The position numbers were made by a program, and so were the translations under genes. The notes beneath the pieces are model-generated. The model was not told where the DNA came from. It worked only from the letters and a program-made list of their open reading frames with translations, and made no database searches. Shown here in pieces: positions 1 to 64,000 of a stretch of 64,000 bases of DNA; position 1 is the stretch's first letter, and every line of letters starts with the position of its first letter. Origin of the DNA: Streptococcus rubneri (GTDB lineage: Bacteria > Bacillota > Bacilli > Lactobacillales > Streptococcaceae); contig NZ_SRRP01000001.1 in assembly GCF_004785935.1 (NCBI RefSeq), positions 620,001-684,000 on the forward strand, given 5' to 3'.

Positions 1-404
1 CCTTCATTAACCACTGTTGCCTTGATACTTCCATGTTCTGAAACAATTTTAGCCAGTTTTCTGGTATCAACCCCTTGAATCCCTGGAATATTGTGTTTCT
101 TCAGATAGGCATCCAAGGACAGCTGTATGCGCCAATTACTGGGATGGCTAGCTAATTGGTTCACTACCACAGCTAGACACCCTGGAAAAATCGATTCGTA
201 ATCATCTCGATTGATTCCTGTTGTTCCAATAACTGGAAAAGTAAAGGCTAATATTTGACCCTTATAGGATTGATCGGTAATCAATTCTTGATAACCCGTC
301 ATGGCAGAATTTAAGACCAATTCCCCACTGACATAGGTATCAGCTCCAAAACCAGTTCCTTCAAAAACCGTCCCATCTTCTAATACTAAGAGACGTTTTA
401 CCAT
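1..404 (-). CDS. carA: Carbamoyl-phosphate synthase small subunit, N-terminal part (truncated by window edge)
   Basis: The first 134 codons read from the minus strand beginning [16 protein letters not shown], the typical start of CarA, the glutamine amidotransferase subunit that supplies ammonia for carbamoyl phosphate in pyrimidine and arginine synthesis. Only the N-terminal CPSase small-chain domain is present; the class I amidotransferase domain lies beyond position 1. The ATG at 402-404 is preceded by an AAGGAG ribosome site 5-6 bases away. It follows pyrB on the same strand with a hairpin between them, consistent with a pyrR-pyrB-carA(-carB) operon. Identification is confident, incompleteness is due to the window edge. 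Confidence 0.93.
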
Positions 405-424
405 AAACTCTCCTTACAGACTCC

Positions 425-470
425 AAAAAGAAAAGTGAGAAAAGACCACCTTTTGTAGACTCTCTCACTT
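425..470 (-). terminator. Hairpin with T-rich tail between pyrB and carA
   Basis: AAGTGAGA (433-440) pairs with TCTCACTT (463-470). Read on the minus strand the stem is followed by a TTTTCTTTTT run. It lies inside the presumed pyr operon, so it may be a partial terminator or processing site that lowers carA expression relative to pyrB. Confidence 0.55.
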
Positions 471-493
471 CTCCTTTCTATTTTCTAACTCTA

Positions 494-1411
494 TTATTTC
501 CGTCCAGCTAAAACCGCTTCGATGATAGCCATGCGGACAAAGACACCGTTGGTCATTTGCTCCACAATGCGTGATTTAGGAGCTTCTACCAAGTGGTCAG
601 CAATCTCCACATCACGGTTTACTGGAGCTGGGTGCATTAAGATAGCTGTATCTTTCATACGATCATAGCGTTCTTGTGTCAAGCCATGCAAACGATGGTA
701 GTTTTCTTTTGAGAAGAGTGATTCGTAGTCATGACGTTCGTGTTGCACACGGAGGAACATCATAACATCGACCTCTTCAATGACTTCATCAATCGTCACA
801 AAGGTTCCATATTCTTCGAACTCCGCACTTCTCCACTCGTCTGGACCAGCAAAGTAGAGGGTTGCGCCCAAGCGTTTCAAGATTTGCATATTGGATTTTG
901 CAACCCGTGAGTGATCCAAGTCACCAGCGATACAAACTTTGAGTCCGTCAAAGTGACCAAACTCTTGATAGATGGTCATCAAGTCTAGTAAACTTTGGCT
1001 TGGGTGTTGACCAGACCCATCTCCCCCGTTAACAATAGAGGCTGTGATGGTTGGACTTTCAATCAATTGCTTGTAGTAGTCTACTTCTGGGTGACGGATG
1101 ACGCAGATATCTACTCCGAGAGCTGACATGGTCAAAATCGTATCATAGAGAGTTTCACCCTTGTTTACAGAGCTCGTTTTCACATCAAAGTCAAGGAGAT
1201 CACAACCCAATTTCAACTCAGCCACTTCAAATGCTTTGTGCGTACGTGTTGACGACTCAAAGAAGAGGTTGGCCACGATATGTTGCTCGTCATAATGAGC
1301 TTTTGCTCCATTTTTAAATTCAATCCCACGCTTAATCAAAGCCATAACTTCTTCGTTTGATAAAGCTTCCATTGAGACAAGGTTTTTAAGTGCGATTTGA
1401 TTTGTAGACAT
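494..1411 (-). CDS. pyrB: Aspartate carbamoyltransferase catalytic chain
   Basis: PyrB condenses carbamoyl phosphate and aspartate to carbamoyl aspartate, the committed step of UMP synthesis. The 305-residue product shows the carbamoyl-phosphate loop SSTRT at residues 53-57, a conserved HPEVD segment, the [10 protein letters not shown] loop and [10 protein letters not shown] near the C-terminus. An in-frame ATG lies 18 bases upstream (1429), but the ATG at 1411 has a GGAG ribosome site eight bases before it and gives the family's usual N-terminus (MSTNQ), so 1411 is preferred. It lies 93 bases after pyrR and before carA in one transcription direction. Confidence 0.96.
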
Positions 1412-1439
1412 GTTGTAACTCCATTCCAAAGATATGCAT

Positions 1440-1480
1440 ATGTGAAAACGATACAGGAAGCTCCCTCAGTCGCTCCTGTA
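1440..1480 (-). other. Stem-loop in the pyrR-pyrB intergenic gap
   Basis: ATACAGGA..GC pairs with GCTCCTGTAT (about 10 bp, one bulge) between pyrR and pyrB. There is no good T-run after it, so it is not an obvious terminator; it could mark an mRNA processing point or a degenerate second regulatory site. Function is unknown. Confidence 0.35.
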
Positions 1481-1504
1481 TATAGCGACGATTTGAAAAC
1501 TACC

Positions 1505-2026
1505 TTATTCACTCACCTCGATCAAGATGCGATCTTGACCATCTAGCTCAGTCATTTCGACAATGATTTCCTCTGATCGACTTGTTGGAATGTTCTTTCC
1601 AACATAATCTGGTCGGATCGGCAATTCTCTATGACCACGATCCACTAGGACAGCCAGGCTAACACGCGATGGGCGTCCGCGACTGACAAGATTATCGATG
1701 GCTGCTCGAATAGTCCGACCTGTATAAAGGACATCATCAATCAGGATGACATCTTTGCCAGTAATATCTACTGGTAAAACGGTTGAATCTTCTGTTACTT
1801 TAATATCATCACGGAAAGGCTTGGTATCCAATTCACAGACTGGAACTTCTATTTGTTCTAGTTGTGCTAACCGTTCTTTGATGCGATTGGCAATGAATAC
1901 GCCACGAGTTTTGATCCCTACCAAAACAATTTGGCTCAGATCCTTATTCCGTTCGATGATTTCATAGGTGATGCGAGTAATAGCCCGCTTCATGGTCAGA
2001 TCATCAACGACTTCTTTGATCTTCAT
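1505..2026 (-). CDS. pyrR: Pyrimidine operon attenuation regulator / uracil phosphoribosyltransferase
   Basis: A 173-residue PyrR. The family binds pyr leader RNA when UMP is high and promotes termination; it also has weak uracil phosphoribosyltransferase activity. The PRPP-binding signature [17 protein letters not shown] sits near residues 93-109, and the length is standard. The start at 2026 follows an AGGAGG ribosome site. It is first in the operon, directly behind an RNA leader with a PyrR-type site and terminator, so it should regulate its own transcription together with pyrB and carA. Confidence 0.96.
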
Positions 2027-2044
2027 TTTTTCCTCCTAATTGAT

Positions 2045-2175
2045 AGAAAAAAGCCTCCCTTTATCAAGGAGGCTTCAGAAAAATACTAAGAGATAAGACC
2101 TAGAACGCATCTAGTTCACCCCTTATTTTGATCAGACTCCTTGCCTGCCTCACGGGACAGGATTAAAGGACTATT
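2045..2175 (-). promoter_or_regulatory. PyrR-dependent attenuator leader of the pyr operon
   Basis: On the minus strand the leader contains a PyrR-binding anti-antiterminator (about 2136-2170, with core GTGAGGC followed by GCAAGGA) and, downstream, an intrinsic terminator whose arms AAGCCTCC and GGAGGCTT (2051-2075) are followed by TTTTTT. This is the known arrangement for PyrR control: UMP-bound PyrR stabilises the binding hairpin and allows the terminator to form before pyrR. Confidence 0.88.
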
Positions 2176-2186
2176 TAATTATCCAT

Positions 2187-2215
2187 ACTATATCACAGTT
2201 TATAGTGGGATGCAA
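2187..2215 (-). promoter_or_regulatory. Promoter of the pyr operon
   Basis: Minus-strand -35 TTGCAT (2210-2215), 17-base spacer, -10 TATAGT (2187-2192) preceded by TGA, an extended -10. It is placed just upstream of the PyrR attenuator. Confidence 0.75.
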
Positions 2216-2270
2216 GAAAAAACTTATTTTTTTCTACTAATGTTCGGATTTTTATCAACAAATCTTCTCT

Positions 2271-2909
2271 TTAATAATGATCTGTTCCTTTTTTACCAAT
2301 CCTCTTCAGGGCAAACAGGCCACATCCAGCTAGTAAATAAGCGACAAAAATGATCGTCGCCATCTTAGCGACATAGAGCCAGCCAAAACGATTGACATTG
2401 ATAAAGAAATAAGGGAAAGGACTGTCTTTAGCGCCAGGTACTGGCCATTTAAGGACCAAACCGTTGAGAAGAGCAAAGACCATATAGAGCAAAGGAAGCA
2501 AGGTCCAAGCTAACGGATCCGACTTACGGTACTGTTTGGGTTTATCAATGACCAGGGTATCAAAGAAGAACATCAAAGGAACAATGTAATGACAGAGGAA
2601 GTTTTCCAAACGGTAAAACTTCTCAGGTGTCGCGATTGGTGCTAGCATAAAGTGGTAGATGACACAGGTGATCATGATAGACATGGTGATACCACCCTTC
2701 AAGCGAAGATAACCCTGGGTCTGGGTCGAACGACCACGAAGCATGCGCCAAACCATATCTCCCATGAAGAACATGACCAACATATTAGACAAAATGGTGT
2801 AATAAAGCATCATCCCAAAGCCACCATGCTTAGTGAGTTGCAGATAAACACCGATGACACTTAAGATAAACAATAGAAAACGATAACTAAACAATAGTTT
2901 GAATTTCAT
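2271..2909 (-). CDS. Pr6Pr-type (FAR-17a/AIG1-like) six-helix membrane protein
   Basis: A 212-residue hydrophobic protein with about six predicted transmembrane segments, including an N-terminal one (residues 8-28) and a conserved-looking HYIVPLMFFFDTLV stretch near residue 110 that recalls the Pr6Pr/FAR-17a-AIG1-like family. The molecular role of bacterial members is not known. The start has an AGGAG site. It lies upstream of, and reads towards, the pyr promoter, so it is probably transcribed alone. Family assignment is by recognition only. Confidence 0.65.
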   Translation of the reverse strand: MKFKLLFSYRFLLFILSVIGVYLQLTKHGGFGMMLYYTILSNMLVMFFMGDMVWRMLRGRSTQTQGYLRLKGGITMSIMITCVIYHFMLAPIATPEKFYRLENFLCHYIVPLMFFFDTLVIDKPKQYRKSDPLAWTLLPLLYMVFALLNGLVLKWPVPGAKDSPFPYFFINVNRFGWLYVAKMATIIFVAYLLAGCGLFALKRIGKKGTDHY

Positions 2910-2923
2910 AGTATTCTCCTGAA

Positions 2924-2943
2924 AGAAAAGGGCTAAGCCCTTC
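2924..2943 (-). terminator. Possible terminator after yjdM
   Basis: AAGGG and CCCTT arms around CTAAG, followed on the minus strand by TTTTC. Short stem, so weak. Confidence 0.35.
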
Positions 2944-2952
2944 TTCTTATTC

Positions 2953-3288
2953 TTAAATCTTCTTCACAAATTCTGATTTGAGTTTCATTGCGCCAAATCC
3001 ATCAATCTTACAATCAATGTTGTGGTCGCCTTCAACAATGCGAATGTTTTTCACGCGCGTTCCTTGTTTCAAATCTTTTGGTGCGCCCTTGACTTTCAAG
3101 TCTTTGATTAAGGTGACGGTATCCCCATCAGCCAATTTGTTTCCATTGGCATCAATCGCAACGACACCATCTTCTTCAACGACTTCAGCTGGGTTCCATT
3201 CATAAGCACACTCTGGACAGACCAAGAGGGCACCATCTTCATAGACATATTCAGAATGACATTTTGGACAGTTTGGTAAGTTATTCAT
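2953..3288 (-). CDS. yjdM: Zinc-ribbon protein YjdM (PhnA family)
   Basis: A 111-residue protein with an N-terminal zinc ribbon (CPKC near residues 7-10 and CPEC near 24-27) followed by a small beta domain with the [14 protein letters not shown] segment typical of YjdM/PhnA. Despite the old name, the family is widespread outside phosphonate operons and its role is unclear. The frame extends upstream to 3369, but the ATG at 3288 has an AAGGAG site and gives the family's usual start [10 protein letters not shown], so it is chosen. Confidence 0.9.
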
Positions 3289-3415
3289 TTTAATCTCCTT
3301 AGCAAAATTAACTCCCATAGTATACCATGAAAGGGAAAATTTGACAAATACCGTTCTATTGAAGCACATCCTAAAAAAAGGGGGCGACTTGTCCTCCTAG
3401 AATCGATGATAACCT

Positions 3416-4168
3416 TTAATCTTCTTGTAATTCTTGAATGCCTCGAATCACGCGTACTCCTGCTTGATTCTTCTCGCGCAGTTCAGCTTCAGAGTATGGG
3501 AAGGTATTGATCAAGATACTTTGCATACCAATACTTTTCGCTACAGCTATATCTGTAGTAAAGTCATTCCCTACCATAACCGTTTTATCAGGATTCAACT
3601 GGTGTTCTTTGATCACTTTCACGAGAAATTCGGACTGAGGTTTGCGAATCCCAGCATCTGACGACAAATAAATATCATGGAAAATCTCTCTCAAGCCGAC
3701 CAAATCAATCTCTGGGTTGGTAAAGTCCGCTTGTGCATTAGATAAGAGATAGAGCCGACAACCTGACTCTTTCATATCTTCTAAGACTTCTTTCGTGTGT
3801 GGGTAAAGCTCCAAGCGTTTGCGAGAGAGAACACGGAAGGTCCGAGCAATCAAACGCCCCCACTCTTTGAGATGATGGACACTGGCTCCTGTTGGATGAC
3901 TTTCTAGATAAAGTTGAACAAAGATCACGGTCAAGTCAATCTCCGGATAAGTGACTTGTTTTTCCTTAGCGATACTTTCCTCAGCTTGCTTCACCAACTC
4001 CTTATATCGTGCTTGCAAGCTTTCCCCTGTATAATGAGCACCATAGGATTGGTAGATTTGGGCCATGGTCTCCCACAAGACTGGACTCGACTCATCGGTT
4101 TCGATATCGACCAAGGTTCCATAAAAATCAAAAATATAGTTTTTAAATGCGTACTTTTGCTGATTCAT
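3416..4168 (-). CDS. HAD-superfamily hydrolase
   Basis: A 250-residue haloacid-dehalogenase-like hydrolase. Motif I is DFYGTLVD at residues 14-21 (nucleophile Asp14), motif II is LLSNA near residue 122, motif III includes the lysine of RKPQ near 172, and motif IV is GNDFTTDI near 199. The large helical cap after residue 25 suggests the subfamily I phosphatase or dehalogenase fold; the substrate cannot be told. Its ATG lies inside the end of the preceding thioesterase gene (26-base overlap), pointing to translational coupling. Confidence 0.85.
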   Translation of the reverse strand: MNQQKYAFKNYIFDFYGTLVDIETDESSPVLWETMAQIYQSYGAHYTGESLQARYKELVKQAEESIAKEKQVTYPEIDLTVIFVQLYLESHPTGASVHHLKEWGRLIARTFRVLSRKRLELYPHTKEVLEDMKESGCRLYLLSNAQADFTNPEIDLVGLREIFHDIYLSSDAGIRKPQSEFLVKVIKEHQLNPDKTVMVGNDFTTDIAVAKSIGMQSILINTFPYSEAELREKNQAGVRVIRGIQELQED

Positions 4169-4547
4169 CTCTTTCTCCCGTTACAAACATGGTAAAGGTA
4201 GCCTTACAGACATTGGCACCATCTTGATTCGTAATATCGACATCGACAACCCGAGTTGTCCGCCCACTGTGGACACATTCCCCGTGAATCGTGAGAACAT
4301 CTCCTAGGCGCCCTGCTTTCAAATAATTGATGGAAGACTGCAAGGTCACACCATCTACTCCCTGTGAAATCACGACCAAGCCACTGATCTGGTCACACAA
4401 AGTAAAGAGATAGCCACCGTGGGCATTTCCATAATAATTGAGAGAGGATTCAACGACCTTCGTTGTCACAATGACATGGCCGTCTCTCATCTTTTTAATG
4501 TCATAATTTTCAAATGCAGCAATGGCATCAAAGTGAAAATCCTTCAT
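4143..4547 (-). CDS. PaaI-family hotdog thioesterase
   Basis: A 134-residue single-domain hotdog protein with the family's NAHGGYLFTLCDQISG signature (residues 41-56), the usual site of acyl-CoA thioester hydrolysis. Substrate is unknown. An AGAGG ribosome site precedes the ATG at 4547. It overlaps the downstream HAD gene by 26 bases, so the two are likely cotranscribed. Confidence 0.85.
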   Translation of the reverse strand: MKDFHFDAIAAFENYDIKKMRDGHVIVTTKVVESSLNYYGNAHGGYLFTLCDQISGLVVISQGVDGVTLQSSINYLKAGRLGDVLTIHGECVHSGRTTRVVDVDITNQDGANVCKATFTMFVTGERDESAKVRI

Positions 4548-4652
4548 GTTAAAACCTCTTCCCTCTATATAAGGTATTCCTAAACTCTTCCATCATACTA
4601 TTTTTTTCCACTTCTTACAAGAATAAGAAAAGAGCTAGTGTTACCTAACTCC

Positions 4653-5120
4653 TTAATAGCGATATTTTTCCCAACCATCGTCTGTCCGTTTGCGATAATA
4701 GTACTCGGATAAATCTGGGTCTTCCATCACTTCCAGCAGAGGAAGCATATCGTAGGACAAGTCCAACTTTTCTAATTGGTCCTTCTCAACCCAAGAAACT
4801 TCTCCTTCATCAGACGATCTGAGCTGGCCAGTAAATTCTGTCGCTTTGTAGCAAAAGACGATATAGCGGGTGCCATCCTCCAACTGCCAGTTTTTCACAG
4901 CTACTAACTGGGGATTAAAAATGGTGAGGCCGGTTTCCTCCTCAATCTCACGGATGACGGACTCGACCAAACTTTCTCCTTCTTCAATGTGGCCACCCGG
5001 AAAAGCATAGCCAGACCAGTGAGTCTTTTCAGGTGAGCGGTATTGGAGAACCACTTTATTCGATGCACAGTCTTCGATCAGACATAGATTTGTTAGTATA
5101 GTAGGCGTTGTACGTGACAT
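4653..5120 (-). CDS. Nudix hydrolase (8-oxo-dGTP diphosphatase-like)
   Basis: A 155-residue Nudix protein. The full Nudix box is present (G-x5-E-x7-REIEEETGL, beginning at GHIEEGES near residue 43). Members of this size often sanitise oxidised nucleotides, but the substrate is not defined by sequence alone. A related Nudix protein is encoded at 45662-46105, sharing the TNLC start region, the FPGGH segment and a DLSEFFY/DLSEYYY C-terminal motif, so the pair are paralogues. Confidence 0.85.
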   Translation of the reverse strand: MSRTTPTILTNLCLIEDCASNKVVLQYRSPEKTHWSGYAFPGGHIEEGESLVESVIREIEEETGLTIFNPQLVAVKNWQLEDGTRYIVFCYKATEFTGQLRSSDEGEVSWVEKDQLEKLDLSYDMLPLLEVMEDPDLSEYYYRKRTDDGWEKYRY

Positions 5121-5131
5121 AAATTTCCTTT

Positions 5132-5638
5132 CTATGATTTATTCCTTTTTGTTTCAATATATTTCATAAGCAAAATCGTTAAAGCAGACACGGTAAAAAA
5201 GACCAGATAGGTTGCTATAGGAAACCAAATGTAACTGTGATCTAGAGATAAGAGGGAAGGCAGGAGCCCCTTACTATTTTTCCCACTAATTCCAATAAAG
5301 AGATGGACTATTAAACCGATACTATTAAGATAGACGAACAATCCAGCAAATCTTGTTAGAGTCATCCTTGTCCTAGAAAAGTCTAGGAACCAATAGTCAA
5401 ATAATCGATACACCAGACAAAAAAGATTTATATATAATGGAAAACTATAATTGATATCTCTATAGGGCGACGGAATAGGAAGACTCTTAAAAATAATATT
5501 GATACCTATTCCTATTCCTAAGATGAGATCAAGGATCAGGAAAAAGCCTATAATTTTATGAGAATCTAGCCAGAGCTGAAAACTTTCTCTCCTTGATAGA
5601 TTCTTTTTTGTATTTGATTTTCTTTGATTATTTTTCAT
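5132..5638 (-). CDS. Hypothetical four-helix membrane protein
   Basis: A 168-residue protein with a basic N-terminus (KNNQRKSNTKKNLSRR) and about four hydrophobic segments near residues 29-50, 66-84, 95-117 and 134-158. I do not recognise a family. The nearest ribosome-site candidate, GGAG, lies 13 bases from the ATG, which is far, so the exact start is uncertain. It sits 11 bases upstream of the Nudix gene on the same strand and may be cotranscribed with it. Confidence 0.6.
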   Translation of the reverse strand: MKNNQRKSNTKKNLSRRESFQLWLDSHKIIGFFLILDLILGIGIGINIIFKSLPIPSPYRDINYSFPLYINLFCLVYRLFDYWFLDFSRTRMTLTRFAGLFVYLNSIGLIVHLFIGISGKNSKGLLPSLLSLDHSYIWFPIATYLVFFTVSALTILLMKYIETKRNKS

Positions 5639-5752
5639 TTGAGTGGATTTTCTCCATTAGCTTCTTACCCTTTTTTCAAATCGGTCTAGTTATCTGTCTT
5701 TCTCTTTACCTTGTACTATTTTTTAATTATTTGTGTCTCTTAGAATCTTGTT

Positions 5753-6379
5753 TCAAGATAGTTTCTTCACTTCTTCTGCTACCTTTTTGAGATGCTGTTC
5801 TCTCATGTTAGCGGTATTCACATCCCGGCCGACTTCACCTAAAATACAGACACGCTTGGTTTTGATCCCACAATGGTTCAAGACGGCATTTTTCAAAACA
5901 GAGATACCATAACTATCAGGAATGTTGAGAGGGCCTGAAAAGATCTTGTACCACCAAGTAGGCGCCATGGAGGTCGCATAAATACTAGCTGTTTTGCCTT
6001 TAAGCAACTTCTTAAATTGCTTGCCTCTAAGGTAATTCCAGATGAAGCTTCCCTGATCATTGGCCGAGTAGGCAATCCCCGGTGTAAAGACCCGGTCGAT
6101 CCAGCCCTTCATAAGGCTCGGCATACTACTCCACCAGATGGGATAAACAAAGATCAGATGATCCGCCCACTGGATTAATTCTTGGGAACGAAGAATAAAA
6201 GGATCTTCCTCCATCCGCTTTCGATAGCCGTAGCGAAGGACCGGGTCAAAATCCTCTTCATTGAGATTGATCACTTCTAGCACGTGGCGATTTGAGTTAA
6301 TATTTTCGACAATGGTTTGAAAAATAGTCTGGCAGTAACTTTCCTTATCGGGATGCCCATTGATGACTAAAATTTTCAT
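5753..6379 (-). CDS. NAD(P)H-dependent oxidoreductase, flavodoxin-like fold
   Basis: A 208-residue protein of the NQO1/KefF/MdaB type: MKILVINGHP at the N-terminus is the FMN phosphate-binding start, and FVYPIWWSSMPSLMKGWIDRVF (near residues 77-98) is the typical isoalloxazine-binding region. It probably reduces quinones or similar electrophiles as a soluble flavoenzyme. AAGGAG precedes the start. Substrate not determined. Confidence 0.87.
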   Translation of the reverse strand: MKILVINGHPDKESYCQTIFQTIVENINSNRHVLEVINLNEEDFDPVLRYGYRKRMEEDPFILRSQELIQWADHLIFVYPIWWSSMPSLMKGWIDRVFTPGIAYSANDQGSFIWNYLRGKQFKKLLKGKTASIYATSMAPTWWYKIFSGPLNIPDSYGISVLKNAVLNHCGIKTKRVCILGEVGRDVNTANMREQHLKKVAEEVKKLS

Positions 6380-6473
6380 TCGTATTCTCCTTCAAGTCTT
6401 TTTTTCGTTCAATCTCTTTCATTCTTTATACTTGATTAATTGATAATGGTTCCAAGATTGATAGATACGTCCT

Positions 6474-6971
6474 TTAGGAATTTTTATTTGAAGAACATAT
6501 CATCCGCAATTCCTTAACAGGTTTTCCAAGTTTAAGTATTTGTTCTTGGCCATCAAAAGTAAAACCCATTTTTTGATAGAAAGCAATGGCTCGCTTATTA
6601 TCTTTCAATACCCATAAATAAATTTCAGAGAATTGATCAAGAGCAACAAATGCAGCATGCATTAACTGTTTACTCACACCTTTTCCATAGTAATCTTTTA
6701 AAACATATAAGGCAATGATTTCACCAGCTTGAATAGTCTCACCACGAAATTTTCCATAACTGATAAAACCAACGACCTTCTTTCCATCCATCGCAATCAA
6801 AGTATTTTCTGGATACTTTTGACTAAAGAAACGACATCTATCTAATGTCATCGTCTCCTGATAATCTGCAGGCAAAAGGTCGTCATAAGCCTCTCTCCAC
6901 GTATGCCAGTGAACAATAGATTTACCTTCTATCTCTTCAGGTGTTTCCATTGTTTTAATGATAATCTTCAT
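6474..6971 (-). CDS. GNAT-family N-acetyltransferase
   Basis: A 165-residue GNAT protein. The acetyl-CoA-binding loop is seen as YGKGVSKQLM after the strand GEIIALYVLKD, followed by the NKRAIAFYQKMGF motif common to the fold. Substrate is unknown. The gene starts 14 bases after uvrB stops, on the same strand, so it may ride on uvrB transcription. Its ribosome site (AGGAT) is weak. Confidence 0.88.
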   Translation of the reverse strand: MKIIIKTMETPEEIEGKSIVHWHTWREAYDDLLPADYQETMTLDRCRFFSQKYPENTLIAMDGKKVVGFISYGKFRGETIQAGEIIALYVLKDYYGKGVSKQLMHAAFVALDQFSEIYLWVLKDNKRAIAFYQKMGFTFDGQEQILKLGKPVKELRMICSSNKNS

Positions 6972-6985
6972 TCGTTTTATCCTAT

Positions 6986-8974
6986 CTAATCCAAGGCCTT
7001 GACTTCCAACATCATATCGCGGATTTGGGCTGCCAACTCGAAGTCAAGCACTTCGACGGCTTCTTGCATTTGACCTTGCAGTTTCTTGACCAATTCCTTG
7101 CGCTCTTGGCGGTTGAGACTGGTAATGTCCACTTCCTTGTCTTCTTCCTTGGCCACAGCCTTAGTAACAGAGATGAGATCACGGATTTCCTTCTTAATGG
7201 TTTGTGGGACGATGCCATGCTCTTCATTATAGGCCATCTGAATCTGACGACGACGGGCTGTTTCATCGATGGCTTTTTGCATAGACTGGGTCACGGTGTC
7301 CGCATACATGATCACGTGACCCTCACTATTACGGGCAGCCCGTCCAATAGTCTGGATAAGCCCCCGTTCGTTACGAAGGAATCCTTCCTTATCCGCATCG
7401 AGAATGGCAACTAGACTAACTTCCGGTACATCAATCCCTTCGCGAAGAAGGTTGATACCGACCAAGACATCAAAGACACCCAAACGCAAATCACGGATAA
7501 TCTCCGTCCGCTCCAAGGTCTTAATGTCCGAGTGCATGTATTTGACCTTGACACCCATTTCCTTGAAGTAGTCGGTCAAATCTTCTGCCATCTTCTTGGT
7601 CAGGGTGGTGACAAAGGTCCGCTCTCCACGTTCGACTCGCGCATTGATCTCACCCAATAGATCGTCCATTTGACCCATAGTCGGACGCACTTCCACCTCT
7701 GGATCCAGAAGACCAGTCGGACGAATAATTTGCTCGATGATGGTATCGGTTTGTTCCATCTCATAGTCGCCTGGTGTCGCAGACACATAAACAATCTGGT
7801 GGACATGGCTTTCAAACTCCTCTCGACGCAGTGGCCGGTTGTCCAAGGCCGACGGCAAACGGAAGCCATAGTTGACCAACATCTCCTTGCGCGAGCGGTC
7901 TCCATTGTACATACCCTTGATTTGCCCCATAGTCATGTGACTTTCGTCAATCATAATGAGAAAATCTTCTGGGAAGAAGTCAAGAAGGGTGTAAGGTGGT
8001 TCTCCTTCACTCCGTCCGTCCATGTGACGGGAGTAGTTTTCTACGCCATTAGTGTAGCCCATCTCTCGCAACATTTCAATGTCATACTCAGTCCGTTGTT
8101 TCAATCGTTGGGCTTCCAAGAGCTTGCCTTCTTTTTCAAAGACCTTCAACTGCTCTTCCAGTTCCGCCTGAATCTTGGCAATGGCCACTTCCATATGATC
8201 GTCATTGGTCACAAAGTGTGTAGCCGGAAAAATAGCCAAGTGGTCCACTTCACCAAGCACCTGACCGGTCAAAGCTTCAACTTCACGGATACGATCAATC
8301 TCATCGCCAAAAAACTCGACTCGAAAGGCATGCTCATCACGCGAAGCTGGGAAAATCTCGACCACATCCCCACGGACACGGAATTTCCCCCGTTGAAAGT
8401 CGATATCATTGCGTTCAAATTGGATATCCACCAAGTCGTTCAGCAGTTTATCGCGGGAAATCTCGAGACCTGGGCGCAGGCTCACCACGCTATCCGAGTA
8501 TTCTTTGGGAGAACCCAACCCATAGATACATGAAACAGACGCAACTACAATGACGTCATTTCGTTCTAAAAGAGCGGAGGTTGCTGAGTGACGCAGCTTG
8601 TCAATCTCATCATTGACAGAGCTATCTTTTTCGATATAGGTATCACTCGATGGCACATAGGCTTCAGGCTGGTAGTAATCGTAGTAAGAGACGAAATACT
8701 CGACAGCATTCTCTGGAAAGAATTCCTTGAACTCCCCATAGAGCTGACCTGCTAGCGTTTTATTGTGGGCGATGACTAGGGTCGGTTTATTGACCTGGGC
8801 AATGACCTGGCTCATGGTATAGGTCTTCCCCGTACCAGTCGCCCCCATCAAGATTTGGGCCTTCTCGCCACCTTCGATGTTATCTACCAACTGCTCGATG
8901 GCCTGCGGTTGGTCCCCAGACGGTTGGTATTTTGATACTAGTTTAAATTTGTTGTCTGTAATTCTATTAATCAT
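6986..8974 (-). CDS. uvrB: UvrABC excinuclease subunit B
   Basis: A 662-residue, full-length UvrB, the damage-verifying helicase-like subunit of nucleotide excision repair. Walker A GATGTGKT is at about residues 43-50, the beta-hairpin region [12 protein letters not shown] near 95-106, helicase motifs DESHMT and GRAARN follow, and the C-terminal UVR (UvrC-interacting) domain ends in [14 protein letters not shown]. Start and length match streptococcal UvrB, and AAGGAAG precedes the ATG. Confidence 0.98.
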
Positions 8975-9002
8975 ACTTTCTTCCTTCGGCTGTACTGCCT
9001 TT

Positions 9003-9008
9003 ATTTTA
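9003..9008 (-). promoter_or_regulatory. Extended -10 of uvrB
   Basis: Minus-strand TGGTAAAAT upstream of uvrB, an extended -10; no good -35 is visible. The same TGGTAAAAT string occurs before asnS and the ABC exporter operon. Confidence 0.55.
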
Positions 9009-9058
9009 CCATAATGAAGGATATTTCTCTGACTTTTGATGAGAGGATTCTAGTACAG

Positions 9059-9239
9059 AAAAGAGAGTGGGACAGAAATCGGTAATTCGTTAGAATTCGA
9101 TTTCGTCGTCCCACCTCCGCACAGTTGAGTAGGACTGTAAAAGCTGATGAAATCAGCGTAGTAGAGCCCACTCAACCACTGCGTCTTGCTCGACAATCCA
9201 AAGACAATTGAGAGGCTAGGACTTTTGTCCCAGCCTCTC
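9059..9239. repeat. Dispersed 181-bp folded repeat, copy 1
   Basis: Nearly identical to 24355-24534 (only a handful of substitutions). Its ends form imperfect inverted repeats (GAGAGTGGGACA at the left, TGTCCCAGCCTCTC at the right). Internally it can form three hairpins: GTGGGAC/GTCCCAC, CAGTTGAGT with ACTCAAC enclosing GCTGAT/ATCAGC, and GAGAGGCT/AGCCTCTC. It lies 3' of a CPBP protease gene and upstream of uvrB. The element has no believable coding frame; a 66-codon frame across it is a by-product. Confidence 0.85.
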
Positions 9240-9268
9240 GTATTCATCATTATTTCCTTTCAGCCATT

Positions 9269-10216
9269 TCACACTTGTTCATTAACAACTCTTTCTTTCC
9301 TCTCCCCTAAGCGATAAACGACCACTATAGATAAAAGTAGAACCAGGGTAGTGATAATCGATCCTTCTGCACCAAATGCTCCTCCGGTAAGCCAGTCAGG
9401 GCCAGCACCCATGCTAAAGCTAAAGATAGAGGCATCTGCGCCCGTCCCACTAACTTGAAAACCAAGGAGATTTCCTTGTACATAGTTCCAGGTCCCGTGC
9501 TGAGCGACCACTAGCCAGATACTATCGGTGTAGATAAGGAGAAGACCAGCTAGCACTCCATCAAGGACAATATTTAGTACGGATAAGAAGGTCACTCCTG
9601 AATTCCCCAGATGGAGAAAGCCAAAGAGACTACTAGAAATCGCGATCGCTAAAGGCAAATTAGTTCTTGCAGCAATCCGAGTTAGGAGCCAACCCCGCGT
9701 CGCCACTTCTTCCGTTCCTCCTTGAAGGAGCCAAAATGGGAATAAGCCTAGAATAAAGAGGATGGGTTCTAAACTTAATTCATTCAGCTCAAAAGACCCA
9801 ATTCCACCCAACTGGTAGACAAGGGCAATCACACCCATTTGAAGCAGTGAAAGCAAGATCCCCCAACCTAGATACTTGAGCCAATTCTTTTTTACAAAAC
9901 CTAAAGTCGATAGAGGATTCTTCTCAATGAACTTCACCCAAAAAATAAAGAGTAAGAGAATGAATACAAAACTGAAAAGTTCATAATAAAGAAAATAATG
10001 GTAGAAAAATTCTTGGACACTCGCTCCTCCATTGCCTGGTGAAAAGAGCTCTGTTAAAAACTCTATGACTAGAGAAAATGGTCCAAGCAATTCATTCCCA
10101 AGCCAAAGCCCACCTTCAACAAATAGGAAGGTTAAAAAGACATAGAACAGTGTAGAAATGAGCACTGGCCAAGTGGTGTTAGTTTTTATATCCTGAATGA
10201 TTTTCCCTTTCTTCAT
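9269..10216 (-). CDS. CPBP-family intramembrane metalloprotease
   Basis: A 315-residue polytopic membrane protein with the CPBP (Abi) motifs: EEVATRGWLL (EExxxR) near residue 195, a second conserved histidine in FLHLGN and a third in QHGTWNYV. CPBP proteins include CAAX-prenyl-protease-like enzymes and, in lactic acid bacteria, bacteriocin immunity proteins. The frame opens earlier (10273), but that codon overlaps the predicted -35; the ATG at 10216 has GGAGG and lies about 22 bases from the expected transcript start. Two more CPBP genes occur at 37109 and 39554. Confidence 0.85.
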   Translation of the reverse strand: MKKGKIIQDIKTNTTWPVLISTLFYVFLTFLFVEGGLWLGNELLGPFSLVIEFLTELFSPGNGGASVQEFFYHYFLYYELFSFVFILLLFIFWVKFIEKNPLSTLGFVKKNWLKYLGWGILLSLLQMGVIALVYQLGGIGSFELNELSLEPILFILGLFPFWLLQGGTEEVATRGWLLTRIAARTNLPLAIAISSSLFGFLHLGNSGVTFLSVLNIVLDGVLAGLLLIYTDSIWLVVAQHGTWNYVQGNLLGFQVSGTGADASIFSFSMGAGPDWLTGGAFGAEGSIITTLVLLLSIVVVYRLGERKERVVNEQV

Positions 10217-10244
10217 GATCAACCTCCATTTATCTAATAGGTCC

Positions 10245-10273
10245 ATTGTAACAAAGAAAACCTGAGACTGCAA
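10245..10273 (-). promoter_or_regulatory. Promoter of the CPBP protease gene
   Basis: Minus-strand -35 TTGCAG (10268-10273), 17-base spacer, -10 TACAAT (10245-10250) with TGT before it. Supports the 10216 start. Confidence 0.65.
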
Positions 10274-10283
10274 GACAATGTTA

Positions 10284-10301
10284 TGTTAGATAACCTAACA
10301 T
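10284..10301. promoter_or_regulatory. GlnR-type operator upstream of glnPQ
   Basis: TGTTA-N7-TAACAT matches the GlnR/TnrA consensus TGTNA-N7-TNACAT exactly. It lies 17 bases upstream of the glnP -35. GlnR is known to repress glnPQ in streptococci, so nitrogen control of this importer is likely. The site also lies upstream of the divergent CPBP promoter. Confidence 0.82.
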
Positions 10302-10317
10302 GGATTGGTTGGGTTTC

Positions 10318-10346
10318 TTGATTTTAGATTTTATTTATGATATGAT
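10318..10346 (+). promoter_or_regulatory. Promoter of glnPQ
   Basis: -35 TTGATT (10318-10323), 17-base spacer, -10 TATGAT (10341-10346) preceded by TGA (extended -10). The expected transcript start near 10353 leaves a leader of about 120 bases. Confidence 0.7.
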
Positions 10347-10371
10347 AATACTTGTAAAAAATAAATGATGA

Positions 10372-10408
10372 AATTCATACTTGTTTTCAGTATGGATTCT
10401 TTTTTTTT
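10372..10408 (+). terminator. Terminator-like hairpin in the glnP leader
   Basis: A 10-bp stem (10372-10381 with 10389-10398, one G-U pair) and 7-base loop is followed by a run of nine T. It stands between the glnP promoter and start codon, so it is a possible attenuator or the end of a short leader RNA. Confidence 0.6.
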
Positions 10409-10474
10409 ACCCTTTTGGGTATTCCTTCCATAGCTCATTATGAGCCTATTGGATTAGATATAAAGGAGAACGAA

Positions 10475-12679
10475 ATGAAGAAAAAACTATTAGCTTGTTT
10501 GCTTTTCTTATTTCCACTATTCGCCTTTGCGAGTCCAGCACAGGCTGAAACTGTTAAAGTCGTTTTCGATACGGCATATGCGCCCTTCGAATTCAAAGAC
10601 TCAGACCAAGTTTATAAAGGAATTGACGTTGAAATCTTGGATAAGGTCGCTGAAATCAACGGTTGGACCATAGAAAAGTCTTTCCCTGGCTTTGATGCGG
10701 CCGTCAACATGGTCCAATCCGGACAAGCCGATGCCATTATGGCAGGGATGACCAAGACCAAGGAACGTGAACAAGTCTTTGATATGTCCGATACCTACTA
10801 TGACACAAAGGTCGTGATCGCAACCAAGAAAGCTAACAAGATCACTTCCTATGATCAACTTAAAGGCAAAACAGTCGGAGTCAAAAATGGAACAGCAGCC
10901 CAACGTTTCCTTCAAAAGAACAAGGACAAGTACGGTTATACGATCAAGACCTTCGACACCAGTGATTTGATGAATAACAGTTTATCAACCGGTGCAGTGG
11001 ATGCCATTATGGATGACCAACCTGTCATCGAATACGCCATTAAGCAAGGACAAGATCTTTCTATTAATATGGAAGGAGAAGCTGTCGGAAGCTTTGCCTT
11101 TGGGGTTAAAAAAGGTGGTTCCCACGAAAAACTCATCAAACAGTTCAATGCTGCTCTTGCCCAAATGAAGAAAGATGGTACGCTAGATCAAATTATTGAA
11201 AAATGGACTGGTAGCAGCCAATCATCATCTACAGCAACAACTACCGCTAGCACTACTGTTGTTCCAGAAACGAGCACTGAAGCAGGACAAAAGGCGACTC
11301 CTAAGAAGAAAACGTATAAAATTTCTAGTGATTCCTCTTTTGCTCCCTTCGTCTTCCAAAATGATCAAAGTAAATACACTGGGATTGATATGGAATTGAT
11401 TAAGGCCATTGCCAAAGACCAAGGATTTACCCTAGAAATTAGCAATCCAGGTTTTGATGCTGCTGTCAGTGATGTCCAGAATGGTAATGCCGATGGAATG
11501 ATTGCAGGGATGACTGTTACTGATGCGCGTAAGGCGACTTTTGACTTCTCAGATCCATACTACACAACGAATTCAATCCTAGCAGTTCAAGAAAGTAGTA
11601 ACATTTCTTCCTATGAAGATCTAAAAGGAAAAACAGTTGGTGTCAAAAATGGTACTGCTTCTCAAACTTTCCTCGAGGAAAACAAGAGCAAGTATGGCTA
11701 CAAAATCAAAACCTTCTCAGATGGGGCTTCTATGTATGACAGTTTGAACTCAGGTTCTGTAGCTGCCATCATGGATGACGAACCTGTGATCAAATACGCC
11801 ATTAAACAAGGGCGTAAATTCAAAACACCAATTGAAGGAACACCAAGTGGGCAAGTTGCCTTCGCTGTCCATAAAGATTCGAATCCTGAATTGATTGAAA
11901 TGTTCAACAACGGTTTGGCCAATTTAAAAGAAAGTGGCGAATACCAAAAGATCTTGGATAAGTACCTTTCAAGTGATAGTGATGAAACCACAGACTCTAC
12001 TTCAGTAGATGAAACGACTATCTGGGGCTTGCTCCAAAACAACTACAAACAATTGTTAAGTGGACTTGGTGTCACTATTGCACTAGCACTTCTTTCATTT
12101 GCGATTGCTATGGTGATCGGGATCATCTTCGGGATGTTCAGTGTCAGTCCTTATAAATGGCTTCGTTGGACTGCTGAGATTTTCGTCGATGTCATCCGTG
12201 GTATCCCACTGATGATTCTTGCTGCCTTTATCTTCTGGGGAATTCCTAATTTGATCGAGTCCATGACGGGTCAGCAATCCCCAATCAATGACTTCCTTGC
12301 AGGTACGATTGCTCTCTCCCTCAATGCTGCTGCTTATATTGCTGAGATTGTTCGTGGTGGGATTCAAGCCGTACCAGCTGGACAGATGGAAGCTAGTCGA
12401 AGTCTCGGGATCTCATACAGCAAGACCATGCGCAAGATTATCTTGCCTCAAGCAACCAAACTCATGCTTCCAAACTTCGTCAACCAATTTGTCATTGCAC
12501 TGAAAGATACGACGATCGTGTCAGCTATCGGTTTGGTCGAGCTCTTCCAGACTGGTAAGATTATCATCGCTCGAAATTATCAAAGTTTCAAGATGTATGC
12601 AATCCTTGCTGTCTTCTACCTCGTCATCATTACCTTATTGACACGCTTTGCAAAACAATTAGAAAAGAGGGCTAACTAA
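10475..12679 (+). CDS. glnP: Glutamine/glutamate ABC importer, two fused receptor domains plus permease
   Basis: A 734-residue fusion as in Lactococcus GlnP. A Sec signal peptide ends near ASPAQA (residue 24). Two homologous type 3 solute-binding domains follow (about 27-250 and 285-510), each with FDAAVxxVQxGxADxMIAGMT and [13 protein letters not shown] motifs, joined by a Ser/Thr-rich linker; the C-terminal 220 residues are a His/Glu/Gln-type permease with EAA loop near [11 protein letters not shown]. Earlier in-frame codons exist at 10415, but the ATG at 10475 has AAGGAG and begins the signal peptide. It overlaps glnQ by one base (TAATG). Confidence 0.95.
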
Positions 12680-13419
12680 TGGCTAAATTAAAAATTGATG
12701 TCCATGACCTCCATAAATATTACGGTGAAAATGAGGTCCTAAAAGGCATCTCAACAAAATTCTACGAAGGAGATGTGGTTTGTATTATCGGTCCATCTGG
12801 TTCTGGTAAATCCACCTTCCTACGCAGTCTCAATCTTCTCGAAGAAGTAACCAAGGGACAGATTACCGTGAACGGCTATGATCTTACTGATCCAAAAACC
12901 AACATTGATATCGTTCGTGAAAATGTTGGGATGGTCTTCCAGCACTTCAACCTCTTCCCTCATATGAGTGTCATCGAAAACATCATGTTTGCTCCTTTGG
13001 AGCACAAACGCATGAGTCGAGAAGAAGCTAGAGAACTAGCAATGGAACTCTTGGAAAAGGTTGGACTTGCAGACAAGGCTGACGTCAGTCCTGATAGTTT
13101 ATCAGGTGGTCAGAAACAGCGGGTGGCCATTGCGCGTGGTTTGGCAATGAAACCAGATGTCATGCTCTTTGACGAACCGACTTCGGCCCTTGACCCTGAG
13201 ATGGTCGGAGATGTACTCAACGTTATGAAAGACTTGGCTAAGCAAGGGATGACCATGATCATCGTCACCCACGAGATGGGATTCGCTCGCCAAGTGGCCA
13301 ATCGTGTTATCTTTACAGCAGATGGGGAATTCCTCGAAGACGGCAAACCAGACCAAATCTTCGACAACCCACAGCACCCACGATTGAAAGAATTCTTGGA
13401 TAAAGTGTTAAACGTTTAA
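12679..13419 (+). CDS. glnQ: Glutamine/glutamate ABC importer ATP-binding protein
   Basis: A 246-residue polar amino-acid ABC ATPase. Walker [10 protein letters not shown] is at about residues 38-46, Q-loop [11 protein letters not shown] near 86-96, signature LSGGQKQR near 140, Walker [13 protein letters not shown] and the switch histidine in IVTHEMGF. It energises the adjacent GlnP. The start codon overlaps the glnP stop, and a strong terminator follows, so glnPQ is a two-gene operon. Confidence 0.96.
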
Positions 13420-13426
13420 TAGAAAT

Positions 13427-13456
13427 AAAAACTGGAGTTAAACCTCCAGTTTTTTT
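13427..13456 (+). terminator. Terminator of glnPQ
   Basis: ACTGGAG and CTCCAGT arms (13431-13450) with a seven-T tail. Confidence 0.9.
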
Positions 13457-13597
13457 GTTGCACTATATTTTACAATTTATCAAGTAAAATTCTATAAAAT
13501 GTGGAACTATTTTTCATCCAAATAACTTGCTAAATGACGCAAAAAACTATACCATAGTAGAGTATCTTTTGATCAAATATTTCATTTAAGGATTATT

Positions 13598-14752
13598 ATG
13601 AAAAAATTATTAGAAAAGGTTAGTATCCTTTCTTTATCTCTTGTCCTAACGACGTCGTTTTCGATTTCTAGTGCCCTTCCCTCAATGTTTGAATACTATA
13701 AGGAACTTCCAAAAAGTCAAATCGAACTCTTAGTATCTCTTCCATCAGCAGGGATTATGGCCACTCTTTTCCTCAATCCCTTTATTGAACGTTTCTTGGA
13801 TGAGAGGAAGATGATTATTAGCGGACTCTCGATTCTCTCCGTTTCTGGGATGGTTCCTTTCTTTAACCAAGCCTATCCCATCCTTTTCATCTCTCGTTTA
13901 ATCTTTGGGATGGGAGTTGGATTGATCAATGCCAAAGCTATCTCCATTATCAGCGAACGCTACCATGGTCGTGAACGAGTGCAAACTCTTGGCTTTAGGG
14001 GATCTGCTGAGGTTGTTGGGACAGCCCTGATCACCTTATTGGTGGGTTTTCTCCTCCAATTTGGATGGACTACTAGTTTTCTAGCTTACGCTGCTGGTTT
14101 TCTTGTCCTTTTCCTCTTCATGATTTTTGTTCCTTATCATCATCTTGAAGAAGAACACCATGTTCAAACCAGTCAAAAAGAACCTCTAAAAAAAGAAGAG
14201 TGGCGTTTAACCATTATTTTAGCAATCCTAGCTGCAATGATTGTTCTTTGTAATGTTGCAGTTACACTTCGTATTCCAAGTATTGTTGCCTACACCTTTA
14301 AGGACCAGCACAACTCATCCAGCTTAATTCTTAGTGCCATGCAATTAATTGGGATTCTAGCAGGTATTACCTTCTCTGGATTTGTCCACCTATTCAAAAC
14401 AAAGTTAATAACTTACGCTGGAATTGCCTATGGTCTTTCATTACTAGCAGTTGCCCTCTCTCCGAATATTTCAGTTCTGGCCTTTTCTGCTCTTATCTCT
14501 GGCTATACCTATAGCACTGCTCTTACCATGGTTTTCCAAATCTTATCAGCTAATATTCCACCTCAACGTTTAAATCAAGTAACCTCAGTAGCTGTTTTGG
14601 GTTGTAGTACTGGGGCAGCCATTACTCCATTTGCACTCACCTTCATTGGTCTCATTTCACAAAACAATGCCTTTATCTTTACCATCTTAGGATTGGCTAT
14701 GGCATTCCTATCCTTCTCTCTCCTCTATCTATTAAAGGATTATCATGAATAA
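13598..14752 (+). CDS. MFS transporter
   Basis: A 384-residue protein with about twelve hydrophobic helices and the MFS loop FERFLDERKMIISG between helices 2 and 3, plus RLIFGMGVGLINAKA in helix 4-5. It resembles drug or sugar efflux permeases, but the substrate is unknown. AAGG precedes the ATG and a terminator follows, so it is a single-gene unit. Confidence 0.83.
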   Translation: MKKLLEKVSILSLSLVLTTSFSISSALPSMFEYYKELPKSQIELLVSLPSAGIMATLFLNPFIERFLDERKMIISGLSILSVSGMVPFFNQAYPILFISRLIFGMGVGLINAKAISIISERYHGRERVQTLGFRGSAEVVGTALITLLVGFLLQFGWTTSFLAYAAGFLVLFLFMIFVPYHHLEEEHHVQTSQKEPLKKEEWRLTIILAILAAMIVLCNVAVTLRIPSIVAYTFKDQHNSSSLILSAMQLIGILAGITFSGFVHLFKTKLITYAGIAYGLSLLAVALSPNISVLAFSALISGYTYSTALTMVFQILSANIPPQRLNQVTSVAVLGCSTGAAITPFALTFIGLISQNNAFIFTILGLAMAFLSFSLLYLLKDYHE

Positions 14753-14758
14753 ACAAGC

Positions 14759-14785
14759 AAGACTGGATAGGCCTCCAGTCTTTTC
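14759..14785 (+). terminator. Terminator of the MFS gene
   Basis: GACTGGA/TCCAGTC stem followed by TTTT. Confidence 0.75.
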
Positions 14786-15021
14786 GATTTCCCAATTTCT
14801 AAAATGAAGCTAGATAGAAAAAGCCATCATCACACTGAAAACCAATAGACGGAAAGCAAATGATATTGATCCTTCCATCAATCAATGGTTGTTTAGGTCC
14901 CCAGCCATCTCTTTAAGTCGATAACTTTTGATTGTGAGATAGAGTTTTCTAACTGGAAATCTTTGAATGATCAAACACTATTTCGACTTTTTTTAAAGTT
15001 ACGTGAAAAATCTAACCTAAT
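14786..15021. other. Non-coding spacer without recognised content
   Basis: About 235 bases between the MFS terminator and the next promoter. Short frames with stops occur on both strands; nothing with a ribosome site or a recognisable motif was seen. It could be a decayed gene. Confidence 0.4.
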
Positions 15022-15051
15022 TTGACAAACATCGAATGAAAATAATAAAAT
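15022..15051 (+). promoter_or_regulatory. Promoter of the lipoprotein pair
   Basis: -35 TTGACA (15022-15027), 18-base spacer, -10 TAAAAT (15046-15051). Confidence 0.75.
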
Positions 15052-15087
15052 ATAGATATAGAACAACATTCCCCTTAAGGAGGTTTA

Positions 15088-15795
15088 ATGATGATTAGAC
15101 AATCTAAGAAACTCTTTCTTGGTCTGCTCTCTCTTCTTGCTCTTTTTATAATTGCTGGATGTGTACGGAACCAAGCTTTAGATAAAAATGCCAATAACGT
15201 GCAACAGACGCAAAAAGAAAATAATCCATCAACGCTTACTGGTGAATGGGAATCAGTTGATGAACTCGAATCGCTTCAAAAAGCATTTTTCTTTAAAGGA
15301 GTTCAGCCGTTGACTTTTGGACGATTCATCGAAGCGTTTAAAGACTTCAAGATGAAACTGAAAGTCGATGGAGACTATGCAACCATTAGCTATAAGGAAG
15401 ATGTAGAGCCTTTCGCAAAAGCTTTCTACTCTATCGCAAAAGACAAAGATAAATACACTGAAGATGAATTCGTTAAAATGTTATTCGGTGCTCAAACTGA
15501 GTTTGCTTCAACCTTCAAAAAATATACCGTAAGTATGGATGAAAAAACGGGTATTTACAGTTATGCTGCAAAAGGAACCATTGATGAACAAGAAAAGAAA
15601 GTCACCTTCCCTGAGGGATTTACGATTTTTAACTCATTCCAATATTCTGTAGATGAGCGTCAAACTCCTGTAACCTTTAACTACGAAATTAAAGATGGCA
15701 TTCTTTATTTATATGATGATGCTAGAAACGAAGATGGCCTTCCAGTTCGTTTTGAATTGCGCTTCAAGCCAGTTCAAAACCAAGAAAAGAAATAG
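15088..15795 (+). CDS. Predicted lipoprotein, first of a related pair
   Basis: A 235-residue lipoprotein. A basic start and hydrophobic core lead to the lipobox IIAGC (Cys near residue 24), so it should be lipid-anchored outside the membrane. The mature part begins with a linker, then LTGEWESVD and a beta-rich domain ending in RFELRFKPV. I do not recognise the family. The layout (short linker, T/DG-WE start, final FKVKFK-like strand) is shared with the next gene, indicating duplication. AAGGAGG precedes ATGATG; either methionine may be used. Confidence 0.75.
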   Translation: MMIRQSKKLFLGLLSLLALFIIAGCVRNQALDKNANNVQQTQKENNPSTLTGEWESVDELESLQKAFFFKGVQPLTFGRFIEAFKDFKMKLKVDGDYATISYKEDVEPFAKAFYSIAKDKDKYTEDEFVKMLFGAQTEFASTFKKYTVSMDEKTGIYSYAAKGTIDEQEKKVTFPEGFTIFNSFQYSVDERQTPVTFNYEIKDGILYLYDDARNEDGLPVRFELRFKPVQNQEKK

Positions 15796-15810
15796 ATAGG
15801 AGAAGCTACT

Positions 15811-16509
15811 ATGTTTAAAAAATATTTAAAACCATTATTGATTGTATGCTGCTCTCTCTTCTTTATCGCTGGATGTGGAAACAGCAACACACCATCAACT
15901 CAATCCACTACTGAAAAAAACGTCACTTTAGATGGGAAATGGGAAGCAATTGACTTCAGAAGTACGATCGAACGAAGCATGGGTTACCAACAATTCGACG
16001 AAGAACAACCTATGCGTTTCAGTTATTCTGATGGATGGAAAGATCTAGCACCAACATTAAATATTTCTGGTGATGCTGTTGAATTCGAATATACTGCTTC
16101 AATGAAAAAACCTTTAAGTACGTTTTATGATTACTTTAAGAAAACAGATCCAGATACAGATATAACAAAAGAAAAATATCTTGAAGCCCGTTTTTACAAA
16201 CTAACAAAACAATTTCAATCTACTACGAATAATACTTTAGAATATGATACTGCTAATTTAACCGTTCATGGTCTTCTGAAAAACGGAAAAATCGATACAG
16301 ATAATCAAACGATCACATTCCCCGAAACTCCAAACATTATAGAGTTGGTAAAAATTTCTATTGGTAATGTAACTAGTGAGAAAACATATCACTATACTCT
16401 TGAAGGTGATCTTCTAACATTAACATTAGAAGATCGCGATGAAAATAATGATTTAACAGCGTATTTCAAGGTCAAGTTTAAAAAAATTGCAGACGCTGAT
16501 TCTAAATAA
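15811..16509 (+). CDS. Predicted lipoprotein, second of the pair
   Basis: A 232-residue lipoprotein with lipobox FIAGC (Cys near residue 22). LDGKWEAID after the linker matches LTGEWESVD of the upstream protein, and both end with a similar strand (YFKVKFKKI here), but overall identity is low. Function unknown. It starts 15 bases after the first gene with its own AGGAG, and a terminator follows, so the two form an operon. Confidence 0.75.
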   Translation: MFKKYLKPLLIVCCSLFFIAGCGNSNTPSTQSTTEKNVTLDGKWEAIDFRSTIERSMGYQQFDEEQPMRFSYSDGWKDLAPTLNISGDAVEFEYTASMKKPLSTFYDYFKKTDPDTDITKEKYLEARFYKLTKQFQSTTNNTLEYDTANLTVHGLLKNGKIDTDNQTITFPETPNIIELVKISIGNVTSEKTYHYTLEGDLLTLTLEDRDENNDLTAYFKVKFKKIADADSK

Positions 16510-16530
16510 AAAAGTTTTACAGATAAAACT

Positions 16531-16578
16531 ACACCCTAAAAGATTGATCATGGAATCTACCTTTTAGGGTGTTTCTTT
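16531..16578 (+). terminator. Terminator of the lipoprotein pair
   Basis: A 12-bp perfect stem, ACACCCTAAAAG with CTTTTAGGGTGT, then TTTCTTT. Confidence 0.8.
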
Positions 16579-16704
16579 ATAGTAAACGGCTTCGGATAAA
16601 TCGAAAAGGACTTCATTCTGTAGAATACAAAACGAAGACCTCTGATTAAATTATTTTTCTAACTATATAATATAATGAAATTTCAAATAGAAATTGCTTT
16701 TTTA

Positions 16705-18441
16705 TTAACTAATCTGTTGCTGAGTTGATTGCATATTATAGTAGACACCTTTAAGTGTCATCAACTCCGTATGATTCCCATGTTCAACAATATCTCCATC
16801 CACCATGACCAGGATGAGATCCGCATTTTCAATCGTAGAAAGGCGATGGGCGATCACAAAGCTGGTCCGACCCACCATCAGCTTATTAAAGGCATCCTGG
16901 ATGAGCAACTCCGTCCGCGTATCAATGGAAGATGTTGCCTCATCTAGTATCAGAATCTTAGGCACTTCAAGAAAGACCCGAGCAATGGTCAAAAGCTGTC
17001 TTTGTCCTTGAGAGAGGGAGTCTCCCGCATCGGCTAGATAGGTATCATAGCCATCTGGAAGCTGTTGAATAAAGAAATCAGCATTGGCGGCCTTAGCTGC
17101 TTGGACCACTTCTTCCTTACTAGCATCTGGTCGACCAAATGCGATATTCTCATGAACGGTCCCCACCTTGAGCCAAGTCTCTTGAAGGACCATCCCAAAC
17201 TGATTACGGTAACTAGCTAAAGTATAGCTAGTTACAGCTTCTTGATCCAAGAGCAAGCGCCCCTGATCGACCTCATAAAACCGCATGAGAAGGTTAATCA
17301 GTGTGGATTTTCCAGCACCTGTTGGTCCAACAATGGCTACCTTACTAGCGGGTGGGATAGAAATGGAGAGATCCTTTATGAGGGGCTGATCAGGTCGATA
17401 CCCAAAACTGACACGATCAAATTGGACAGCTCCTTCTACAGCCTCTTCTTGCAAATCTTTCTTGCCACTTTCTTTCACTTCCTCTTGATCCAAGACACTA
17501 TAGAGCCGTTCGGCACAGGCCAAGGCACTTTGCAACTCAGCAAGGACAGAGGAGATGTCATTGAAGGGTTTGGTATACTGATTGACATAGTTGAGGAAGG
17601 TCACCAACTGGCCAACAGTAAAGCCCGTTCCAGATAGGATGCGGAAAGCACCAAATCCCGTCACCAACGCATAAATCAGGGCATTGACAAAACGCGTCGC
17701 TGGATTAACAGTAGAGGAATAAAAAATCGCCTCTTGAGAATAACCAGCATAGTTGCCATTGATCTCAATAAACTTGTCTTTAAACTGACCCTGTGCATTA
17801 AAAGCTTGGAGTAAGCTTTCTTGACTGAGAGATTCTTCAATCATCTGCGTCTGAGCCCCACGAGCTTGGGTCTGCATCCGAAAAAGATGGTAGGAACGCT
17901 TGGCAATAAAACGAGCGATAAAGAGTGATAAAGGAGTCAGGATCAAAACCATCCCCATCATCATCCAATCCAATCGGGCCATACTAGCGATGGTCACTAA
18001 GATTGTAAGAAGACCAACAAAGAACTGACTGAAGACCATGAATAAACCATTGTTTAATTGTTCAACATCAGTTGTCAAGCGACTGACCAAATCCCCAGTA
18101 CCTTGACGATCCAGGTAAGATAAAGGAAGGACATGGACTTTCTGGATGACCTTCTCCCTTAAGTCTTTACTATAGCGATAGATCATCTGATTGTAAACCA
18201 AGGGATTCAACCATTGAATCAGACTTGCAAAAAGAATTACTAGACCCATTTGTAAGATAAGTGGGAGCAAGAGATGTGCTGCATCAGGGAGCACCACTAA
18301 GTCTACTGCCTGCCCGATTAGGATGGGGATATAGACGGTTAACAAGACTTGTAAGATGGTTCCCAGACTGGCTAAGATGAGCCAGATGGGCTGTTTGCCT
18401 ATATCAGCAAGCAAGCGCCGTAAATATGTCTTCTGTTTCAT
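16705..18441 (-). CDS. Heterodimeric ABC exporter, subunit with intact ATPase catalytic residues
   Basis: A 578-residue half-transporter: six-helix exporter domain (about 1-310) and a nucleotide-binding domain. Walker A GPTGAGKST is near 377, Walker B ILILDEATSS retains the catalytic Glu near 501, and the H-loop IAHR keeps His near 531. The signature is altered to LSQGQ instead of LSGGQ. It overlaps its partner gene by four bases (ATGA) and has GGAGG. In TM287/288- or LmrCD-like exporters the subunit with canonical Walker B carries a changed signature, as here. Likely exports drugs or lipophilic compounds; substrate unknown. Confidence 0.88.
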   Translation of the reverse strand: MKQKTYLRRLLADIGKQPIWLILASLGTILQVLLTVYIPILIGQAVDLVVLPDAAHLLLPLILQMGLVILFASLIQWLNPLVYNQMIYRYSKDLREKVIQKVHVLPLSYLDRQGTGDLVSRLTTDVEQLNNGLFMVFSQFFVGLLTILVTIASMARLDWMMMGMVLILTPLSLFIARFIAKRSYHLFRMQTQARGAQTQMIEESLSQESLLQAFNAQGQFKDKFIEINGNYAGYSQEAIFYSSTVNPATRFVNALIYALVTGFGAFRILSGTGFTVGQLVTFLNYVNQYTKPFNDISSVLAELQSALACAERLYSVLDQEEVKESGKKDLQEEAVEGAVQFDRVSFGYRPDQPLIKDLSISIPPASKVAIVGPTGAGKSTLINLLMRFYEVDQGRLLLDQEAVTSYTLASYRNQFGMVLQETWLKVGTVHENIAFGRPDASKEEVVQAAKAANADFFIQQLPDGYDTYLADAGDSLSQGQRQLLTIARVFLEVPKILILDEATSSIDTRTELLIQDAFNKLMVGRTSFVIAHRLSTIENADLILVMVDGDIVEHGNHTELMTLKGVYYNMQSTQQQIS

Positions 18442-20174
18442 TCTGTCCCCTCCTCTCTTTTCTGTTGGGAGAAATGAATCTCTTGGTATAAAGGATTGGT
18501 TGCCACCAAGTCTTCATGCCTTCCTAAGCCGACCTGTTTGCCTTTATCTAAGACGAGAATTTGCTCAGCGCTTCGCAGACTATTGGTCCGTTGCGAGATG
18601 AGGATGAGACTTGTCTCCGTCAATTCCTCTTTTAGAGCCTTTAAAAGCCGTGCTTCTGTCAAATAGTCCAAGGCTGAAGTGGAATCATCCAACACCAAAA
18701 ATGGAGCTTTGCGAAGGACAGCTCGAGCAATGGTGAGACGTTGCCGTTGCCCCCCAGAAAAATTTCGTCCAAAAGCTTCTACCAGAGCGTCTAGCCCCCC
18801 TTCTTTCTCACGGACGAAATCAGCTGCTTGCGCAACTTCCAAGGCCCACCACAACTGCTCTTCATTCGGTTCCTCGTTTAATCCCAGCGTTAGGTTCGAA
18901 CGAATACTTCCTTTAAAGAGCTCTGCTTTTTGTGGAACCACTGCTACCCAGTCACGCCACTGACTAAGAGTCTTGGGACTCTGTCCATCTTTAAAAATGG
19001 TTAGATTTCCTTGACTTGGGCCATAAAGATATCCTAACAATTGAACCAGGGTAGATTTCCCTGATCCTGTCCCTCCAATGATTCCTAAGGTTTGTCCCTT
19101 GTTCAAAGATAAGTGAATGCCTTCTAAAGACGGTTTTGCCGCTAAGGGATAGGTAAAAACAAGATCTTTGATCTGGAGAGCCAGTTGAGGATTTGAAGCA
19201 GATAGCTCATCTAACTCTTGATCCAAATCTTCACTCTTCTCATCAAATACTTGGACAATCCGACCAGCAGCAATATAGCTTTGGTTGAGCGAGGTCACCA
19301 ACATGGCTAACTTTAGTAATTCCGTTAAAATTTGAAGCAGATAATTGACCAAGGCTACCAACATTCCTTGACTGAGCCTCCCCATTTGAATGGAGGCTTG
19401 TCCCTGCCAAAGAATACAAATCAAAGTTCCATTCACGACTAAGAAGGTTAGAGGACTAATCAAACTAGACCATTTGGATACTAGTAATTGCCATTTGGTA
19501 TAGTCTTGGTTGATCTCATTAAACTCTGCTTCTTCATGAGCTGCTTGCCCAAAAGCGCGGATAACCCTCATTCCTTGTAACTGCTGACGCGTGATGGTAA
19601 CCATTCGGTCCGTTATCTTCCTGATGCGTGCATAAAGAGGATTGACCAGACGAGACATGACGACAATGATTAAGGTCAAGAAAGAAACCATACCAATAAA
19701 CCACATTGTCAGTTGCGGACTAATGGTAAAGGCCATAAAGATAGATCCAAACACGACAATGGGCGCTCTGAGGAATAGACGTAAAAATAGATTAATCCCC
19801 GTTTGAATCTGATAGGTATCACTGGTTAAGCGCGTCACTAGACTTGAGCTGGTTAGGCGATCCCTCTGCTCCTTAGACAAACTAAGAATTTTCGCATACA
19901 AATCATTGGTCAACTCCTTCGTATACCCAACAGCTGCCTTTGATGAATAATATTGGGCCGTAATCGCTACAAGAACGCCAAAAGTAGCAAAAACAAATAA
20001 GAGACCAACCACCCCAAGCATTCCACCTTGATCCTGACGGGGAATCAGCTGATCGACAAGCTGGGCAATTAAAAGTGGAACCAGTAATTCAAAGCTTGCT
20101 TCTAACAACTTGAAAAACGGTCCCAGTATGGTTTCTTTTTTATAATTCCTGAAGTATTTCAATAAGTCTTTCAT
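18438..20174 (-). CDS. Heterodimeric ABC exporter, subunit with degenerate ATPase
   Basis: A 578-residue half-transporter, first in a two-gene operon. Walker A GGTGSGKST is near residue 370 and signature FSGGQRQR near 472 are intact, but Walker B ends in VLDDSTSALD (Asp replaces the catalytic Glu, near 495) and the H-loop reads ISQR (Gln replaces His, near 525). These changes mark the non-hydrolysing site of heterodimeric exporters. The start lies about 32 bases from an extended -10; the ribosome site (GAGAAA) is weak and somewhat far. Confidence 0.88.
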   Translation of the reverse strand: MKDLLKYFRNYKKETILGPFFKLLEASFELLVPLLIAQLVDQLIPRQDQGGMLGVVGLLFVFATFGVLVAITAQYYSSKAAVGYTKELTNDLYAKILSLSKEQRDRLTSSSLVTRLTSDTYQIQTGINLFLRLFLRAPIVVFGSIFMAFTISPQLTMWFIGMVSFLTLIIVVMSRLVNPLYARIRKITDRMVTITRQQLQGMRVIRAFGQAAHEEAEFNEINQDYTKWQLLVSKWSSLISPLTFLVVNGTLICILWQGQASIQMGRLSQGMLVALVNYLLQILTELLKLAMLVTSLNQSYIAAGRIVQVFDEKSEDLDQELDELSASNPQLALQIKDLVFTYPLAAKPSLEGIHLSLNKGQTLGIIGGTGSGKSTLVQLLGYLYGPSQGNLTIFKDGQSPKTLSQWRDWVAVVPQKAELFKGSIRSNLTLGLNEEPNEEQLWWALEVAQAADFVREKEGGLDALVEAFGRNFSGGQRQRLTIARAVLRKAPFLVLDDSTSALDYLTEARLLKALKEELTETSLILISQRTNSLRSAEQILVLDKGKQVGLGRHEDLVATNPLYQEIHFSQQKREEGTE

Positions 20175-20206
20175 ACTACTAGTTTCTCTTTCTAATGGAT
20201 GTACTT

Positions 20207-20212
20207 ATTTTA
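20207..20212 (-). promoter_or_regulatory. Extended -10 of the ABC exporter operon
   Basis: Minus-strand TGGTAAAAT; no clear -35. Located 33 bases before the exporter start. Confidence 0.5.
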
Positions 20213-20231
20213 CCACAATTTAGAAAGAGAG

Positions 20232-20261
20232 AAAAACTCTCCCTGCAAAGCAGAGAGAGTT
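20232..20261 (-). terminator. Terminator of the MFS gene at 20291
   Basis: Stem ACTCTC-CTGC with GCAG-GAGAGT, loop AAA; TTTTT follows on the minus strand. Confidence 0.75.
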
Positions 20262-20290
20262 GAAAAACGACCCAATGTACGTCAGGAATA

Positions 20291-21490
20291 TTATTCCGTC
20301 TTTGCCCCCTTGTTTAAGATCTTGCCCATTTTCCCTAATCCAATCAGTAAGAGAGGGTAAGAAAAAAGTGTTATCAGGCCTAGCACAAGAAAAACAGCTA
20401 CAAATCCACAAGTATCAATCAACCAACCAGTCAGTGGGAAGATCACAATCATAGACAAACTAAACATCATCGAATTGATACTCAGCATGGTTGCTCGTAC
20501 ACTAGAAGGCAAATAAGCTTGTAAATCATTGTAGTAAATGGGTTGATACACTGCATAAAGGGCATTGGTCAAGAGATAGACACTCAAATATGCGAAGGGA
20601 GTCCTCAAGACTACCAAAAGCAAGGACAAACCTGTCAGTGCAACCAGAATTGGAAAGACTTGATTGCTATTCCATTTCTTCCCAATTTGACTAGCTAGAT
20701 AAACCGCTAGAAGATTGAATCCACTACCAATCAACATGATGAGCGAAACTTGCCAACTGACTAGGTCACTGATTTTCTGTTGGTAGTAAAAATAAAACAT
20801 ACACATGATGGTTCCTACCAGCTGATAGGTGAACATCCAGTAAAACAAGACTGGTTTCTCCTGCCACTCTTGTTTCACTACCTCCAATATACGCTTTATG
20901 GTCAAGTGATTTCTTTCACCACTCTTGCTCTCTGGCTCTTTCATCAGAAAAATAAGGAGAATGGATAGCAAGGATAGTCCAATAGCAATCAGATAGGTCC
21001 AAGCCAATGCTCCGTGAATAAAGAAGCCTGCCACAACTGTACCTAGGGTTCGGGTGACTTCTGCTACACCAGACAAAAAGCTAGAAATCTGAAGATATCG
21101 GTCCTTTTGACCCGCTTCAACCGCCGAATCATATAAGAAAGCGGTGCTGGTCCCCGAGTCAAAATTGTAGGACCAAGCATTAATCATCATCGCAATCGCA
21201 TAGATCCAAAAACTCCCCTGACCAAACAAAATCAAGATAGAGGACACAATACTGGCCAAGCGAGCCAAATAGAGATTGGTCTTGTAACTAAATCGATCAG
21301 CCAACATACCAGATGGGATTTCACACAAGAGACTGGTCCCATGAAAGATACTTTCTAGTAAACCGATTTGAAGCAGGGAAAGACCATTCTGAATGAAAAA
21401 TAAAATCCAAAAACTGGTAATTCCAAAATAAGATGTGAATTCCAGTCCTGCTAGGAGTGGAATATTACCTTTGTAAGTTCTTTTAAACAT
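20291..21490 (-). CDS. MFS transporter
   Basis: A 399-residue twelve-helix MFS protein. The helix 2-3 loop is seen as GMLADRFSYKTNLY, with the acidic/basic signature, and a helix 5 motif near FFIHGALAW. It resembles streptococcal multidrug/macrolide-type MFS proteins but the substrate cannot be named. An upstream ATG (21508) exists; the ATG at 21490 follows GAGAG at suitable distance and begins MFKRTYKGNI, so it is preferred. It has its own terminator. Confidence 0.82.
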   Translation of the reverse strand: MFKRTYKGNIPLLAGLEFTSYFGITSFWILFFIQNGLSLLQIGLLESIFHGTSLLCEIPSGMLADRFSYKTNLYLARLASIVSSILILFGQGSFWIYAIAMMINAWSYNFDSGTSTAFLYDSAVEAGQKDRYLQISSFLSGVAEVTRTLGTVVAGFFIHGALAWTYLIAIGLSLLSILLIFLMKEPESKSGERNHLTIKRILEVVKQEWQEKPVLFYWMFTYQLVGTIMCMFYFYYQQKISDLVSWQVSLIMLIGSGFNLLAVYLASQIGKKWNSNQVFPILVALTGLSLLLVVLRTPFAYLSVYLLTNALYAVYQPIYYNDLQAYLPSSVRATMLSINSMMFSLSMIVIFPLTGWLIDTCGFVAVFLVLGLITLFSYPLLLIGLGKMGKILNKGAKTE

Positions 21491-21580
21491 TGTTTTCTCT
21501 CTTTCCATATGTAGTATGACTGTTTCTAAAAGACTTACTTAGAGTTGCCTACATTTTCTCCACCTCATTCATTTAAAGTA

Positions 21581-21685
21581 ATACTCAATGAAAATCAAAG
21601 AGCAAACTAGGAAGCTAGCCGCAGGCTGTACTTGAGTACGGCAAGGTGAAGCTGACGTAGTTTGAATTTGATTTTCGAAGAGTAT
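21581..21685. repeat. RUP-like miniature inverted repeat element
   Basis: 105 bases bounded by ATACTCaatGAAAATC and its inverted form GATTTTCgaaGAGTAT, with TA at both junctions. Size, end sequence and TA target fit RUP, the pneumococcal repeat thought to be moved by an IS630-type transposase. It lies between asnS and an MFS gene, immediately after the asnS terminator. Confidence 0.7.
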
Positions 21686-21708
21686 AAAAACGCCAGACGG
21701 CGTTTTTA
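21685..21708 (-). terminator. Terminator of asnS
   Basis: AAAAACGCC/GGCGTTTTT with loop AGAC; T-run on the minus strand. It abuts the RUP-like element. Confidence 0.85.
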
Positions 21709-21714
21709 TGGCTA

Positions 21715-23058
21715 TTAAGGTTTGATACGGTGCAACATACGTGGGAATGGAATAGCTTCACGGATGTGTTTAGTTCCAGCTGCGAAGGTTACCATACGCT
21801 CGATACCGATACCAAATCCACCGTGTGGGACTGTACCGTATTTACGAAGGTCAAGATAGAATTCATATTCTGTACGATCCATACCAAGTGATTCCATCTT
21901 AGCGACAAGGGCATCATAGTCTTCCTCACGCATGGAACCACCGATGATTTCTCCATAACCTTCTGGCGCAAGCAAGTCTGCACAAAGCACGCGATCTGGG
22001 TTCCCAGGAACTGGTTTCATGTAGAAGGCCTTGATGTCTGATGGATAGTTAATCACAAAGGTTGGTACACCAAAGTGGTTTGAAATCCACGTTTCGTGTG
22101 GTGAACCAAAGTCATCTCCATGTTCCAAATGTTCGTAGTCAGCATCTTCGTCGTTTTCATGCTCTTGCAAGAGGTCAATCGCTTCATCGTAAGTAATGCG
22201 TTTAAATGGCTCAGCAATGTAGCGTTTCAAGAGCTCTGTATCACGCTCCAAGGTTTCCAAGGCTTGAGGAGCACGATCTAGAACACCTTGAAGCAACGCT
22301 TTAACATAAGCTTCTTGCAAGTCAAGTGACTCGTCGTGTGTCAAGTATGAGTACTCCGCATCCATCATCCAGAACTCAGTCAAGTGACGGCGAGTTTTTG
22401 ATTTCTCCGCACGGAATACTGGACCAAAGTCAAAGACGCGACCAAGGGCCATAGCACCTGCTTCAAGATAAAGCTGTCCTGATTGGCTCAAGTAAGCTGG
22501 TGTTCCAAAGTAGTCTGTTTCAAAAAGTTCTGTAGAGTCTTCTGCAGCATTTCCTGAAAGGATTGGGCTATCAAATTTCAAGAAGCCATTCTTGTCAAAG
22601 AACTCATAAGTTGCATAAATGATTGCGTTACGAATTTGCATCACTGCTACTTGTTTGCGTGAACGCAACCACAAATGACGGTTGTCCATCAAGAAATCTG
22701 TACCGTGTTCTTTTGGAGTGATTGGGTAATCTTGAGATTCACCGATGACTTCAATGTCTGTAATATCCAACTCATAACCAAATTTTGAGCGCTCATCTTC
22801 TTTGACAATCCCAGTCACAAAGACAGACGTTTCTTGGCTCAAGCGTTTGATGGTATCAAATTTTTCAAGACCTACTTCTTCACCGAATTTTTCGATAAAG
22901 TTTGGTTTGAAAGCTACACCTTGGAAGAAGGCAGTCCCGTCACGCAATTGCAAGAAAGCAATTTTCCCTTTTCCTGATTTGTTAGCAACCCAAGCACCGA
23001 TAGTCACTTCTTGACCGACATAGTCTTTAACTTCAATGATGGTAATCCGTTTTGTCAT
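21715..23058 (-). CDS. asnS: Asparaginyl-tRNA synthetase
   Basis: A 447-residue class IIb synthetase that charges tRNA-Asn. An OB-fold anticodon-binding domain occupies about residues 15-115 ([24 protein letters not shown]), followed by the catalytic domain with motif 2 [19 protein letters not shown] near 215-235 and motif 3 [13 protein letters not shown] near 415. Length and ends match streptococcal AsnS. An AGGAAG site precedes the ATG. Confidence 0.97.
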
Positions 23059-23109
23059 AATACATCTTCCTTTTCTCGTTAAACTTGTCCAAAGACATGA
23101 TCACCTTTC

Positions 23110-23115
23110 ATTTTA
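23110..23115 (-). promoter_or_regulatory. Extended -10 of asnS
   Basis: Minus-strand TGGTAAAAT, 51 bases from the asnS start. No T-box-like leader is evident in the short leader. Confidence 0.5.
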
Positions 23116-23299
23116 CCACAAATAAGAGCCGATAGCTATCTCTCACAAACTAAAATCCACCTTTTTTTAACGAAAACTGACTTTTTTAAAAAAAGGCAAT
23201 CATCTTTTTCAAATTCTTGAACCGATTTAAATATTTTATCCTATATTTTGATTTTTCAAAGGAAAATTCAGTCATTTTAAGTCTCAATAGCAGTCATTT
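23116..23299. other. AT-rich divergent spacer between asnS and the MucBP-like gene
   Basis: About 180 AT-rich bases with poly-A/T tracts and no believable gene. Promoters for both flanking genes sit at its ends. Confidence 0.4.
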
Positions 23300-23329
23300 T
23301 TGACAAGTAAAAAGCTTGCAAGTTATACT
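23300..23329 (+). promoter_or_regulatory. Strong promoter of the MucBP-like protein gene
   Basis: -35 TTGACA (23300-23305, consensus), 18-base spacer, -10 TATACT (23324-23329). The TTG that would be an alternative start codon for the downstream frame is part of this -35 box. Confidence 0.82.
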
Positions 23330-23353
23330 ATCAGTTTCTATAAGGAGGAATAT

Positions 23354-24346
23354 ATGAAAAAGAAAATTCAACTCACCACGGGATTGTGTGCAGCTGTATT
23401 GACCCTCAGTCTCGCAACTACCACTCTAGCAGATAAACATACGCTTCCTAGTGCAGAACTTCAGGATGGAACTTCTCTCATTCCTGTTTCGAATGAAAGT
23501 TCAGAATTAGTAGCTTCGCCTGTTGAAGAATCGACAACAAATTTAGTTACGCCAGTAGATCCACGAATCTCTGAAGTTCGTGTGATCCATCGTCGTCGGA
23601 CTCTGAAACCAGGCTTTTCTCCAGTTGCTAGTTCAACAGATGTCGTCTACAAAACAGTTGAAGCCCGTGCTTTTACCGAATATGACGCCTCTGGAAATGG
23701 ACCAGCAACGGTTACAGACGAAAATGGAAAAACATGGTACCGCATAAGATACTTCGATCTAGGTGCTAAAGATGGCTTTGCATACAATAGCGCTCCTGAA
23801 AAAGGCACTGCCACCGCACCCGTCATTGAAGTCATCCATCTCTATGATGATATCGATTTGAATCCGGAAGTTGTAAAACGTGTTCGTTTTGTAGACGAAA
23901 AGGGACAAGAAATTGCGCCTTCCCAAGAAAACAGCGTCGAGCGCAGCCTCGATTTGGCTAATGAAGCTGGTCTACCAACAGCACCCGCTCAAATCCAAGC
24001 CAATGGAAAAACGTATACCTTCCAATCAGCTGACAAAGAAGAATTGACCTCCCACAAACTTCATGTTTCTAACTTGGTTACTGTGACCTATTTCTATAAA
24101 GAAGTCATCAGTCCAGTTGTTGAGAAACCGGTAACTCCTTCAGTTCCAGAAAAACCTGTTCAAAAACTCCGTCTTCCAAAAGGAAATAACGGAGTGAAAA
24201 CACGTGTACCTGTTAGCAAGAAGACTCAATCAAAACCTTCTAGTCCAGAAAGCAAAAAACTTCGCCTCCCCAAAGGGAACAATGGGGCTAAGACCCGTGT
24301 ACCTGTAAAAAAAGGAAACACTATTCTTTCTGTCGATTACTTATAA
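23354..24346 (+). CDS. Secreted protein with MucBP-like domain and C-terminal basic repeats
   Basis: A 330-residue predicted secreted protein. A signal peptide ends near TTTLA-D (residue 26). A beta-rich domain follows (about 65-165), then a MucBP-like segment (about 170-245: VRFVDEKGQEI ... VTVTYFYKE). The C-terminus holds two copies of KLRLPKGNNG(V/A)KTRVPV at residues 271 and 302 joined by a Ser/Pro linker. No LPXTG sorting signal or C-terminal membrane helix is visible, so it may be released or held by charge. Start chosen from AAGGAGG; the earlier TTG frame start is the promoter. Confidence 0.75.
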   Translation: MKKKIQLTTGLCAAVLTLSLATTTLADKHTLPSAELQDGTSLIPVSNESSELVASPVEESTTNLVTPVDPRISEVRVIHRRRTLKPGFSPVASSTDVVYKTVEARAFTEYDASGNGPATVTDENGKTWYRIRYFDLGAKDGFAYNSAPEKGTATAPVIEVIHLYDDIDLNPEVVKRVRFVDEKGQEIAPSQENSVERSLDLANEAGLPTAPAQIQANGKTYTFQSADKEELTSHKLHVSNLVTVTYFYKEVISPVVEKPVTPSVPEKPVQKLRLPKGNNGVKTRVPVSKKTQSKPSSPESKKLRLPKGNNGAKTRVPVKKGNTILSVDYL

Positions 24347-24354
24347 TTCTAAAG

Positions 24355-24534
24355 AAAAGAGAGTGGGACAGAAATTGGTAATTCATTAGAATTCGATTTC
24401 GTCGTCCCACCTCCGCACAGTTGAGTAGGGCTGTAAAAGCTGATGAAATCAGCGTAGTAGAGCCCACTCAACCACTGCGTCTTGCTCGAAAATCCAAAGA
24501 CAATTGAGAGGCTAGGACTTTTGTCCCAGCCTCT
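24355..24534. repeat. Dispersed 180-bp folded repeat, copy 2
   Basis: Same element, same orientation as 9059-9239. It fills the space between the convergent MucBP-like gene and aspC, ending six bases before the aspC stop. Its terminal GAGAGGCT/AGCCTCT hairpin is followed by an AT-rich run and may act as a terminator here. Confidence 0.85.
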
Positions 24535-24540
24535 TAATTT

Positions 24541-25719
24541 TTAATTTTCCATAAATTGATGCAAGCGGCGAACAGCTTCCTTCAGGGTCTCCAAGTCAGT
24601 TGCATAGCTAAGACGGAGATTTTCTGGAGCTCCAAATCCAGCACCTGTAATAAGGGCAACCCCCACTTCTTCTAGAATGACAGTTGCAAACTCTGTCACA
24701 TCCGTATAGCCTTTCATTTCCATGGCTTTTGTGACGTTTGGGAAAAGATAGAAGGCTCCTTGTGGCTTGAGAACATCAAAACCAGGGACTTCACACAAGA
24801 GAGGATAAATAGTATTCAAGCGCTCCTCAAAGGCTTGACGCATTACCTCTACTGAGTCTTGTGCCCCAGTTAGAGCTTCAATTGTTGCATACTGTGACAC
24901 AGCTGTCAGGTTCGAAGTCGTCTGACCGGTCAATTTACTCATGGCTGCAATAATCTCTGGATCCCCAACAGCATAACCAACTCGCCAACCTGTCATAGCA
25001 TAAGCTTTGGAAACCCCATTGATCACAATCGTTTGTTTGCGAATGGCTTCGGATAAGCTAGAGATTGGAACGAACTCATTCCCGTTATAGACCAGACGAC
25101 CATAGATATCATCTGCTAAGATAATAATGTCATGCTCAACAGCCCAATTTCCAATGGCTAAGAGTTCTTCCTTGCTATAAATCATCCCCGTCGGATTAGA
25201 AGGGGAGTTCAAAACCAAGACCTTAGTCTTTTCTGTTCGAGCCTCTTCTAATTGCTCCACTGTGACTTTAAAGTTATTGGCTTGAGTTCCCTTCACATAA
25301 ACGGGAACACCTTCTGCCATAAGAACTTGGTCCCCGTAACTAACCCAATAAGGTGTTGGAATGAGCACTTCATCGCCAGGATTGACCACAGCCATAAAGA
25401 AGGTATAAAGCGAGAACTTAGCTCCTGTCGCAAAGGTAACTTGGTTTGGTGAAACGGAGTAGCCATAGTAGCGTTCGAAATACGTATTGACGGCAGCCTT
25501 TAATGCAGGCAGGCCGGAAGCAACCGTATAAAAGGAGGCCCGTCCATCACGAATGGCTTCTACTGCAGCATCTTGAATGTTCTCTGGAGTGTGAAAATCA
25601 GGCTGCCCCAAGGTTAGGAAGAGGACATCTTTCCCCTCTGCCTTTAGTTTTTTCGCCTTAGCATCACTAGCCAAGGTGACACTTTCCTCCATTTTTAAAA
25701 CTCGATCAGAAATTTTCAT
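24541..25719 (-). CDS. aspC: Pyridoxal-phosphate aminotransferase (aspartate aminotransferase type)
   Basis: A 392-residue class I aminotransferase. NSPSNPTG near residue 170, DDIYGRL near 202 and the PLP lysine in GVSKAYAMTGWRVGY near 236-240 are present, with the C-terminal substrate arginine in LRLSYA. It probably interconverts aspartate and oxaloacetate with glutamate/2-oxoglutarate. In related streptococci aspC lies near asnS; here a convergent gene separates them. Ribosome site is weak (AGG near the ATG). Confidence 0.9.
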   Translation of the reverse strand: MKISDRVLKMEESVTLASDAKAKKLKAEGKDVLFLTLGQPDFHTPENIQDAAVEAIRDGRASFYTVASGLPALKAAVNTYFERYYGYSVSPNQVTFATGAKFSLYTFFMAVVNPGDEVLIPTPYWVSYGDQVLMAEGVPVYVKGTQANNFKVTVEQLEEARTEKTKVLVLNSPSNPTGMIYSKEELLAIGNWAVEHDIIILADDIYGRLVYNGNEFVPISSLSEAIRKQTIVINGVSKAYAMTGWRVGYAVGDPEIIAAMSKLTGQTTSNLTAVSQYATIEALTGAQDSVEVMRQAFEERLNTIYPLLCEVPGFDVLKPQGAFYLFPNVTKAMEMKGYTDVTEFATVILEEVGVALITGAGFGAPENLRLSYATDLETLKEAVRRLHQFMEN

Positions 25720-25804
25720 AGCAACCTACTTTCTACTGGGGGCTTCCTTTGCTTCCCCACAATGACATTTAAATGACAAGGAATTAACTAGTAACAATAC
25801 ACTT

Positions 25805-25834
25805 ATTATACACCATGTTGAAGCGAGGGAGCAA
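25805..25834 (-). promoter_or_regulatory. Promoter of aspC
   Basis: Minus-strand -35 TTGCTC (25829-25834), 18-base spacer, consensus -10 TATAAT (25805-25810). Leader about 80 bases. Confidence 0.7.
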
Positions 25835-26003
25835 GGATTTTACTAGCTTTTCTCTAGTTCTCATCACAAGCTCGATCCTTTAATTTTTAAATAGTTTGAA
25901 CATAAAGTTAACAGAGATATCTTTTCTGTTGAGAATATTTTTATTTGTTACTGACCTGTAATAAATTTGACAATAAGCCTTAATGCCGTCTAATACTATT
26001 TAT

Positions 26004-26019
26004 TGATAAAATAGATGTA
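26004..26019 (+). promoter_or_regulatory. Extended -10 placing the transcript start on the marR-type ATG
   Basis: TGATAAAAT with -10 hexamer at 26007-26012; six bases separate it from the ATG at 26019 and no Shine-Dalgarno is present. This fits a leaderless transcript. Confidence 0.55.
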
Positions 26020-26465
26020 TGAAGAAATTAGAGAAATTATTTGAAGAAGCCCACACAGATTTAAAAACAATGATCGTCTTTCACAAGGCTGAAAGAACCC
26101 TTCGAGCAACAGAATCCCATGTCTTTAAAGACCATCAATTAACACCGACTCAATTTTCAGTCTTAGAAACCCTCTATAGTAAAGGAGAATTGCGGATTCA
26201 AGACCTAATTGATAGCATCCTTGCTACGTCAGGGAACATGACAGTAGTGATTCGTAATATGGTTCGTGATGGATGGATCAAGCGAGAAACGGATCCCGAT
26301 GATCGTCGTGCTAGTATCGTTTCCTTGACTGAAAAGGGGCGTAAGAAAATTATCGAAGCCCTTCCTGATCATGTCTCCAATGTTCAAAAACTCATGAAAG
26401 TCTTTACTGAGGAAGAGCAAGTTCAACTCCAAACTCTCTTAAAAAAATTTAAAGGTGTGAATTAA
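26019..26465 (+). CDS. MarR-family transcriptional regulator
   Basis: A 148-residue winged-helix regulator. The DNA-binding region includes LTPTQFSVLETLYSKGELRIQDLIDSILATSGNMT and the wing motif DPDDRRASIVSLTEKGRK (about residues 91-108), a classic MarR signature. Ligand and targets are unknown; YaaA and DUF1836 genes are nearby but separate units. The ATG has no ribosome site and lies just six bases after an extended -10, so the mRNA is probably leaderless. An upstream ATG at 26015 is out of frame. Confidence 0.87.
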   Translation: MKKLEKLFEEAHTDLKTMIVFHKAERTLRATESHVFKDHQLTPTQFSVLETLYSKGELRIQDLIDSILATSGNMTVVIRNMVRDGWIKRETDPDDRRASIVSLTEKGRKKIIEALPDHVSNVQKLMKVFTEEEQVQLQTLLKKFKGVN

Positions 26466-26493
26466 GTGTAAAAGTCTCCCTAGCTATGTTGAT

Positions 26494-26536
26494 TAAGTCG
26501 ACCTGATCTTATGTAGATTCAGCGAACGACTTTTTT
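26494..26536 (+). terminator. Terminator of the marR-type gene
   Basis: AAGTCG (26495-26500) pairs with CGACTT (26527-26532), with an inner CTGATC/GATTCAG pairing and a six-T tail. Confidence 0.6.
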
Positions 26537-26560
26537 GACATGGCTTTTTTATTTCATCAT

Positions 26561-26597
26561 TGAAAAAACTAGTAGTAACAAACCTGTCTACTAGTTC
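26561..26597 (-). terminator. Terminator of yaaA
   Basis: AACTAGTAG/CTACTAGTT perfect stem; six T follow on the minus strand. Confidence 0.8.
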
Positions 26598-26614
26598 TTT
26601 ACTTCTTTATGGAG

Positions 26615-27349
26615 CTAATTTGGCAAAGCTTTCACATAGACTAATTGATTATCTGTTGACAAATCAGCTCTATAGCCAAAACAAGCGAAGCTTAAGTTCT
26701 TCATCTCTTCTACCTTTGTAATCTGCTTCTCTAATAAAGCTGTCACAAAAGCACCACGCGCTTTCTTTGAAATAGTCGAGTGAACCTTTAACTGACCATT
26801 TTTCTCTTCTAGGAATTTAAAGGTCACCATCCGATCTTGAATCTCCTTAGAAAAGACTGTTTTAAACTCACTGGAAAGTAAAGAAATAATCAGGTCTTCG
26901 TCCTGAAGGGCTTGATCATAGCTAGCCTTCCAAAAAGTCTTTAAGGATTTCCCCTGGACCTTGAGCTTCATTAGAAAGTCCAAACGATGAGGAGCAATCG
27001 GGGCAAGGGCTGGAATCACCCCATAAAGAGCTGAGGTGATCAAGAGGTGCTCATTCACGTAAGCTTCTTCTTCCTTTGTCCAGTCTGTTCGGCGAATATT
27101 CCGATACATGAGGCCGTCAAAGAGCCTCAAAGCAGAGTATGTCTTAGCTGTACCAGACTTGAGCGCTTGGATCCGCTTCTCTTCTTCACTTGCTCGCTCT
27201 TCAGAAATCTTATAAAGTGAGGCTAACTCTTCTAGAGATAATGAAGCTAAGGCATCGATGACCTCTTGTGTCTCATTTGATACAGGATTCCCCGTTTTTT
27301 CTAGGGTATCCAGATTCATTTCTTTTGCAGTTGGAATTAATAGTTTCAT
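26615..27349 (-). CDS. yaaA: Peroxide stress protein YaaA (DUF328)
   Basis: A 244-residue YaaA-family protein, seen from MKLLIPTAKEM, the RLFDGLMYRNI segment, LITSALYGVIPALAPIAPHRLDF and the C-terminal ARGAFV ... FACFGY. In Escherichia coli YaaA lowers free iron and limits damage during peroxide stress; a streptococcal role is inferred. The frame extends to 27385, but family members begin MKxLIP, giving 27349. No ribosome site precedes this ATG; a -10 (TACAAT) ends six bases before it, suggesting leaderless translation. Confidence 0.9.
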   Translation of the reverse strand: MKLLIPTAKEMNLDTLEKTGNPVSNETQEVIDALASLSLEELASLYKISEERASEEEKRIQALKSGTAKTYSALRLFDGLMYRNIRRTDWTKEEEAYVNEHLLITSALYGVIPALAPIAPHRLDFLMKLKVQGKSLKTFWKASYDQALQDEDLIISLLSSEFKTVFSKEIQDRMVTFKFLEEKNGQLKVHSTISKKARGAFVTALLEKQITKVEEMKNLSFACFGYRADLSTDNQLVYVKALPN

Positions 27350-27355
27350 AGAATT

Positions 27356-27361
27356 ATTGTA
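27356..27361 (-). promoter_or_regulatory. Extended -10 directly before yaaA
   Basis: Minus-strand TGGTACAAT; the hexamer ends six bases before the yaaA ATG. It is 17 bases from the divergent -35 of the DUF1836 gene. Confidence 0.6.
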
Positions 27362-27378
27362 CCATATTTCATTTTCCC

Positions 27379-27407
27379 TTGACATAAAATCATCAACATG
27401 TTATCAT
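27379..27407 (+). promoter_or_regulatory. Promoter of the DUF1836-trhA operon
   Basis: -35 TTGACA (27379-27384), 17-base spacer, -10 TATCAT (27402-27407) preceded by TGT. Confidence 0.8.
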
Positions 27408-27435
27408 CTAGTTACTAAAACTAGATATCAAAGAG

Positions 27436-27888
27436 GTGACAACTATTTTATTCAACTACAGTTATCCCAAGTGGGAAGAAATTCCTGATATTGACCTTTA
27501 TTTGGACCAAGTCCTCCTCTATGTCAATAAGGTTTGCGCGCCTTTTATCTCAGAAACAGACAAGGGCTTGACAGCCTCCATGGTCAATAATTACGTTAAA
27601 CACGGCTATCTGCCAAAACCAGATAAGAAGAAATACAAGCGACAGCAGGTTGCCCGTCTCATTGCTATTACGACCTTAAAGACAGTTTTTTCGATACAAG
27701 AGATCTCGGCTACCTTGAATCTCTTGCATAGTCAAGCTGATTCCGCAGACCTCTATAATAGTTTTGTAGACTTCCTACATGAGGAAAAAGAACCTTTGGC
27801 GCCTATTATCCAATCTGCCTGTCGTACCGTGCTACTCTACCAAGAAACCCTATCCTATATCCATGTTCATTCTGAGGAGGAAAAATAA
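27436..27888 (+). CDS. DUF1836 protein, MerR-like helix-turn-helix (unusual start)
   Basis: A protein of about 150 residues with the DUF1836 pattern YPKWEEIPDIDLYLDQVLLYVN and a winged-helix region LTASMVNNYVKHGYLPKPDKKKYKRQQVARLIAI that resembles MerR DNA-binding domains. Role unknown, perhaps a regulator of the next gene, trhA, which starts two bases after its stop. The only conventional start (GTG, 27436) lies inside the ribosome-binding sequence AGAGGTGA. The codon at ideal distance (27445) is ATT, giving MLFNYSYPKW. The listed start is the conventional one. Confidence 0.75.
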   Translation: MTTILFNYSYPKWEEIPDIDLYLDQVLLYVNKVCAPFISETDKGLTASMVNNYVKHGYLPKPDKKKYKRQQVARLIAITTLKTVFSIQEISATLNLLHSQADSADLYNSFVDFLHEEKEPLAPIIQSACRTVLLYQETLSYIHVHSEEEK

Positions 27889-27890
27889 AA

Positions 27891-28538
27891 GTGAATTATG
27901 CTAGTAAATTAAGTAAACGATTATCCTTTGGAGAGGAAGTCGCAAATAGTGTCACCCATGCAGTCGGTGCCGTTTTGATGCTCTTTCTCTTACCAACTTC
28001 TGCTATTTATAGTTATGAAACACATGGGACTCTATCAGCTGTCGGGACTTCTATTTTTGTCATCAGTCTCTTTCTCATGTTTCTCTCATCGACCATCTAC
28101 CATGCTATGGCCTATGACTCACCTCAGAAGTATGTCCTTCGAATCATCGATCACTCCATGATTTATATTGCTATTGCAGGAAGCTACACACCCGTCGTCC
28201 TTTCTCTCATGAACAACTGGTTCGGATATGCCATTATACTGATTCAATGGGGGACGACTATTTTTGGGATACTCTACAAGATTTTTGCTAAGAAGGTAAA
28301 TGAAAAATTCAGTCTGGCCCTCTATTTGATTATGGGTTGGTTGGTGATTTTCATCATCCCGCAGATCATTAGCCAAACAAGTCCAACCTTCTGGGGCTTG
28401 ATGCTGATGGGTGGCCTATGTTACACAGTTGGAGCTGGATTTTACGCCAAAAAGAAGCCTTACTTTCATATGATTTGGCATCTCTTCATCCTAGCTGCTT
28501 CTGCTCTCCAATATATCGCGATTGTGTATGTCATGTAA
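27891..28538 (+). CDS. trhA: PAQR-family membrane protein TrhA (haemolysin III-like)
   Basis: A 215-residue seven-helix protein of the haemolysin III/PAQR family. Conserved features seen: EEVANSVTHAVGA at the N-terminus, SSTIYHAM near residue 67, RIIDHSMIYIAIAGSYTP near 84-101 and FHMIWHLFILAAS at the C-terminal helix; these His/Asp residues are the family's metal-site candidates. The family is linked to membrane fluidity homeostasis. The start is GTG with GAGGAGG about 11 bases upstream. Cotranscribed with the DUF1836 gene. Confidence 0.9.
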   Translation: MNYASKLSKRLSFGEEVANSVTHAVGAVLMLFLLPTSAIYSYETHGTLSAVGTSIFVISLFLMFLSSTIYHAMAYDSPQKYVLRIIDHSMIYIAIAGSYTPVVLSLMNNWFGYAIILIQWGTTIFGILYKIFAKKVNEKFSLALYLIMGWLVIFIIPQIISQTSPTFWGLMLMGGLCYTVGAGFYAKKKPYFHMIWHLFILAASALQYIAIVYVM

Positions 28539-28680
28539 GAGACTGGTAGTACAAAAAATGGGAGTCTAAGAATATTGACCTACATTTTTATTTAATACAA
28601 TTCAAGTGATGCTGAAAAAGTTAAAATGAATGACTAGTAGCTTGATTTAAATAGATAGTGAAACTTTATCATCAATCAGG

Positions 28681-28709
28681 GACTCTCAAAATGGGAGTCT
28701 CTTTTATTA
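28681..28709 (+). terminator. Terminator after trhA region
   Basis: GACTCTC/GGGAGTC (one G-U) with loop AAAAT, followed by TCTTTTATT. It is about 140 bases after the trhA stop. Confidence 0.65.
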
Positions 28710-28717
28710 TTCTTTAC

Positions 28718-28746
28718 TTGCAATTTTAACCCCAATTGACTACAAT
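28718..28746 (+). promoter_or_regulatory. Promoter of the MocR-type regulator gene
   Basis: -35 TTGCAA (28718-28723), 17-base spacer, -10 TACAAT (28741-28746). The box lies downstream of the alternative TTG start (28736), so only the ATG at 28772 can be used. Confidence 0.72.
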
Positions 28747-28771
28747 AAAGAAAAATTGTACGGGGACAGTT

Positions 28772-30040
28772 ATGACAACCAAATATCAAAAGATTTTTAC
28801 AATATTGAAAAACCAGATTGACCAAGGAATCCTAAAAACCGGAGACCGCCTGCCTTCTGTTCGCCAACTGGCCAGTCAGTATGCTTGTAGCAAGGATACT
28901 GTTCAGCGTGCCTTGCTTGAGCTCAGCTATAAAAACTACATCTATGCTAAACCCCAAAGTGGCTACTATGTCTTGGAGGAAGAGACAGTGAAGCATACCG
29001 ACCTGCCTCTCCGTCTCAAGGAAGATCGCTTTCAGGCCTTTGAAGACTTTCGGACTTGTATCAACGAAACCCTTGTCGGCCGTGATAATTACCTCTTCAA
29101 CTACTATGAAAAACAGGAGGGCCTCGTTGACCTCCGTCAGTCTATTGCTTCCCTTCTTCGAGAAGATGCGATATACACCCAAGAGCAACAAATCATTATT
29201 ACCTCAGGGACCCAGCAAGCTCTCTACCTCCTAAGCCAGGTAGCCTTTCCGAACCAAAAAGAAGAAATCTTAGTAGAGCAGCCAACCTACTATCGTATCA
29301 ATAAGCTCATCAAAGACCAGGACTTGCCTTACCAAAGTATTAGTCGTACGCCCAAAGGAATTGACTTTGATCAATTGGAAACGATCTTTAAAACCGGCAA
29401 GATCAAATTTTTCTATACCATTCCGCGCCACCATTACCCGCTGGGACATAGTTATAGCAAGCAAGAGAAGGAACAGATATTAGCCTTAGCAAAGCTTTAT
29501 GATGTCTATATTGTCGAAGACGATTACTTGGGGGATTATGATCCACATTTTTCTCCTAGCTTTCATTACCTGGATGCATCCGACCGGGTCATCTACATCA
29601 AGTCTTTTTCTACCAGCCTCTTCTCTGCCCTTCGGATCACTTCTATGGTCTTGCCCCAAGCCCTCCTAGCCCCTGTCTTAAAATTAAAGGGAACACTTGA
29701 CTACGAGAGTAACTTGGTCATGCAGAAGGCCTTGAGTCTCTATATTGACAATGGCATGTTTGCCAAAAATAAAGGACTCCTTCACCAACAGCAAGCCATC
29801 CAAAAAGAGCAAGCTTCTTCCCTACTCCAGCAACATTCCCTATCCGTCCCTGTATGGCCGGTCATTGGAGGAGTCTTACTAGATTTAAGACAGGTCCCTT
29901 CGGTCGCTCGACTGAAACATAGCGGTCTCCCTCTCCACTTCTTCGAATCTGCCTATATTCAAAGCTGTCCCTATGCCTTTGCCCGTATCAATCAGGACAA
30001 ACTGGAAGAGGTTTTACCCCAAATTATCGCTTATCTATGA
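28772..30040 (+). CDS. MocR-family (GntR HTH plus aminotransferase-like) regulator
   Basis: A 422-residue fusion: GntR winged helix (about 1-70, GDRLPSVRQLASQYACSKDTVQRALLEL) and a fold-type I aminotransferase-like domain (about 85-420). PLP-site landmarks include ITSGTQQALYLLSQ, VEDDYLGDY and the lysine in YIKSFSTSLF. MocR regulators include PdxR (vitamin B6) and GabR. No pdxST or gab genes are in this window, so the target is unknown. The start at 28772 is chosen because earlier codons precede the promoter's -10; the ribosome site is a weak GGGGA. Confidence 0.88.
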   Translation: MTTKYQKIFTILKNQIDQGILKTGDRLPSVRQLASQYACSKDTVQRALLELSYKNYIYAKPQSGYYVLEEETVKHTDLPLRLKEDRFQAFEDFRTCINETLVGRDNYLFNYYEKQEGLVDLRQSIASLLREDAIYTQEQQIIITSGTQQALYLLSQVAFPNQKEEILVEQPTYYRINKLIKDQDLPYQSISRTPKGIDFDQLETIFKTGKIKFFYTIPRHHYPLGHSYSKQEKEQILALAKLYDVYIVEDDYLGDYDPHFSPSFHYLDASDRVIYIKSFSTSLFSALRITSMVLPQALLAPVLKLKGTLDYESNLVMQKALSLYIDNGMFAKNKGLLHQQQAIQKEQASSLLQQHSLSVPVWPVIGGVLLDLRQVPSVARLKHSGLPLHFFESAYIQSCPYAFARINQDKLEEVLPQIIAYL

Positions 30041-30122
30041 TTCAATCCCACCCTTCTATTTCTTGAGTAATTTTATATACAAAACTATGTTACGAAAATA
30101 TTACATTTATTACAAAAATCAC

Positions 30123-30150
30123 TTGACATCTGTAACAATAGGAGTATAAT
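30123..30150 (+). promoter_or_regulatory. Promoter of the lipoprotein at 30180
   Basis: Consensus -35 TTGACA (30123-30128), 16-base spacer, consensus -10 TATAAT (30145-30150). Confidence 0.85.
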
Positions 30151-30179
30151 CTAAGTCAGAAAGATAAAGAGGTGATATT

Positions 30180-30842
30180 ATGAAACGATCTTTGATTCGT
30201 TGGACTGCAGCCTCTCTTGTGGCTGCATCACTTGGACTTGCTTTGGGAGGGTGTGGCTCAAAAGATAAAACAACTTCCTCATCCGAAAAAGCTTCTAGCT
30301 CAAAAGTTGAGAAAAAACCAAAAGCTAGCTTAAATAAAAAAGCTACAGTTTCTTCTTCTCAAGCAAAAGAAAATACTACTCCTTCAAGTCAGGCAAGTAA
30401 CCCGTCAGCTTCAACTGAACCGAACAAGGCAGAAGATACATCTTCAACTGATCAAGCAGTTGTTCCTGCAGCACTTGTCGGCACTTGGGTAGGATCTAGC
30501 CCTCAGGCGGATAGCATCAAAATGACTATTGAAGCTAATGGAGATATTACAACTGTCGTTAGCTTTAAAAATGATAGTGAACCAACCCGCACAGCCACCT
30601 ATACTGCAAGAGCTATTCAAGCATCTGGTAATGTCTATTACTGGGAGTCAGAAGGTCTTAATGGCGCAGATGCTCTTCTTCCTGGTATTACTGGTTTAGG
30701 AGTAGCAAATTTCCGCTTCAAACCAGGATTTATCCTTGAGGAAGGTCATTATACTCCGATAGCCTTCACAACAGATATCAATACAGAATTTGACTATAGC
30801 AATTACAGAGATTTCCACTTCTCATTGACCAAAGAGCAATAA
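30180..30842 (+). CDS. Predicted lipoprotein with Ser/Lys-rich linker
   Basis: A 220-residue lipoprotein: lipobox LALGGC (Cys near residue 25), a low-complexity Ser/Thr/Lys linker to about residue 95, then a beta-rich domain starting LVGTWVGSSPQADSIKMTIEANG, reminiscent of small lipocalin-like or DUF extracellular domains. Function unknown. AGAGGTGA precedes the ATG, a consensus promoter lies upstream and a strong terminator downstream, so it is probably well expressed as a single gene. Confidence 0.78.
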   Translation: MKRSLIRWTAASLVAASLGLALGGCGSKDKTTSSSEKASSSKVEKKPKASLNKKATVSSSQAKENTTPSSQASNPSASTEPNKAEDTSSTDQAVVPAALVGTWVGSSPQADSIKMTIEANGDITTVVSFKNDSEPTRTATYTARAIQASGNVYYWESEGLNGADALLPGITGLGVANFRFKPGFILEEGHYTPIAFTTDINTEFDYSNYRDFHFSLTKEQ

Positions 30843-30863
30843 GGACAGGAAATTCTCTAATAA

Positions 30864-30897
30864 AAAAAAGAATGTTGACCCTCAACATTCTTTTTTT
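30864..30897. terminator. Bidirectional terminator between the lipoprotein and yjbR-like genes
   Basis: GAATGTTGA/TCAACATTC with A-run before and T-run after; functions for both converging genes. Confidence 0.88.
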
Positions 30898-30936
30898 ATG
30901 TTTTATTCACTTTCACAAATCAATTGGGTTAAACCC

Positions 30937-31596
30937 TTACTTCTTAGTCAGGGCCCAGCTCTTAGCCACAAGCTCAAAGAGAAGATCATCCTCCACTCGA
31001 CCATCCAAGGGAATGCTGATCCAGTACTTCTTGTTCATATGATAAGCCGGATAGAAATGGGGTTCTTCTAAGAGTTGGCTGACATGATCCTGTTTAAGAT
31101 TTAAGACCTCAATCTTCCCTTCCTGCCTCGCATCTAGCTTGGACCAGTCTATCTTCATCAAGACGCCAAACCATTTGAGATCCTTTTGATGACGGAAGAC
31201 GCCCGAGTCCGGAGAACGGTCCCAGAGGTATTCGATAGGACGGTCATATTGCCGGCTGATCCAATCCACCAAGCGCTTGGTCTGAGGATACAAAAAATCT
31301 TTGACAGCAAAACAGGAGCTTCTGATATCCTCTAAGGCCTGCTGGCAAGCTTCTCTGACTTGGCCAACATATTGACCAACCATCTGGTCCATATGAAGCT
31401 GCACATAGTCGTCGCCTGTCTCCTGATCCACTAGCCAAAAATGCACTTGCTTACTTTGGACAGTCACATAAAGTTTGAAGTCTCCATCCAGGATCTGTTG
31501 ATCATAGTGAAACTTCTCTCCCTGCTTTGAAAACCCATAAGCTAGAGCTTTTTCATTGTCTATACTGTATTTCTCAAAATAATCTGGTAAAAACAC
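30937..31596 (-). CDS. MmcQ/YjbR-family DNA-binding-like protein
   Basis: A 219-residue protein. The C-terminal half carries the YjbR pattern (FGVLMKIDWSKL, KIEVLNLK, FYPAYHMNKKYWISIPLDG, LVAKSWALTKK), with a CyaY-like fold; the N-terminal 90 residues are an extra domain seen in streptococcal members. Molecular role is unproven. The start is GTG with AAGGAG six to seven bases before it. Confidence 0.82.
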   Translation of the reverse strand: MFLPDYFEKYSIDNEKALAYGFSKQGEKFHYDQQILDGDFKLYVTVQSKQVHFWLVDQETGDDYVQLHMDQMVGQYVGQVREACQQALEDIRSSCFAVKDFLYPQTKRLVDWISRQYDRPIEYLWDRSPDSGVFRHQKDLKWFGVLMKIDWSKLDARQEGKIEVLNLKQDHVSQLLEEPHFYPAYHMNKKYWISIPLDGRVEDDLLFELVAKSWALTKK

Positions 31597-31670
31597 GTAC
31601 TACTCCTTTCCTCCAGTATACCAAAAATCAAGAAAAAAGAGCTGAGATTTCTTCCTCAACTCATATATCT

Positions 31671-32306
31671 TTAAAAGACAACACGAGTTCCATGGACCTG
31701 ATCCACCCCTGGAACATCAAGGAAAAGCTGACGATTCTCCAAAGAGACTCCTCCACCTGCCAAGATTTCTAACTGGCGATCTGCAAGCTGGGCATACTCT
31801 TCGTAGCGTTGCAACCGTTGTTCTAAGTCTGTTTCTGGACTGCCGGCTCTTGTTAATAGTCTCGTCACGCCTACTTTCTTCATCCACTCGATACTCGCAG
31901 CTTGATCTTCTAAAGGAATCTGGTCAAATGCCATATGCATGGTCAATTCAAATCCTTGACTGGCTTCGATGAAACGAAGCATGGCATCTTTATCCAGCTG
32001 ATTGTCAGCAGTCAAAGCCCCAACAGCTAAACCATCAACACCCAGGTCACGGGCAATTTTCCAGTCTTCTAACATTATGTCTAGCTCTTGCTCAGAGTAT
32101 ACAAAATCTCCACCTCGTGGACGAATCATAACGATGACCTTTGCCTGATAATCTTTAGCAAGCTTCACAGCCTCTTTGATCACACCATAGCTTGGAGTCG
32201 TACCTCCAACCGCTAAGTTATCACATAATTCTACACGACGCGCTCCTGCTTGAAAAGCCTTCTCTAACAGTGTTATGTTCTCTGCACAAAATTCATATAA
32301 CGGCAT
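31671..32306 (-). CDS. cutC: Copper homeostasis protein CutC
   Basis: A 211-residue TIM-barrel CutC: EFCAENITLLEKAFQAGARRVELCDNLAVGGTTPSYG at the N-terminus, MIRPRGGDFVYS near residue 60, MAFDQIP near 127 and LLTRAGSP near 150. The family has been linked to cytoplasmic copper handling, though the biochemical role is debated. GGGAG precedes the ATG. A predicted cre site lies between its promoter and start, so sugar-dependent (CcpA) control is possible. Confidence 0.92.
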   Translation of the reverse strand: MPLYEFCAENITLLEKAFQAGARRVELCDNLAVGGTTPSYGVIKEAVKLAKDYQAKVIVMIRPRGGDFVYSEQELDIMLEDWKIARDLGVDGLAVGALTADNQLDKDAMLRFIEASQGFELTMHMAFDQIPLEDQAASIEWMKKVGVTRLLTRAGSPETDLEQRLQRYEEYAQLADRQLEILAGGGVSLENRQLFLDVPGVDQVHGTRVVF

Positions 32307-32320
32307 CCTAAATCTCCCTG

Positions 32321-32338
32321 TATTTGAAATCGTTTTCT
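32321..32338. promoter_or_regulatory. Candidate cre (CcpA) site before cutC
   Basis: On the minus strand AGAAAACGATTTCA fits WGNAANCGNWWNCA at every position. It lies downstream of the predicted promoter, a repressing (roadblock) position. Confidence 0.6.
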
Positions 32339-32344
32339 TGTTCT

Positions 32345-32373
32345 ACCTTACTCTTTTTTCATTTCTTTGTCAA
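32345..32373 (-). promoter_or_regulatory. Promoter of cutC
   Basis: Minus-strand -35 TTGACA (32368-32373), 17-base spacer, weak -10 TAAGGT (32345-32350). Confidence 0.5.
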
Positions 32374-32415
32374 TTAGAAAAACCATCAGCCTCATCAGAA
32401 ACCAATGGTTGATGC

Positions 32416-33018
32416 TTAATAGGAAATTGGAACAATAATCTGTAATACCATGTTCCCTTTTTCGACCTTCGCAGAATAGATTCGGTAGCCACTTGTCGGC
32501 ATGGTCAATTGGATTTGATTCCCTATCATAGTAGCTCCTGTGCCCTCTTGGTTAACTTTTTCAGCAATCTTTGAAGCAACCAAGCTACGTGGAATCGGCA
32601 GATGTCCAAGACGGGCCCGTTCTAGGTTCAAGGTCAATTGTTGATCCGTCACACTAGCTGAAAAGTCCATGCTCACCATGGTTTCCACCGGTCCCAGTTC
32701 AATCGGAACCTGAACATTGATATACTCTCCATTCATAGCAACTGCTGTATTGAGGAGAGTTTCATCTGTCATTTCCCCTGCCATGGATTTAATAACTTGG
32801 CGCAATTGAGGAGAATTCAGTTGAAGCTCTGTTTGCAGGCCAGAAGCAGTCACGTCTGCTGTAGAGAAGCCTTCTTGAGCCAGATCTACCAGCGAAGTAT
32901 TCACTGTTACATTTTTAAATTGCTCTTGAGTCGAAACCTTTGCTGGTATCAAGAAAACTGCTAAGACAATAACTAGGAGGAAGGTCAGTCCGATGAGTCG
33001 TTTGATCCATTTCCACAT
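32416..33018 (-). CDS. YpmS-like (DUF2140) membrane-anchored protein
   Basis: A 200-residue protein with an N-terminal membrane anchor (WKWIKRLIGLTFLLVIVLAVF) and an extracytoplasmic domain. The pattern LGHLPIPRSLV and the MPTSGYRIYSAKVEKGNMVLQI ending match Bacillus YpmS. Function unknown. An upstream codon (33069) extends the frame, but the ATG at 33018 follows AGAGGTGA and starts just before the anchor, so it is preferred. Confidence 0.78.
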   Translation of the reverse strand: MWKWIKRLIGLTFLLVIVLAVFLIPAKVSTQEQFKNVTVNTSLVDLAQEGFSTADVTASGLQTELQLNSPQLRQVIKSMAGEMTDETLLNTAVAMNGEYINVQVPIELGPVETMVSMDFSASVTDQQLTLNLERARLGHLPIPRSLVASKIAEKVNQEGTGATMIGNQIQLTMPTSGYRIYSAKVEKGNMVLQIIVPISY

Positions 33019-33192
33019 ATGGTCACCTCTTTTCGTTTTGATGGATAGAAGAGAATTCACCTCTATCACTATTGATCTATTCTTTTTAAAATACGACTTC
33101 TATTCTACCCTAATTTTTCAAAAAAAGCGAACGAGAGGAATAAGGTGCACATAAGAAAAGAGGTGGAAAAAATCCCAACCCCTATTTGAATG

Positions 33193-33957
33193 TTAATGGA
33201 ATTGCATCCCACCATCCACGATGATGGTTTGTCCTGTAATGTAGTTTGAATCAGGACCAGCAAGGAAGCTAACCGCTGCAGCGACATCTTCGGGTTCGGA
33301 CAAACGTTTAAGGGTAATATCTTTAGCGAAAGTTTGCATACCCCATTCGTCATCTTTACCAGCGTTCTTACCAACTTCATGAGCGATATCATACATCATT
33401 GGAGTCTTAACGATACCAGGTGCATACGCATTGACAGTAATACCTGAATCAGCCAAGTCACGTGCCAAAGTTTGAGTGATACCACGAACTGCAAACTTAG
33501 TACCACCATAGACAGTCAAGTTAGGGTTACCTACAACACCTGCTTGTGAAGTTGCATTGATGATTTTTCCGCCATGGCCAAGCGCCTTGAATTGAGCTTG
33601 TGCAGCTTGAGCACCCCAGATGACACCACCAACGTTGATGGCAAAAGTGCGTTCAAATTGTTCTTCTGTAATCGTATCAAGTGGTGTAGTTGGAGCAACA
33701 CCAGCGTTGTTAACGACAACATTTAAATCTCCAAAATGATCCACAACTTTTTGGAAAGCTGCAGCCACTTCAGCTTGTTTGGAGACATCAGCAACGACCG
33801 CAAAAGCATTCTCTGCTGATAACTCAGCTACTGCTTTTTCTGCTGTCTCAGCATTGTAGTCTAAGACTCCGACCTTGAAGCCATCTTGTACCAATCGTTT
33901 TGCAATCGCAAAACCGATCCCTTGACCTGCACCTGTGACAATAGCTACTTTAGACAT
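33193..33957 (-). CDS. Short-chain dehydrogenase, acetoin(diacetyl) reductase / 2,3-butanediol dehydrogenase type
   Basis: A 254-residue classical SDR. The cofactor motif TGAGQGIG is at residues 8-15, NNAGV near 86, catalytic Ser in ATSQAG, and YGGTK with the Tyr/Lys pair near 152-156; [14 protein letters not shown] is the usual end of BudC/ButA. It probably reduces diacetyl and acetoin with NADH at the end of pyruvate overflow. The frame continues to 34011, but the ATG at 33957 has GGAGG and gives the standard N-terminus. Confidence 0.9.
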
Positions 33958-34222
33958 ATGATTCCTCCTTGGTATCCCCGATACCAGCAAACGTTCATAG
34001 AAGAACAGCAAAGGTTGACAGTCAGTTTTGTATGAATCTATTATAAGTTCCTTCCAAAACTATGGTAACAGTATACTCCTTTGTGAAAATAGTGTCAAAC
34101 TCTGGCCTGTTATTTTCTAAAGTAATTTACAATCTATCTTATCTTTATTTAGTAATAGATTAACTGATCAAAATAATTTTGAAAAGGGTTTTATATCTTG
34201 ACAAAAACACTCCTATTGCCTA

Positions 34223-34251
34223 TTGTTTTGCGACTTATTTCATGCTACACT
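34223..34251 (+). promoter_or_regulatory. Promoter of the 35-residue peptide gene
   Basis: -35 TTGTTT (34223-34228), 17-base spacer, -10 TACACT (34246-34251) preceded by TGC (extended -10). Confidence 0.65.
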
Positions 34252-34287
34252 AATTATAAGAAAATCAAACAATAAGGAGGTCAAATA

Positions 34288-34395
34288 ATGAAAGAATTCA
34301 TGGATAAATTGAATAACCTACCTAAGCCAGTTCAATACATTATTGCGATCATTATTTTCTTTATTGCGTTTTACATTTCTTATAGCTTGTTTTAA
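34288..34395 (+). CDS. Small single-pass membrane peptide (35 residues)
   Basis: A 35-codon gene with AAGGAGG seven bases before the ATG, its own promoter and terminator. The product has an amphipathic, charged N-terminus (MKEFMDKLNNLPKP) and one hydrophobic helix (about residues 16-35, VQYIIAIIIFFIAF then YISYSLF). No family recognised. It is not adjacent to a toxin-antitoxin partner that I can see; a role as a small regulatory membrane peptide is possible. Coding status rests on the complete set of expression signals. Confidence 0.7.
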   Translation: MKEFMDKLNNLPKPVQYIIAIIIFFIAFYISYSLF

Positions 34396-34420
34396 ACTTT
34401 AAACCAAGACCTCACTATCA

Positions 34421-34455
34421 AACAACTTTTCTTATTTGGAAAGTTGTTTTTGTTT
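34421..34455 (+). terminator. Terminator of the 35-residue peptide gene
   Basis: AACAACTTTT/GAAAGTTGTT stem with TTTTTGTTTT tail. Confidence 0.8.
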
Positions 34456-34521
34456 TCCACAGTAATCAAACCTATCCTACACTTATGTAACCTCTTTCAG
34501 CTTGCATAGATCTACGAAAAC

Positions 34522-34546
34522 TAAAAAGCCTTCTTTCGAAGGCTTC
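34522..34546 (-). terminator. Terminator of glpK
   Basis: AAGCCTTC/GAAGGCTT stem, loop TTTC; TTTTTA on the minus strand. Confidence 0.85.
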
Positions 34547-34574
34547 TCATAAACTTTTCATTTGATGAGTCCCT

Positions 34575-36107
<1,533 letters not shown>

Positions 36108-36276
36108 TTAAACATCTTGTTCTTTCATAAACTAGTATACTCTATTTCATCTAGGATTTGTATCCATTTTTTTAATAAATTACAGTCTAAATTTTCCTTC
36201 TGCTTCTAACTCTATCAGATCAAATTAAAAGAGCCTAAGGTCTTCCTAGTATTTCAAATGCTTATCAAGATCTGCT

Positions 36277-36936
36277 TTAATCCAACCGATTTAAGAATTC
36301 CATGGTCGGACTATCCTGGTAAAGTTCTTTGAGAGGAATCTTATGATAGGCAGAAATCTCTTCCGATGTCACACCGTAACGAATCAAGAGATCATAAATA
36401 CGATTTAAATCATGACGTAATTCATCCGTAATGAGGACATTATCGCTCATTTCTTTTGTTTTCCAATAATAAGATGGCAGAACTTCCTTGGTTTCTATTA
36501 AAATATTTTGCAATAAAGTTCCCCCATGACTATCCTTCTGAGAGATATCTGCTCCAAGTTCTAACATTTTTTTAAAAACCTTGAAGGATTGGTCAGCCTT
36601 TTCCTTAGACGAATACATCTCATATTGACCATTCCAACGTTTGATCATGCGCCTGCAGTCAAATACAGCTCTTCCACCGGCAGTTTGGATGACCGGTTGA
36701 CAAAATGGATTTAGCTCTGTCGGTTCTTCAATAAAGTTAAGATTTGCCCCTCTATCAATGAGTAAGTCCGCAATATCTAAATGTCCCGATTTAATAGCGA
36801 CTTGAAGAAGGGATTGGCCTTGATCTCTTTTAGGTTTGTCACCCGAAACAGCATTGACTTCTTCGGGCTTTTTATCCAATATCTGACGGACAGCCTCTAT
36901 ATCACCTCTTCTCAATAACTGAAAAGTTTTTTGCAT
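36277..36936 (-). CDS. Ankyrin-repeat protein
   Basis: A 219-residue protein with ankyrin-like units: QSLLQVAIKSGHLDIADLLIDRGANLNF (residues 41-68) and KMLELGADISQKDSHGGTLLQNIL (about 122-145). Such repeats mediate protein contacts; partner and role are unknown. The gene has a GGAG site and stands between glpK and a CPBP protease gene. Confidence 0.8.
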   Translation of the reverse strand: MQKTFQLLRRGDIEAVRQILDKKPEEVNAVSGDKPKRDQGQSLLQVAIKSGHLDIADLLIDRGANLNFIEEPTELNPFCQPVIQTAGGRAVFDCRRMIKRWNGQYEMYSSKEKADQSFKVFKKMLELGADISQKDSHGGTLLQNILIETKEVLPSYYWKTKEMSDNVLITDELRHDLNRIYDLLIRYGVTSEEISAYHKIPLKELYQDSPTMEFLNRLD

Positions 36937-37064
36937 GGCCTTTTCTCCTTAAATGATCGATAATCCTATCTCTGAGTTCTTCGTTAAACTAATTATATCA
37001 TTTTACAGATTCCTATATGCTGGAATGCGTCATTAGCTAAAAAGTTTTCGTTTTATCACCATAT

Positions 37065-37096
37065 AAAAAACCTCCCACCGAAATTTAGTGAGAGGT
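37065..37096 (-). terminator. Terminator of the CPBP gene at 37109
   Basis: CCTC-CAC/GTG-GAGG stem with T6 on the minus strand. Confidence 0.75.
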
Positions 37097-37108
37097 ACAA
37101 CTCTATTT

Positions 37109-37909
37109 TTATGATTTTCGTATAGCCACTAGCCAAGAGGATACTAGGATTTCAATAATAACTAGAAGGATAATCTGAAGAAGAGAACTCTGAACCAGCA
37201 TGAGAACAGCTAGAGTATCGATCAACATATGAGCGAGGATACAAGGAACAGCTCCTTTCGAGTACTCCTTGAGCGCTCCAAATAGGAAAGTATTCCCTAA
37301 AATCATCAAGTAAAAGATGAGATAGTTGGACGAACCTGCTGTAATCCAAGGGAGTTGATAGATAGGAATATGCCAGAGGAACCAGACAAGGGAAAGGACC
37401 ATCATTTTAGTTATAAAGTGCTTGCTAAAGGAAAGATGATCTTGTAAAAACCAACGCCAACCGACTTCTTCCAGACCTCCATATAAAAAGGTCCAGGGAA
37501 AATAGAGGAAGAAGGCCAAGAGGGAGTTTCCAGTAAAGCGAACATTCATGAGCAAGATTGAGATCCCATAATAGATGACTGGGATGAAGAAAGCTAGCAT
37601 CCAGGACAGGTTACTTTCTTTTTGAAGAAAGACCTTTTTGAAAAATTCTCCCAGGGATTTAGTCTCACCTAAGACGAAGGAAAAGCAAAGAGCCGTTGTC
37701 ATGGGAATCAAATTCATCAGGATAAAAAGCAAAGAGCCTCCCATACTACTCCCATCTGGGAAACACCATAGGATAACTTGCCCTACTATATATGTAGCAA
37801 AGAGGGCAGTCAGTGCATACCAGATAGCGACTGATTGTTTTGAAATAAATTTGCTCAAACCTTTCTCGATTTCCTCCTGTTCATTTTCTGTAAAATCTTT
37901 TAAGTCCAT
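37109..37909 (-). CDS. CPBP-family intramembrane metalloprotease
   Basis: A 266-residue membrane protein with CPBP motifs: LEEVGWRWFLQ near residue 146, a histidine in LWHIP and another in CILAHMLIDT. Its cytoplasmic N-terminus MDLKDFTENEQEEIEKGLSK closely matches that of the 103-residue protein at 44125. GGAGG precedes the ATG. Possible roles are protein maturation or bacteriocin self-immunity; none is shown by context. Confidence 0.83.
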   Translation of the reverse strand: MDLKDFTENEQEEIEKGLSKFISKQSVAIWYALTALFATYIVGQVILWCFPDGSSMGGSLLFILMNLIPMTTALCFSFVLGETKSLGEFFKKVFLQKESNLSWMLAFFIPVIYYGISILLMNVRFTGNSLLAFFLYFPWTFLYGGLEEVGWRWFLQDHLSFSKHFITKMMVLSLVWFLWHIPIYQLPWITAGSSNYLIFYLMILGNTFLFGALKEYSKGAVPCILAHMLIDTLAVLMLVQSSLLQIILLVIIEILVSSWLVAIRKS

Positions 37910-38019
37910 AACCTACTCCTCCTTATCTTTATATAGTAGATTTTACACTCTTACATGAGAATATACAACTAATTGGGATGGGATGTTGCTAGCTGTGAAC
38001 AATCATAGAATAAGGAAAA

Positions 38020-38607
38020 TCATGATTTCTTTTTTCCTAAAATACCGTACAAAAAGATCTGATGGATTTGCTTAACGTCTGTTTCTAAATTATCACTATG
38101 GGCTAACTGATTTCCTACACTATTGAGAGCATCCATGACATTTAAAATAAGCTCTGTTGACAAGTCTCTAGCAATCAGCCCCTCTTCTTTCCCGAGATTA
38201 ATATAAGTGCGATAAATATCCCGTTTTTTTGCGGTTATCGCTTTCGTTAGGAGACTTGAGAAAGCGGGATCTCTCACCGTTTTATCTTGAAAATAGTCCG
38301 AGATTTGCTGACTCATTTTCTCCTGACATAGGTCTAAAGCCTGGTCTAATTTTGTATTAAAAGCTAGATTACTTTTTAAAATATCCTCGGCTTGCTGGGT
38401 TATTTCTTCAAACAAGTCATTAACACAGAGAGTCACCAAATTATCTTTGCTCCCAAAATAATTGTAGATAGAAACAGGTGATACTTTCGCTACCTCTGCA
38501 ATAGATTTTATACTCGTTTCCTTAAAACCTTTTTCTTTGAATAGATGCAAAGCTGCTTGAATAATCGCTTGCTTCTTTTTCTCAGTCGTCTTTTGATATT
38601 GATTCAT
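38020..38607 (-). CDS. TetR-family transcriptional regulator
   Basis: A 195-residue TetR protein. The helix-turn-helix is clear: KKQAIIQAALHLFKEKGFKETSIKSIAEVAKVSPVSIYNYFGSKDNLV (about residues 11-58). The C-terminal ligand domain is not diagnostic. The gene is divergent from a methyltransferase gene, with palindromes in the shared promoter region, so it probably represses that gene and itself. GAGGTG precedes the ATG. Confidence 0.9.
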   Translation of the reverse strand: MNQYQKTTEKKKQAIIQAALHLFKEKGFKETSIKSIAEVAKVSPVSIYNYFGSKDNLVTLCVNDLFEEITQQAEDILKSNLAFNTKLDQALDLCQEKMSQQISDYFQDKTVRDPAFSSLLTKAITAKKRDIYRTYINLGKEEGLIARDLSTELILNVMDALNSVGNQLAHSDNLETDVKQIHQIFLYGILGKKKS

Positions 38608-38629
38608 GTGAACACCTCAGTTACTACCA

Positions 38630-38635
38630 ATTGTA
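38630..38635 (-). promoter_or_regulatory. Extended -10 of the TetR gene
   Basis: Minus-strand TGCTACAAT upstream of the TetR start; the nearby AT-rich palindrome at 38647-38667 sits in its -35 zone. Confidence 0.5.
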
Positions 38636-38646
38636 GCATAAGTTTG

Positions 38647-38667
38647 GAATATATACTTGTATATTTC
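38647..38667. promoter_or_regulatory. Imperfect palindrome, possible TetR operator
   Basis: GAATATATACTTGTATATTTC, a near-dyad centred between the two divergent promoters, of the size and base composition common for TetR-family sites. Confidence 0.45.
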
Positions 38668-38675
38668 ATTTTTTC

Positions 38676-38704
38676 TTGCTATTCTGACTACTTTTCTCTA
38701 TAAT
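38676..38704 (+). promoter_or_regulatory. Promoter of the methyltransferase gene
   Basis: -35 TTGCTA (38676-38681), 17-base spacer, consensus -10 TATAAT (38699-38704). Confidence 0.75.
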
Positions 38705-38740
38705 AAAGTTTGAAATTTAATTATTGCTATTTCAAACTTT
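38705..38740. promoter_or_regulatory. 12-bp perfect inverted repeat over the transcript start
   Basis: AAAGTTTGAAAT (38705-38716) and ATTTCAAACTTT (38729-38740) begin right after the -10 of the methyltransferase promoter. It may be an operator or, as RNA, a 5' hairpin that affects stability. Confidence 0.6.
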
Positions 38741-38761
38741 ATTTGCAAAAGGGGGAGGAAC

Positions 38762-39382
38762 ATGCTCATTCAATATCTTATAAAACAGTCTAGAAATCCT
38801 AGTGGTCTTATCGGGCGATTAATTACCAACATCTGGTCGTCCTATTTTAAGAAATTCAGTCTTTGGGCAATCAAACAGACTACTATTTCAGATAATAGTC
38901 GGATTTTAGAAATCGGTTATGGCGGTGGTAGCACTATCAAAAACCTACTTGCTTTAGATAAAAATCTTGACATTCATGGCATTGATATTTCCAAGGAGTC
39001 TTATCAAACCGCTAAACGGATGCTTTTAAAGTCAATAGAAAACGATAGTGTCCAGCTGATGGTTGGAAATGTTGAAAACCTTCCCTACCAAAATCATTAT
39101 TTTGATCTTGTCTTTGCCATTCAGACCCATATTTTCTGGAAAGAATTAAAACAAAGCTTTCAGGAAATCTATCGAGTCATGTCCAATCATTCTACTCTGA
39201 TTATTGCTTCCGAAAAAGAAAAAATTAAGTATCATATGACAGATTATGGAACAAGTTCTGAATTGAGTCAGTTATTAACAAGTATTGGCTTTTCAAAGAT
39301 TGAAGAAAGGCAAAATCACAAATGGGTTTTATATATTGTCACGAAAAGTGAAAAAAATAAGAGTCAAATGGCGACCAAATAG
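38762..39382 (+). CDS. Class I SAM-dependent methyltransferase
   Basis: A 206-residue UbiE/Methyltransf_11-like enzyme. Motif I ILEIGYGGGSTIKNL is near residues 49-63, post-I DIHGIDIS near 74, and LPYQNHYFDLVFAIQTHIFW near 106-125 covers motifs II-III. Substrate unknown; divergent pairing with a TetR regulator suggests inducible detoxification or modification. A strong GGGGGAGG site precedes the ATG at 38762. Confidence 0.87.
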   Translation: MLIQYLIKQSRNPSGLIGRLITNIWSSYFKKFSLWAIKQTTISDNSRILEIGYGGGSTIKNLLALDKNLDIHGIDISKESYQTAKRMLLKSIENDSVQLMVGNVENLPYQNHYFDLVFAIQTHIFWKELKQSFQEIYRVMSNHSTLIIASEKEKIKYHMTDYGTSSELSQLLTSIGFSKIEERQNHKWVLYIVTKSEKNKSQMATK

Positions 39383-39485
39383 CTCTTACTCTACTTGTTG
39401 AGCTTGAATTCACCCTAAAAGTATTTAGGGCAAAGGAAAAGATGACGAGTTCATTAGATTTTTACTAAAACCTTAAAGCCATATC

Positions 39486-39515
39486 AAAAGAGCAGTTCAA
39501 AATAACTGCTCTTTT
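39486..39515. terminator. Bidirectional terminator
   Basis: Perfect 12-bp stem AAAAGAGCAGTT/AACTGCTCTTTT with loop CAAAAT; serves the converging methyltransferase and CPBP genes. Confidence 0.88.
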
Positions 39516-39553
39516 GATTTACAACTTTATGAAGCAATGGAAATTAACCCAGC

Positions 39554-40303
39554 TTAGGATTTAGCTTTCTCTATACTGCTACTAGCAATTCTCATGGCAA
39601 GAAGGATTATCAACACCTTAATCACAAGTGATAGCCATACGCTCTCAGTTGATGACAGTTGCGATAAAGAATTGATCAACGCATGAGTCATGACACAAAT
39701 CCATAAATTTTTCGTTTTATGATACAAGGCCGATAAGATAAAACAGTTAGTTAGCAGTCCAACTAGAAACGGAAGCAACTGAATGACAGCTAAAGAACCA
39801 TCAATGTAAAAGTAAAAAAGATGCCAGCTAGACCAGGCTAAAAAGGTGATCACAGTAGCTGAAAGATAAGGTATTCTTTCCTCCAAAGTTGGTTGAAAGA
39901 AATAACGCCAGCCAATTTCTTCAATCCCACCAAAAAGAAGAGCCTTGAAAAAGAGCACCACTGGTAAGACCAACGATTGAGTGGTAATCTTACCACCTAA
40001 GATAAATGGGAAAAAATCGAGCAGCAAGAAAACAAGCACCAAACAATAATTTGCTAAACTGTCTTTGACTTGAAAAAAATCTTTGAGAACTTGTTTAAAA
40101 CTAGATTGATGGTAACTAATGCTTGCAAGACTGCCCCACAAAGCTGATGACAACCCACCTACAATAACAGCGATAATCCCCATTGGTGATGTAAAATCAA
40201 CCTTGACTCCTCCTACTCTTAAAAGGCAAACCAAAAGGCTGACTCCTAATACTTGACCAAAGGTTCCTAACAAATACATAGATAGGGCTTGCTTTCTACT
40301 CAT
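39554..40303 (-). CDS. CPBP-family intramembrane metalloprotease
   Basis: A 249-residue polytopic membrane protein with the CPBP motif IEEIGWRYFFQ near residue 125, a second histidine in SSWHLFYF and a third in MTHALINS. The closest relative in the window is the CPBP protein at 37109 (shared EEIGWR/EEVGWR context). A weak AAGGA site precedes the ATG. Target unknown. Confidence 0.82.
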   Translation of the reverse strand: MSRKQALSMYLLGTFGQVLGVSLLVCLLRVGGVKVDFTSPMGIIAVIVGGLSSALWGSLASISYHQSSFKQVLKDFFQVKDSLANYCLVLVFLLLDFFPFILGGKITTQSLVLPVVLFFKALLFGGIEEIGWRYFFQPTLEERIPYLSATVITFLAWSSWHLFYFYIDGSLAVIQLLPFLVGLLTNCFILSALYHKTKNLWICVMTHALINSLSQLSSTESVWLSLVIKVLIILLAMRIASSSIEKAKS

Positions 40304-40364
40304 TCGTGATTCCTTTTCTATTCTTTCATCTAGTTCATGACTCTATTAGATTTGGAGCATCCCC

Positions 40365-41228
40365 CTAATCCGCATCGACCCAAAGATGGTATTGTTCACA
40401 ATGGAGACATCGAAAGAGATAGCCACACATAGAACCATCCTTGACTAAGTATTCAGCCACATCCTGAAATTCATCACGCGCCTCATATTCTTCCAAAACT
40501 TGCTCTGCAATGCCCATTTCTTCCAGTTCACGAGTGCCCACTGTCCCCAGATAGGCACAGTAGTCTTGGCAACAGGAGAGCCAATATTCGCCCTGCCAGC
40601 TACTATAGCCTGGAGTTTGACAGAAGAGGATCTGGTCTTTTTCCTTATCCATGACCCCTTGCCAATCAGCATCTTGGATAAACTCTGCTTCAAACTTCTG
40701 GGCAGCACGACCAGTAGAGATACAAGTTGGACAGAGATGTCTTAGCTCCTCCAGACAATAGGGTCTCAAAGCATAATAGATGGTGTGGTCTTCCCCACAT
40801 GAAGGACAGGTCTTAGGCTCCCCTTCCTTAAAGGCACCAGTCCCTAGTGGATCTGGATGATAGCGGAAGGTTGGCAATTCGCTGACTTTCTTCTTATGAG
40901 CCTCTTTTTCTTTTTCGGTCAAGGGACGAGAGAGAGCAAAGCGATCTCCATGACTTAGACTCATCTTTTCTAAGGTGAAAAGTTTCTTAACTTGCTTGCG
41001 ATCAGACTTGTCTACTAGCTCTGAGAAGAGAGCAAAGGCACTGGCATACAAGCCCAACTCCTGATACACATCCACCAAGACCTGCTTAGCTTCTGGAGTT
41101 TCCAGTAAGGTCAGCCGATCCGCAAATTCATAGAAAGCCAGCACGCTGGATGAATCCTTATCTTGCGCTTGGAACTGCTTTTTTAAGTGGATATATTCTT
41201 TCATAGAATCGTTCATAGAATTGCTCAC
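40365..41228 (-). CDS. CbrC (UPF0167)-family protein
   Basis: A 287-residue protein. From about residue 110 it follows the CbrC pattern: LPTFRYHPDPLGTGAF, CPSCGEDHTIYY, CPTCISTGRAA, CQTPGYSSWQGEYWLSCC and the final CLHCEQYHLWVDAD, with four Cys pairs likely to bind zinc. The N-terminal 100 residues are helical. CbrC affects colicin E2 tolerance in E. coli; no such role is implied here. Starts are ambiguous (GTG 41228, ATG 41216, ATG 41204) and none has a good ribosome site. Confidence 0.8.
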   Translation of the reverse strand: MSNSMNDSMKEYIHLKKQFQAQDKDSSSVLAFYEFADRLTLLETPEAKQVLVDVYQELGLYASAFALFSELVDKSDRKQVKKLFTLEKMSLSHGDRFALSRPLTEKEKEAHKKKVSELPTFRYHPDPLGTGAFKEGEPKTCPSCGEDHTIYYALRPYCLEELRHLCPTCISTGRAAQKFEAEFIQDADWQGVMDKEKDQILFCQTPGYSSWQGEYWLSCCQDYCAYLGTVGTRELEEMGIAEQVLEEYEARDEFQDVAEYLVKDGSMCGYLFRCLHCEQYHLWVDAD

Positions 41229-41283
41229 TTTCGTTTTTACAGAGAATCAAATCCTAGTTTTGTTTCCTTCAGGTGATTGTATT

Positions 41284-41673
41284 CTAGCGTTGAAAATGTA
41301 CTTTAAACCCATACTTACCAGCATTTTGCTTGAGTTTTTCAACCAACAGTTCATTCTGTTTACTTTTACCAAAAAAGAAGGGAATGGTCTTTCCATTTCT
41401 GAGTTCGATATAGAAAGCATAGCGACTCCCACCACCAGCGCGACCACGGAGCAATAAATAGGTTATCTGCTTCATCTCTTTCAATGGGATCATACGACGG
41501 CTGAAACACAAAGGCACATGAATGTAGAAGATGCCATTCGAAATGTGGTAAGGTGAAAAAAATGAACCTCCGCTACGTCGACTAGCAAACCACCGACGAA
41601 CGAATAAAGTAATACTGAAGAACCCAATAAAAACAACACCTAATAATAGTGGTCCAGATTCTAAAATCTCCAT
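41284..41673 (-). CDS. Hypothetical membrane-anchored protein
   Basis: A 129-residue protein with one N-terminal hydrophobic helix (about residues 7-24, then RRWFASRR) followed by a beta-rich domain (YHISNGIFYIHVPLCFSRRMIPLKEMKQITYLLL ...) reminiscent of small PH-like bacterial domains. No family recognised. The ATG at 41673 has GGGAG seven bases upstream, preferred over the longer frame to 41712. It lies between a 63-residue membrane protein and the CbrC gene with ~55-base gaps on both sides. Confidence 0.68.
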   Translation of the reverse strand: MEILESGPLLLGVVFIGFFSITLFVRRWFASRRSGGSFFSPYHISNGIFYIHVPLCFSRRMIPLKEMKQITYLLLRGRAGGGSRYAFYIELRNGKTIPFFFGKSKQNELLVEKLKQNAGKYGFKVHFQR

Positions 41674-41726
41674 TCCATTTCTCCCACCATAAATTCTAAA
41701 TACACAATACAATTGTTGACTCGGCC

Positions 41727-41918
41727 TTAATCAGTATGCTTTTTAGTCTTTGTTAATAAGATGATGACACCCACTAAGATTAGAACTCCAATTATAAAAA
41801 CAGCAAGCTCTAATTCTTTAAATCCTTCAATATAGGGTAGGATATACATACTTGATTCTACTAATAGAAAACCGATAAGAATAAGGGCTAGAGCAAAGTA
41901 GCTCCGTTTTTTATTCAT
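41727..41918 (-). CDS. Small two-helix membrane protein
   Basis: A 63-residue protein with helices at about 8-28 and 37-55 and a basic tail (TKTKKHTD). GGAG lies six bases from the ATG. Unrecognised; probably part of the lipoprotein-CbrC cluster. Confidence 0.68.
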   Translation of the reverse strand: MNKKRSYFALALILIGFLLVESSMYILPYIEGFKELELAVFIIGVLILVGVIILLTKTKKHTD

Positions 41919-41972
41919 CTTTAGCTCCTTTCCTTAGCTGGAGTTCCCATCAAACTTAACTAGCTGGAAATT

Positions 41973-42854
41973 CTATTTGGTTTCAACCCATTTTTCATTG
42001 TCCATGATAAAGGGCTTAGCTAAACCTTCACCGGTGTAATCTTGGTATTTGGTCTCCAAGTATTTGTAGACATCTTCCTTAGTCGCAAACTTGATCGCTT
42101 GATAGGGCTCTTCAAAGGTTAGCTTTTCAACAAAGAGATAGCCGTCCTTGGCAGGAACCAAGACACCGACGTGCCCGACAAAAAGGGTATTTCCGTCTAG
42201 GTTATCATGAACGATAACGGAAAGCATGCGGGCATTTTCATTGAACTTGAAGTGAGAAAAATACTCTTCCATCTTCTTGGCGTGAACCTTGACATCCGTT
42301 GTAGCCTCTGTCGGAACCCGTGAATACAGAATGTTAAAGGCTTCCTTGTCTGCCTCATCGAAGATCTTCCCTTTGTCAATGGCATCATTGTCCACGAACA
42401 AGAGTTCACTATCCGCTTTCATCTTAGGAATCTCGATGCGGTTCTTCAACAAGGTATAACTATTAATCCGGCAGTTGGTTCCGACAAAATCTCCCTTTTT
42501 CTTGGTCCACAAGTCACTGATCTTCTCGACATTGTAGTCTGTTTTCTTGAACTTGCTGAAGTCGCCCGTCAAGCCTACAGAGCCAACAATGCTATCATAG
42601 TCCGTGACTAGACCAAGAAACTTGTCTACACTTTCCTGATCCAAATAAGCAGACAAGAGAGCCCGCACTTCTTCGACACTTTCCTTGCTATTGAGGTTGC
42701 TGTATGTTCCCTTGTAGTGCTCCTTGTCTAAACTAGCCTTTTGGACAGTGGAGCTTTCCTGCTTTTCCTTGGATTGCTTTTGGTTGGTCCCACAAGCCGC
42801 TAAAGCAAAGATTGCCAAGGCACTAAGGAGCATTGTTTTTTTTAATTGTTTCAT
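41973..42854 (-). CDS. DUF4300-family lipoprotein
   Basis: A 293-residue lipoprotein: lipobox FALAAC (Cys near residue 21), Lys/Gln/Ser linker, then a globular domain with YSNLNSKESVEEVRALL, GTNCRINSYTL and IVHDNLDGNTLFVGHVGVLV, which matches the DUF4300 pattern. The NCR and GHVGV motifs recall a papain-like or peptidase-like fold but no function is known. AAGGA precedes the ATG. It heads a same-strand cluster of four genes with gaps of 50-55 bases. Confidence 0.8.
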   Translation of the reverse strand: MKQLKKTMLLSALAIFALAACGTNQKQSKEKQESSTVQKASLDKEHYKGTYSNLNSKESVEEVRALLSAYLDQESVDKFLGLVTDYDSIVGSVGLTGDFSKFKKTDYNVEKISDLWTKKKGDFVGTNCRINSYTLLKNRIEIPKMKADSELLFVDNDAIDKGKIFDEADKEAFNILYSRVPTEATTDVKVHAKKMEEYFSHFKFNENARMLSVIVHDNLDGNTLFVGHVGVLVPAKDGYLFVEKLTFEEPYQAIKFATKEDVYKYLETKYQDYTGEGLAKPFIMDNEKWVETK

Positions 42855-43021
42855 TATTGGTTCCTTTTTAAATCATTTTGATCATTCGTGTTTGGATGAT
42901 ATTCTTAAATAGAAAGTTAGTAACCTTTGCACAGTAAGGTTCTCTGTCAGATACTTTTTAGATTTCTTAGCATCTTGCCTATAGTAGGAATTCTACTTTC
43001 ACAGTTAGCCACTAGCTTTCC

Positions 43022-43777
43022 TTAAATTCTGTTTGTTATCATCTCATTTTTTAACATATCACCATAGGCGAGTGGGTCTGATGTTAGTTTGGTGCAATGT
43101 TGGTATCCATTCCAAATCTTCATTTTTGCAAAAGGATATTTCTCTGGTAAAATCCTTCTAGCGCCAATCAGATCAAATTCTTTCGATCCATATGAGAAAG
43201 TGCAGTTCAACTGTTCCTCTTTTGATAGACTCGGCAATTCAACAAATGCACAATCATGACAAATATGTCTGATACTATCCTCATCCATAGCTATAAAGTT
43301 ATCAGCCATTACTTCTGCCGTTTCACCATAAAGTGCAACTATTTTTTTGACCGCTAAACTTCTATTCTTGATGGCCATCCGATGCTTATAGATAAAGAAT
43401 ATCCTTGAAAATACTTCATGGAGCCTCGAAGCTTGCCAGACACTACAACCTTCAAACACGGCTTTATGGATTTTAATGTCCTTGTAATTCAACAATTGAA
43501 GTAAAACCACAGCACCTAAAGAAGCACCAAAAGCTAGATCCAACTCATCAATTTGATGAGTTTTTAAATACTCATAAATGTACTCACTTTCCCTTTTTGC
43601 AGATAGATAGGGAATAGTAGCTGCTTCACCGTGTGCGGATAAATCTGGAATCAAATACCTGTATTCATTTCCCATCTGATCTGATAACAACTGTTTCATT
43701 CCTTGGGCAGAGGATAGCATTGGATGGACTAACAATACGACCTTATTCTTTTCAGAATTCACATCAAGCATTTTCAT
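43022..43777 (-). CDS. Alpha/beta hydrolase
   Basis: A 251-residue alpha/beta-hydrolase: oxyanion region LVHPMLSS near residue 17, nucleophile elbow GASLG with Ser86, and a likely catalytic His in GYQHCTK near 228. Substrate unknown; a second such protein is encoded at 53191. No Shine-Dalgarno is visible; a consensus -10 TATAAT (43789-43794) lies only 11 bases before the ATG, so the 5' leader would be about five bases. Confidence 0.82.
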   Translation of the reverse strand: MKMLDVNSEKNKVVLLVHPMLSSAQGMKQLLSDQMGNEYRYLIPDLSAHGEAATIPYLSAKRESEYIYEYLKTHQIDELDLAFGASLGAVVLLQLLNYKDIKIHKAVFEGCSVWQASRLHEVFSRIFFIYKHRMAIKNRSLAVKKIVALYGETAEVMADNFIAMDEDSIRHICHDCAFVELPSLSKEEQLNCTFSYGSKEFDLIGARRILPEKYPFAKMKIWNGYQHCTKLTSDPLAYGDMLKNEMITNRI

Positions 43778-43794
43778 ATCAGGACCCTATTATA

Positions 43795-44079
43795 CCTTCC
43801 TAAATCATTTTATTCTCTATAAAAAAACTGCAATGGAGGTAACTATCTGACTCGCATGATCCAGTTATATCCAAGTATATTTTCACTTATTGGTGGAGAG
43901 CAACTCTTGCACACATATGATAGTTTAATTTTTATGTCAGTTCATAGCTTGAGGACCTTAAATACTCTACAGCATATGAAACGGAGCTTACTAGACATTG
44001 CGGATGGATACCTAGTCTCCTTCTCTTATATTATAGTTTAAATTCAATTCAAGTCCAACTATTTTTAACAAAATAACAA
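43795..44079. other. Spacer without a supported gene
   Basis: About 285 bases between two minus-strand genes. A 61-codon plus-strand frame (43856-44041) is open, but the nearest GGAGG is 17 or more bases from its ATG and the product resembles nothing I know. No structured RNA recognised. Confidence 0.45.
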
Positions 44080-44109
44080 TAAAAAGAGCTGGCAGACTAT
44101 CCAGCTCTC
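44080..44109 (-). terminator. Terminator of the 103-residue protein gene
   Basis: AGAGCTGG/CCAGCTCT stem; TTTTT on the minus strand. Confidence 0.85.
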
Positions 44110-44124
44110 AATGAATAATGAATC

Positions 44125-44436
44125 CTATTTAATCTTGTGTTTGTTCATCTTTTCTTCAAAGATTTCTGTCATGATGACACGCAATTCTTCCCGTTCTTTT
44201 TCAGGAAGGTCTCCTTGACGCTTGGCCACGGCATAGAGTTCAGGATAGCGCATAGCCACACGTTCAATCGTCTTTGTTGTTGCATGCCCTCTGACAAAGA
44301 AAGGAATACGCTTGATCCATTCCTGCGGGACAAGAGCGAGCAACTTCTTCGCCGCTTCTTTATCAGAAATCTCAGCTGTACTCAATCCTTGCTTGATTTG
44401 TTCTTTTTCTTTTTCTGTAAAATCTTTTAATTCCAT
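44125..44436 (-). CDS. Hypothetical helical protein sharing an N-terminal motif with a CPBP protease
   Basis: A 103-residue charged, mostly helical soluble protein. Its start MELKDFTEKEKEQIKQGLS aligns with the first 19 residues of the CPBP protease at 37109 (MDLKDFTENEQEEIEKGLS). The remainder (KKLLALVPQEWIKRIPFFVRG ... EIFEEKMNKHK) is unrecognised. GAGG precedes the ATG and a strong terminator follows, so it is a single gene. Confidence 0.7.
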   Translation of the reverse strand: MELKDFTEKEKEQIKQGLSTAEISDKEAAKKLLALVPQEWIKRIPFFVRGHATTKTIERVAMRYPELYAVAKRQGDLPEKEREELRVIMTEIFEEKMNKHKIK

Positions 44437-44586
44437 AGTAAATTCCTCATTTGTTTATCTAAGGACATATTATACACCTATGTAGGGGAAAGTACAATTA
44501 AAGGAACTGAAAAATAGAACATGGGTAAGTCATCCCTAACTCTATCTTTTAATCGTTAAATCTTATGAAGTATATTGATTTCAGAT

Positions 44587-45447
44587 TTACTGTGGAGCAT
44601 CTCCCTTTTGCTTTAAATAATAGTCACTTGCCTCAGTTAGTTTTTTATAATAATGATCGTAACTCTTACTAAATTGTCTAATCAGAGGAATAGCTACTTC
44701 ATAGTAGTGATGGTTAATCAAAAATGTTTTCAGTTGATCTTGAATATTTTTCAGTGGACTTGTTTTGTAATCATCACTGTTCAAATAGCGATCATAAATA
44801 GAAATTGTGTCCTTATTTTCATTATGCCACTTTTCATAACTTTCTATCGCAGCTATCTTAGCTTCATTAACCTCTTTTAAGGTCTTCATATTAAAACTAG
44901 AACTCAGTTCATCAACATAATCCTGTTCTTCTCTGCTTAACTCAAAGGTTGGAAGGCTATCTAAATATTGAATATACTTCTTAAATGCTTCTTCTCCATC
45001 TTTTGACAAGGGCTCCTGTAAAAAAGGTTGATAGGCAGCAAATAAGCATTGCCCCAAGTATCCTGGAAATGCTCTTTCGAGTCTCTTATAAATGGAGTCC
45101 TCAGCTTCGATGACCGCAAGTTTTTCATTGATCAGATCCGTATCTGCACCTTTGATATAGAGATCGAACACTACTTTCCGTTTCTCATCACTTTCTAGTT
45201 CTTGCTCTTTTCTTCTGAGAATACTAGATGCAGTAGCCCCATCTGACTTCAGACAGTCCTTTATTTCTGTTATGGTTAGCCCTAATTTTTTAAACAAGGC
45301 AATCTTATTCAGAATCTCTACATCCTTTTCCGAATATTCCCTATACCCATTTTCTAGTCTTCGAGGATGAATAAAACCTTTTTCTTCATAGTATTCTAGT
45401 GCTTTTCGAGTTAAACCTGTTATTTTTTGAATATCATTTCTTAACAT
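44587..45447 (-). CDS. MerR-family regulator with large effector domain
   Basis: A 286-residue regulator. The N-terminal MerR domain reads IQKITGLTRKALEYYEEKGFI and ENGYREYSEKDVEILNKIALFKKLGLTITEIKDCL (residues 6-66), then a coiled segment and a long helical C-terminal region (about 110-286) which could bind a drug-like ligand as in BmrR/TipA-type activators. Its own promoter has a 19-base spacer with a central dyad, the hallmark of MerR activation, so autoregulation is likely. GGGGGTG precedes the ATG. Confidence 0.87.
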   Translation of the reverse strand: MLRNDIQKITGLTRKALEYYEEKGFIHPRRLENGYREYSEKDVEILNKIALFKKLGLTITEIKDCLKSDGATASSILRRKEQELESDEKRKVVFDLYIKGADTDLINEKLAVIEAEDSIYKRLERAFPGYLGQCLFAAYQPFLQEPLSKDGEEAFKKYIQYLDSLPTFELSREEQDYVDELSSSFNMKTLKEVNEAKIAAIESYEKWHNENKDTISIYDRYLNSDDYKTSPLKNIQDQLKTFLINHHYYEVAIPLIRQFSKSYDHYYKKLTEASDYYLKQKGDAPQ

Positions 45448-45470
45448 GATCTTGCACCCCCTTTATCTAT

Positions 45471-45501
45471 ATGATACTCCTGTCCCCAAGGGACATGTCA
45501 A
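45471..45501 (-). promoter_or_regulatory. MerR-type promoter with 19-base spacer and central dyad
   Basis: Minus-strand -35 TTGACA (45496-45501), 19-base spacer, -10 TATCAT (45471-45476). The spacer contains TGTCCCTTGGGGACA (45481-45495), a 6-3-6 dyad. This is the classical geometry of promoters untwisted by MerR activators. Confidence 0.82.
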
Positions 45502-45585
45502 CCTTTACCTTATAAACAGAAAACGATCATTTTTCTAATCACTTTCATCTCCTATTATAACAAGGTTCCACGAATAAATCAGTCA

Positions 45586-45619
45586 TAAAAAAAAACAGCT
45601 AACCATCCAGTTAACTGCT
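45586..45619 (-). terminator. Terminator of the second Nudix gene
   Basis: CAGCTAAC/GTTAACTG (one mismatch) followed by nine T on the minus strand. Confidence 0.7.
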
Positions 45620-45661
45620 TAAAAAAATAAATTAAATCTTTAGAAGAGTTAGTATTAAAAT

Positions 45662-46105
45662 TTACTTTAAATCGTATTTCCAATCTTCTCCATCTTGGTA
45701 GTAGAAAAATTCAGAAAGGTCTTCTTCAAGGAAAATACGAAGCATATCCTCCATATCTAAGGAGAGGTCTAGTTTTGGAAATTCTTTCAGGTCCTCCCAC
45801 CAGACTTCCCCCTCTTCAGAGGATATTAATTCTCCGTCAAACTTTTCTGTCTTATAAAAGAGAACTACATAACGAATGCCGTCTTCTACCCAATCTTTCA
45901 TTCCACAAATCTGGGGAGAAGCTATCCTTAAGCCAGTTTCTTCCTTCACTTCACGGATCACTGCTTCCGTAAATGACTCTCCCACTTCGACATGACCACC
46001 AGGAAAGGTTATGCCTGGCCAGTCCTCTTTTTTACGATCCATAACAAGAACTCTATCGCCATCTCTTACCATACAAAGATTCGTAAACTCGACGTTTTCA
46101 TTCAT
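45662..46105 (-). CDS. Nudix hydrolase (8-oxo-dGTP diphosphatase-like)
   Basis: A 147-residue Nudix protein with a complete box (GHVEVGESFTEAVIREVKEETGL, split here as G-x5-E-x7-REVKEETGL) near residues 38-60. It is a paralogue of the Nudix protein at 4653-5120: both share TNLC near the start, PGGH before the box and a C-terminal DLSEFFY-type tail. Substrate not determined. AGGAAG precedes the ATG. Confidence 0.85.
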   Translation of the reverse strand: MNENVEFTNLCMVRDGDRVLVMDRKKEDWPGITFPGGHVEVGESFTEAVIREVKEETGLRIASPQICGMKDWVEDGIRYVVLFYKTEKFDGELISSEEGEVWWEDLKEFPKLDLSLDMEDMLRIFLEEDLSEFFYYQDGEDWKYDLK

Positions 46106-46164
46106 ATAGATACTTCCTAACTATGTGTATTTTTCCATTGAGGACAGAATAGACAATCTGTATC

Positions 46165-46683
46165 CTAGTCACCTTTTTGCTGAACTTGCGTATGGGCTAG
46201 CAGGTCACCTAGATGCCTCTTATCTTTTCTAAACAGCGTCATTGCCAGTAGCAAAACTGCGAGGAGAGTCGCCGAAATAGAGAGGCTAATGGATAACACA
46301 TCAAACTCACTATAGACACCATGTATCGTGCCCATATGACCGAGTTGCCAAGGCAAAAATTTAATGGTGTTTCTAATCAAGCTAGCTTGCACTGTTTTTT
46401 TCTGGTAAACCAATTGAAGTCCAGCTTTCGCCTTCCCAAAACTCCCATTATTTGTATAATCTAAGAATGTAAAAAGTAGAGTGATTGGCAAAACAGAGGT
46501 AAAAAACGCAAGACACTGCGACTGAATTTCTGTAAACTCTGGGATACCATTAAAAAAAATAATGTAAAAAAGCATCGAACCTATAAACAGAAGCGCTAAA
46601 TAAGCTAGTATGAAAAGATAATCAAATAGTAATTCCATCATCCTTTTTTTAAACGAAATAGAATTAATTGCTAACACCTTCAT
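46165..46683 (-). CDS. RDD-family membrane protein
   Basis: A 172-residue membrane protein with helices at about 15-45, 55-80 and 120-150 and the RDD-type C-terminal signature RHLGDLLAHTQV. KRMMELLFDYLF at the N-terminus takes the place of the R-D-D motif. RDD proteins are membrane proteins of uncertain transport function. An ATG at 46704 is also in frame but overlaps the ribosome site AGGAGG, which fits the ATG at 46683. Confidence 0.78.
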   Translation of the reverse strand: MKVLAINSISFKKRMMELLFDYLFILAYLALLFIGSMLFYIIFFNGIPEFTEIQSQCLAFFTSVLPITLLFTFLDYTNNGSFGKAKAGLQLVYQKKTVQASLIRNTIKFLPWQLGHMGTIHGVYSEFDVLSISLSISATLLAVLLLAMTLFRKDKRHLGDLLAHTQVQQKGD

Positions 46684-46748
46684 CACCGTCTCCTCCTTTA
46701 TCATTTGCTACTATTATACTATACTGACAACCATAAACAACCATTTAT

Positions 46749-46785
46749 AAAAAGAAGACTGAAATACCTAAATTCCAGTCTTCTT
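46749..46785 (-). terminator. Terminator of the GH13 gene
   Basis: AAGAAGACTG/CAGTCTTCTT perfect 10-bp stem; TTCTTTTTAT on the minus strand. Confidence 0.8.
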
Positions 46786-46790
46786 TCTTA

Positions 46791-48539
46791 CTAATCTTCT
46801 CTATATATAACAAAGCCATTTGGTTGGATGATCAATCGACCATCGGATATATTCCCAAGACTGATCAGATCTGCCTGTCCTCTTTCTAAGACAACGTCTT
46901 TCTTCGACTGGTTAAAATAGGCTTTGAGCATGTTACCTTCATGCTGCCATTCTACTGCCACCACATCTGGCTCTACTTCTTCCAGACTCACTTTACCATA
47001 CTGAATCATGCCTGATACTTCTTTTCGGAGCTGGATCAAGTCCTTCATAAAGTTTAGCATGTCATTATCCGCTGCCACGCGCTCCCATGGCATGACACGG
47101 CGGCAATCTGGGTCTGGACCACCGATGAGGGCTAGCTCCGTTCCATAATAAATACAAGGCGTTCCTCGTTGCAGATAGAGGAAGGCGAGAGCAGACTTGA
47201 CAGACTGAAGATCGCCTTTGGCCGTCGTCAGGATGCGCTCTGTATCGTGGGAGTCCAAGAGGTTAAACATAACCTCAGAAATCTGCTGCCTGTAGTACAT
47301 AGACTGGCTATTGATCTCCCAAATGAAGCGTTGCGTCTCCTTATGCCCCCGCAGGAAATAATCCTTAATACTTTCAGAGAGGGGATAGTTCATAACGGCA
47401 TGGAACTCATCGCCATTGAGCCAAGGTTGGGACGAATGCCAGATTTCCCCGAGGATATAGAGATCCGGCTTCTTGACCAAGACCGCCTTACGGAAATCCC
47501 GCCAGAATTGATGATCAATTTCATTGGCCACATCCAGTCGCCAAGCATCGATATCAAACTCTTCAATCCAATAATTCGCAACCTTCAGGAGATAAGCCTT
47601 CACCTCAGGATTAGCCGTATTGAGCTTAGGCATATAGCCTGCAAAGGCAAAAGCATGGTAAGACAAGTCGCGACTATTCCACAGATTTTCTGAGGAGACA
47701 GGGAACTCTTTGATATGGAACCAGTCCTTGTAAATCGAATTCTCCCCGTGTTTGACCACATCCTGCCATTGGGGTGAATCATAGCCAATATGGTTAAAGA
47801 CGGCATCCAGCATGATCTTCATCCCACGCGCATGGGCCTCTCTCACTAACTGGCGGAAGGTGTCCTTACCTCCAAAATGCCGATCAATTTCAAAATAGTC
47901 AATGGTATCGTACTTGTGATTGCTCGGCGATTCAAAAATCGGGCAAAGATAGAGCCCTGTAATTCCTAACTCCTGCAAATAATCTAAATGATCAATAATG
48001 CCTTGCAAATCACCACCAAAGGAATCCAAGATTTGAGGAGCAATAGAGGCATCCCAAGGACGGACACCTTCTGGTGAAATGGCTGGATTCCCATTAGCAA
48101 ATCTCTCAGGAAAGATCTGGTACCAAACCGTCTGCGCCACCCAATCCGGAACAGCACACCCATCAATCTCATGGATAAAAGGAAGCTTAAAACCGTTCAT
48201 GACGAAGTCCAGGCTCTCGTTGGTGTAGGCTGCCACACCTCGGTCCCCGTACAAGATCTTCTCTCCCGCTGTGTCCTCTAATTCAAAGAGGTACTGGATC
48301 CGTGCATGACGAACCGATACCGACACTTGCCAATAATCAAAGAGGTCGTCGGTCGTCACCTTGTCCATTTCCTTGGTCGCCTCATAAAGATCCTCTATAA
48401 AAATAAAGGGATCCCCATAGTGCAAGACAATCCGTTTGATATCCTCTTTCTTAGTCCGGATGCGAATGTGAAGCTGGCCGTCCTTATATAGATAGGCGTA
48501 CTCCGATTCAGGCCGATGATAAATAGCTGTTAATTCCAT
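46791..48539 (-). CDS. GH13 alpha-glycosidase (neopullulanase/cyclomaltodextrinase type)
   Basis: A 582-residue GH13 enzyme with an N-terminal CBM34-like domain (about 1-120) that marks the neopullulanase/maltogenic amylase/cyclodextrinase group, followed by the TIM barrel. Catalytic residues read as Asp336 (DAWRLDVANE), Glu365 (ILGEIW) and Asp432 (DSHDTER); the metal/subsite motif DAVFNHIGYD is near 245. No signal peptide, so it acts in the cytoplasm on imported maltodextrins. AGGAG precedes the ATG, and a cre-like site lies in the leader. Confidence 0.92.
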   Translation of the reverse strand: MELTAIYHRPESEYAYLYKDGQLHIRIRTKKEDIKRIVLHYGDPFIFIEDLYEATKEMDKVTTDDLFDYWQVSVSVRHARIQYLFELEDTAGEKILYGDRGVAAYTNESLDFVMNGFKLPFIHEIDGCAVPDWVAQTVWYQIFPERFANGNPAISPEGVRPWDASIAPQILDSFGGDLQGIIDHLDYLQELGITGLYLCPIFESPSNHKYDTIDYFEIDRHFGGKDTFRQLVREAHARGMKIMLDAVFNHIGYDSPQWQDVVKHGENSIYKDWFHIKEFPVSSENLWNSRDLSYHAFAFAGYMPKLNTANPEVKAYLLKVANYWIEEFDIDAWRLDVANEIDHQFWRDFRKAVLVKKPDLYILGEIWHSSQPWLNGDEFHAVMNYPLSESIKDYFLRGHKETQRFIWEINSQSMYYRQQISEVMFNLLDSHDTERILTTAKGDLQSVKSALAFLYLQRGTPCIYYGTELALIGGPDPDCRRVMPWERVAADNDMLNFMKDLIQLRKEVSGMIQYGKVSLEEVEPDVVAVEWQHEGNMLKAYFNQSKKDVVLERGQADLISLGNISDGRLIIQPNGFVIYRED

Positions 48540-48585
48540 CTGTCTTGTCTCCTACTTTACATTCTTTTCATCATTTAACAGTTTA

Positions 48586-48599
48586 TGCAAACGATTACA
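48586..48599. promoter_or_regulatory. Candidate cre (CcpA) site before the GH13 gene
   Basis: TGCAAACGATTACA matches WGNAANCGNWWNCA at every position and lies just downstream of the predicted transcript start, a repressing position. Carbon catabolite control of a maltodextrin enzyme is expected. Confidence 0.75.
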
Positions 48600-48613
48600 C
48601 AAAATCATTTACT

Positions 48614-48642
48614 AGTATACAACTTTATAAATAGGTTTGCAA
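48614..48642 (-). promoter_or_regulatory. Promoter of the GH13 gene
   Basis: Minus-strand -35 TTGCAA (48637-48642), 17-base spacer, -10 TATACT (48614-48619). Confidence 0.75.
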
Positions 48643-48694
48643 GATTCTGAGAGATCATTTTAGATTACTAGCTTTTTAAGATTGTAATGCAACA

Positions 48695-48719
48695 CAAAAA
48701 GCCCAGTAATTGGGCTTTT
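48695..48719 (-). terminator. Terminator of the nuclease gene
   Basis: AAAAGCCCA/TGGGCTTTT stem; TTTTT tail on the minus strand. Confidence 0.85.
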
Positions 48720-48741
48720 CAATCAGCAGAATAACTGATCC

Positions 48742-49761
48742 TCATTCCTTACTTGTATGCCGCTTTCCAAGACTTAGCGCTTGCTCTTCTGACATTTGAA
48801 CAACCTTAGAAAAATTAGTATTGCGAGGCATATTATCTAGTGAGTACCAATAGACATCCGCACTCCCATTTCTTGCCACATATACTACTGGAGCCAATTG
48901 AGGACTAGGTTCTGTAGGCTCTACAGGTTGAACTGGCTGAGCTGGCTCTACTGCTTGACTCGGTTGAGGGGCTTGACTTGGTTGCGTCTCTACAGAAGGA
49001 CTAGCAGGTTGAGGTTGACTACTTGGCTCTGTCGGCACTAAAGATGGCTTGGCAGTTCCCTTCAGATAGTCAATGGTCGCATTCTTAGAGTAGTTGTCCA
49101 AGGTAACGGTGGTAATCCCATAAGCATCTACTGACTCTTTGGGACTACTTAAATTGATTGGTAGAAGGTTGCCATCTCGATCAATTCCTACATATTGCAA
49201 GGTCACCTGCCGAGGAATTAATTCATCCCCCGTATAGACTGGTGTCACCTTGTAGTCTAACCAGTAATTTGGGTGGGTGGCTAGCCAGCTATCGAGTCGT
49301 TTCTCGTAGTAGAGCATGCCCTCCACATTACTATCCGCTGTTCCTTTATAATTCCCCGTATTGGTCCAGGCAGTTAGAGGAACCAGATTTTTCCCTTCAT
49401 TGGTCAGACCGCTAAACTGATAGCCGATCAAATGCCCTCTGTGGAACAACCAGGCCTTCTTTCCCTTGTTTCCATAAGCAATCTTATAATTGTGCCAACC
49501 AACCGGATTATAGCTGAGCCGTGGTTCTCTTTTTTTCTTTGGCTCATCCTTGTCCTGCAGCTGAATATGAGCGGAGGTCGCCCGACCTAAATGATCAAAC
49601 TCACCTAGAACGAGCTGCTTGTTACCAGTAAAAGGTAGCAGGTTAAGACTCTGATAGTCGAGTCCAGTTTGCTGGGCTTGAACTCCTTGAACAACGACCA
49701 AGGACATAAAAACCGAGACTATCGCAACAATAACATTTTTCAAAAACCGTTTTGTAACCAT
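48742..49761 (-). CDS. Secreted DNA/RNA non-specific endonuclease with Pro-rich tail
   Basis: A 339-residue nuclease. A signal peptide ends near GVQAQ (residue 30). The beta-beta-alpha-metal nuclease domain (about 35-235) has the motif FHRGHLIGYQ (DRGH-like, general-base His near 108) and conserved NLVPLTAWTN with the metal-ligand Asn, as in streptococcal EndA-type DNases. Then come a Pro/Gln/Ser-rich linker (about 245-285) and a 50-residue C-terminal segment VVYVARNGSADVYWYSLDNMP. GTGGGAG precedes the ATG at 49761; the GTG 15 bases upstream is part of this site. Confidence 0.88.
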   Translation of the reverse strand: MVTKRFLKNVIVAIVSVFMSLVVVQGVQAQQTGLDYQSLNLLPFTGNKQLVLGEFDHLGRATSAHIQLQDKDEPKKKREPRLSYNPVGWHNYKIAYGNKGKKAWLFHRGHLIGYQFSGLTNEGKNLVPLTAWTNTGNYKGTADSNVEGMLYYEKRLDSWLATHPNYWLDYKVTPVYTGDELIPRQVTLQYVGIDRDGNLLPINLSSPKESVDAYGITTVTLDNYSKNATIDYLKGTAKPSLVPTEPSSQPQPASPSVETQPSQAPQPSQAVEPAQPVQPVEPTEPSPQLAPVVYVARNGSADVYWYSLDNMPRNTNFSKVVQMSEEQALSLGKRHTSKE

Positions 49762-49792
49762 AATTGAAACTCCCACATTTCTATCTAGTGAT

Positions 49793-49798
49793 ATTATA
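49793..49798 (-). promoter_or_regulatory. Extended -10 of the nuclease gene
   Basis: Minus-strand TGCTATAAT, consensus -10 with TGn. No clear -35. Confidence 0.6.
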
Positions 49799-49840
49799 GC
49801 AGAAAAATGCAGTTACAAAAGATTTTTTTTTCAAAAACTC

Positions 49841-49871
49841 TTGTTCATGACCTTACGTAACGATGTATAAT
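49841..49871 (+). promoter_or_regulatory. MerR-type promoter with 19-base spacer (MerR-ABC cassette)
   Basis: -35 TTGTTC (49841-49846), 19-base spacer, consensus -10 TATAAT (49866-49871); the spacer carries the palindrome TTACGTAA (49853-49860). Geometry indicates autoregulation by the MerR protein encoded next. Confidence 0.75.
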
Positions 49872-49890
49872 AAGTATGAGGAGGTGAGTA

Positions 49891-50694
49891 ATGATGGCTA
49901 AATACAGAGCAATTCCGGAAGGATTTATGACGGTTGGGGAACTTGCTAAGAAAATGAACCTTACTGTCCGTACTCTACAATACTATGATAAAGAAGGGGT
50001 GCTTTCCCCATCGGCAGAAAGTGAGGGAGGTCGCAGGCTTTATACCGATAAAGACTTAGTGCTACTCCATCAGATATTGTCTTTAAAATCATTAGGTTTT
50101 TCTCTCAAGGATATAAAGGGGCGTTTGATCTCTTTGAAAACACCTGATGATGTTGCCAATGCTCTTACAGAGCAAGCAGATACTATTCGTAAAAATATTG
50201 AACAACTTAAGGATTCTTTAGTCGCAATAGAGCAGCTAAAGGTAGAAGTTTTACAAATACAGACGGTCAATTTTAAGAAGTATGCAGACATCATCGTCAA
50301 TCTACAGATGAAGAATGACTCCTACTCTCTCATTAAGCGCTTTGATGATAATACACTCGACCAGATACGCAGTCGATTTGACAAGAAAAGCGGACTTGAC
50401 TTTATGGACAGATTGAACCGCCTAAGTGATCAAATCGTAGAGCTTCAAAAAGAAAACGTACCAGCTGAAAGCGAACAAAGCCAACAGGTTGTGAAAGAAT
50501 ACTGGGGCTTGATTATGGAGTTTACAAATGGTGATATGAGCATGCTTCCTAAGTTGATGGAAGTTGGTACTATTGACACCGCCTCAAACGCTTGGGAAGA
50601 AAAGCAAAAAATCGTCAATGACTATATAGGACCCGCTCTACAAGTCTATTTTTCAAGGCTTGGAACAAATCCCTTTGAGGAGGTGGAACCATGA
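49891..50694 (+). CDS. MerR-family regulator of an ABC transporter cassette
   Basis: A 267-residue MerR protein: MTVGELAKKMNLTVRTLQYYDKEGVL and EGGRRLYTDKDLVLLHQILSLKSLGFSLKDIKGRL (residues 13-72), a coiled dimer helix (about 80-120) and a helical C-terminal domain. It overlaps the ABC ATPase gene by four bases, so it is part of the same transcript and probably senses the substrate of the transporter. GGAGGTGA precedes two adjacent ATGs (49891, 49894). Confidence 0.9.
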   Translation: MMAKYRAIPEGFMTVGELAKKMNLTVRTLQYYDKEGVLSPSAESEGGRRLYTDKDLVLLHQILSLKSLGFSLKDIKGRLISLKTPDDVANALTEQADTIRKNIEQLKDSLVAIEQLKVEVLQIQTVNFKKYADIIVNLQMKNDSYSLIKRFDDNTLDQIRSRFDKKSGLDFMDRLNRLSDQIVELQKENVPAESEQSQQVVKEYWGLIMEFTNGDMSMLPKLMEVGTIDTASNAWEEKQKIVNDYIGPALQVYFSRLGTNPFEEVEP

Positions 50695-51506
50695 AAGACG
50701 CGATAAAGATTTCTGGATTAAAGAAAAGTTATGGTAGAAAATTGGTTCTTGGAGGCCTCGATTTTCAAATCAAACAAGGAGAAATATTTGCTCTGCTCGG
50801 AGTAAACGGAGCTGGTAAAACAACAACGCTTGAATGTATCGAAGGTCTGAGAAAATATGACGAAGGCACTATAGTTGTAAATGGGAAAACCGGAATTCAA
50901 CTACAGTCCTCCTCTCTACCCGCTCACATCAAACCGATGGAAGCCATAAAACTCTTTGCAAAATGGAATCATACACACATTGATGATGTTATGCTAAAGG
51001 CCCTTGGCATAAAAGAAATTGAAGAGTCGCAATACATAGAATTATCCACTGGGCAAAAAAGAAGATTACATCTTGCTCTTGCACTTATCAGTAATCCAGA
51101 TATTATTTTTCTCGATGAACCGACAGCGGGACTTGATGTTGAAGGACGACTATCTCTCCATGAACAAATCCGAAAGCTCAAATCACAGGAAAAGACAATC
51201 GTCTTGGCAAGCCACGATATGGCCGAAGTTGAAACCCTATGTGACCGCATTGCCATTTTGAATAGTGGTAAGATCGTTTTTTGTGGTACTCCTTCAGAAC
51301 TGACAGAAAAACTTGGAAGAAAATATTTCATCCATTTAAAAACACAGGAAGGGGAGAATACATATGAAACAGATACGATCGAGGATAGCTTAATTTCATT
51401 ATTGGAAGAATGCAAACAGAAAAATATCCAGATATTGGATATCAAGGTTGATCGTGGCACACTGGAGCAGCATTTCATTGAAATAGCAAGGAGGGGTTTG
51501 GAATGA
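50691..51506 (+). CDS. ABC transporter ATP-binding protein
   Basis: A 271-residue ABC-2-type ATPase. Walker A GVNGAGKTT near residue 37, Q-loop LQSSSLPAHI near 70, signature LSTGQKRR near 122 (T replaces the first G of LSGGQ), Walker B IIFLDEPTAGLD near 141, H-loop VLASHDMAE near 173. C-terminal segment fits drug or peptide exporters. Translationally coupled by four-base overlaps to the genes on both sides. Confidence 0.92.
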   Translation: MKDAIKISGLKKSYGRKLVLGGLDFQIKQGEIFALLGVNGAGKTTTLECIEGLRKYDEGTIVVNGKTGIQLQSSSLPAHIKPMEAIKLFAKWNHTHIDDVMLKALGIKEIEESQYIELSTGQKRRLHLALALISNPDIIFLDEPTAGLDVEGRLSLHEQIRKLKSQEKTIVLASHDMAEVETLCDRIAILNSGKIVFCGTPSELTEKLGRKYFIHLKTQEGENTYETDTIEDSLISLLEECKQKNIQILDIKVDRGTLEQHFIEIARRGLE

Positions 51507-52219
51507 CTGGGTTTTTATATAGCCTAACATTACAGTGGAAATTGGACATACGAAGTAAGTCTCTCTTGGTTACTTACTATATTGTACCGCTTATTTTCTT
51601 TCTTCTCATGGGTGGTATTTTTACTTCCGTTATGCCTGAAATGGGTAGCACACTTATACAGTCAATGATTGTCATGAGTGTTTCAATGGGAGCCTTTCTC
51701 GGTTTACCGCCTTCCTTGATTGAAACATACGGAAGCGACATAAAAAAGATTTATAAAGCAAATGGTGTGCCTATTCATTTAGGATTGGTGACAATGGTTC
51801 TCTCTGCCTTTCTTCATTTGATGATGACCTGCATGGTAATCCTACTACTTGCTCCAATTTTATTTAAAGCAAATCTACCAAGTCAATTTCCCTTATTCTT
51901 TCTCGCGCTTGCCATCTACATTTTTGTATCGTTGAGTATCGGAAGTATACTGGGCCTTACTGTTAATAATCAAGCAAAGCTGACCATGATAGCACAACTT
52001 GTATTTTTGCCTTCAATTATGCTTTCGGGGATTATGTTTCCTAGCAACTTACTACCTGATTTTCTTCAAGCAATCGGGCGTCTTTTCCCCGCTTCTTGGG
52101 GATACCGCTTGATGGTCGATTATGGTTTTGGTCTTGAAAACCTTTGGTATCTGATTCTTGTATCTTTTATTGCAGTAATATCATGTATCCTCCTGTTGAA
52201 TCAGCAAAAATCTAACTAG
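51503..52219 (+). CDS. ABC-2 type membrane permease
   Basis: A 238-residue permease with six predicted helices and the ABC-2 signature region LPSIMLSGIMFPSNLLPDFLQAIGRLFPASWGYRLM near residues 170-206. It pairs with the ATPase before it to form an exporter whose substrate is unknown, perhaps an antibiotic or peptide. The ATG lies inside the end of the ATPase gene. Confidence 0.9.
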   Translation: MTGFLYSLTLQWKLDIRSKSLLVTYYIVPLIFFLLMGGIFTSVMPEMGSTLIQSMIVMSVSMGAFLGLPPSLIETYGSDIKKIYKANGVPIHLGLVTMVLSAFLHLMMTCMVILLLAPILFKANLPSQFPLFFLALAIYIFVSLSIGSILGLTVNNQAKLTMIAQLVFLPSIMLSGIMFPSNLLPDFLQAIGRLFPASWGYRLMVDYGFGLENLWYLILVSFIAVISCILLLNQQKSN

Positions 52220-52256
52220 GTGCCTGAATAAATCCATAGCAACATTAACTTTTAAG

Positions 52257-52294
52257 CAAAAAGCGACGAGATTGTTTCTTATCTCGTCGCTTTA
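52257..52294. terminator. Strong hairpin between the ABC cassette and the ADP-ribosylglycohydrolase gene
   Basis: A 13-bp perfect stem AAAGCGACGAGAT/ATCTCGTCGCTTT; TTTTTG follows on the minus strand and a shorter T-rich stretch on the plus strand. Confidence 0.85.
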
Positions 52295-52324
52295 CTATTT
52301 TTAGTTGTTTTTATCTAATCTCTG

Positions 52325-53179
52325 TTATGTTATTGAAACTTCTTGCTCCCATCGGCTAAGCACATCTTTTAAAGGCTCATCTAGATAGGTATAGGCTTTA
52401 TCCTTAATCCAATCAGGGATACCATAAGCTGCTTCGGCGATACTTCCTGTGATGGCAGCAAGAGTATCACTATCCCCACCAAGAGAAATGGCATTTCGAA
52501 TAGCATCTTCAAAATCAGTACTTTCAAGAAAAGCAATGATGGCCTGAGGTACCGTATTCTGGCAAGTTTCATTAAAGCGATAAGTAGGACGAATTTCATC
52601 TAGTGTTTGAGAAAGATTATATCCATACTCTTGCTCTATGTATTCCTTGATGAGTCTCTTGCACTCTGTAGGGTTATCGTTAATCGGTTTTCCATAGTCG
52701 CCACTGTAACCTCCAAAGTAATAACGACACATAAAGATAGCATCAGACGTCGCCATAGCTCCCTTGACTCCCTCTGGATGGTTATGAGTCACCTCTGCAG
52801 AAAGTCGTGCAACTGCTCTTCTGGACGGCCAGGCTCCCGTTCGTGCACAGAAACTACAATCCATGGTCCAGGCACATGGAGAAACACGCATTGCTGAGCC
52901 ATTTCCAAAGCTATTATAAGGTTCTCGATCGTCGCCATCAACCCAATTCCCAAATCTTGCACCGTAACCTGCATCGGGATACATCCTACCATATTTTTTC
53001 ATGGCATCAATAAAGTCATCCTTCTGACCGCCATTCATAATGGCTTCTGCAACAGCACAGGTCATAACCGTATCATCTGTGAAAAAACAATCCTCACGAA
53101 ATAATGGAAAGTCTTTCGTTTTAATGTTGTCCCATTCATAAACAGAACCAACAATATCTCCAACTATTGCTCCTAGCAT
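52325..53179 (-). CDS. ADP-ribosylglycohydrolase-family protein
   Basis: A 284-residue DraG/ARH-like protein. Metal-site motifs are visible: GDIVGSVYE near the start, FFTDDTVMT near residue 31-39, and GGDSDTLAAITGSIAEA near 233-249, the usual two-Mg site. It could remove ADP-ribose from proteins or nucleic acids, but no ADP-ribosyltransferase gene is seen nearby. GGAGG precedes the ATG. It is 11 bases from the upstream hydrolase gene, so probably cotranscribed. Confidence 0.88.
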   Translation of the reverse strand: MLGAIVGDIVGSVYEWDNIKTKDFPLFREDCFFTDDTVMTCAVAEAIMNGGQKDDFIDAMKKYGRMYPDAGYGARFGNWVDGDDREPYNSFGNGSAMRVSPCAWTMDCSFCARTGAWPSRRAVARLSAEVTHNHPEGVKGAMATSDAIFMCRYYFGGYSGDYGKPINDNPTECKRLIKEYIEQEYGYNLSQTLDEIRPTYRFNETCQNTVPQAIIAFLESTDFEDAIRNAISLGGDSDTLAAITGSIAEAAYGIPDWIKDKAYTYLDEPLKDVLSRWEQEVSIT

Positions 53180-53190
53180 CAGATTCCTCC

Positions 53191-53997
53191 TTATGATATA
53201 TCAGATTCATTACACATTTCCAATGAATCACTCTTTAAAAATGGTACCACCAAATCAATCCACTCTTGAGGTAGATAAGCTGACAAATAGCCGTGGTTAT
53301 AGCCCTTAGCTTCATACAAGATCGTGTTTGGATATAGTTGTTGAAATAATTTTGCCGATGCTTTCACACAGTTCAATTCTTTTTCACCATAGATATACAG
53401 AACCTGCGTCTTGCTTGCAGAAATCGTGTCCTTCAGCTTGTAACGCCCCATATAGGTTTTGTAAATAGTCACTAATGTTTTGATAGGCGTCCTTTGCAGA
53501 TCCCCCAAATAATAAGCTTTTATCTCCTCTGGATAAGCCAGTTTAGGATAGCGTTTGTTCATCATGCTTAACTGGAGTTTACAAGAGAATTTACTGAACA
53601 TCAGTTTGCCAAATAGGGACACTAGAAAGATGCTGATTTTAGCTAATCTTGGTTGAGGAATACAGAGGCTTCCGTCTATGATAGCCTTCTCAGCTATCTC
53701 GCTGTCTAAGTACAAAAGCTCCATAGCAATTTGACCACCAAGTGAAACACCACCGATTGCAAACAATTTCCCACCACAGTTTGCTTTGACATAGTCTAGA
53801 ATCTCCAAAGCAGAATCTTCAGTAGAAACATAATCAAGTTGATATTCTTCACCGTGGCCATTCAAAGTAGGTAAAATAACACGGTATTCTCCTGACAAGA
53901 TCCGTGCTTGACGAAGATAGTTCCACCAAGAGCTACCACCACCATGTATGAGCAAGATAGGAGGCAAATTCTTATCACCAAATTCATGGAATTTCAT
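53191..53997 (-). CDS. Alpha/beta hydrolase
   Basis: A 268-residue hydrolase: oxyanion-hole HGGGSSWWNY near residues 18-27, nucleophile elbow GVSLG with Ser85, acid candidate in YGEKELN and His in GYNHGYL near 244. Substrate unknown. The frame extends to 54045, but the ATG at 53997 has AAGGAG and gives the standard N-terminus MKFHEFGDKN, so it is preferred. Likely cotranscribed with the ADP-ribosylglycohydrolase gene. Confidence 0.85.
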   Translation of the reverse strand: MKFHEFGDKNLPPILLIHGGGSSWWNYLRQARILSGEYRVILPTLNGHGEEYQLDYVSTEDSALEILDYVKANCGGKLFAIGGVSLGGQIAMELLYLDSEIAEKAIIDGSLCIPQPRLAKISIFLVSLFGKLMFSKFSCKLQLSMMNKRYPKLAYPEEIKAYYLGDLQRTPIKTLVTIYKTYMGRYKLKDTISASKTQVLYIYGEKELNCVKASAKLFQQLYPNTILYEAKGYNHGYLSAYLPQEWIDLVVPFLKSDSLEMCNESDIS

Positions 53998-54162
53998 GTT
54001 TAAACTCCTTACTGTAGTATTTTCACTAGCTACATCCTTGTTCAATCAGCTCGTACAAGCAATGATACTGCCTCAACATGTGATGCTAGCAAACATCTAT
54101 ATTATCGAACGAAAAGTGACTAGTCTGGCTTTGTTATTATATGATTGAACGAATTTATCACT

Positions 54163-55236
54163 TTAAGAAATGTAAAAACCTACCGACAAGTCTTCATCAG
54201 ATTCATGTGGTTTCCAAGCTACATTAAAACCGTATCTATCGCTCCAATCTGGATGCCAGTCGTTATAATATGGGACACGGCTGTATTTGCTAATTGTCAC
54301 CTCATCCTCCTCTAATGATTCCTGACAGGTAATCCCAAACTGGATACCATCAAGTTCCCAGGAATTTCCCCAAACATATTCATAAGAAATGACATCAACC
54401 CAGCGGGAAGCGTCAATCTCAAAGTCGGTACATAACTTCAACGATTGGAAAGTACTATAGTGCATATTGTAAGGTTTGATATGTATAGCGCAGTCAACGT
54501 GATACTTTTCATAATTGGTATTCAATAGGACAACCTTCATCGGAATGGGAACGCCATTCAGTTCCAACCACCAGTATCCAAGTTTATTGTGCAAAATATC
54601 AAAATATTCGTCTGCTTCTACTGATTTAGAAAAATCATTTATTTGCAAACATCGACCTGACCTTAATAATTCAGCTGCAATCCCCTTTGCTTTCTCTTTA
54701 TCAAAATCAGAATAACGCTTAATCACACGCTTTAACTTGTCAATTGGATATGAGATGTCTTTTTGCGAAGCCTGATATACCTTCACAACATGAGCAACCT
54801 TTTCAACGTTGTTGATTCCAACAGGAACAACCACAAAATGGTCTTCCCTGATTGATTCATCCTCACAAATATAGGTGTACTCCTCGCCAAACTCTGAGAA
54901 AGTGACTGATGCAACTCTATAAACTACATCTGATGAATTTGAATCAGTTTCTTGATCAGTTAGCCCCTTCTCTTTACAATCTAAATCTATCCACTTATAG
55001 AAAGTATAACAATTTGGATTCTCATCCTCACCGAATACCATCAAGCTATGACAATTTGGACATTGCCAAGCATAGTACGAAGCATCAGTAATATCATAAT
55101 AATCAATCTTATTATTTTCATCTGCGGTATCCGTTATCTCTTCCCATAACTCATCCGAGAATACCGAAAAAGCATTCGGGTCTGGGGCAGCATGGTCATT
55201 CATTGGATATCCGCATTGACAAGTCCACTTACCCAT
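54163..55236 (-). CDS. Hypothetical protein with N-terminal zinc-ribbon cysteines
   Basis: A 357-residue acidic protein. The first 80 residues hold two Cys pairs, CQCG (near 6-9) and CPNC (near 60-63), of a likely zinc ribbon. The rest (residues 100-357) is a mixed alpha/beta domain with an aromatic-rich end (RVPYYNDWHPDWSDRYGFNVAW) that I do not recognise. AGGAG precedes the ATG. It lies in a stretch of accessory genes beside an IS element. Confidence 0.7.
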   Translation of the reverse strand: MGKWTCQCGYPMNDHAAPDPNAFSVFSDELWEEITDTADENNKIDYYDITDASYYAWQCPNCHSLMVFGEDENPNCYTFYKWIDLDCKEKGLTDQETDSNSSDVVYRVASVTFSEFGEEYTYICEDESIREDHFVVVPVGINNVEKVAHVVKVYQASQKDISYPIDKLKRVIKRYSDFDKEKAKGIAAELLRSGRCLQINDFSKSVEADEYFDILHNKLGYWWLELNGVPIPMKVVLLNTNYEKYHVDCAIHIKPYNMHYSTFQSLKLCTDFEIDASRWVDVISYEYVWGNSWELDGIQFGITCQESLEEDEVTISKYSRVPYYNDWHPDWSDRYGFNVAWKPHESDEDLSVGFYIS

Positions 55237-55369
55237 AATATAACTCCTAAAGCTAGTAACAATTCATACCGTTTATCGTTTTAGCCTATTATATCACGAA
55301 ACAACACAAAAAACTGCAACCTTTCGATTGCAGTCTCTTACAAGTCAACTTCTGTTTCTTCAAGAAAGG

Positions 55370-55612
55370 TTACAGAAATTTATCCACTTTCTGAAATTGT
55401 GATGTTGTCGAGAATTTGGCACATGATAGCGCTTTCAAAACGGCTAATGAATTTGGCCAAACTCCTATCCAGTAACCAATCTCCGCCTCAGTATCCGGAA
55501 TCCCTTTATCACTTGCAGAGCCGATCATCAATCCGATGCTACCCACTGGCTGCATGTTTTCTTTTAAAACGATGGCGTATGTCTCAGGTGCTGAAAAAAC
55601 ATGCCCACGTAA
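55370..55612 (-). pseudogene. GNAT acetyltransferase remnant
   Basis: On the minus strand HVFSAPETYAIVLKENMQPVG followed by SIGLMIGS...EAEIGYWIGV is the central part of a RimJ-like GNAT domain. The N-terminal third is missing (an in-frame stop lies just upstream) and after EIGYWIGV the sequence leaves the family, losing the acetyl-CoA loop, and stops at 55370. The gene is therefore a fragment truncated on both sides. Confidence 0.7.
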
Positions 55613-55723
55613 AGAAGAACCGATAGATAGTTATTCCTAGGCCCTTCACCATATTCCGAATTTTTGCTGTTCGAGAATAATTGATAATTCCCCATTCTAT
55701 ATCGGAATAATAATCTTTAGAGT
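55613..55723. other. Unassigned sequence between two gene remnants
   Basis: A 110-base stretch between the GNAT fragment and the NAD(P)-binding fragment. One minus-strand frame stays open through it without a start codon; it does not look like either neighbour and may be a scrap of a third gene. Confidence 0.35.
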
Positions 55724-56065
55724 CTACTCTGCGAGTCCTATATTTTCCTGAATATACGAGTTTGGAGACTTAATAATATTCACAACAAAATCGGCAACAC
55801 TTTTTCGTGAGACAAACAAGCCTTTAAATGGTTCATCACGGTGTGTAATACTGTAGGCAATTTTGTCAGCATTGATGAGGGAACCTGGGCGAATGATCGT
55901 GTAATCAAAGTCTGAAGACTCAATCACTTTTACTAAACGTTGGTGCATTTCAATATATCCTGGATTAAGTTTTTTAAAAGCCGCCAGTGCAATTCGAGAA
56001 AATGGCTGTGTTACTTCATTAAGGCTTCCAACACTTGAAATAAAAATAAGTCTCTTTATCTTCAT
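55724..56065 (-). pseudogene. NAD(P)-binding (NmrA/SDR-like) protein, C-terminal fragment
   Basis: The 113 residues KRLIFISSVGSL ... SDFDYTIIRPGSLIN ... FVSRKSVADFVVNII correspond to the C-terminal half of atypical SDR/NmrA-like NAD(P)-binding proteins. The N-terminal Rossmann half with the glycine motif is absent: the frame meets a stop (TGA) immediately upstream of the ATG and then the IS element begins. No ribosome site. It is most likely a gene broken by the IS and an adjacent deletion. Confidence 0.7.
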
Positions 56066-56085
56066 AATTCAATTTCATAATAAAA

Positions 56086-56126
56086 CACACCAAAAGTTAG
56101 ATTTTTTCTGTCTAACTTTTGGGGTG
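56086..56126 (-). terminator. Large hairpin at the 3' end of the IS element
   Basis: CACACCAAAAGTTAGA (56086-56101) pairs with TCTAACTTTTGGGGTG (56111-56126) over 16 bases with one mismatch; the transposase stop is inside the right arm. It may stop transcription out of the IS or form part of the IS end. Confidence 0.65.
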
Positions 56127-57452
56127 CAGTTCACCTATCCATTTCGCCAGTTTTTTGATATTTAAACACTCCAAAGTAAGCCCAACCTGATCCTCCATTT
56201 TGGACTTTCCTTTCTCTCTAGTGTATCTCAAATTATGGTACTCCTTAGCCCGCTCAATTGTTTCTTTGCGCTTCTTATAGAGCTCTTTCATTTCTCTTTT
56301 GTGACGAATCTCCTCACAAAATTCAAGGGCATCTTTCCAGACATGTCTCGTTACTACTTTTTGAAAATTCTTGCTTTGGGTACAAACGGATAATAAAGGA
56401 CAGGAAACACATACTTTGGGATTACTCTTATACTCACGGTAGCCTTCTCGAGTAGTAGTGCGATAGCTTAATACTTGATTCTCTGGACAGACATAATAGT
56501 CATCACTTGCATCATAAACAAAATTACTAGGCCTTAAGTTCCCCTTTACTCCCTTTGGTCGAGTATAAGGGAAGACAGGAATGATATTACGTTCTAACAA
56601 ATAATGGGCAATAGCTGGGGTCTTGTAACCTGAATCCGCAATAATATAGTGTGGGGAGAATGGCTCTAACTTTGAAAAAAGAGCAGGGAAAGCCTGACTA
56701 TCATGAACATTTCCTGCTTCAACCGTATAAGCTAAGGCCCATCCATGCTTATCGCAAGCAACTTGAGCAGAATAGGCAAATACTTCCTTGTGTTCGCCCT
56801 TATGGAAGCATCCACACTCGGGATCTGTCGTTGAGATTTTCTTTTCCTTAGCCTCACTTTCTTTTGCGGGCTTTAAGGACTTTTTTTCGTGTTTTTTCCG
56901 ATCTAAATCAATCTCAACTGCCAATTGTTCACTCATAAATTTAGCTTGTTGGTCTACCATTTCCTTACGATACTTGTGACTATTAGCTGCCGCTTTGATA
57001 TGGGTACCATCCACAAATATTTCAGAAGGATCAATTAAGCCAGCATACAAAGCATGGTTGAGAACTTGGGAAAAAATCTCGGAAATGAGTTCTTTATCTT
57101 GAAAACGACGGCTGTAATTCTTTCCATAGGTAGTAAAATGAGGGACCTTATCATCTAAAGTTAGTCCAAGAAACCAGCGATAGGCCACGTTTACTTCAAT
57201 CTCTTTCATGGTTTGGCGCATGGAACGAATACCATAAAAACATTTGATTAAAGGAATTTTGACTAACATGACGGGATCAAGACTAGGACGACCGTTATTT
57301 GGACTATAGGTATCTTCTACCAAGTCATAAATAAAGTCAAAATCAACCTTTGAATCTACTTGTCGAAGAAAGTGATCTTTTGGGACCAATTCGTCTATTG
57401 TATAGAAACCATATTGCTTGCGATTATAATCAGGTTTTTCTTAGTGAAACAT
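56112..57452 (-). pseudogene. IS1182-type transposase with an early in-frame stop
   Basis: From 57389 to 56112 the frame encodes 425 residues of an IS1182/DDE transposase: DPVMLVKIPLIKCFYGIRSMRQTMKE, VDGTHIKAAANSHK (catalytic Asp), IIADSGYKTP (second Asp), CPENQ and CVSCPLLSVC cysteines, and an HVWKDALEFCEEIRHKREM end with the Glu region. A likely original start ATG at 57452 is followed by TTT CAC TAA: the fourth codon is a stop (57441-57443), after which the frame is open with transposase-like sequence (EKPDYNRKQYGFYTIDEL). Translation may restart at TTG 57389; otherwise the element is inactive. Confidence 0.75.
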
Positions 57453-57501
57453 AGGGAACACCTCACAACTCTTCTTACCTCTATTATACGACTTTCCAAA
57501 A

Positions 57502-57525
57502 AGAAAAGCCTACGATAGGCTTTTT
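57502..57525 (-). terminator. Terminator of the polyamine operon
   Basis: AAAAGCCTA/TAGGCTTTT stem, loop CGA; on the minus strand followed by CTTTTTGG. It directly follows aguB. Confidence 0.8.
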
Positions 57526-58400
57526 CATCTGACAATATCTTTATACATATCTGGTCTTCTGTCTCTAAAGAGACCCCAATTCAGGCGCTCATTCGCTCCC
57601 TTGTCAAGGTCATAAGTAGTTAACAAGATAGCTTCGCCTTGTCGTTCTGCTTGACTTAAAATAGCTCCTGTTTCATCAGTCATAAAGGATGAACCGTAGA
57701 AATTAAGACTAGAACTTTGCCCTCCATTTTCCTCACAAGGAGTGACTTCTTCTAAACCATAACGATTGGCTGCAATAACTGGCACAATATTTGCTGCTGC
57801 GTGTCCTTGCATGGTACGTTGCCAATGACCACAACTATCTGTATCCAAAATAGGCTCTGAACCAATGGCTGTTGGATAAAAGAGCAATTCTGCGCCATTT
57901 AGTGCAAGGCAACGGGCTGTTTCTGGGAACCACTGATCCCAACAAATGCCAATACCAATCTTGGCATAGCGAGTATCCCAGACCTTGAAACCTGTGTTTC
58001 CAGGAGTAAAGAAGAATTTTTCTTGATAATAATGGTCATCTGGTATGTGTGTCTTCCGATAAACGCCTAGTACTTCTCCATCTGCATCAATGACAGCAAT
58101 GGAATTGTATAATACATTACCATCTTTTTCATAGAAACTGATCGGTAAAACGACCTTTAGTTCCTTGGCAATCACTTTAAAATGCTGAATAGCCGTATTT
58201 TCTGTCACCGACTGGGCATACTGGTAGTAGTCATACTGACGTTCCTGACAGAAATAGGGACGTTCAAATAATTCAGGCAAGAGAATAATTTGGGCTCCTT
58301 TGTCTGCAGCTTGTCGAACTAAGCGTTCAGCTGTTTGGATATTGGTTTCCACATCCTTAGCGCATTGCATCTGAATAGCTGCAACCGTTACATTTCTCAT
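57525..58400 (-). CDS. aguB: N-carbamoylputrescine amidase
   Basis: A 291-residue nitrilase-superfamily enzyme that hydrolyses N-carbamoylputrescine to putrescine, CO2 and ammonia. The catalytic triad is visible: Glu in LLPELFE near residue 42-46, Lys in YRKTHIPD near 115-122 and Cys in GIGICWDQWFPE near 148-159. Last gene of the operon, with GGAG before the ATG and a terminator after the stop. It follows aguA with a 9-base gap. Confidence 0.96.
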   Translation of the reverse strand: MRNVTVAAIQMQCAKDVETNIQTAERLVRQAADKGAQIILLPELFERPYFCQERQYDYYQYAQSVTENTAIQHFKVIAKELKVVLPISFYEKDGNVLYNSIAVIDADGEVLGVYRKTHIPDDHYYQEKFFFTPGNTGFKVWDTRYAKIGIGICWDQWFPETARCLALNGAELLFYPTAIGSEPILDTDSCGHWQRTMQGHAAANIVPVIAANRYGLEEVTPCEENGGQSSSLNFYGSSFMTDETGAILSQAERQGEAILLTTYDLDKGANERLNWGLFRDRRPDMYKDIVR

Positions 58401-58409
58401 CTTTTTCTC

Positions 58410-59495
58410 CTATTCTGGAATTTGTTGGGTAATACAGTGGATATTTCCACCACCTAAAAGAATATCTCTTGCAGGAATTCCGACAACTTCACGGTCTGGG
58501 AAACACTGGCTCAGAATATTCAAGGCTACTTGGTCGTTTACATCCTGAAATTGCGGCACTAATACAGACTTATTAGCAATGTAAAAATTTACATAGGAAG
58601 CTGCTAAACGTTCACCTGCATAGCGTTCTTCTTCGCCTTCTTCATAAGTATAGCCCGGCAAATCATCTTCCGTCACTACTTGATGAATAGCTGGGATTGG
58701 AAGTTTATGAATAGTGAAACTTCGACCTTTTGCATCGGTTTCCTTCTCTAAAATAGCTAGATCTGCTGCAGACATGGCATACTGAGGATCATCTTGGTCG
58801 TCTGTCCAAGATAAAACAACCTCAGCAGGACCAACAAAGGCAGCAACATTATCGACGTGTTCATTTGTCTCGTCTTGATAAATACCGTAAGACAACCAAA
58901 TAACTTTTTCGGCACCAAGGCTCTCTAGTAAGATCTTTTCAATCTCCTCTTTAGTCAGGTGAGGATTACGACCAGGACTAAGCAAGCAACTTTCAGTTAC
59001 GAGAATAGTTCCTTGACCGTCACTATGTATAGCTCCACCTTCCAGTACAAAAGGTTTGGCATCGTAAACAGGTATTTCCAACTCCTCAGCAAAACGACTA
59101 GCTACTTGGTCATCTGCTTCATAGTCTTGGTAGAGACCATCAACAGCACCACCCCAGGCATTGAAAGACCAATCTACCACCATCTTTTCCCTTTTATCAT
59201 TAAGAAGAATGGTCGGACCTGTATCACGAGCCCAGGCATCATTTGTCGGAATATCTAAATAAACAACCTGGTCTCCTAGATAGGATTGCGCTTCAGATAG
59301 ATAGTCCTCCTCAACCAAAAGGTAGACTGTTTCCCCCTGAGCAATAGTTTTGATAATCTGGCTAAAAGCTTTTTTTGCAGCCTTTCCTTGAAAAGGCCAA
59401 GACCCTGGTCGAGTAGGCCATATCATGAGAGTCCCATGATGGGGTTCATACTCTGCAGGCATCCGATAACCTAATTTCTTTGGGCTATCCATCAT
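58410..59495 (-). CDS. aguA: Agmatine deiminase
   Basis: A 361-residue guanidine-modifying enzyme that converts agmatine to N-carbamoylputrescine. [54 protein letters not shown] and the C-terminal catalytic Cys in [13 protein letters not shown] (near residue 356) are all family marks. It overlaps nspC by four bases; ATGATG gives two possible first codons, with GGAGAG upstream. Confidence 0.97.
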
Positions 59496-60619
59496 GATAA
59501 TCTCTCCTTAAAGTCTTGGTAGCCAAATGCTTTGACTAGACTGCACTCACCCTCTATATCCATGAGATACAAACTTGGAAGCCCAATGCCGTTAAAGGTA
59601 TTATTTTTGACAAAGGAGTAAATAGCCATGTCTTCAAAATAGAGGCGATCACCGATTTCAATCGGTTTTTCAAAGCTGTAATCCCCAATGATATCCCCTG
59701 TAAGACAAGTATTTGAAGAGAGTCTATAAGTATAAGGTTTTTCTTGCGCTTCAAAACCATCTCTCAATGGAGGGCGATAAGGCATCTCAAGAACATCTGG
59801 CATATGGCAGCTTGCTGAAGCATCTAACACCAAGGTCTCAATCCCGTTTTCAACAATATCTAAGACTTCTGTCGCTAGATAGCCCGCATTAAGGGCAATA
59901 GCTTCTCCTGGCTCGATATAGATGTCAAGGTTATAAGTTTCTCGAATGCGTTTAATCTCAGAAATCAGTAAGTCCACATCATAGTCATCTCTCGTAATAT
60001 GATGACCACCACCCATATTGAGCCATTTAACTTGATGCAAATAGGCTCCAAACTGTTCTTCTACTGCTTTCAAGGTTGTCTCTAAATCATCTGCCCCCTG
60101 CTCACAAAGAGTATGAAAATGAAGCCCGTCAACCAAGTCCAGCAAATCACTAGGTATCTTGTCTGAAGTCACTCCAAAACGAGAGCCAGGAGCACAAGGA
60201 TCATAAAGCGCGTGGTCACCCTGAGTTGAACATTTAGGATTGAGGCGTAGACCGACACTGATACCAGCTTCACGACAACGTTGACCATATTTTCGTAATT
60301 GTCTCTCTGAGTTAAAGACAATATGATCAGATATTTTAAGCAACTCTTCCATATCTGATTCCTTGAAAGCTGGCGCAAAAACATGGACTTCCCCAGGGAA
60401 CTCTTCTCTAGCTAACTTAGCCTCATAGAGTCCACTAGCCGTCGTACCTGACAGATACTGACTAATCAAAGGATAGGTTTTATAGAGGGAATAAGCCTTT
60501 TGAGCCAGTAGAACCTTACAGCCAGTTTTTTCTTGAACCTCTTGTAAAATGTGGCAATTCTCTTCTAATTTTCCTAAGTCAATGATATAAGAAGGTGTTG
60601 GTACTTGTTCTAACTTCAT
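59492..60619 (-). CDS. nspC: Carboxynorspermidine/carboxyspermidine decarboxylase
   Basis: A 375-residue fold-III PLP decarboxylase. [17 protein letters not shown] has the PLP lysine (near residue 40), NMGGGHH near 190 binds PLP phosphate, and IEPGEA and the C-terminal [17 protein letters not shown] complete the site. It removes CO2 from carboxyspermidine to give spermidine. The frame extends to 60655, but the ATG at 60619 overlaps the preceding stop (TAATG) and starts [12 protein letters not shown], so it is used. Confidence 0.95.
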
Positions 60620-61878
60620 TAGTCTACCATTTGTGGATTTTCTACCACAACCCATGGTAAACCGAATTTATTCAAAGCTTCCATGAATGGGTCTGGATCC
60701 AACTCTTCAAGGTTATAAACTCCTGGTTGTTTCCAAGTACCATCCATCACTAATTTTGTCCCAATCATAGCTGGAACACCTGTTGTGTAAGAAATGGCTT
60801 GTGAACCAACTTCTGCGTAACATTCTTGATGGTCGCAAACATTGTAGATGTAGATGGTCTTTTCAACGCCATCTTTGACACCTGTAAAGATACATCCAAT
60901 ATTAGTTTTACCAACAGTACGTGGGCCAAGGCTTGCAGGATCTGGAAGCAAGGCTTTCAAGAATTGGATTGGTACGATTTCTTGTCCGTTAAAATTAATT
61001 GCATCTGTACGAAGGAGACCAACGTTTTCCAAGCATTTCATGTGAGTTAGATAAGATTGACCAAAAGTCATAAAGAAGCGAATTCGTTTAACACCTGGAA
61101 TGTTCTTTGCTAATGATTCGATTTCTTCATGGTGGAGGAGATACATGTCTTTTTGACCAACTTGAGGGAAATCATACTCACGTTTGATAGACATGGCTTC
61201 GACTTCTACCCATTTTCCATCTTCCCAGTAAGAACCTGGTGCAGAAACCTCACGTAGATTGATTTCTGGGTTAAAGTTTGTCGCAAATGGATAACCGTGG
61301 TCACCACCATTACAGTCTAAAATATCGATATAGTGGATTTCGTCAAAGTAATGTTTGAGTGCATAAGCTGAAAAGACGCTGGTTACCCCTGGATCAAAAC
61401 CAGATCCAAGTAAGGCAGTCAGACCTGCTTCCTTGAATTTCTCTTGGTAAGCCCATTGCCATGAGTAGTCAAAGTAAGCTGTAAAACCAAGTTCCTTACA
61501 ACGTTTCTCATAAATAGCACGCCATTCAGGGTCTTCTGTGTCCTCAGACTCATAGTTGGCAGTATCGATATAGTGGACACCTGTTGCCAAACAAGCATCC
61601 ATAATAGTCAAATCTTGGTATGGTAGAGCTACGTTCAAAACAGCTTCTGGTTTGTAGCTTTCAATCAAGGCAATCACTTCTTCTACCTTGTCAGCATCAA
61701 GAGCAGCTGTCTCAATCTTAGTATTTGTTTTGCCTTCTAATTTAGCTTTCAAGTCATCACATTTTGACTTGGTACGGCTTGCAATCATAATCTCTTTAAA
61801 AGTTTCGCTGTCTTGACAAATCTTTGAAATAGCAACCTGGGCAACGCCCCCACATCCGATAACTAATAAACGACTCAT
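60619..61878 (-). CDS. Carboxyspermidine/carboxynorspermidine dehydrogenase (saccharopine-dehydrogenase-like)
   Basis: A 419-residue NAD(P)-dependent reductase with Rossmann motif VIGCGGVAQVA near residue 6-16 and saccharopine-dehydrogenase-like middle part GSGFDPGVTSVFSAYA. The family condenses putrescine with aspartate semialdehyde and reduces the imine to carboxyspermidine, the substrate of NspC. In pneumococci the equivalent gene is annotated lys1. It is coupled to speE upstream (four-base overlap) and nspC downstream (one-base overlap). Confidence 0.93.
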   Translation of the reverse strand: MSRLLVIGCGGVAQVAISKICQDSETFKEIMIASRTKSKCDDLKAKLEGKTNTKIETAALDADKVEEVIALIESYKPEAVLNVALPYQDLTIMDACLATGVHYIDTANYESEDTEDPEWRAIYEKRCKELGFTAYFDYSWQWAYQEKFKEAGLTALLGSGFDPGVTSVFSAYALKHYFDEIHYIDILDCNGGDHGYPFATNFNPEINLREVSAPGSYWEDGKWVEVEAMSIKREYDFPQVGQKDMYLLHHEEIESLAKNIPGVKRIRFFMTFGQSYLTHMKCLENVGLLRTDAINFNGQEIVPIQFLKALLPDPASLGPRTVGKTNIGCIFTGVKDGVEKTIYIYNVCDHQECYAEVGSQAISYTTGVPAMIGTKLVMDGTWKQPGVYNLEELDPDPFMEALNKFGLPWVVVENPQMVD

Positions 61879-62735
61879 TTTCTTCCTTCCTCTTCTTCTA
61901 AAATGTCTTCTACATACTTAGGCAACATAAAGGCACCAATATGTAGGTTTGCAGTGTAGTATTCTGTGAAAAGCTGGCGTTTTTTCCAACCTTCCTTGTC
62001 AAAATCTTTGACAGGGTGGTATTTTTTAGATGCAAACCCAAATAACCAATAGCCTGCAGGACTGGTAGGGATATGTGCCTGATAAACTCGACTGATTGGA
62101 AAGGCTTGATTAACCTTACGGTGCATGCTTCGACAAGCTGACTCATCTTCGTCAAAGAAGGGACTACCATGCTGATAAATCATGATTCCGTCCTCTTTCA
62201 AGGCTCTGTAACTATTGCCGTAAAATTCCTTGGTAAAGAGCCCTTCCGTATGGCCAAATGGATCAGTCGCATCGTTAATGATAATGTCGTAATCATTTTC
62301 ACAGTTTCTCAAAAACCTTAGTCCATTTTGGTAGTAAATAGTAACACGAGGATCATCTAGCCCAGCAGCAAAATCTGGAAAATATTCTCGACAAACCTCA
62401 ACCAGCATCTCATCTGGTTCCACGATATCGATTTGTTCCAATTCTGGATAGAGTGTTAATACTTGGGCAACACCACCGTCACCGCCCCCAATAACCAAGA
62501 CTTTCTTTGGATTGGGATGAACAGCCATAGGAACGTGGACGGTCATTTCGTTGTAGACAAAGTCATCTGCATCTGAAAACAAGACATGCCCATTTAAAAT
62601 CAAAATCTTCCCAAAAGCTGGAGTATCTAATACTTCAATATCTTGCCATTCACTTTTTCCAGCGTAGAGTTGTTTGGCAGTTCTCAATGATAATTTCACA
62701 TCTGGAGTATGAACTTCAGAAAACCATAAATCCAT
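61875..62735 (-). CDS. speE: Spermidine synthase
   Basis: A 286-residue aminopropyltransferase. LYAGKSEWQDIEVLDT and LFSDADDFVYNEMTVHVPM form the N-terminal substrate region; VLVIGGGDGGVAQVL (about 79-93) and INDATDPFGHTEGLFT are the dcSAM/putrescine motifs (the second Asp pair of DxxDP is present as DATDP). It makes spermidine from putrescine and decarboxylated SAM. The gene stops four bases into the dehydrogenase gene. No SAM decarboxylase is seen in this window. Confidence 0.95.
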   Translation of the reverse strand: MDLWFSEVHTPDVKLSLRTAKQLYAGKSEWQDIEVLDTPAFGKILILNGHVLFSDADDFVYNEMTVHVPMAVHPNPKKVLVIGGGDGGVAQVLTLYPELEQIDIVEPDEMLVEVCREYFPDFAAGLDDPRVTIYYQNGLRFLRNCENDYDIIINDATDPFGHTEGLFTKEFYGNSYRALKEDGIMIYQHGSPFFDEDESACRSMHRKVNQAFPISRVYQAHIPTSPAGYWLFGFASKKYHPVKDFDKEGWKKRQLFTEYYTANLHIGAFMLPKYVEDILEEEEGRK

Positions 62736-64000
62736 CTAGTTCTCCTTTCTCTTAATAACGTTGATATGATTGACCTCTGGATCTTCCGTTCCTTGGAGGG
62801 AACAACCACGTTCTTTTGCGAATTGGATATAATCGACAAGACCTTGTGTAATTCGTTCACCAGGTGCTAGGATAGGAATCCCAGGAGGGTAACACATGAC
62901 AAATTCCCCACAGACTTGTCCAACGGACTCGTCCAAGGTTAAGCTTCTTCTCTCTGAGTAGAAGGCTTCCTGTGGAGATAGCACCAACTCTGGTTGGATA
63001 TATTCGCCAGCGATCAAGTCCTTCCCATCTCGTGAGTATAGTCTCTTGATATCAGCTAGAGCACCAACCAAGCGTTCAATGTCTTGGATACGGTCACCAA
63101 TCGAAATGTAGGCCAAGATATTGCCAATATCACCAAACTCAATCTGAATGTCATATTCATCCCGTAAGAGATCATAAACTTCAATACCTGTTAGCCCAAT
63201 TCCCTGAGTGTAAACTGACAGCTTGGTTACATCAAAATCACAAACCGATACACCATCTACTAGCTCTTTTGAGTAGGCATAGTAGCCACCGATGGCATTG
63301 ATTTCACGACGAGCGTACTCAGATAGCTCAATGACCTTCTCAAATGACTCTTTACCACGAAGGGCCAAATTGCGGCGTGAAATATCCAAACTAGACATTA
63401 ACAAATAGGATGCTGATGTTGATTGGGTCAGGTTAATGATTTGACGCACGTACTCAGGATTCATCTGATCGCCAACTAAAAGAAGCGAACTTTGAGTCAA
63501 GCTGCCACCAGACTTATGCATAGATACGGCTGACATATCTGCTCCAGCGTCCATAGCAGATAGAGGAAGTTTATCTGTAAAGTGGAGATGAGCACCGTGT
63601 GCCTCGTCTACTAAGACTTTCATTCCTGCAGCGTGGGCCATCTCTGTTAGCCCCTTTAAGTCTGAACAAATCCCATAGTAGGTAGGATTGTTGATTAAGA
63701 TAGCCTTGGCATCCGGATGGTCCTTAATAGCTTGTGCCACACGATCATTTTCAAGCCCCAAAGCAATACCGATTTTGGGATCCACACTCATCTCGATATA
63801 GATGGGAATAGCTCCACATAAAACGAGTGCATTGATGGCTGATTTATGGACATTTCGTGGTAGGATGATTTTATCACCTGCTTTACAGGTGGAAAGAATC
63901 ATGGTTTGCACGGATGAGGTTGTTCCGCCAATCATTAAAAAGGCATGGGCAGCTCCAAAAGCCTCTGCTGCTAGCTCTTCTGCATCTCTGATAATCGAAA
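62736..64000 (-). CDS. speA: Orn/Lys/Arg decarboxylase family, probable arginine decarboxylase (truncated by window edge)
   Basis: The C-terminal 421 codons of a fold-I PLP decarboxylase. GGTTSSVQT, NPTYYGI, VDEAHGAHL and the PLP lysine in SMHKSGGSLTQ are seen; the C-terminal domain has MCYPPGIPILAPGE. The gram-positive group contains arginine and lysine decarboxylases; linkage to aguA and aguB, which use agmatine, argues for arginine. Its stop adjoins the speE ATG. The N-terminal part is outside the window. Confidence 0.9.
   Translation of the reverse strand, partial: SIIRDAEELAAEAFGAAHAFLMIGGTTSSVQTMILSTCKAGDKIILPRNVHKSAINALVLCGAIPIYIEMSVDPKIGIALGLENDRVAQAIKDHPDAKAILINNPTYYGICSDLKGLTEMAHAAGMKVLVDEAHGAHLHFTDKLPLSAMDAGADMSAVSMHKSGGSLTQSSLLLVGDQMNPEYVRQIINLTQSTSASYLLMSSLDISRRNLALRGKESFEKVIELSEYARREINAIGGYYAYSKELVDGVSVCDFDVTKLSVYTQGIGLTGIEVYDLLRDEYDIQIEFGDIGNILAYISIGDRIQDIERLVGALADIKRLYSRDGKDLIAGEYIQPELVLSPQEAFYSERRSLTLDESVGQVCGEFVMCYPPGIPILAPGERITQGLVDYIQFAKERGCSLQGTEDPEVNHINVIKRKEN

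Follow-up and report, generated by a model that had tools for sequence, protein, structure and literature searches.

Bacteria encode single-pass regulatory membrane peptides, among them AcrZ, MgrB and Prli42, which have fewer than about 50 residues, a single membrane helix and a small gene of their own. The precursors of Rgg/SHP pheromones are encoded beside the gene for an Rgg regulator and carry a conserved mature C-terminal peptide. One example of an Rgg-adjacent pheromone gene is given in the available part of PMC9426450, which also describes a ribosome-profiling set of unannotated small open reading frames (ORFs) in Streptococcus pneumoniae D39, including 10 that have a putative signal peptide. 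In Listeria, the mini-protein Prli42 connects RsbR1 with the membrane, according to the accessible portion of PMC9840623. Finally, as characterized in the sections of PMC7472228 drawn on here, the Fst/Ldr type I toxins have one membrane helix and include members in Streptococcus; their features are a highly charged C-terminus, a tryptophan between helix and tail, a P/D/S/TXXXG motif in the helix, a bidirectional terminator, a promoter for a convergent antisense RNA and toxicity on overexpression, with the tryptophan replaced in the Fst prototype and the helix motif present in the majority of members rather than in all.

The locus described here lies in a 64,000-nucleotide stretch of Streptococcus rubneri DNA, referred to below as the window. 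A sequence-only reading of the window had proposed a complete expression unit for a small membrane peptide, comprising an extended -10 promoter, an AAGGAGG ribosome site, a 35-codon frame and a terminator. We confirmed this unit at the same place, and we identified an overlapping second promoter-like site (P1) that was absent from that reading. The features of the locus are as follows.

33193 to 33957, minus strand: gene for (S)-acetoin forming diacetyl reductase, the divergent upstream neighbor (NF006394, above cutoff)
34194 to 34395, plus strand: conserved block of P1, P2, ribosome site and frame, also present in relatives with different flanks
34198 to 34226, plus strand: P1, sigma-70 type promoter-like site TTGACA-17-TATTGT (promoter scan, 10/12 matches)
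34223 to 34251, plus strand: P2, promoter-like site TTGTTT-17-TACACT with extended -10 (by eye and in a later sequence scan)
34274 to 34280, plus strand: ribosome binding site AAGGAGG, 7 nt 5' of the ATG
34288 to 34395, plus strand: membrane-peptide gene, 35 codons and stop (matches in 12/284 genus genomes; 11/11 minimum changes synonymous)
34420 to 34449, plus strand: intrinsic terminator hairpin, then a T-rich tail (terminator scan)
34522 to 34549, minus strand: terminator-like hairpin 3' of the glycerol kinase gene (terminator scan)
34575 to 36083, minus strand: gene for glycerol kinase GlpK, the convergent downstream neighbor (TIGR01311, above cutoff)

The frame opens with the ATG at 34288, closes with a TAA ending at 34395 and encodes the 35-residue product MKEFMDKLNNLPKPVQYIIAIIIFFIAFYISYSLF. 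The -10 element of P1 overlaps the -35 element of P2, which is composed of TTGTTT at 34223-34228, TG at 34243-34244 and TACACT at 34246-34251, with a spacing of 17 nt. P2 has 7/12 consensus matches, under the threshold of the promoter scan, and was recognized by eye and in a multi-sequence scan, in which TACACT with the TG was present in 7/7 australis-group sequences. P1 was kept or nearly kept (TTGACA/TTAACA, TATTGT) in five of the six other australis-group sequences scanned, the exception being L006, in which the core of the ribosome site is altered as well. Conservation of the unit does not extend to the terminator: among the aligned relatives, the downstream region is common to S. australis KO69 (G150) only. 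A tandem CCTATTG CCTATTG at 34212-34225 overlaps the P2 -35 element and is a possible operator. The candidate operator TATTGCCTATTGTTTTG, a 17-mer, has one perfect place in the genome, at this locus, and only one further place, with two mismatches; therefore, no regulon can be named. An Rfam scan of the window at the gathering threshold gave nothing at the peptide locus; its sole match was a distant PyrR binding site at 2043-2173 on the minus strand.

We asked how often such a frame arises by chance. Using strict criteria (ATG start, 25 to 60 codons, a strong ribosome site and a hydrophobic segment), one frame was recovered from the window, and 5 of 20 Markov-simulated windows held one each (mean, 0.25). 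The anatomy by itself is therefore merely suggestive. Conservation in relatives, the absence of which the sequence-only reading had named as one refutation of its proposal, came out in favor of that proposal. The eight genomes encoding an identical peptide have four distinct coding sequences, with nine variable columns and at least 11 changes, all of which are synonymous; under the assumption of independent random changes, the probability of this outcome ranges from 6.8e-9 to 4.0e-7 with the transition weight chosen. Six of the eight rows entered this calculation, the two left out (L031 and L034) being identical to L004. Nei-Gojobori estimates gave a dS of 0.451 and a dN of 0 for the window against L003, and a dS of 0.659 and a dN of 0.082 against L006. 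Against S. sanguinis, synonymous sites were saturated, and dN was 0.139 over codons 1-16 versus 0.662 over codons 17-32; between the australis-group and sanguinis versions, 11/16 residues of the N-terminal half are invariant, compared with 6/19 of the membrane half. Judged by this conservation, which settles its coding nature, the frame is under purifying selection and is a genuine self-contained accessory gene. The earlier proposal of a complete gene that is readily overlooked and encodes a membrane peptide with one helix is thus supported, and comparative genomics can certify such a gene where anatomy by itself cannot.

The distribution of the gene was assessed by searching a five-row profile against 284 Streptococcus genomes, one genome per species. 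Matches at E values up to 0.1 were found in 38 genomes, 12 of them at 5.1e-12 or better; the remaining 26 were at 0.0079 or worse and were taken as chance, so that the other 272 genomes gave no match below 0.0079. Eight of the 12 genomes, including that of the window, encode the identical 35 residues. One of these eight, S. australis KO69, has lost the stop codon, and its frame (L085:189-425, L033) reads 78 residues, through the terminator region. Among the other four, G024 encodes a peptide that is 83% identical, the two S. sanguinis genomes (G047 and G105) encode a 43-residue version with 57-61% identity, and G138 holds a decayed copy in which the start region is missing and the frame is shifted within the helix. 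A pattern scan of named species genomes returned eight places, in Streptococcus only: S. australis (three), S. sanguinis (two), S. xiaochunlingii (one) and two strains without a species name. Beyond the genus, our searches covered samples of the order (246 genomes) and of the phylum (398 genomes), drawn evenly from larger groups and including some Streptococcus. The best match outside the genus in the order sample was at only E 0.0029. In the phylum sample, the best match (E 2.6e-4) fell inside a 436-codon membrane-protein frame, and the second (E 4.1e-4) was a 56-codon frame, L142, in a genome from another family of the phylum (G804). As these E values are per genome, about 0.1-0.2 such matches are expected over 398 genomes, and both top matches are probably chance; the L142 frame could be a distant relative. 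That frame reads KLNNLPGSVQSILVLDIFF (KLNNLPGSVQ), which resembles the peptide motif, and has no preceding methionine. Translation of 23 weak loci (21 from the genus and two from the order, with two places represented twice) gave what look like chance frames, and these candidates were rejected.

The S. sanguinis version occupies an unrelated locus. In S. sanguinis 2908, the gene lies between genes for a CBS-domain protein and a LivF-like ATPase, on approximately 445 bp that are absent from one relative (G009; 1 of 26 genomes searched). It has signals of its own, TTGACT-17-TACAAT with the TG of an extended -10, GGAG and a terminator-like hairpin; the TG is absent in S. sanguinis SK355. The monocistronic layout occurs at two unrelated loci, each with a promoter-like site, a ribosome site and a terminator-like hairpin. 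Transfer or an old rearrangement may account for the two locations.

Neighborhoods of the australis-group copies also vary. The gene order in L082 and L087 is acetoin reductase, peptide, glpF, glpO and glpK, while L086 and L089 have no acetoin reductase frame before the peptide. In L003, L005 and L006, acetoin reductase similarity covers the 3' part only and resumes 61-94 bp before the peptide start codon; the reductase gene looks truncated in these loci, with the near promoter region of the peptide remaining. On the downstream side, glpF-glpO-glpK lies 3' of the peptide in L082, L086 and L087, a flavin-reductase-like gene follows the peptide in L088, and in the window (34395-34575 region) and KO69 glpK stands alone, without glpF-glpO. 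A search of the window's own genome for GlpO, run without a positive control, returned nothing at 1e-5, and one for GlpF returned only matches elsewhere, at 32-53% identity. We considered a functional link to the glycerol genes and rejected it, since in the window and KO69 glpF-glpO do not adjoin the peptide gene, and in L088 the genes downstream of it are different ones. When the window was compared with nine relatives, similarity ended at the stop codon (+107) in seven, at +110 in L003 and at +412 in L033 (KO69). In the four relatives in which the upstream side had changed, the shared block began at -94 (L003), -92 (L005 and L033) or -61 (L006).

Of the 284 genomes, 77 contain the acetoin reductase gene together with its upstream region, and 30 of these 77 were compared with the window. 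Six (L148-L153) hold the peptide or a decayed copy, eight (L170-L177) diverge earlier, and 16 (L154-L169) are empty. Along the empty loci, similarity to the window stands at 84-88% and breaks off at 34157-34166. It starts again at 34522 or 34545, at the glpK end, in 13 of the 16; two of the others end soon past the break, and one shows no resumption. The peptide was found in none of the 16 empty loci, and no match better than E 0.08 was found anywhere in their genomes. Since these 16 relatives share the upstream locus without the peptide, the gene is accessory and dispensable. A repeat containing GAGGCTGGGACAAAAGTCCTAGCCTC or close variants is found at this locus both in carriers of the peptide and in non-carriers, at L005:1653-1680, where it is terminator-like, and in the downstream regions of L156, L162 and L169. 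Because strains naturally differ in whether this one locus has the gene, ready strain pairs exist for finding the function.

On these comparisons the gene is both autonomous and accessory. We also considered a bolder reading, which we regard as speculative and rather improbable: that this is a portable micro-gene, an approximately 200-bp unit of promoter and frame that has taken up unrelated positions in two lineages of oral streptococci. Its product, founding a new peptide family, would use a docking helix in the cytoplasm to confer a trait that can be switched. Such a trait, if it exists, might be the regulation of a conserved sensor or transporter, for instance, or a barrier to phage or DNA.

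Searches for known families were carried out with the window, sanguinis and L006 versions against Pfam, PHROGs and PADLOC and returned nothing at curated cutoffs, with no PHROGs or PADLOC match better than E 0.2; NCBIfam and PDB sequence searches with the window version gave nothing at curated cutoffs. The best family match was to FixP_N, the N-terminus of a cbb3 oxidase subunit (PF14715), at E 0.0019 and 18.3 bits against a cutoff of 24.9; it was obtained with the sanguinis version only, was not reported by the Pfam search for the window peptide or L006, and was rejected. FeoB_associated (PF12669; E 0.51, 11.1 versus 27 bits) was likewise rejected, the peptide having no cysteine. No match was found in phage and plasmid records by tblastn or in viral contigs by one exact DNA pattern, and no paper in the literature library searched contained the string MDKLNNLPK, nor did any of the titles listed name the gene.

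The peptide is predicted to have one membrane helix in its 35 residues, with a best 17-residue hydropathy of 2.54. AlphaFold, given five aligned sequences (four distinct at most), modeled helices at residues 2-9 and 13-34 separated by a break at 10-12, with a mean pLDDT of 90.7 that says nothing on membrane insertion or binding. Residues 1-11, a segment picked by eye, are amphipathic, with a moment reached by 1.6%, 0.3% and 1.6% of shuffles for the window, L006 and sanguinis versions, respectively. All charges of the window peptide fall within its first 13 residues, with none after K13, and under the positive-inside rule the N-terminus is expected to be inside. The greater conservation of this putatively cytoplasmic end points to a possible protein contact there.

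These observations led us to a model for the peptide. The leader fed by the two overlapping predicted promoters would be approximately 30 nt long and carry a strong ribosome site. The N-terminus of the product would lie in the cytoplasm, with the amphipathic helix of residues 2-9 resting against the inner face of the membrane; the conserved NLPK break and the single membrane helix (13-34) would come next. Through its conserved N-terminal surface (MK...DxLNNLPKxVQ), the peptide may dock onto a partner at the inner membrane face, such as a transporter, a sensor, a protease or an anchored soluble protein, whose activity or stability it would tune. Since the neighbors differ from one genome to the next, the gene for the partner probably lies elsewhere, and the peptide would act in trans. 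We therefore lean, with little more than even confidence, toward an inside-facing regulatory single-pass membrane peptide that acts on a partner encoded elsewhere, the docking and the regulation being the parts that we infer. Among the three functions offered by the sequence-only reading, a regulatory membrane peptide appears to fit best, and a toxin or a signaling peptide seems to fit poorly.

Several observations count against this model. Dispensability and the decayed G138 copy are what one might equally see in a selfish or toxic gene, the KO69 frame has lost its stop, and the ribosome site of L006 is altered. The peptide could be a small hydrophobic toxin, type I or stand-alone, that depolarizes the membrane and is checked by antisense RNA or weak expression. 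It is short, hydrophobic, accessory and patchy, with a decayed copy in one genome and a monocistronic layout with a terminator, and a consensus scan of the minus strand found a weak promoter-like site near +80 of the frame (GCGATA/GCGATG, 17 nt, AATAAT) in four of eight sequences (L003, L005, L032 and L033). However, this site was not found in the window, which has a different weak site, or in L004, L006 and L007, and the eight sequences have no minus-strand site in common. Moreover, no Fst-type family was among the Pfam matches at E values up to 10 for the three versions, the transcript fold is only mildly stable (z, -1.68; 11/200 shuffles equally or more stable), and the polar N-terminus is conserved rather than the helix. 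Compared with Fst/Ldr as set out in the available part of its source, the likeness is that of a short peptide with one membrane helix. In place of the charged tail, the modeled helix extends as far as residue 34 of 35, with no charge beyond K13 in the window peptide; no tryptophan occurs in the aligned versions, no PXXXG motif is present, and the window peptide has no glycine. Nor does the minus strand carry a T-run after the stem, as it would if the terminator were bidirectional and also served a convergent antitoxin gene. The earlier suggestion of a small toxin, taken as one of the Fst/Ldr type, thus failed on the sequence features tested, and we consider a toxin of any kind unlikely.

A partnerless peptide acting on the bilayer under stress, as reported for Escherichia coli YohP, would agree with the size and hydrophobic character observed here, and a 27-residue membrane peptide with membrane and metabolic effects is described in the accessible portion of PMC12719787. 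The strongly conserved polar N-terminal half points instead to a specific contact, and we judge this explanation to be quite improbable.

A precursor of a secreted signaling peptide, of the Rgg/SHP or lipoprotein-signal type, is very improbable. The short frame, its hydrophobic C-terminal end and its occurrence in Streptococcus are as expected for one. In contrast to an Rgg-adjacent gene, the neighbors here are acetoin reductase and GlpK, and those in S. sanguinis 2908 are the CBS-domain protein and LivF-like ATPase. The pheromone precursors conserve their C-terminal peptide, whereas this peptide keeps its N-terminal half and varies by lineage at its C-terminal end (SYSLF, TYSLF and YHVGFNLFAPSK); the earlier proposal of a signaling peptide did not hold up well on either count. 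That the frame arose by chance and has no product, as the 5/20 simulated windows with a comparable frame might suggest, is scarcely credible given 11/11 synonymous minimum changes and an S. sanguinis homologue with its own expression signals.

The regulatory membrane peptide that we favor resembles the unannotated small ORFs of the S. pneumoniae D39 set, in the part of that source available, in being the product of a small streptococcal ORF, but that set comes from another species. It has no Pfam or NCBIfam match at cutoff and adds to the oral streptococci a conserved small membrane-peptide family without a match in the libraries searched. With AcrZ, MgrB and Prli42 it shares the size range, the one membrane helix and the small gene of its own, a grouping by architecture and not by homology. 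On this evidence, the peptide would belong with the small regulatory membrane peptides as a class defined by architecture rather than as a family by descent.
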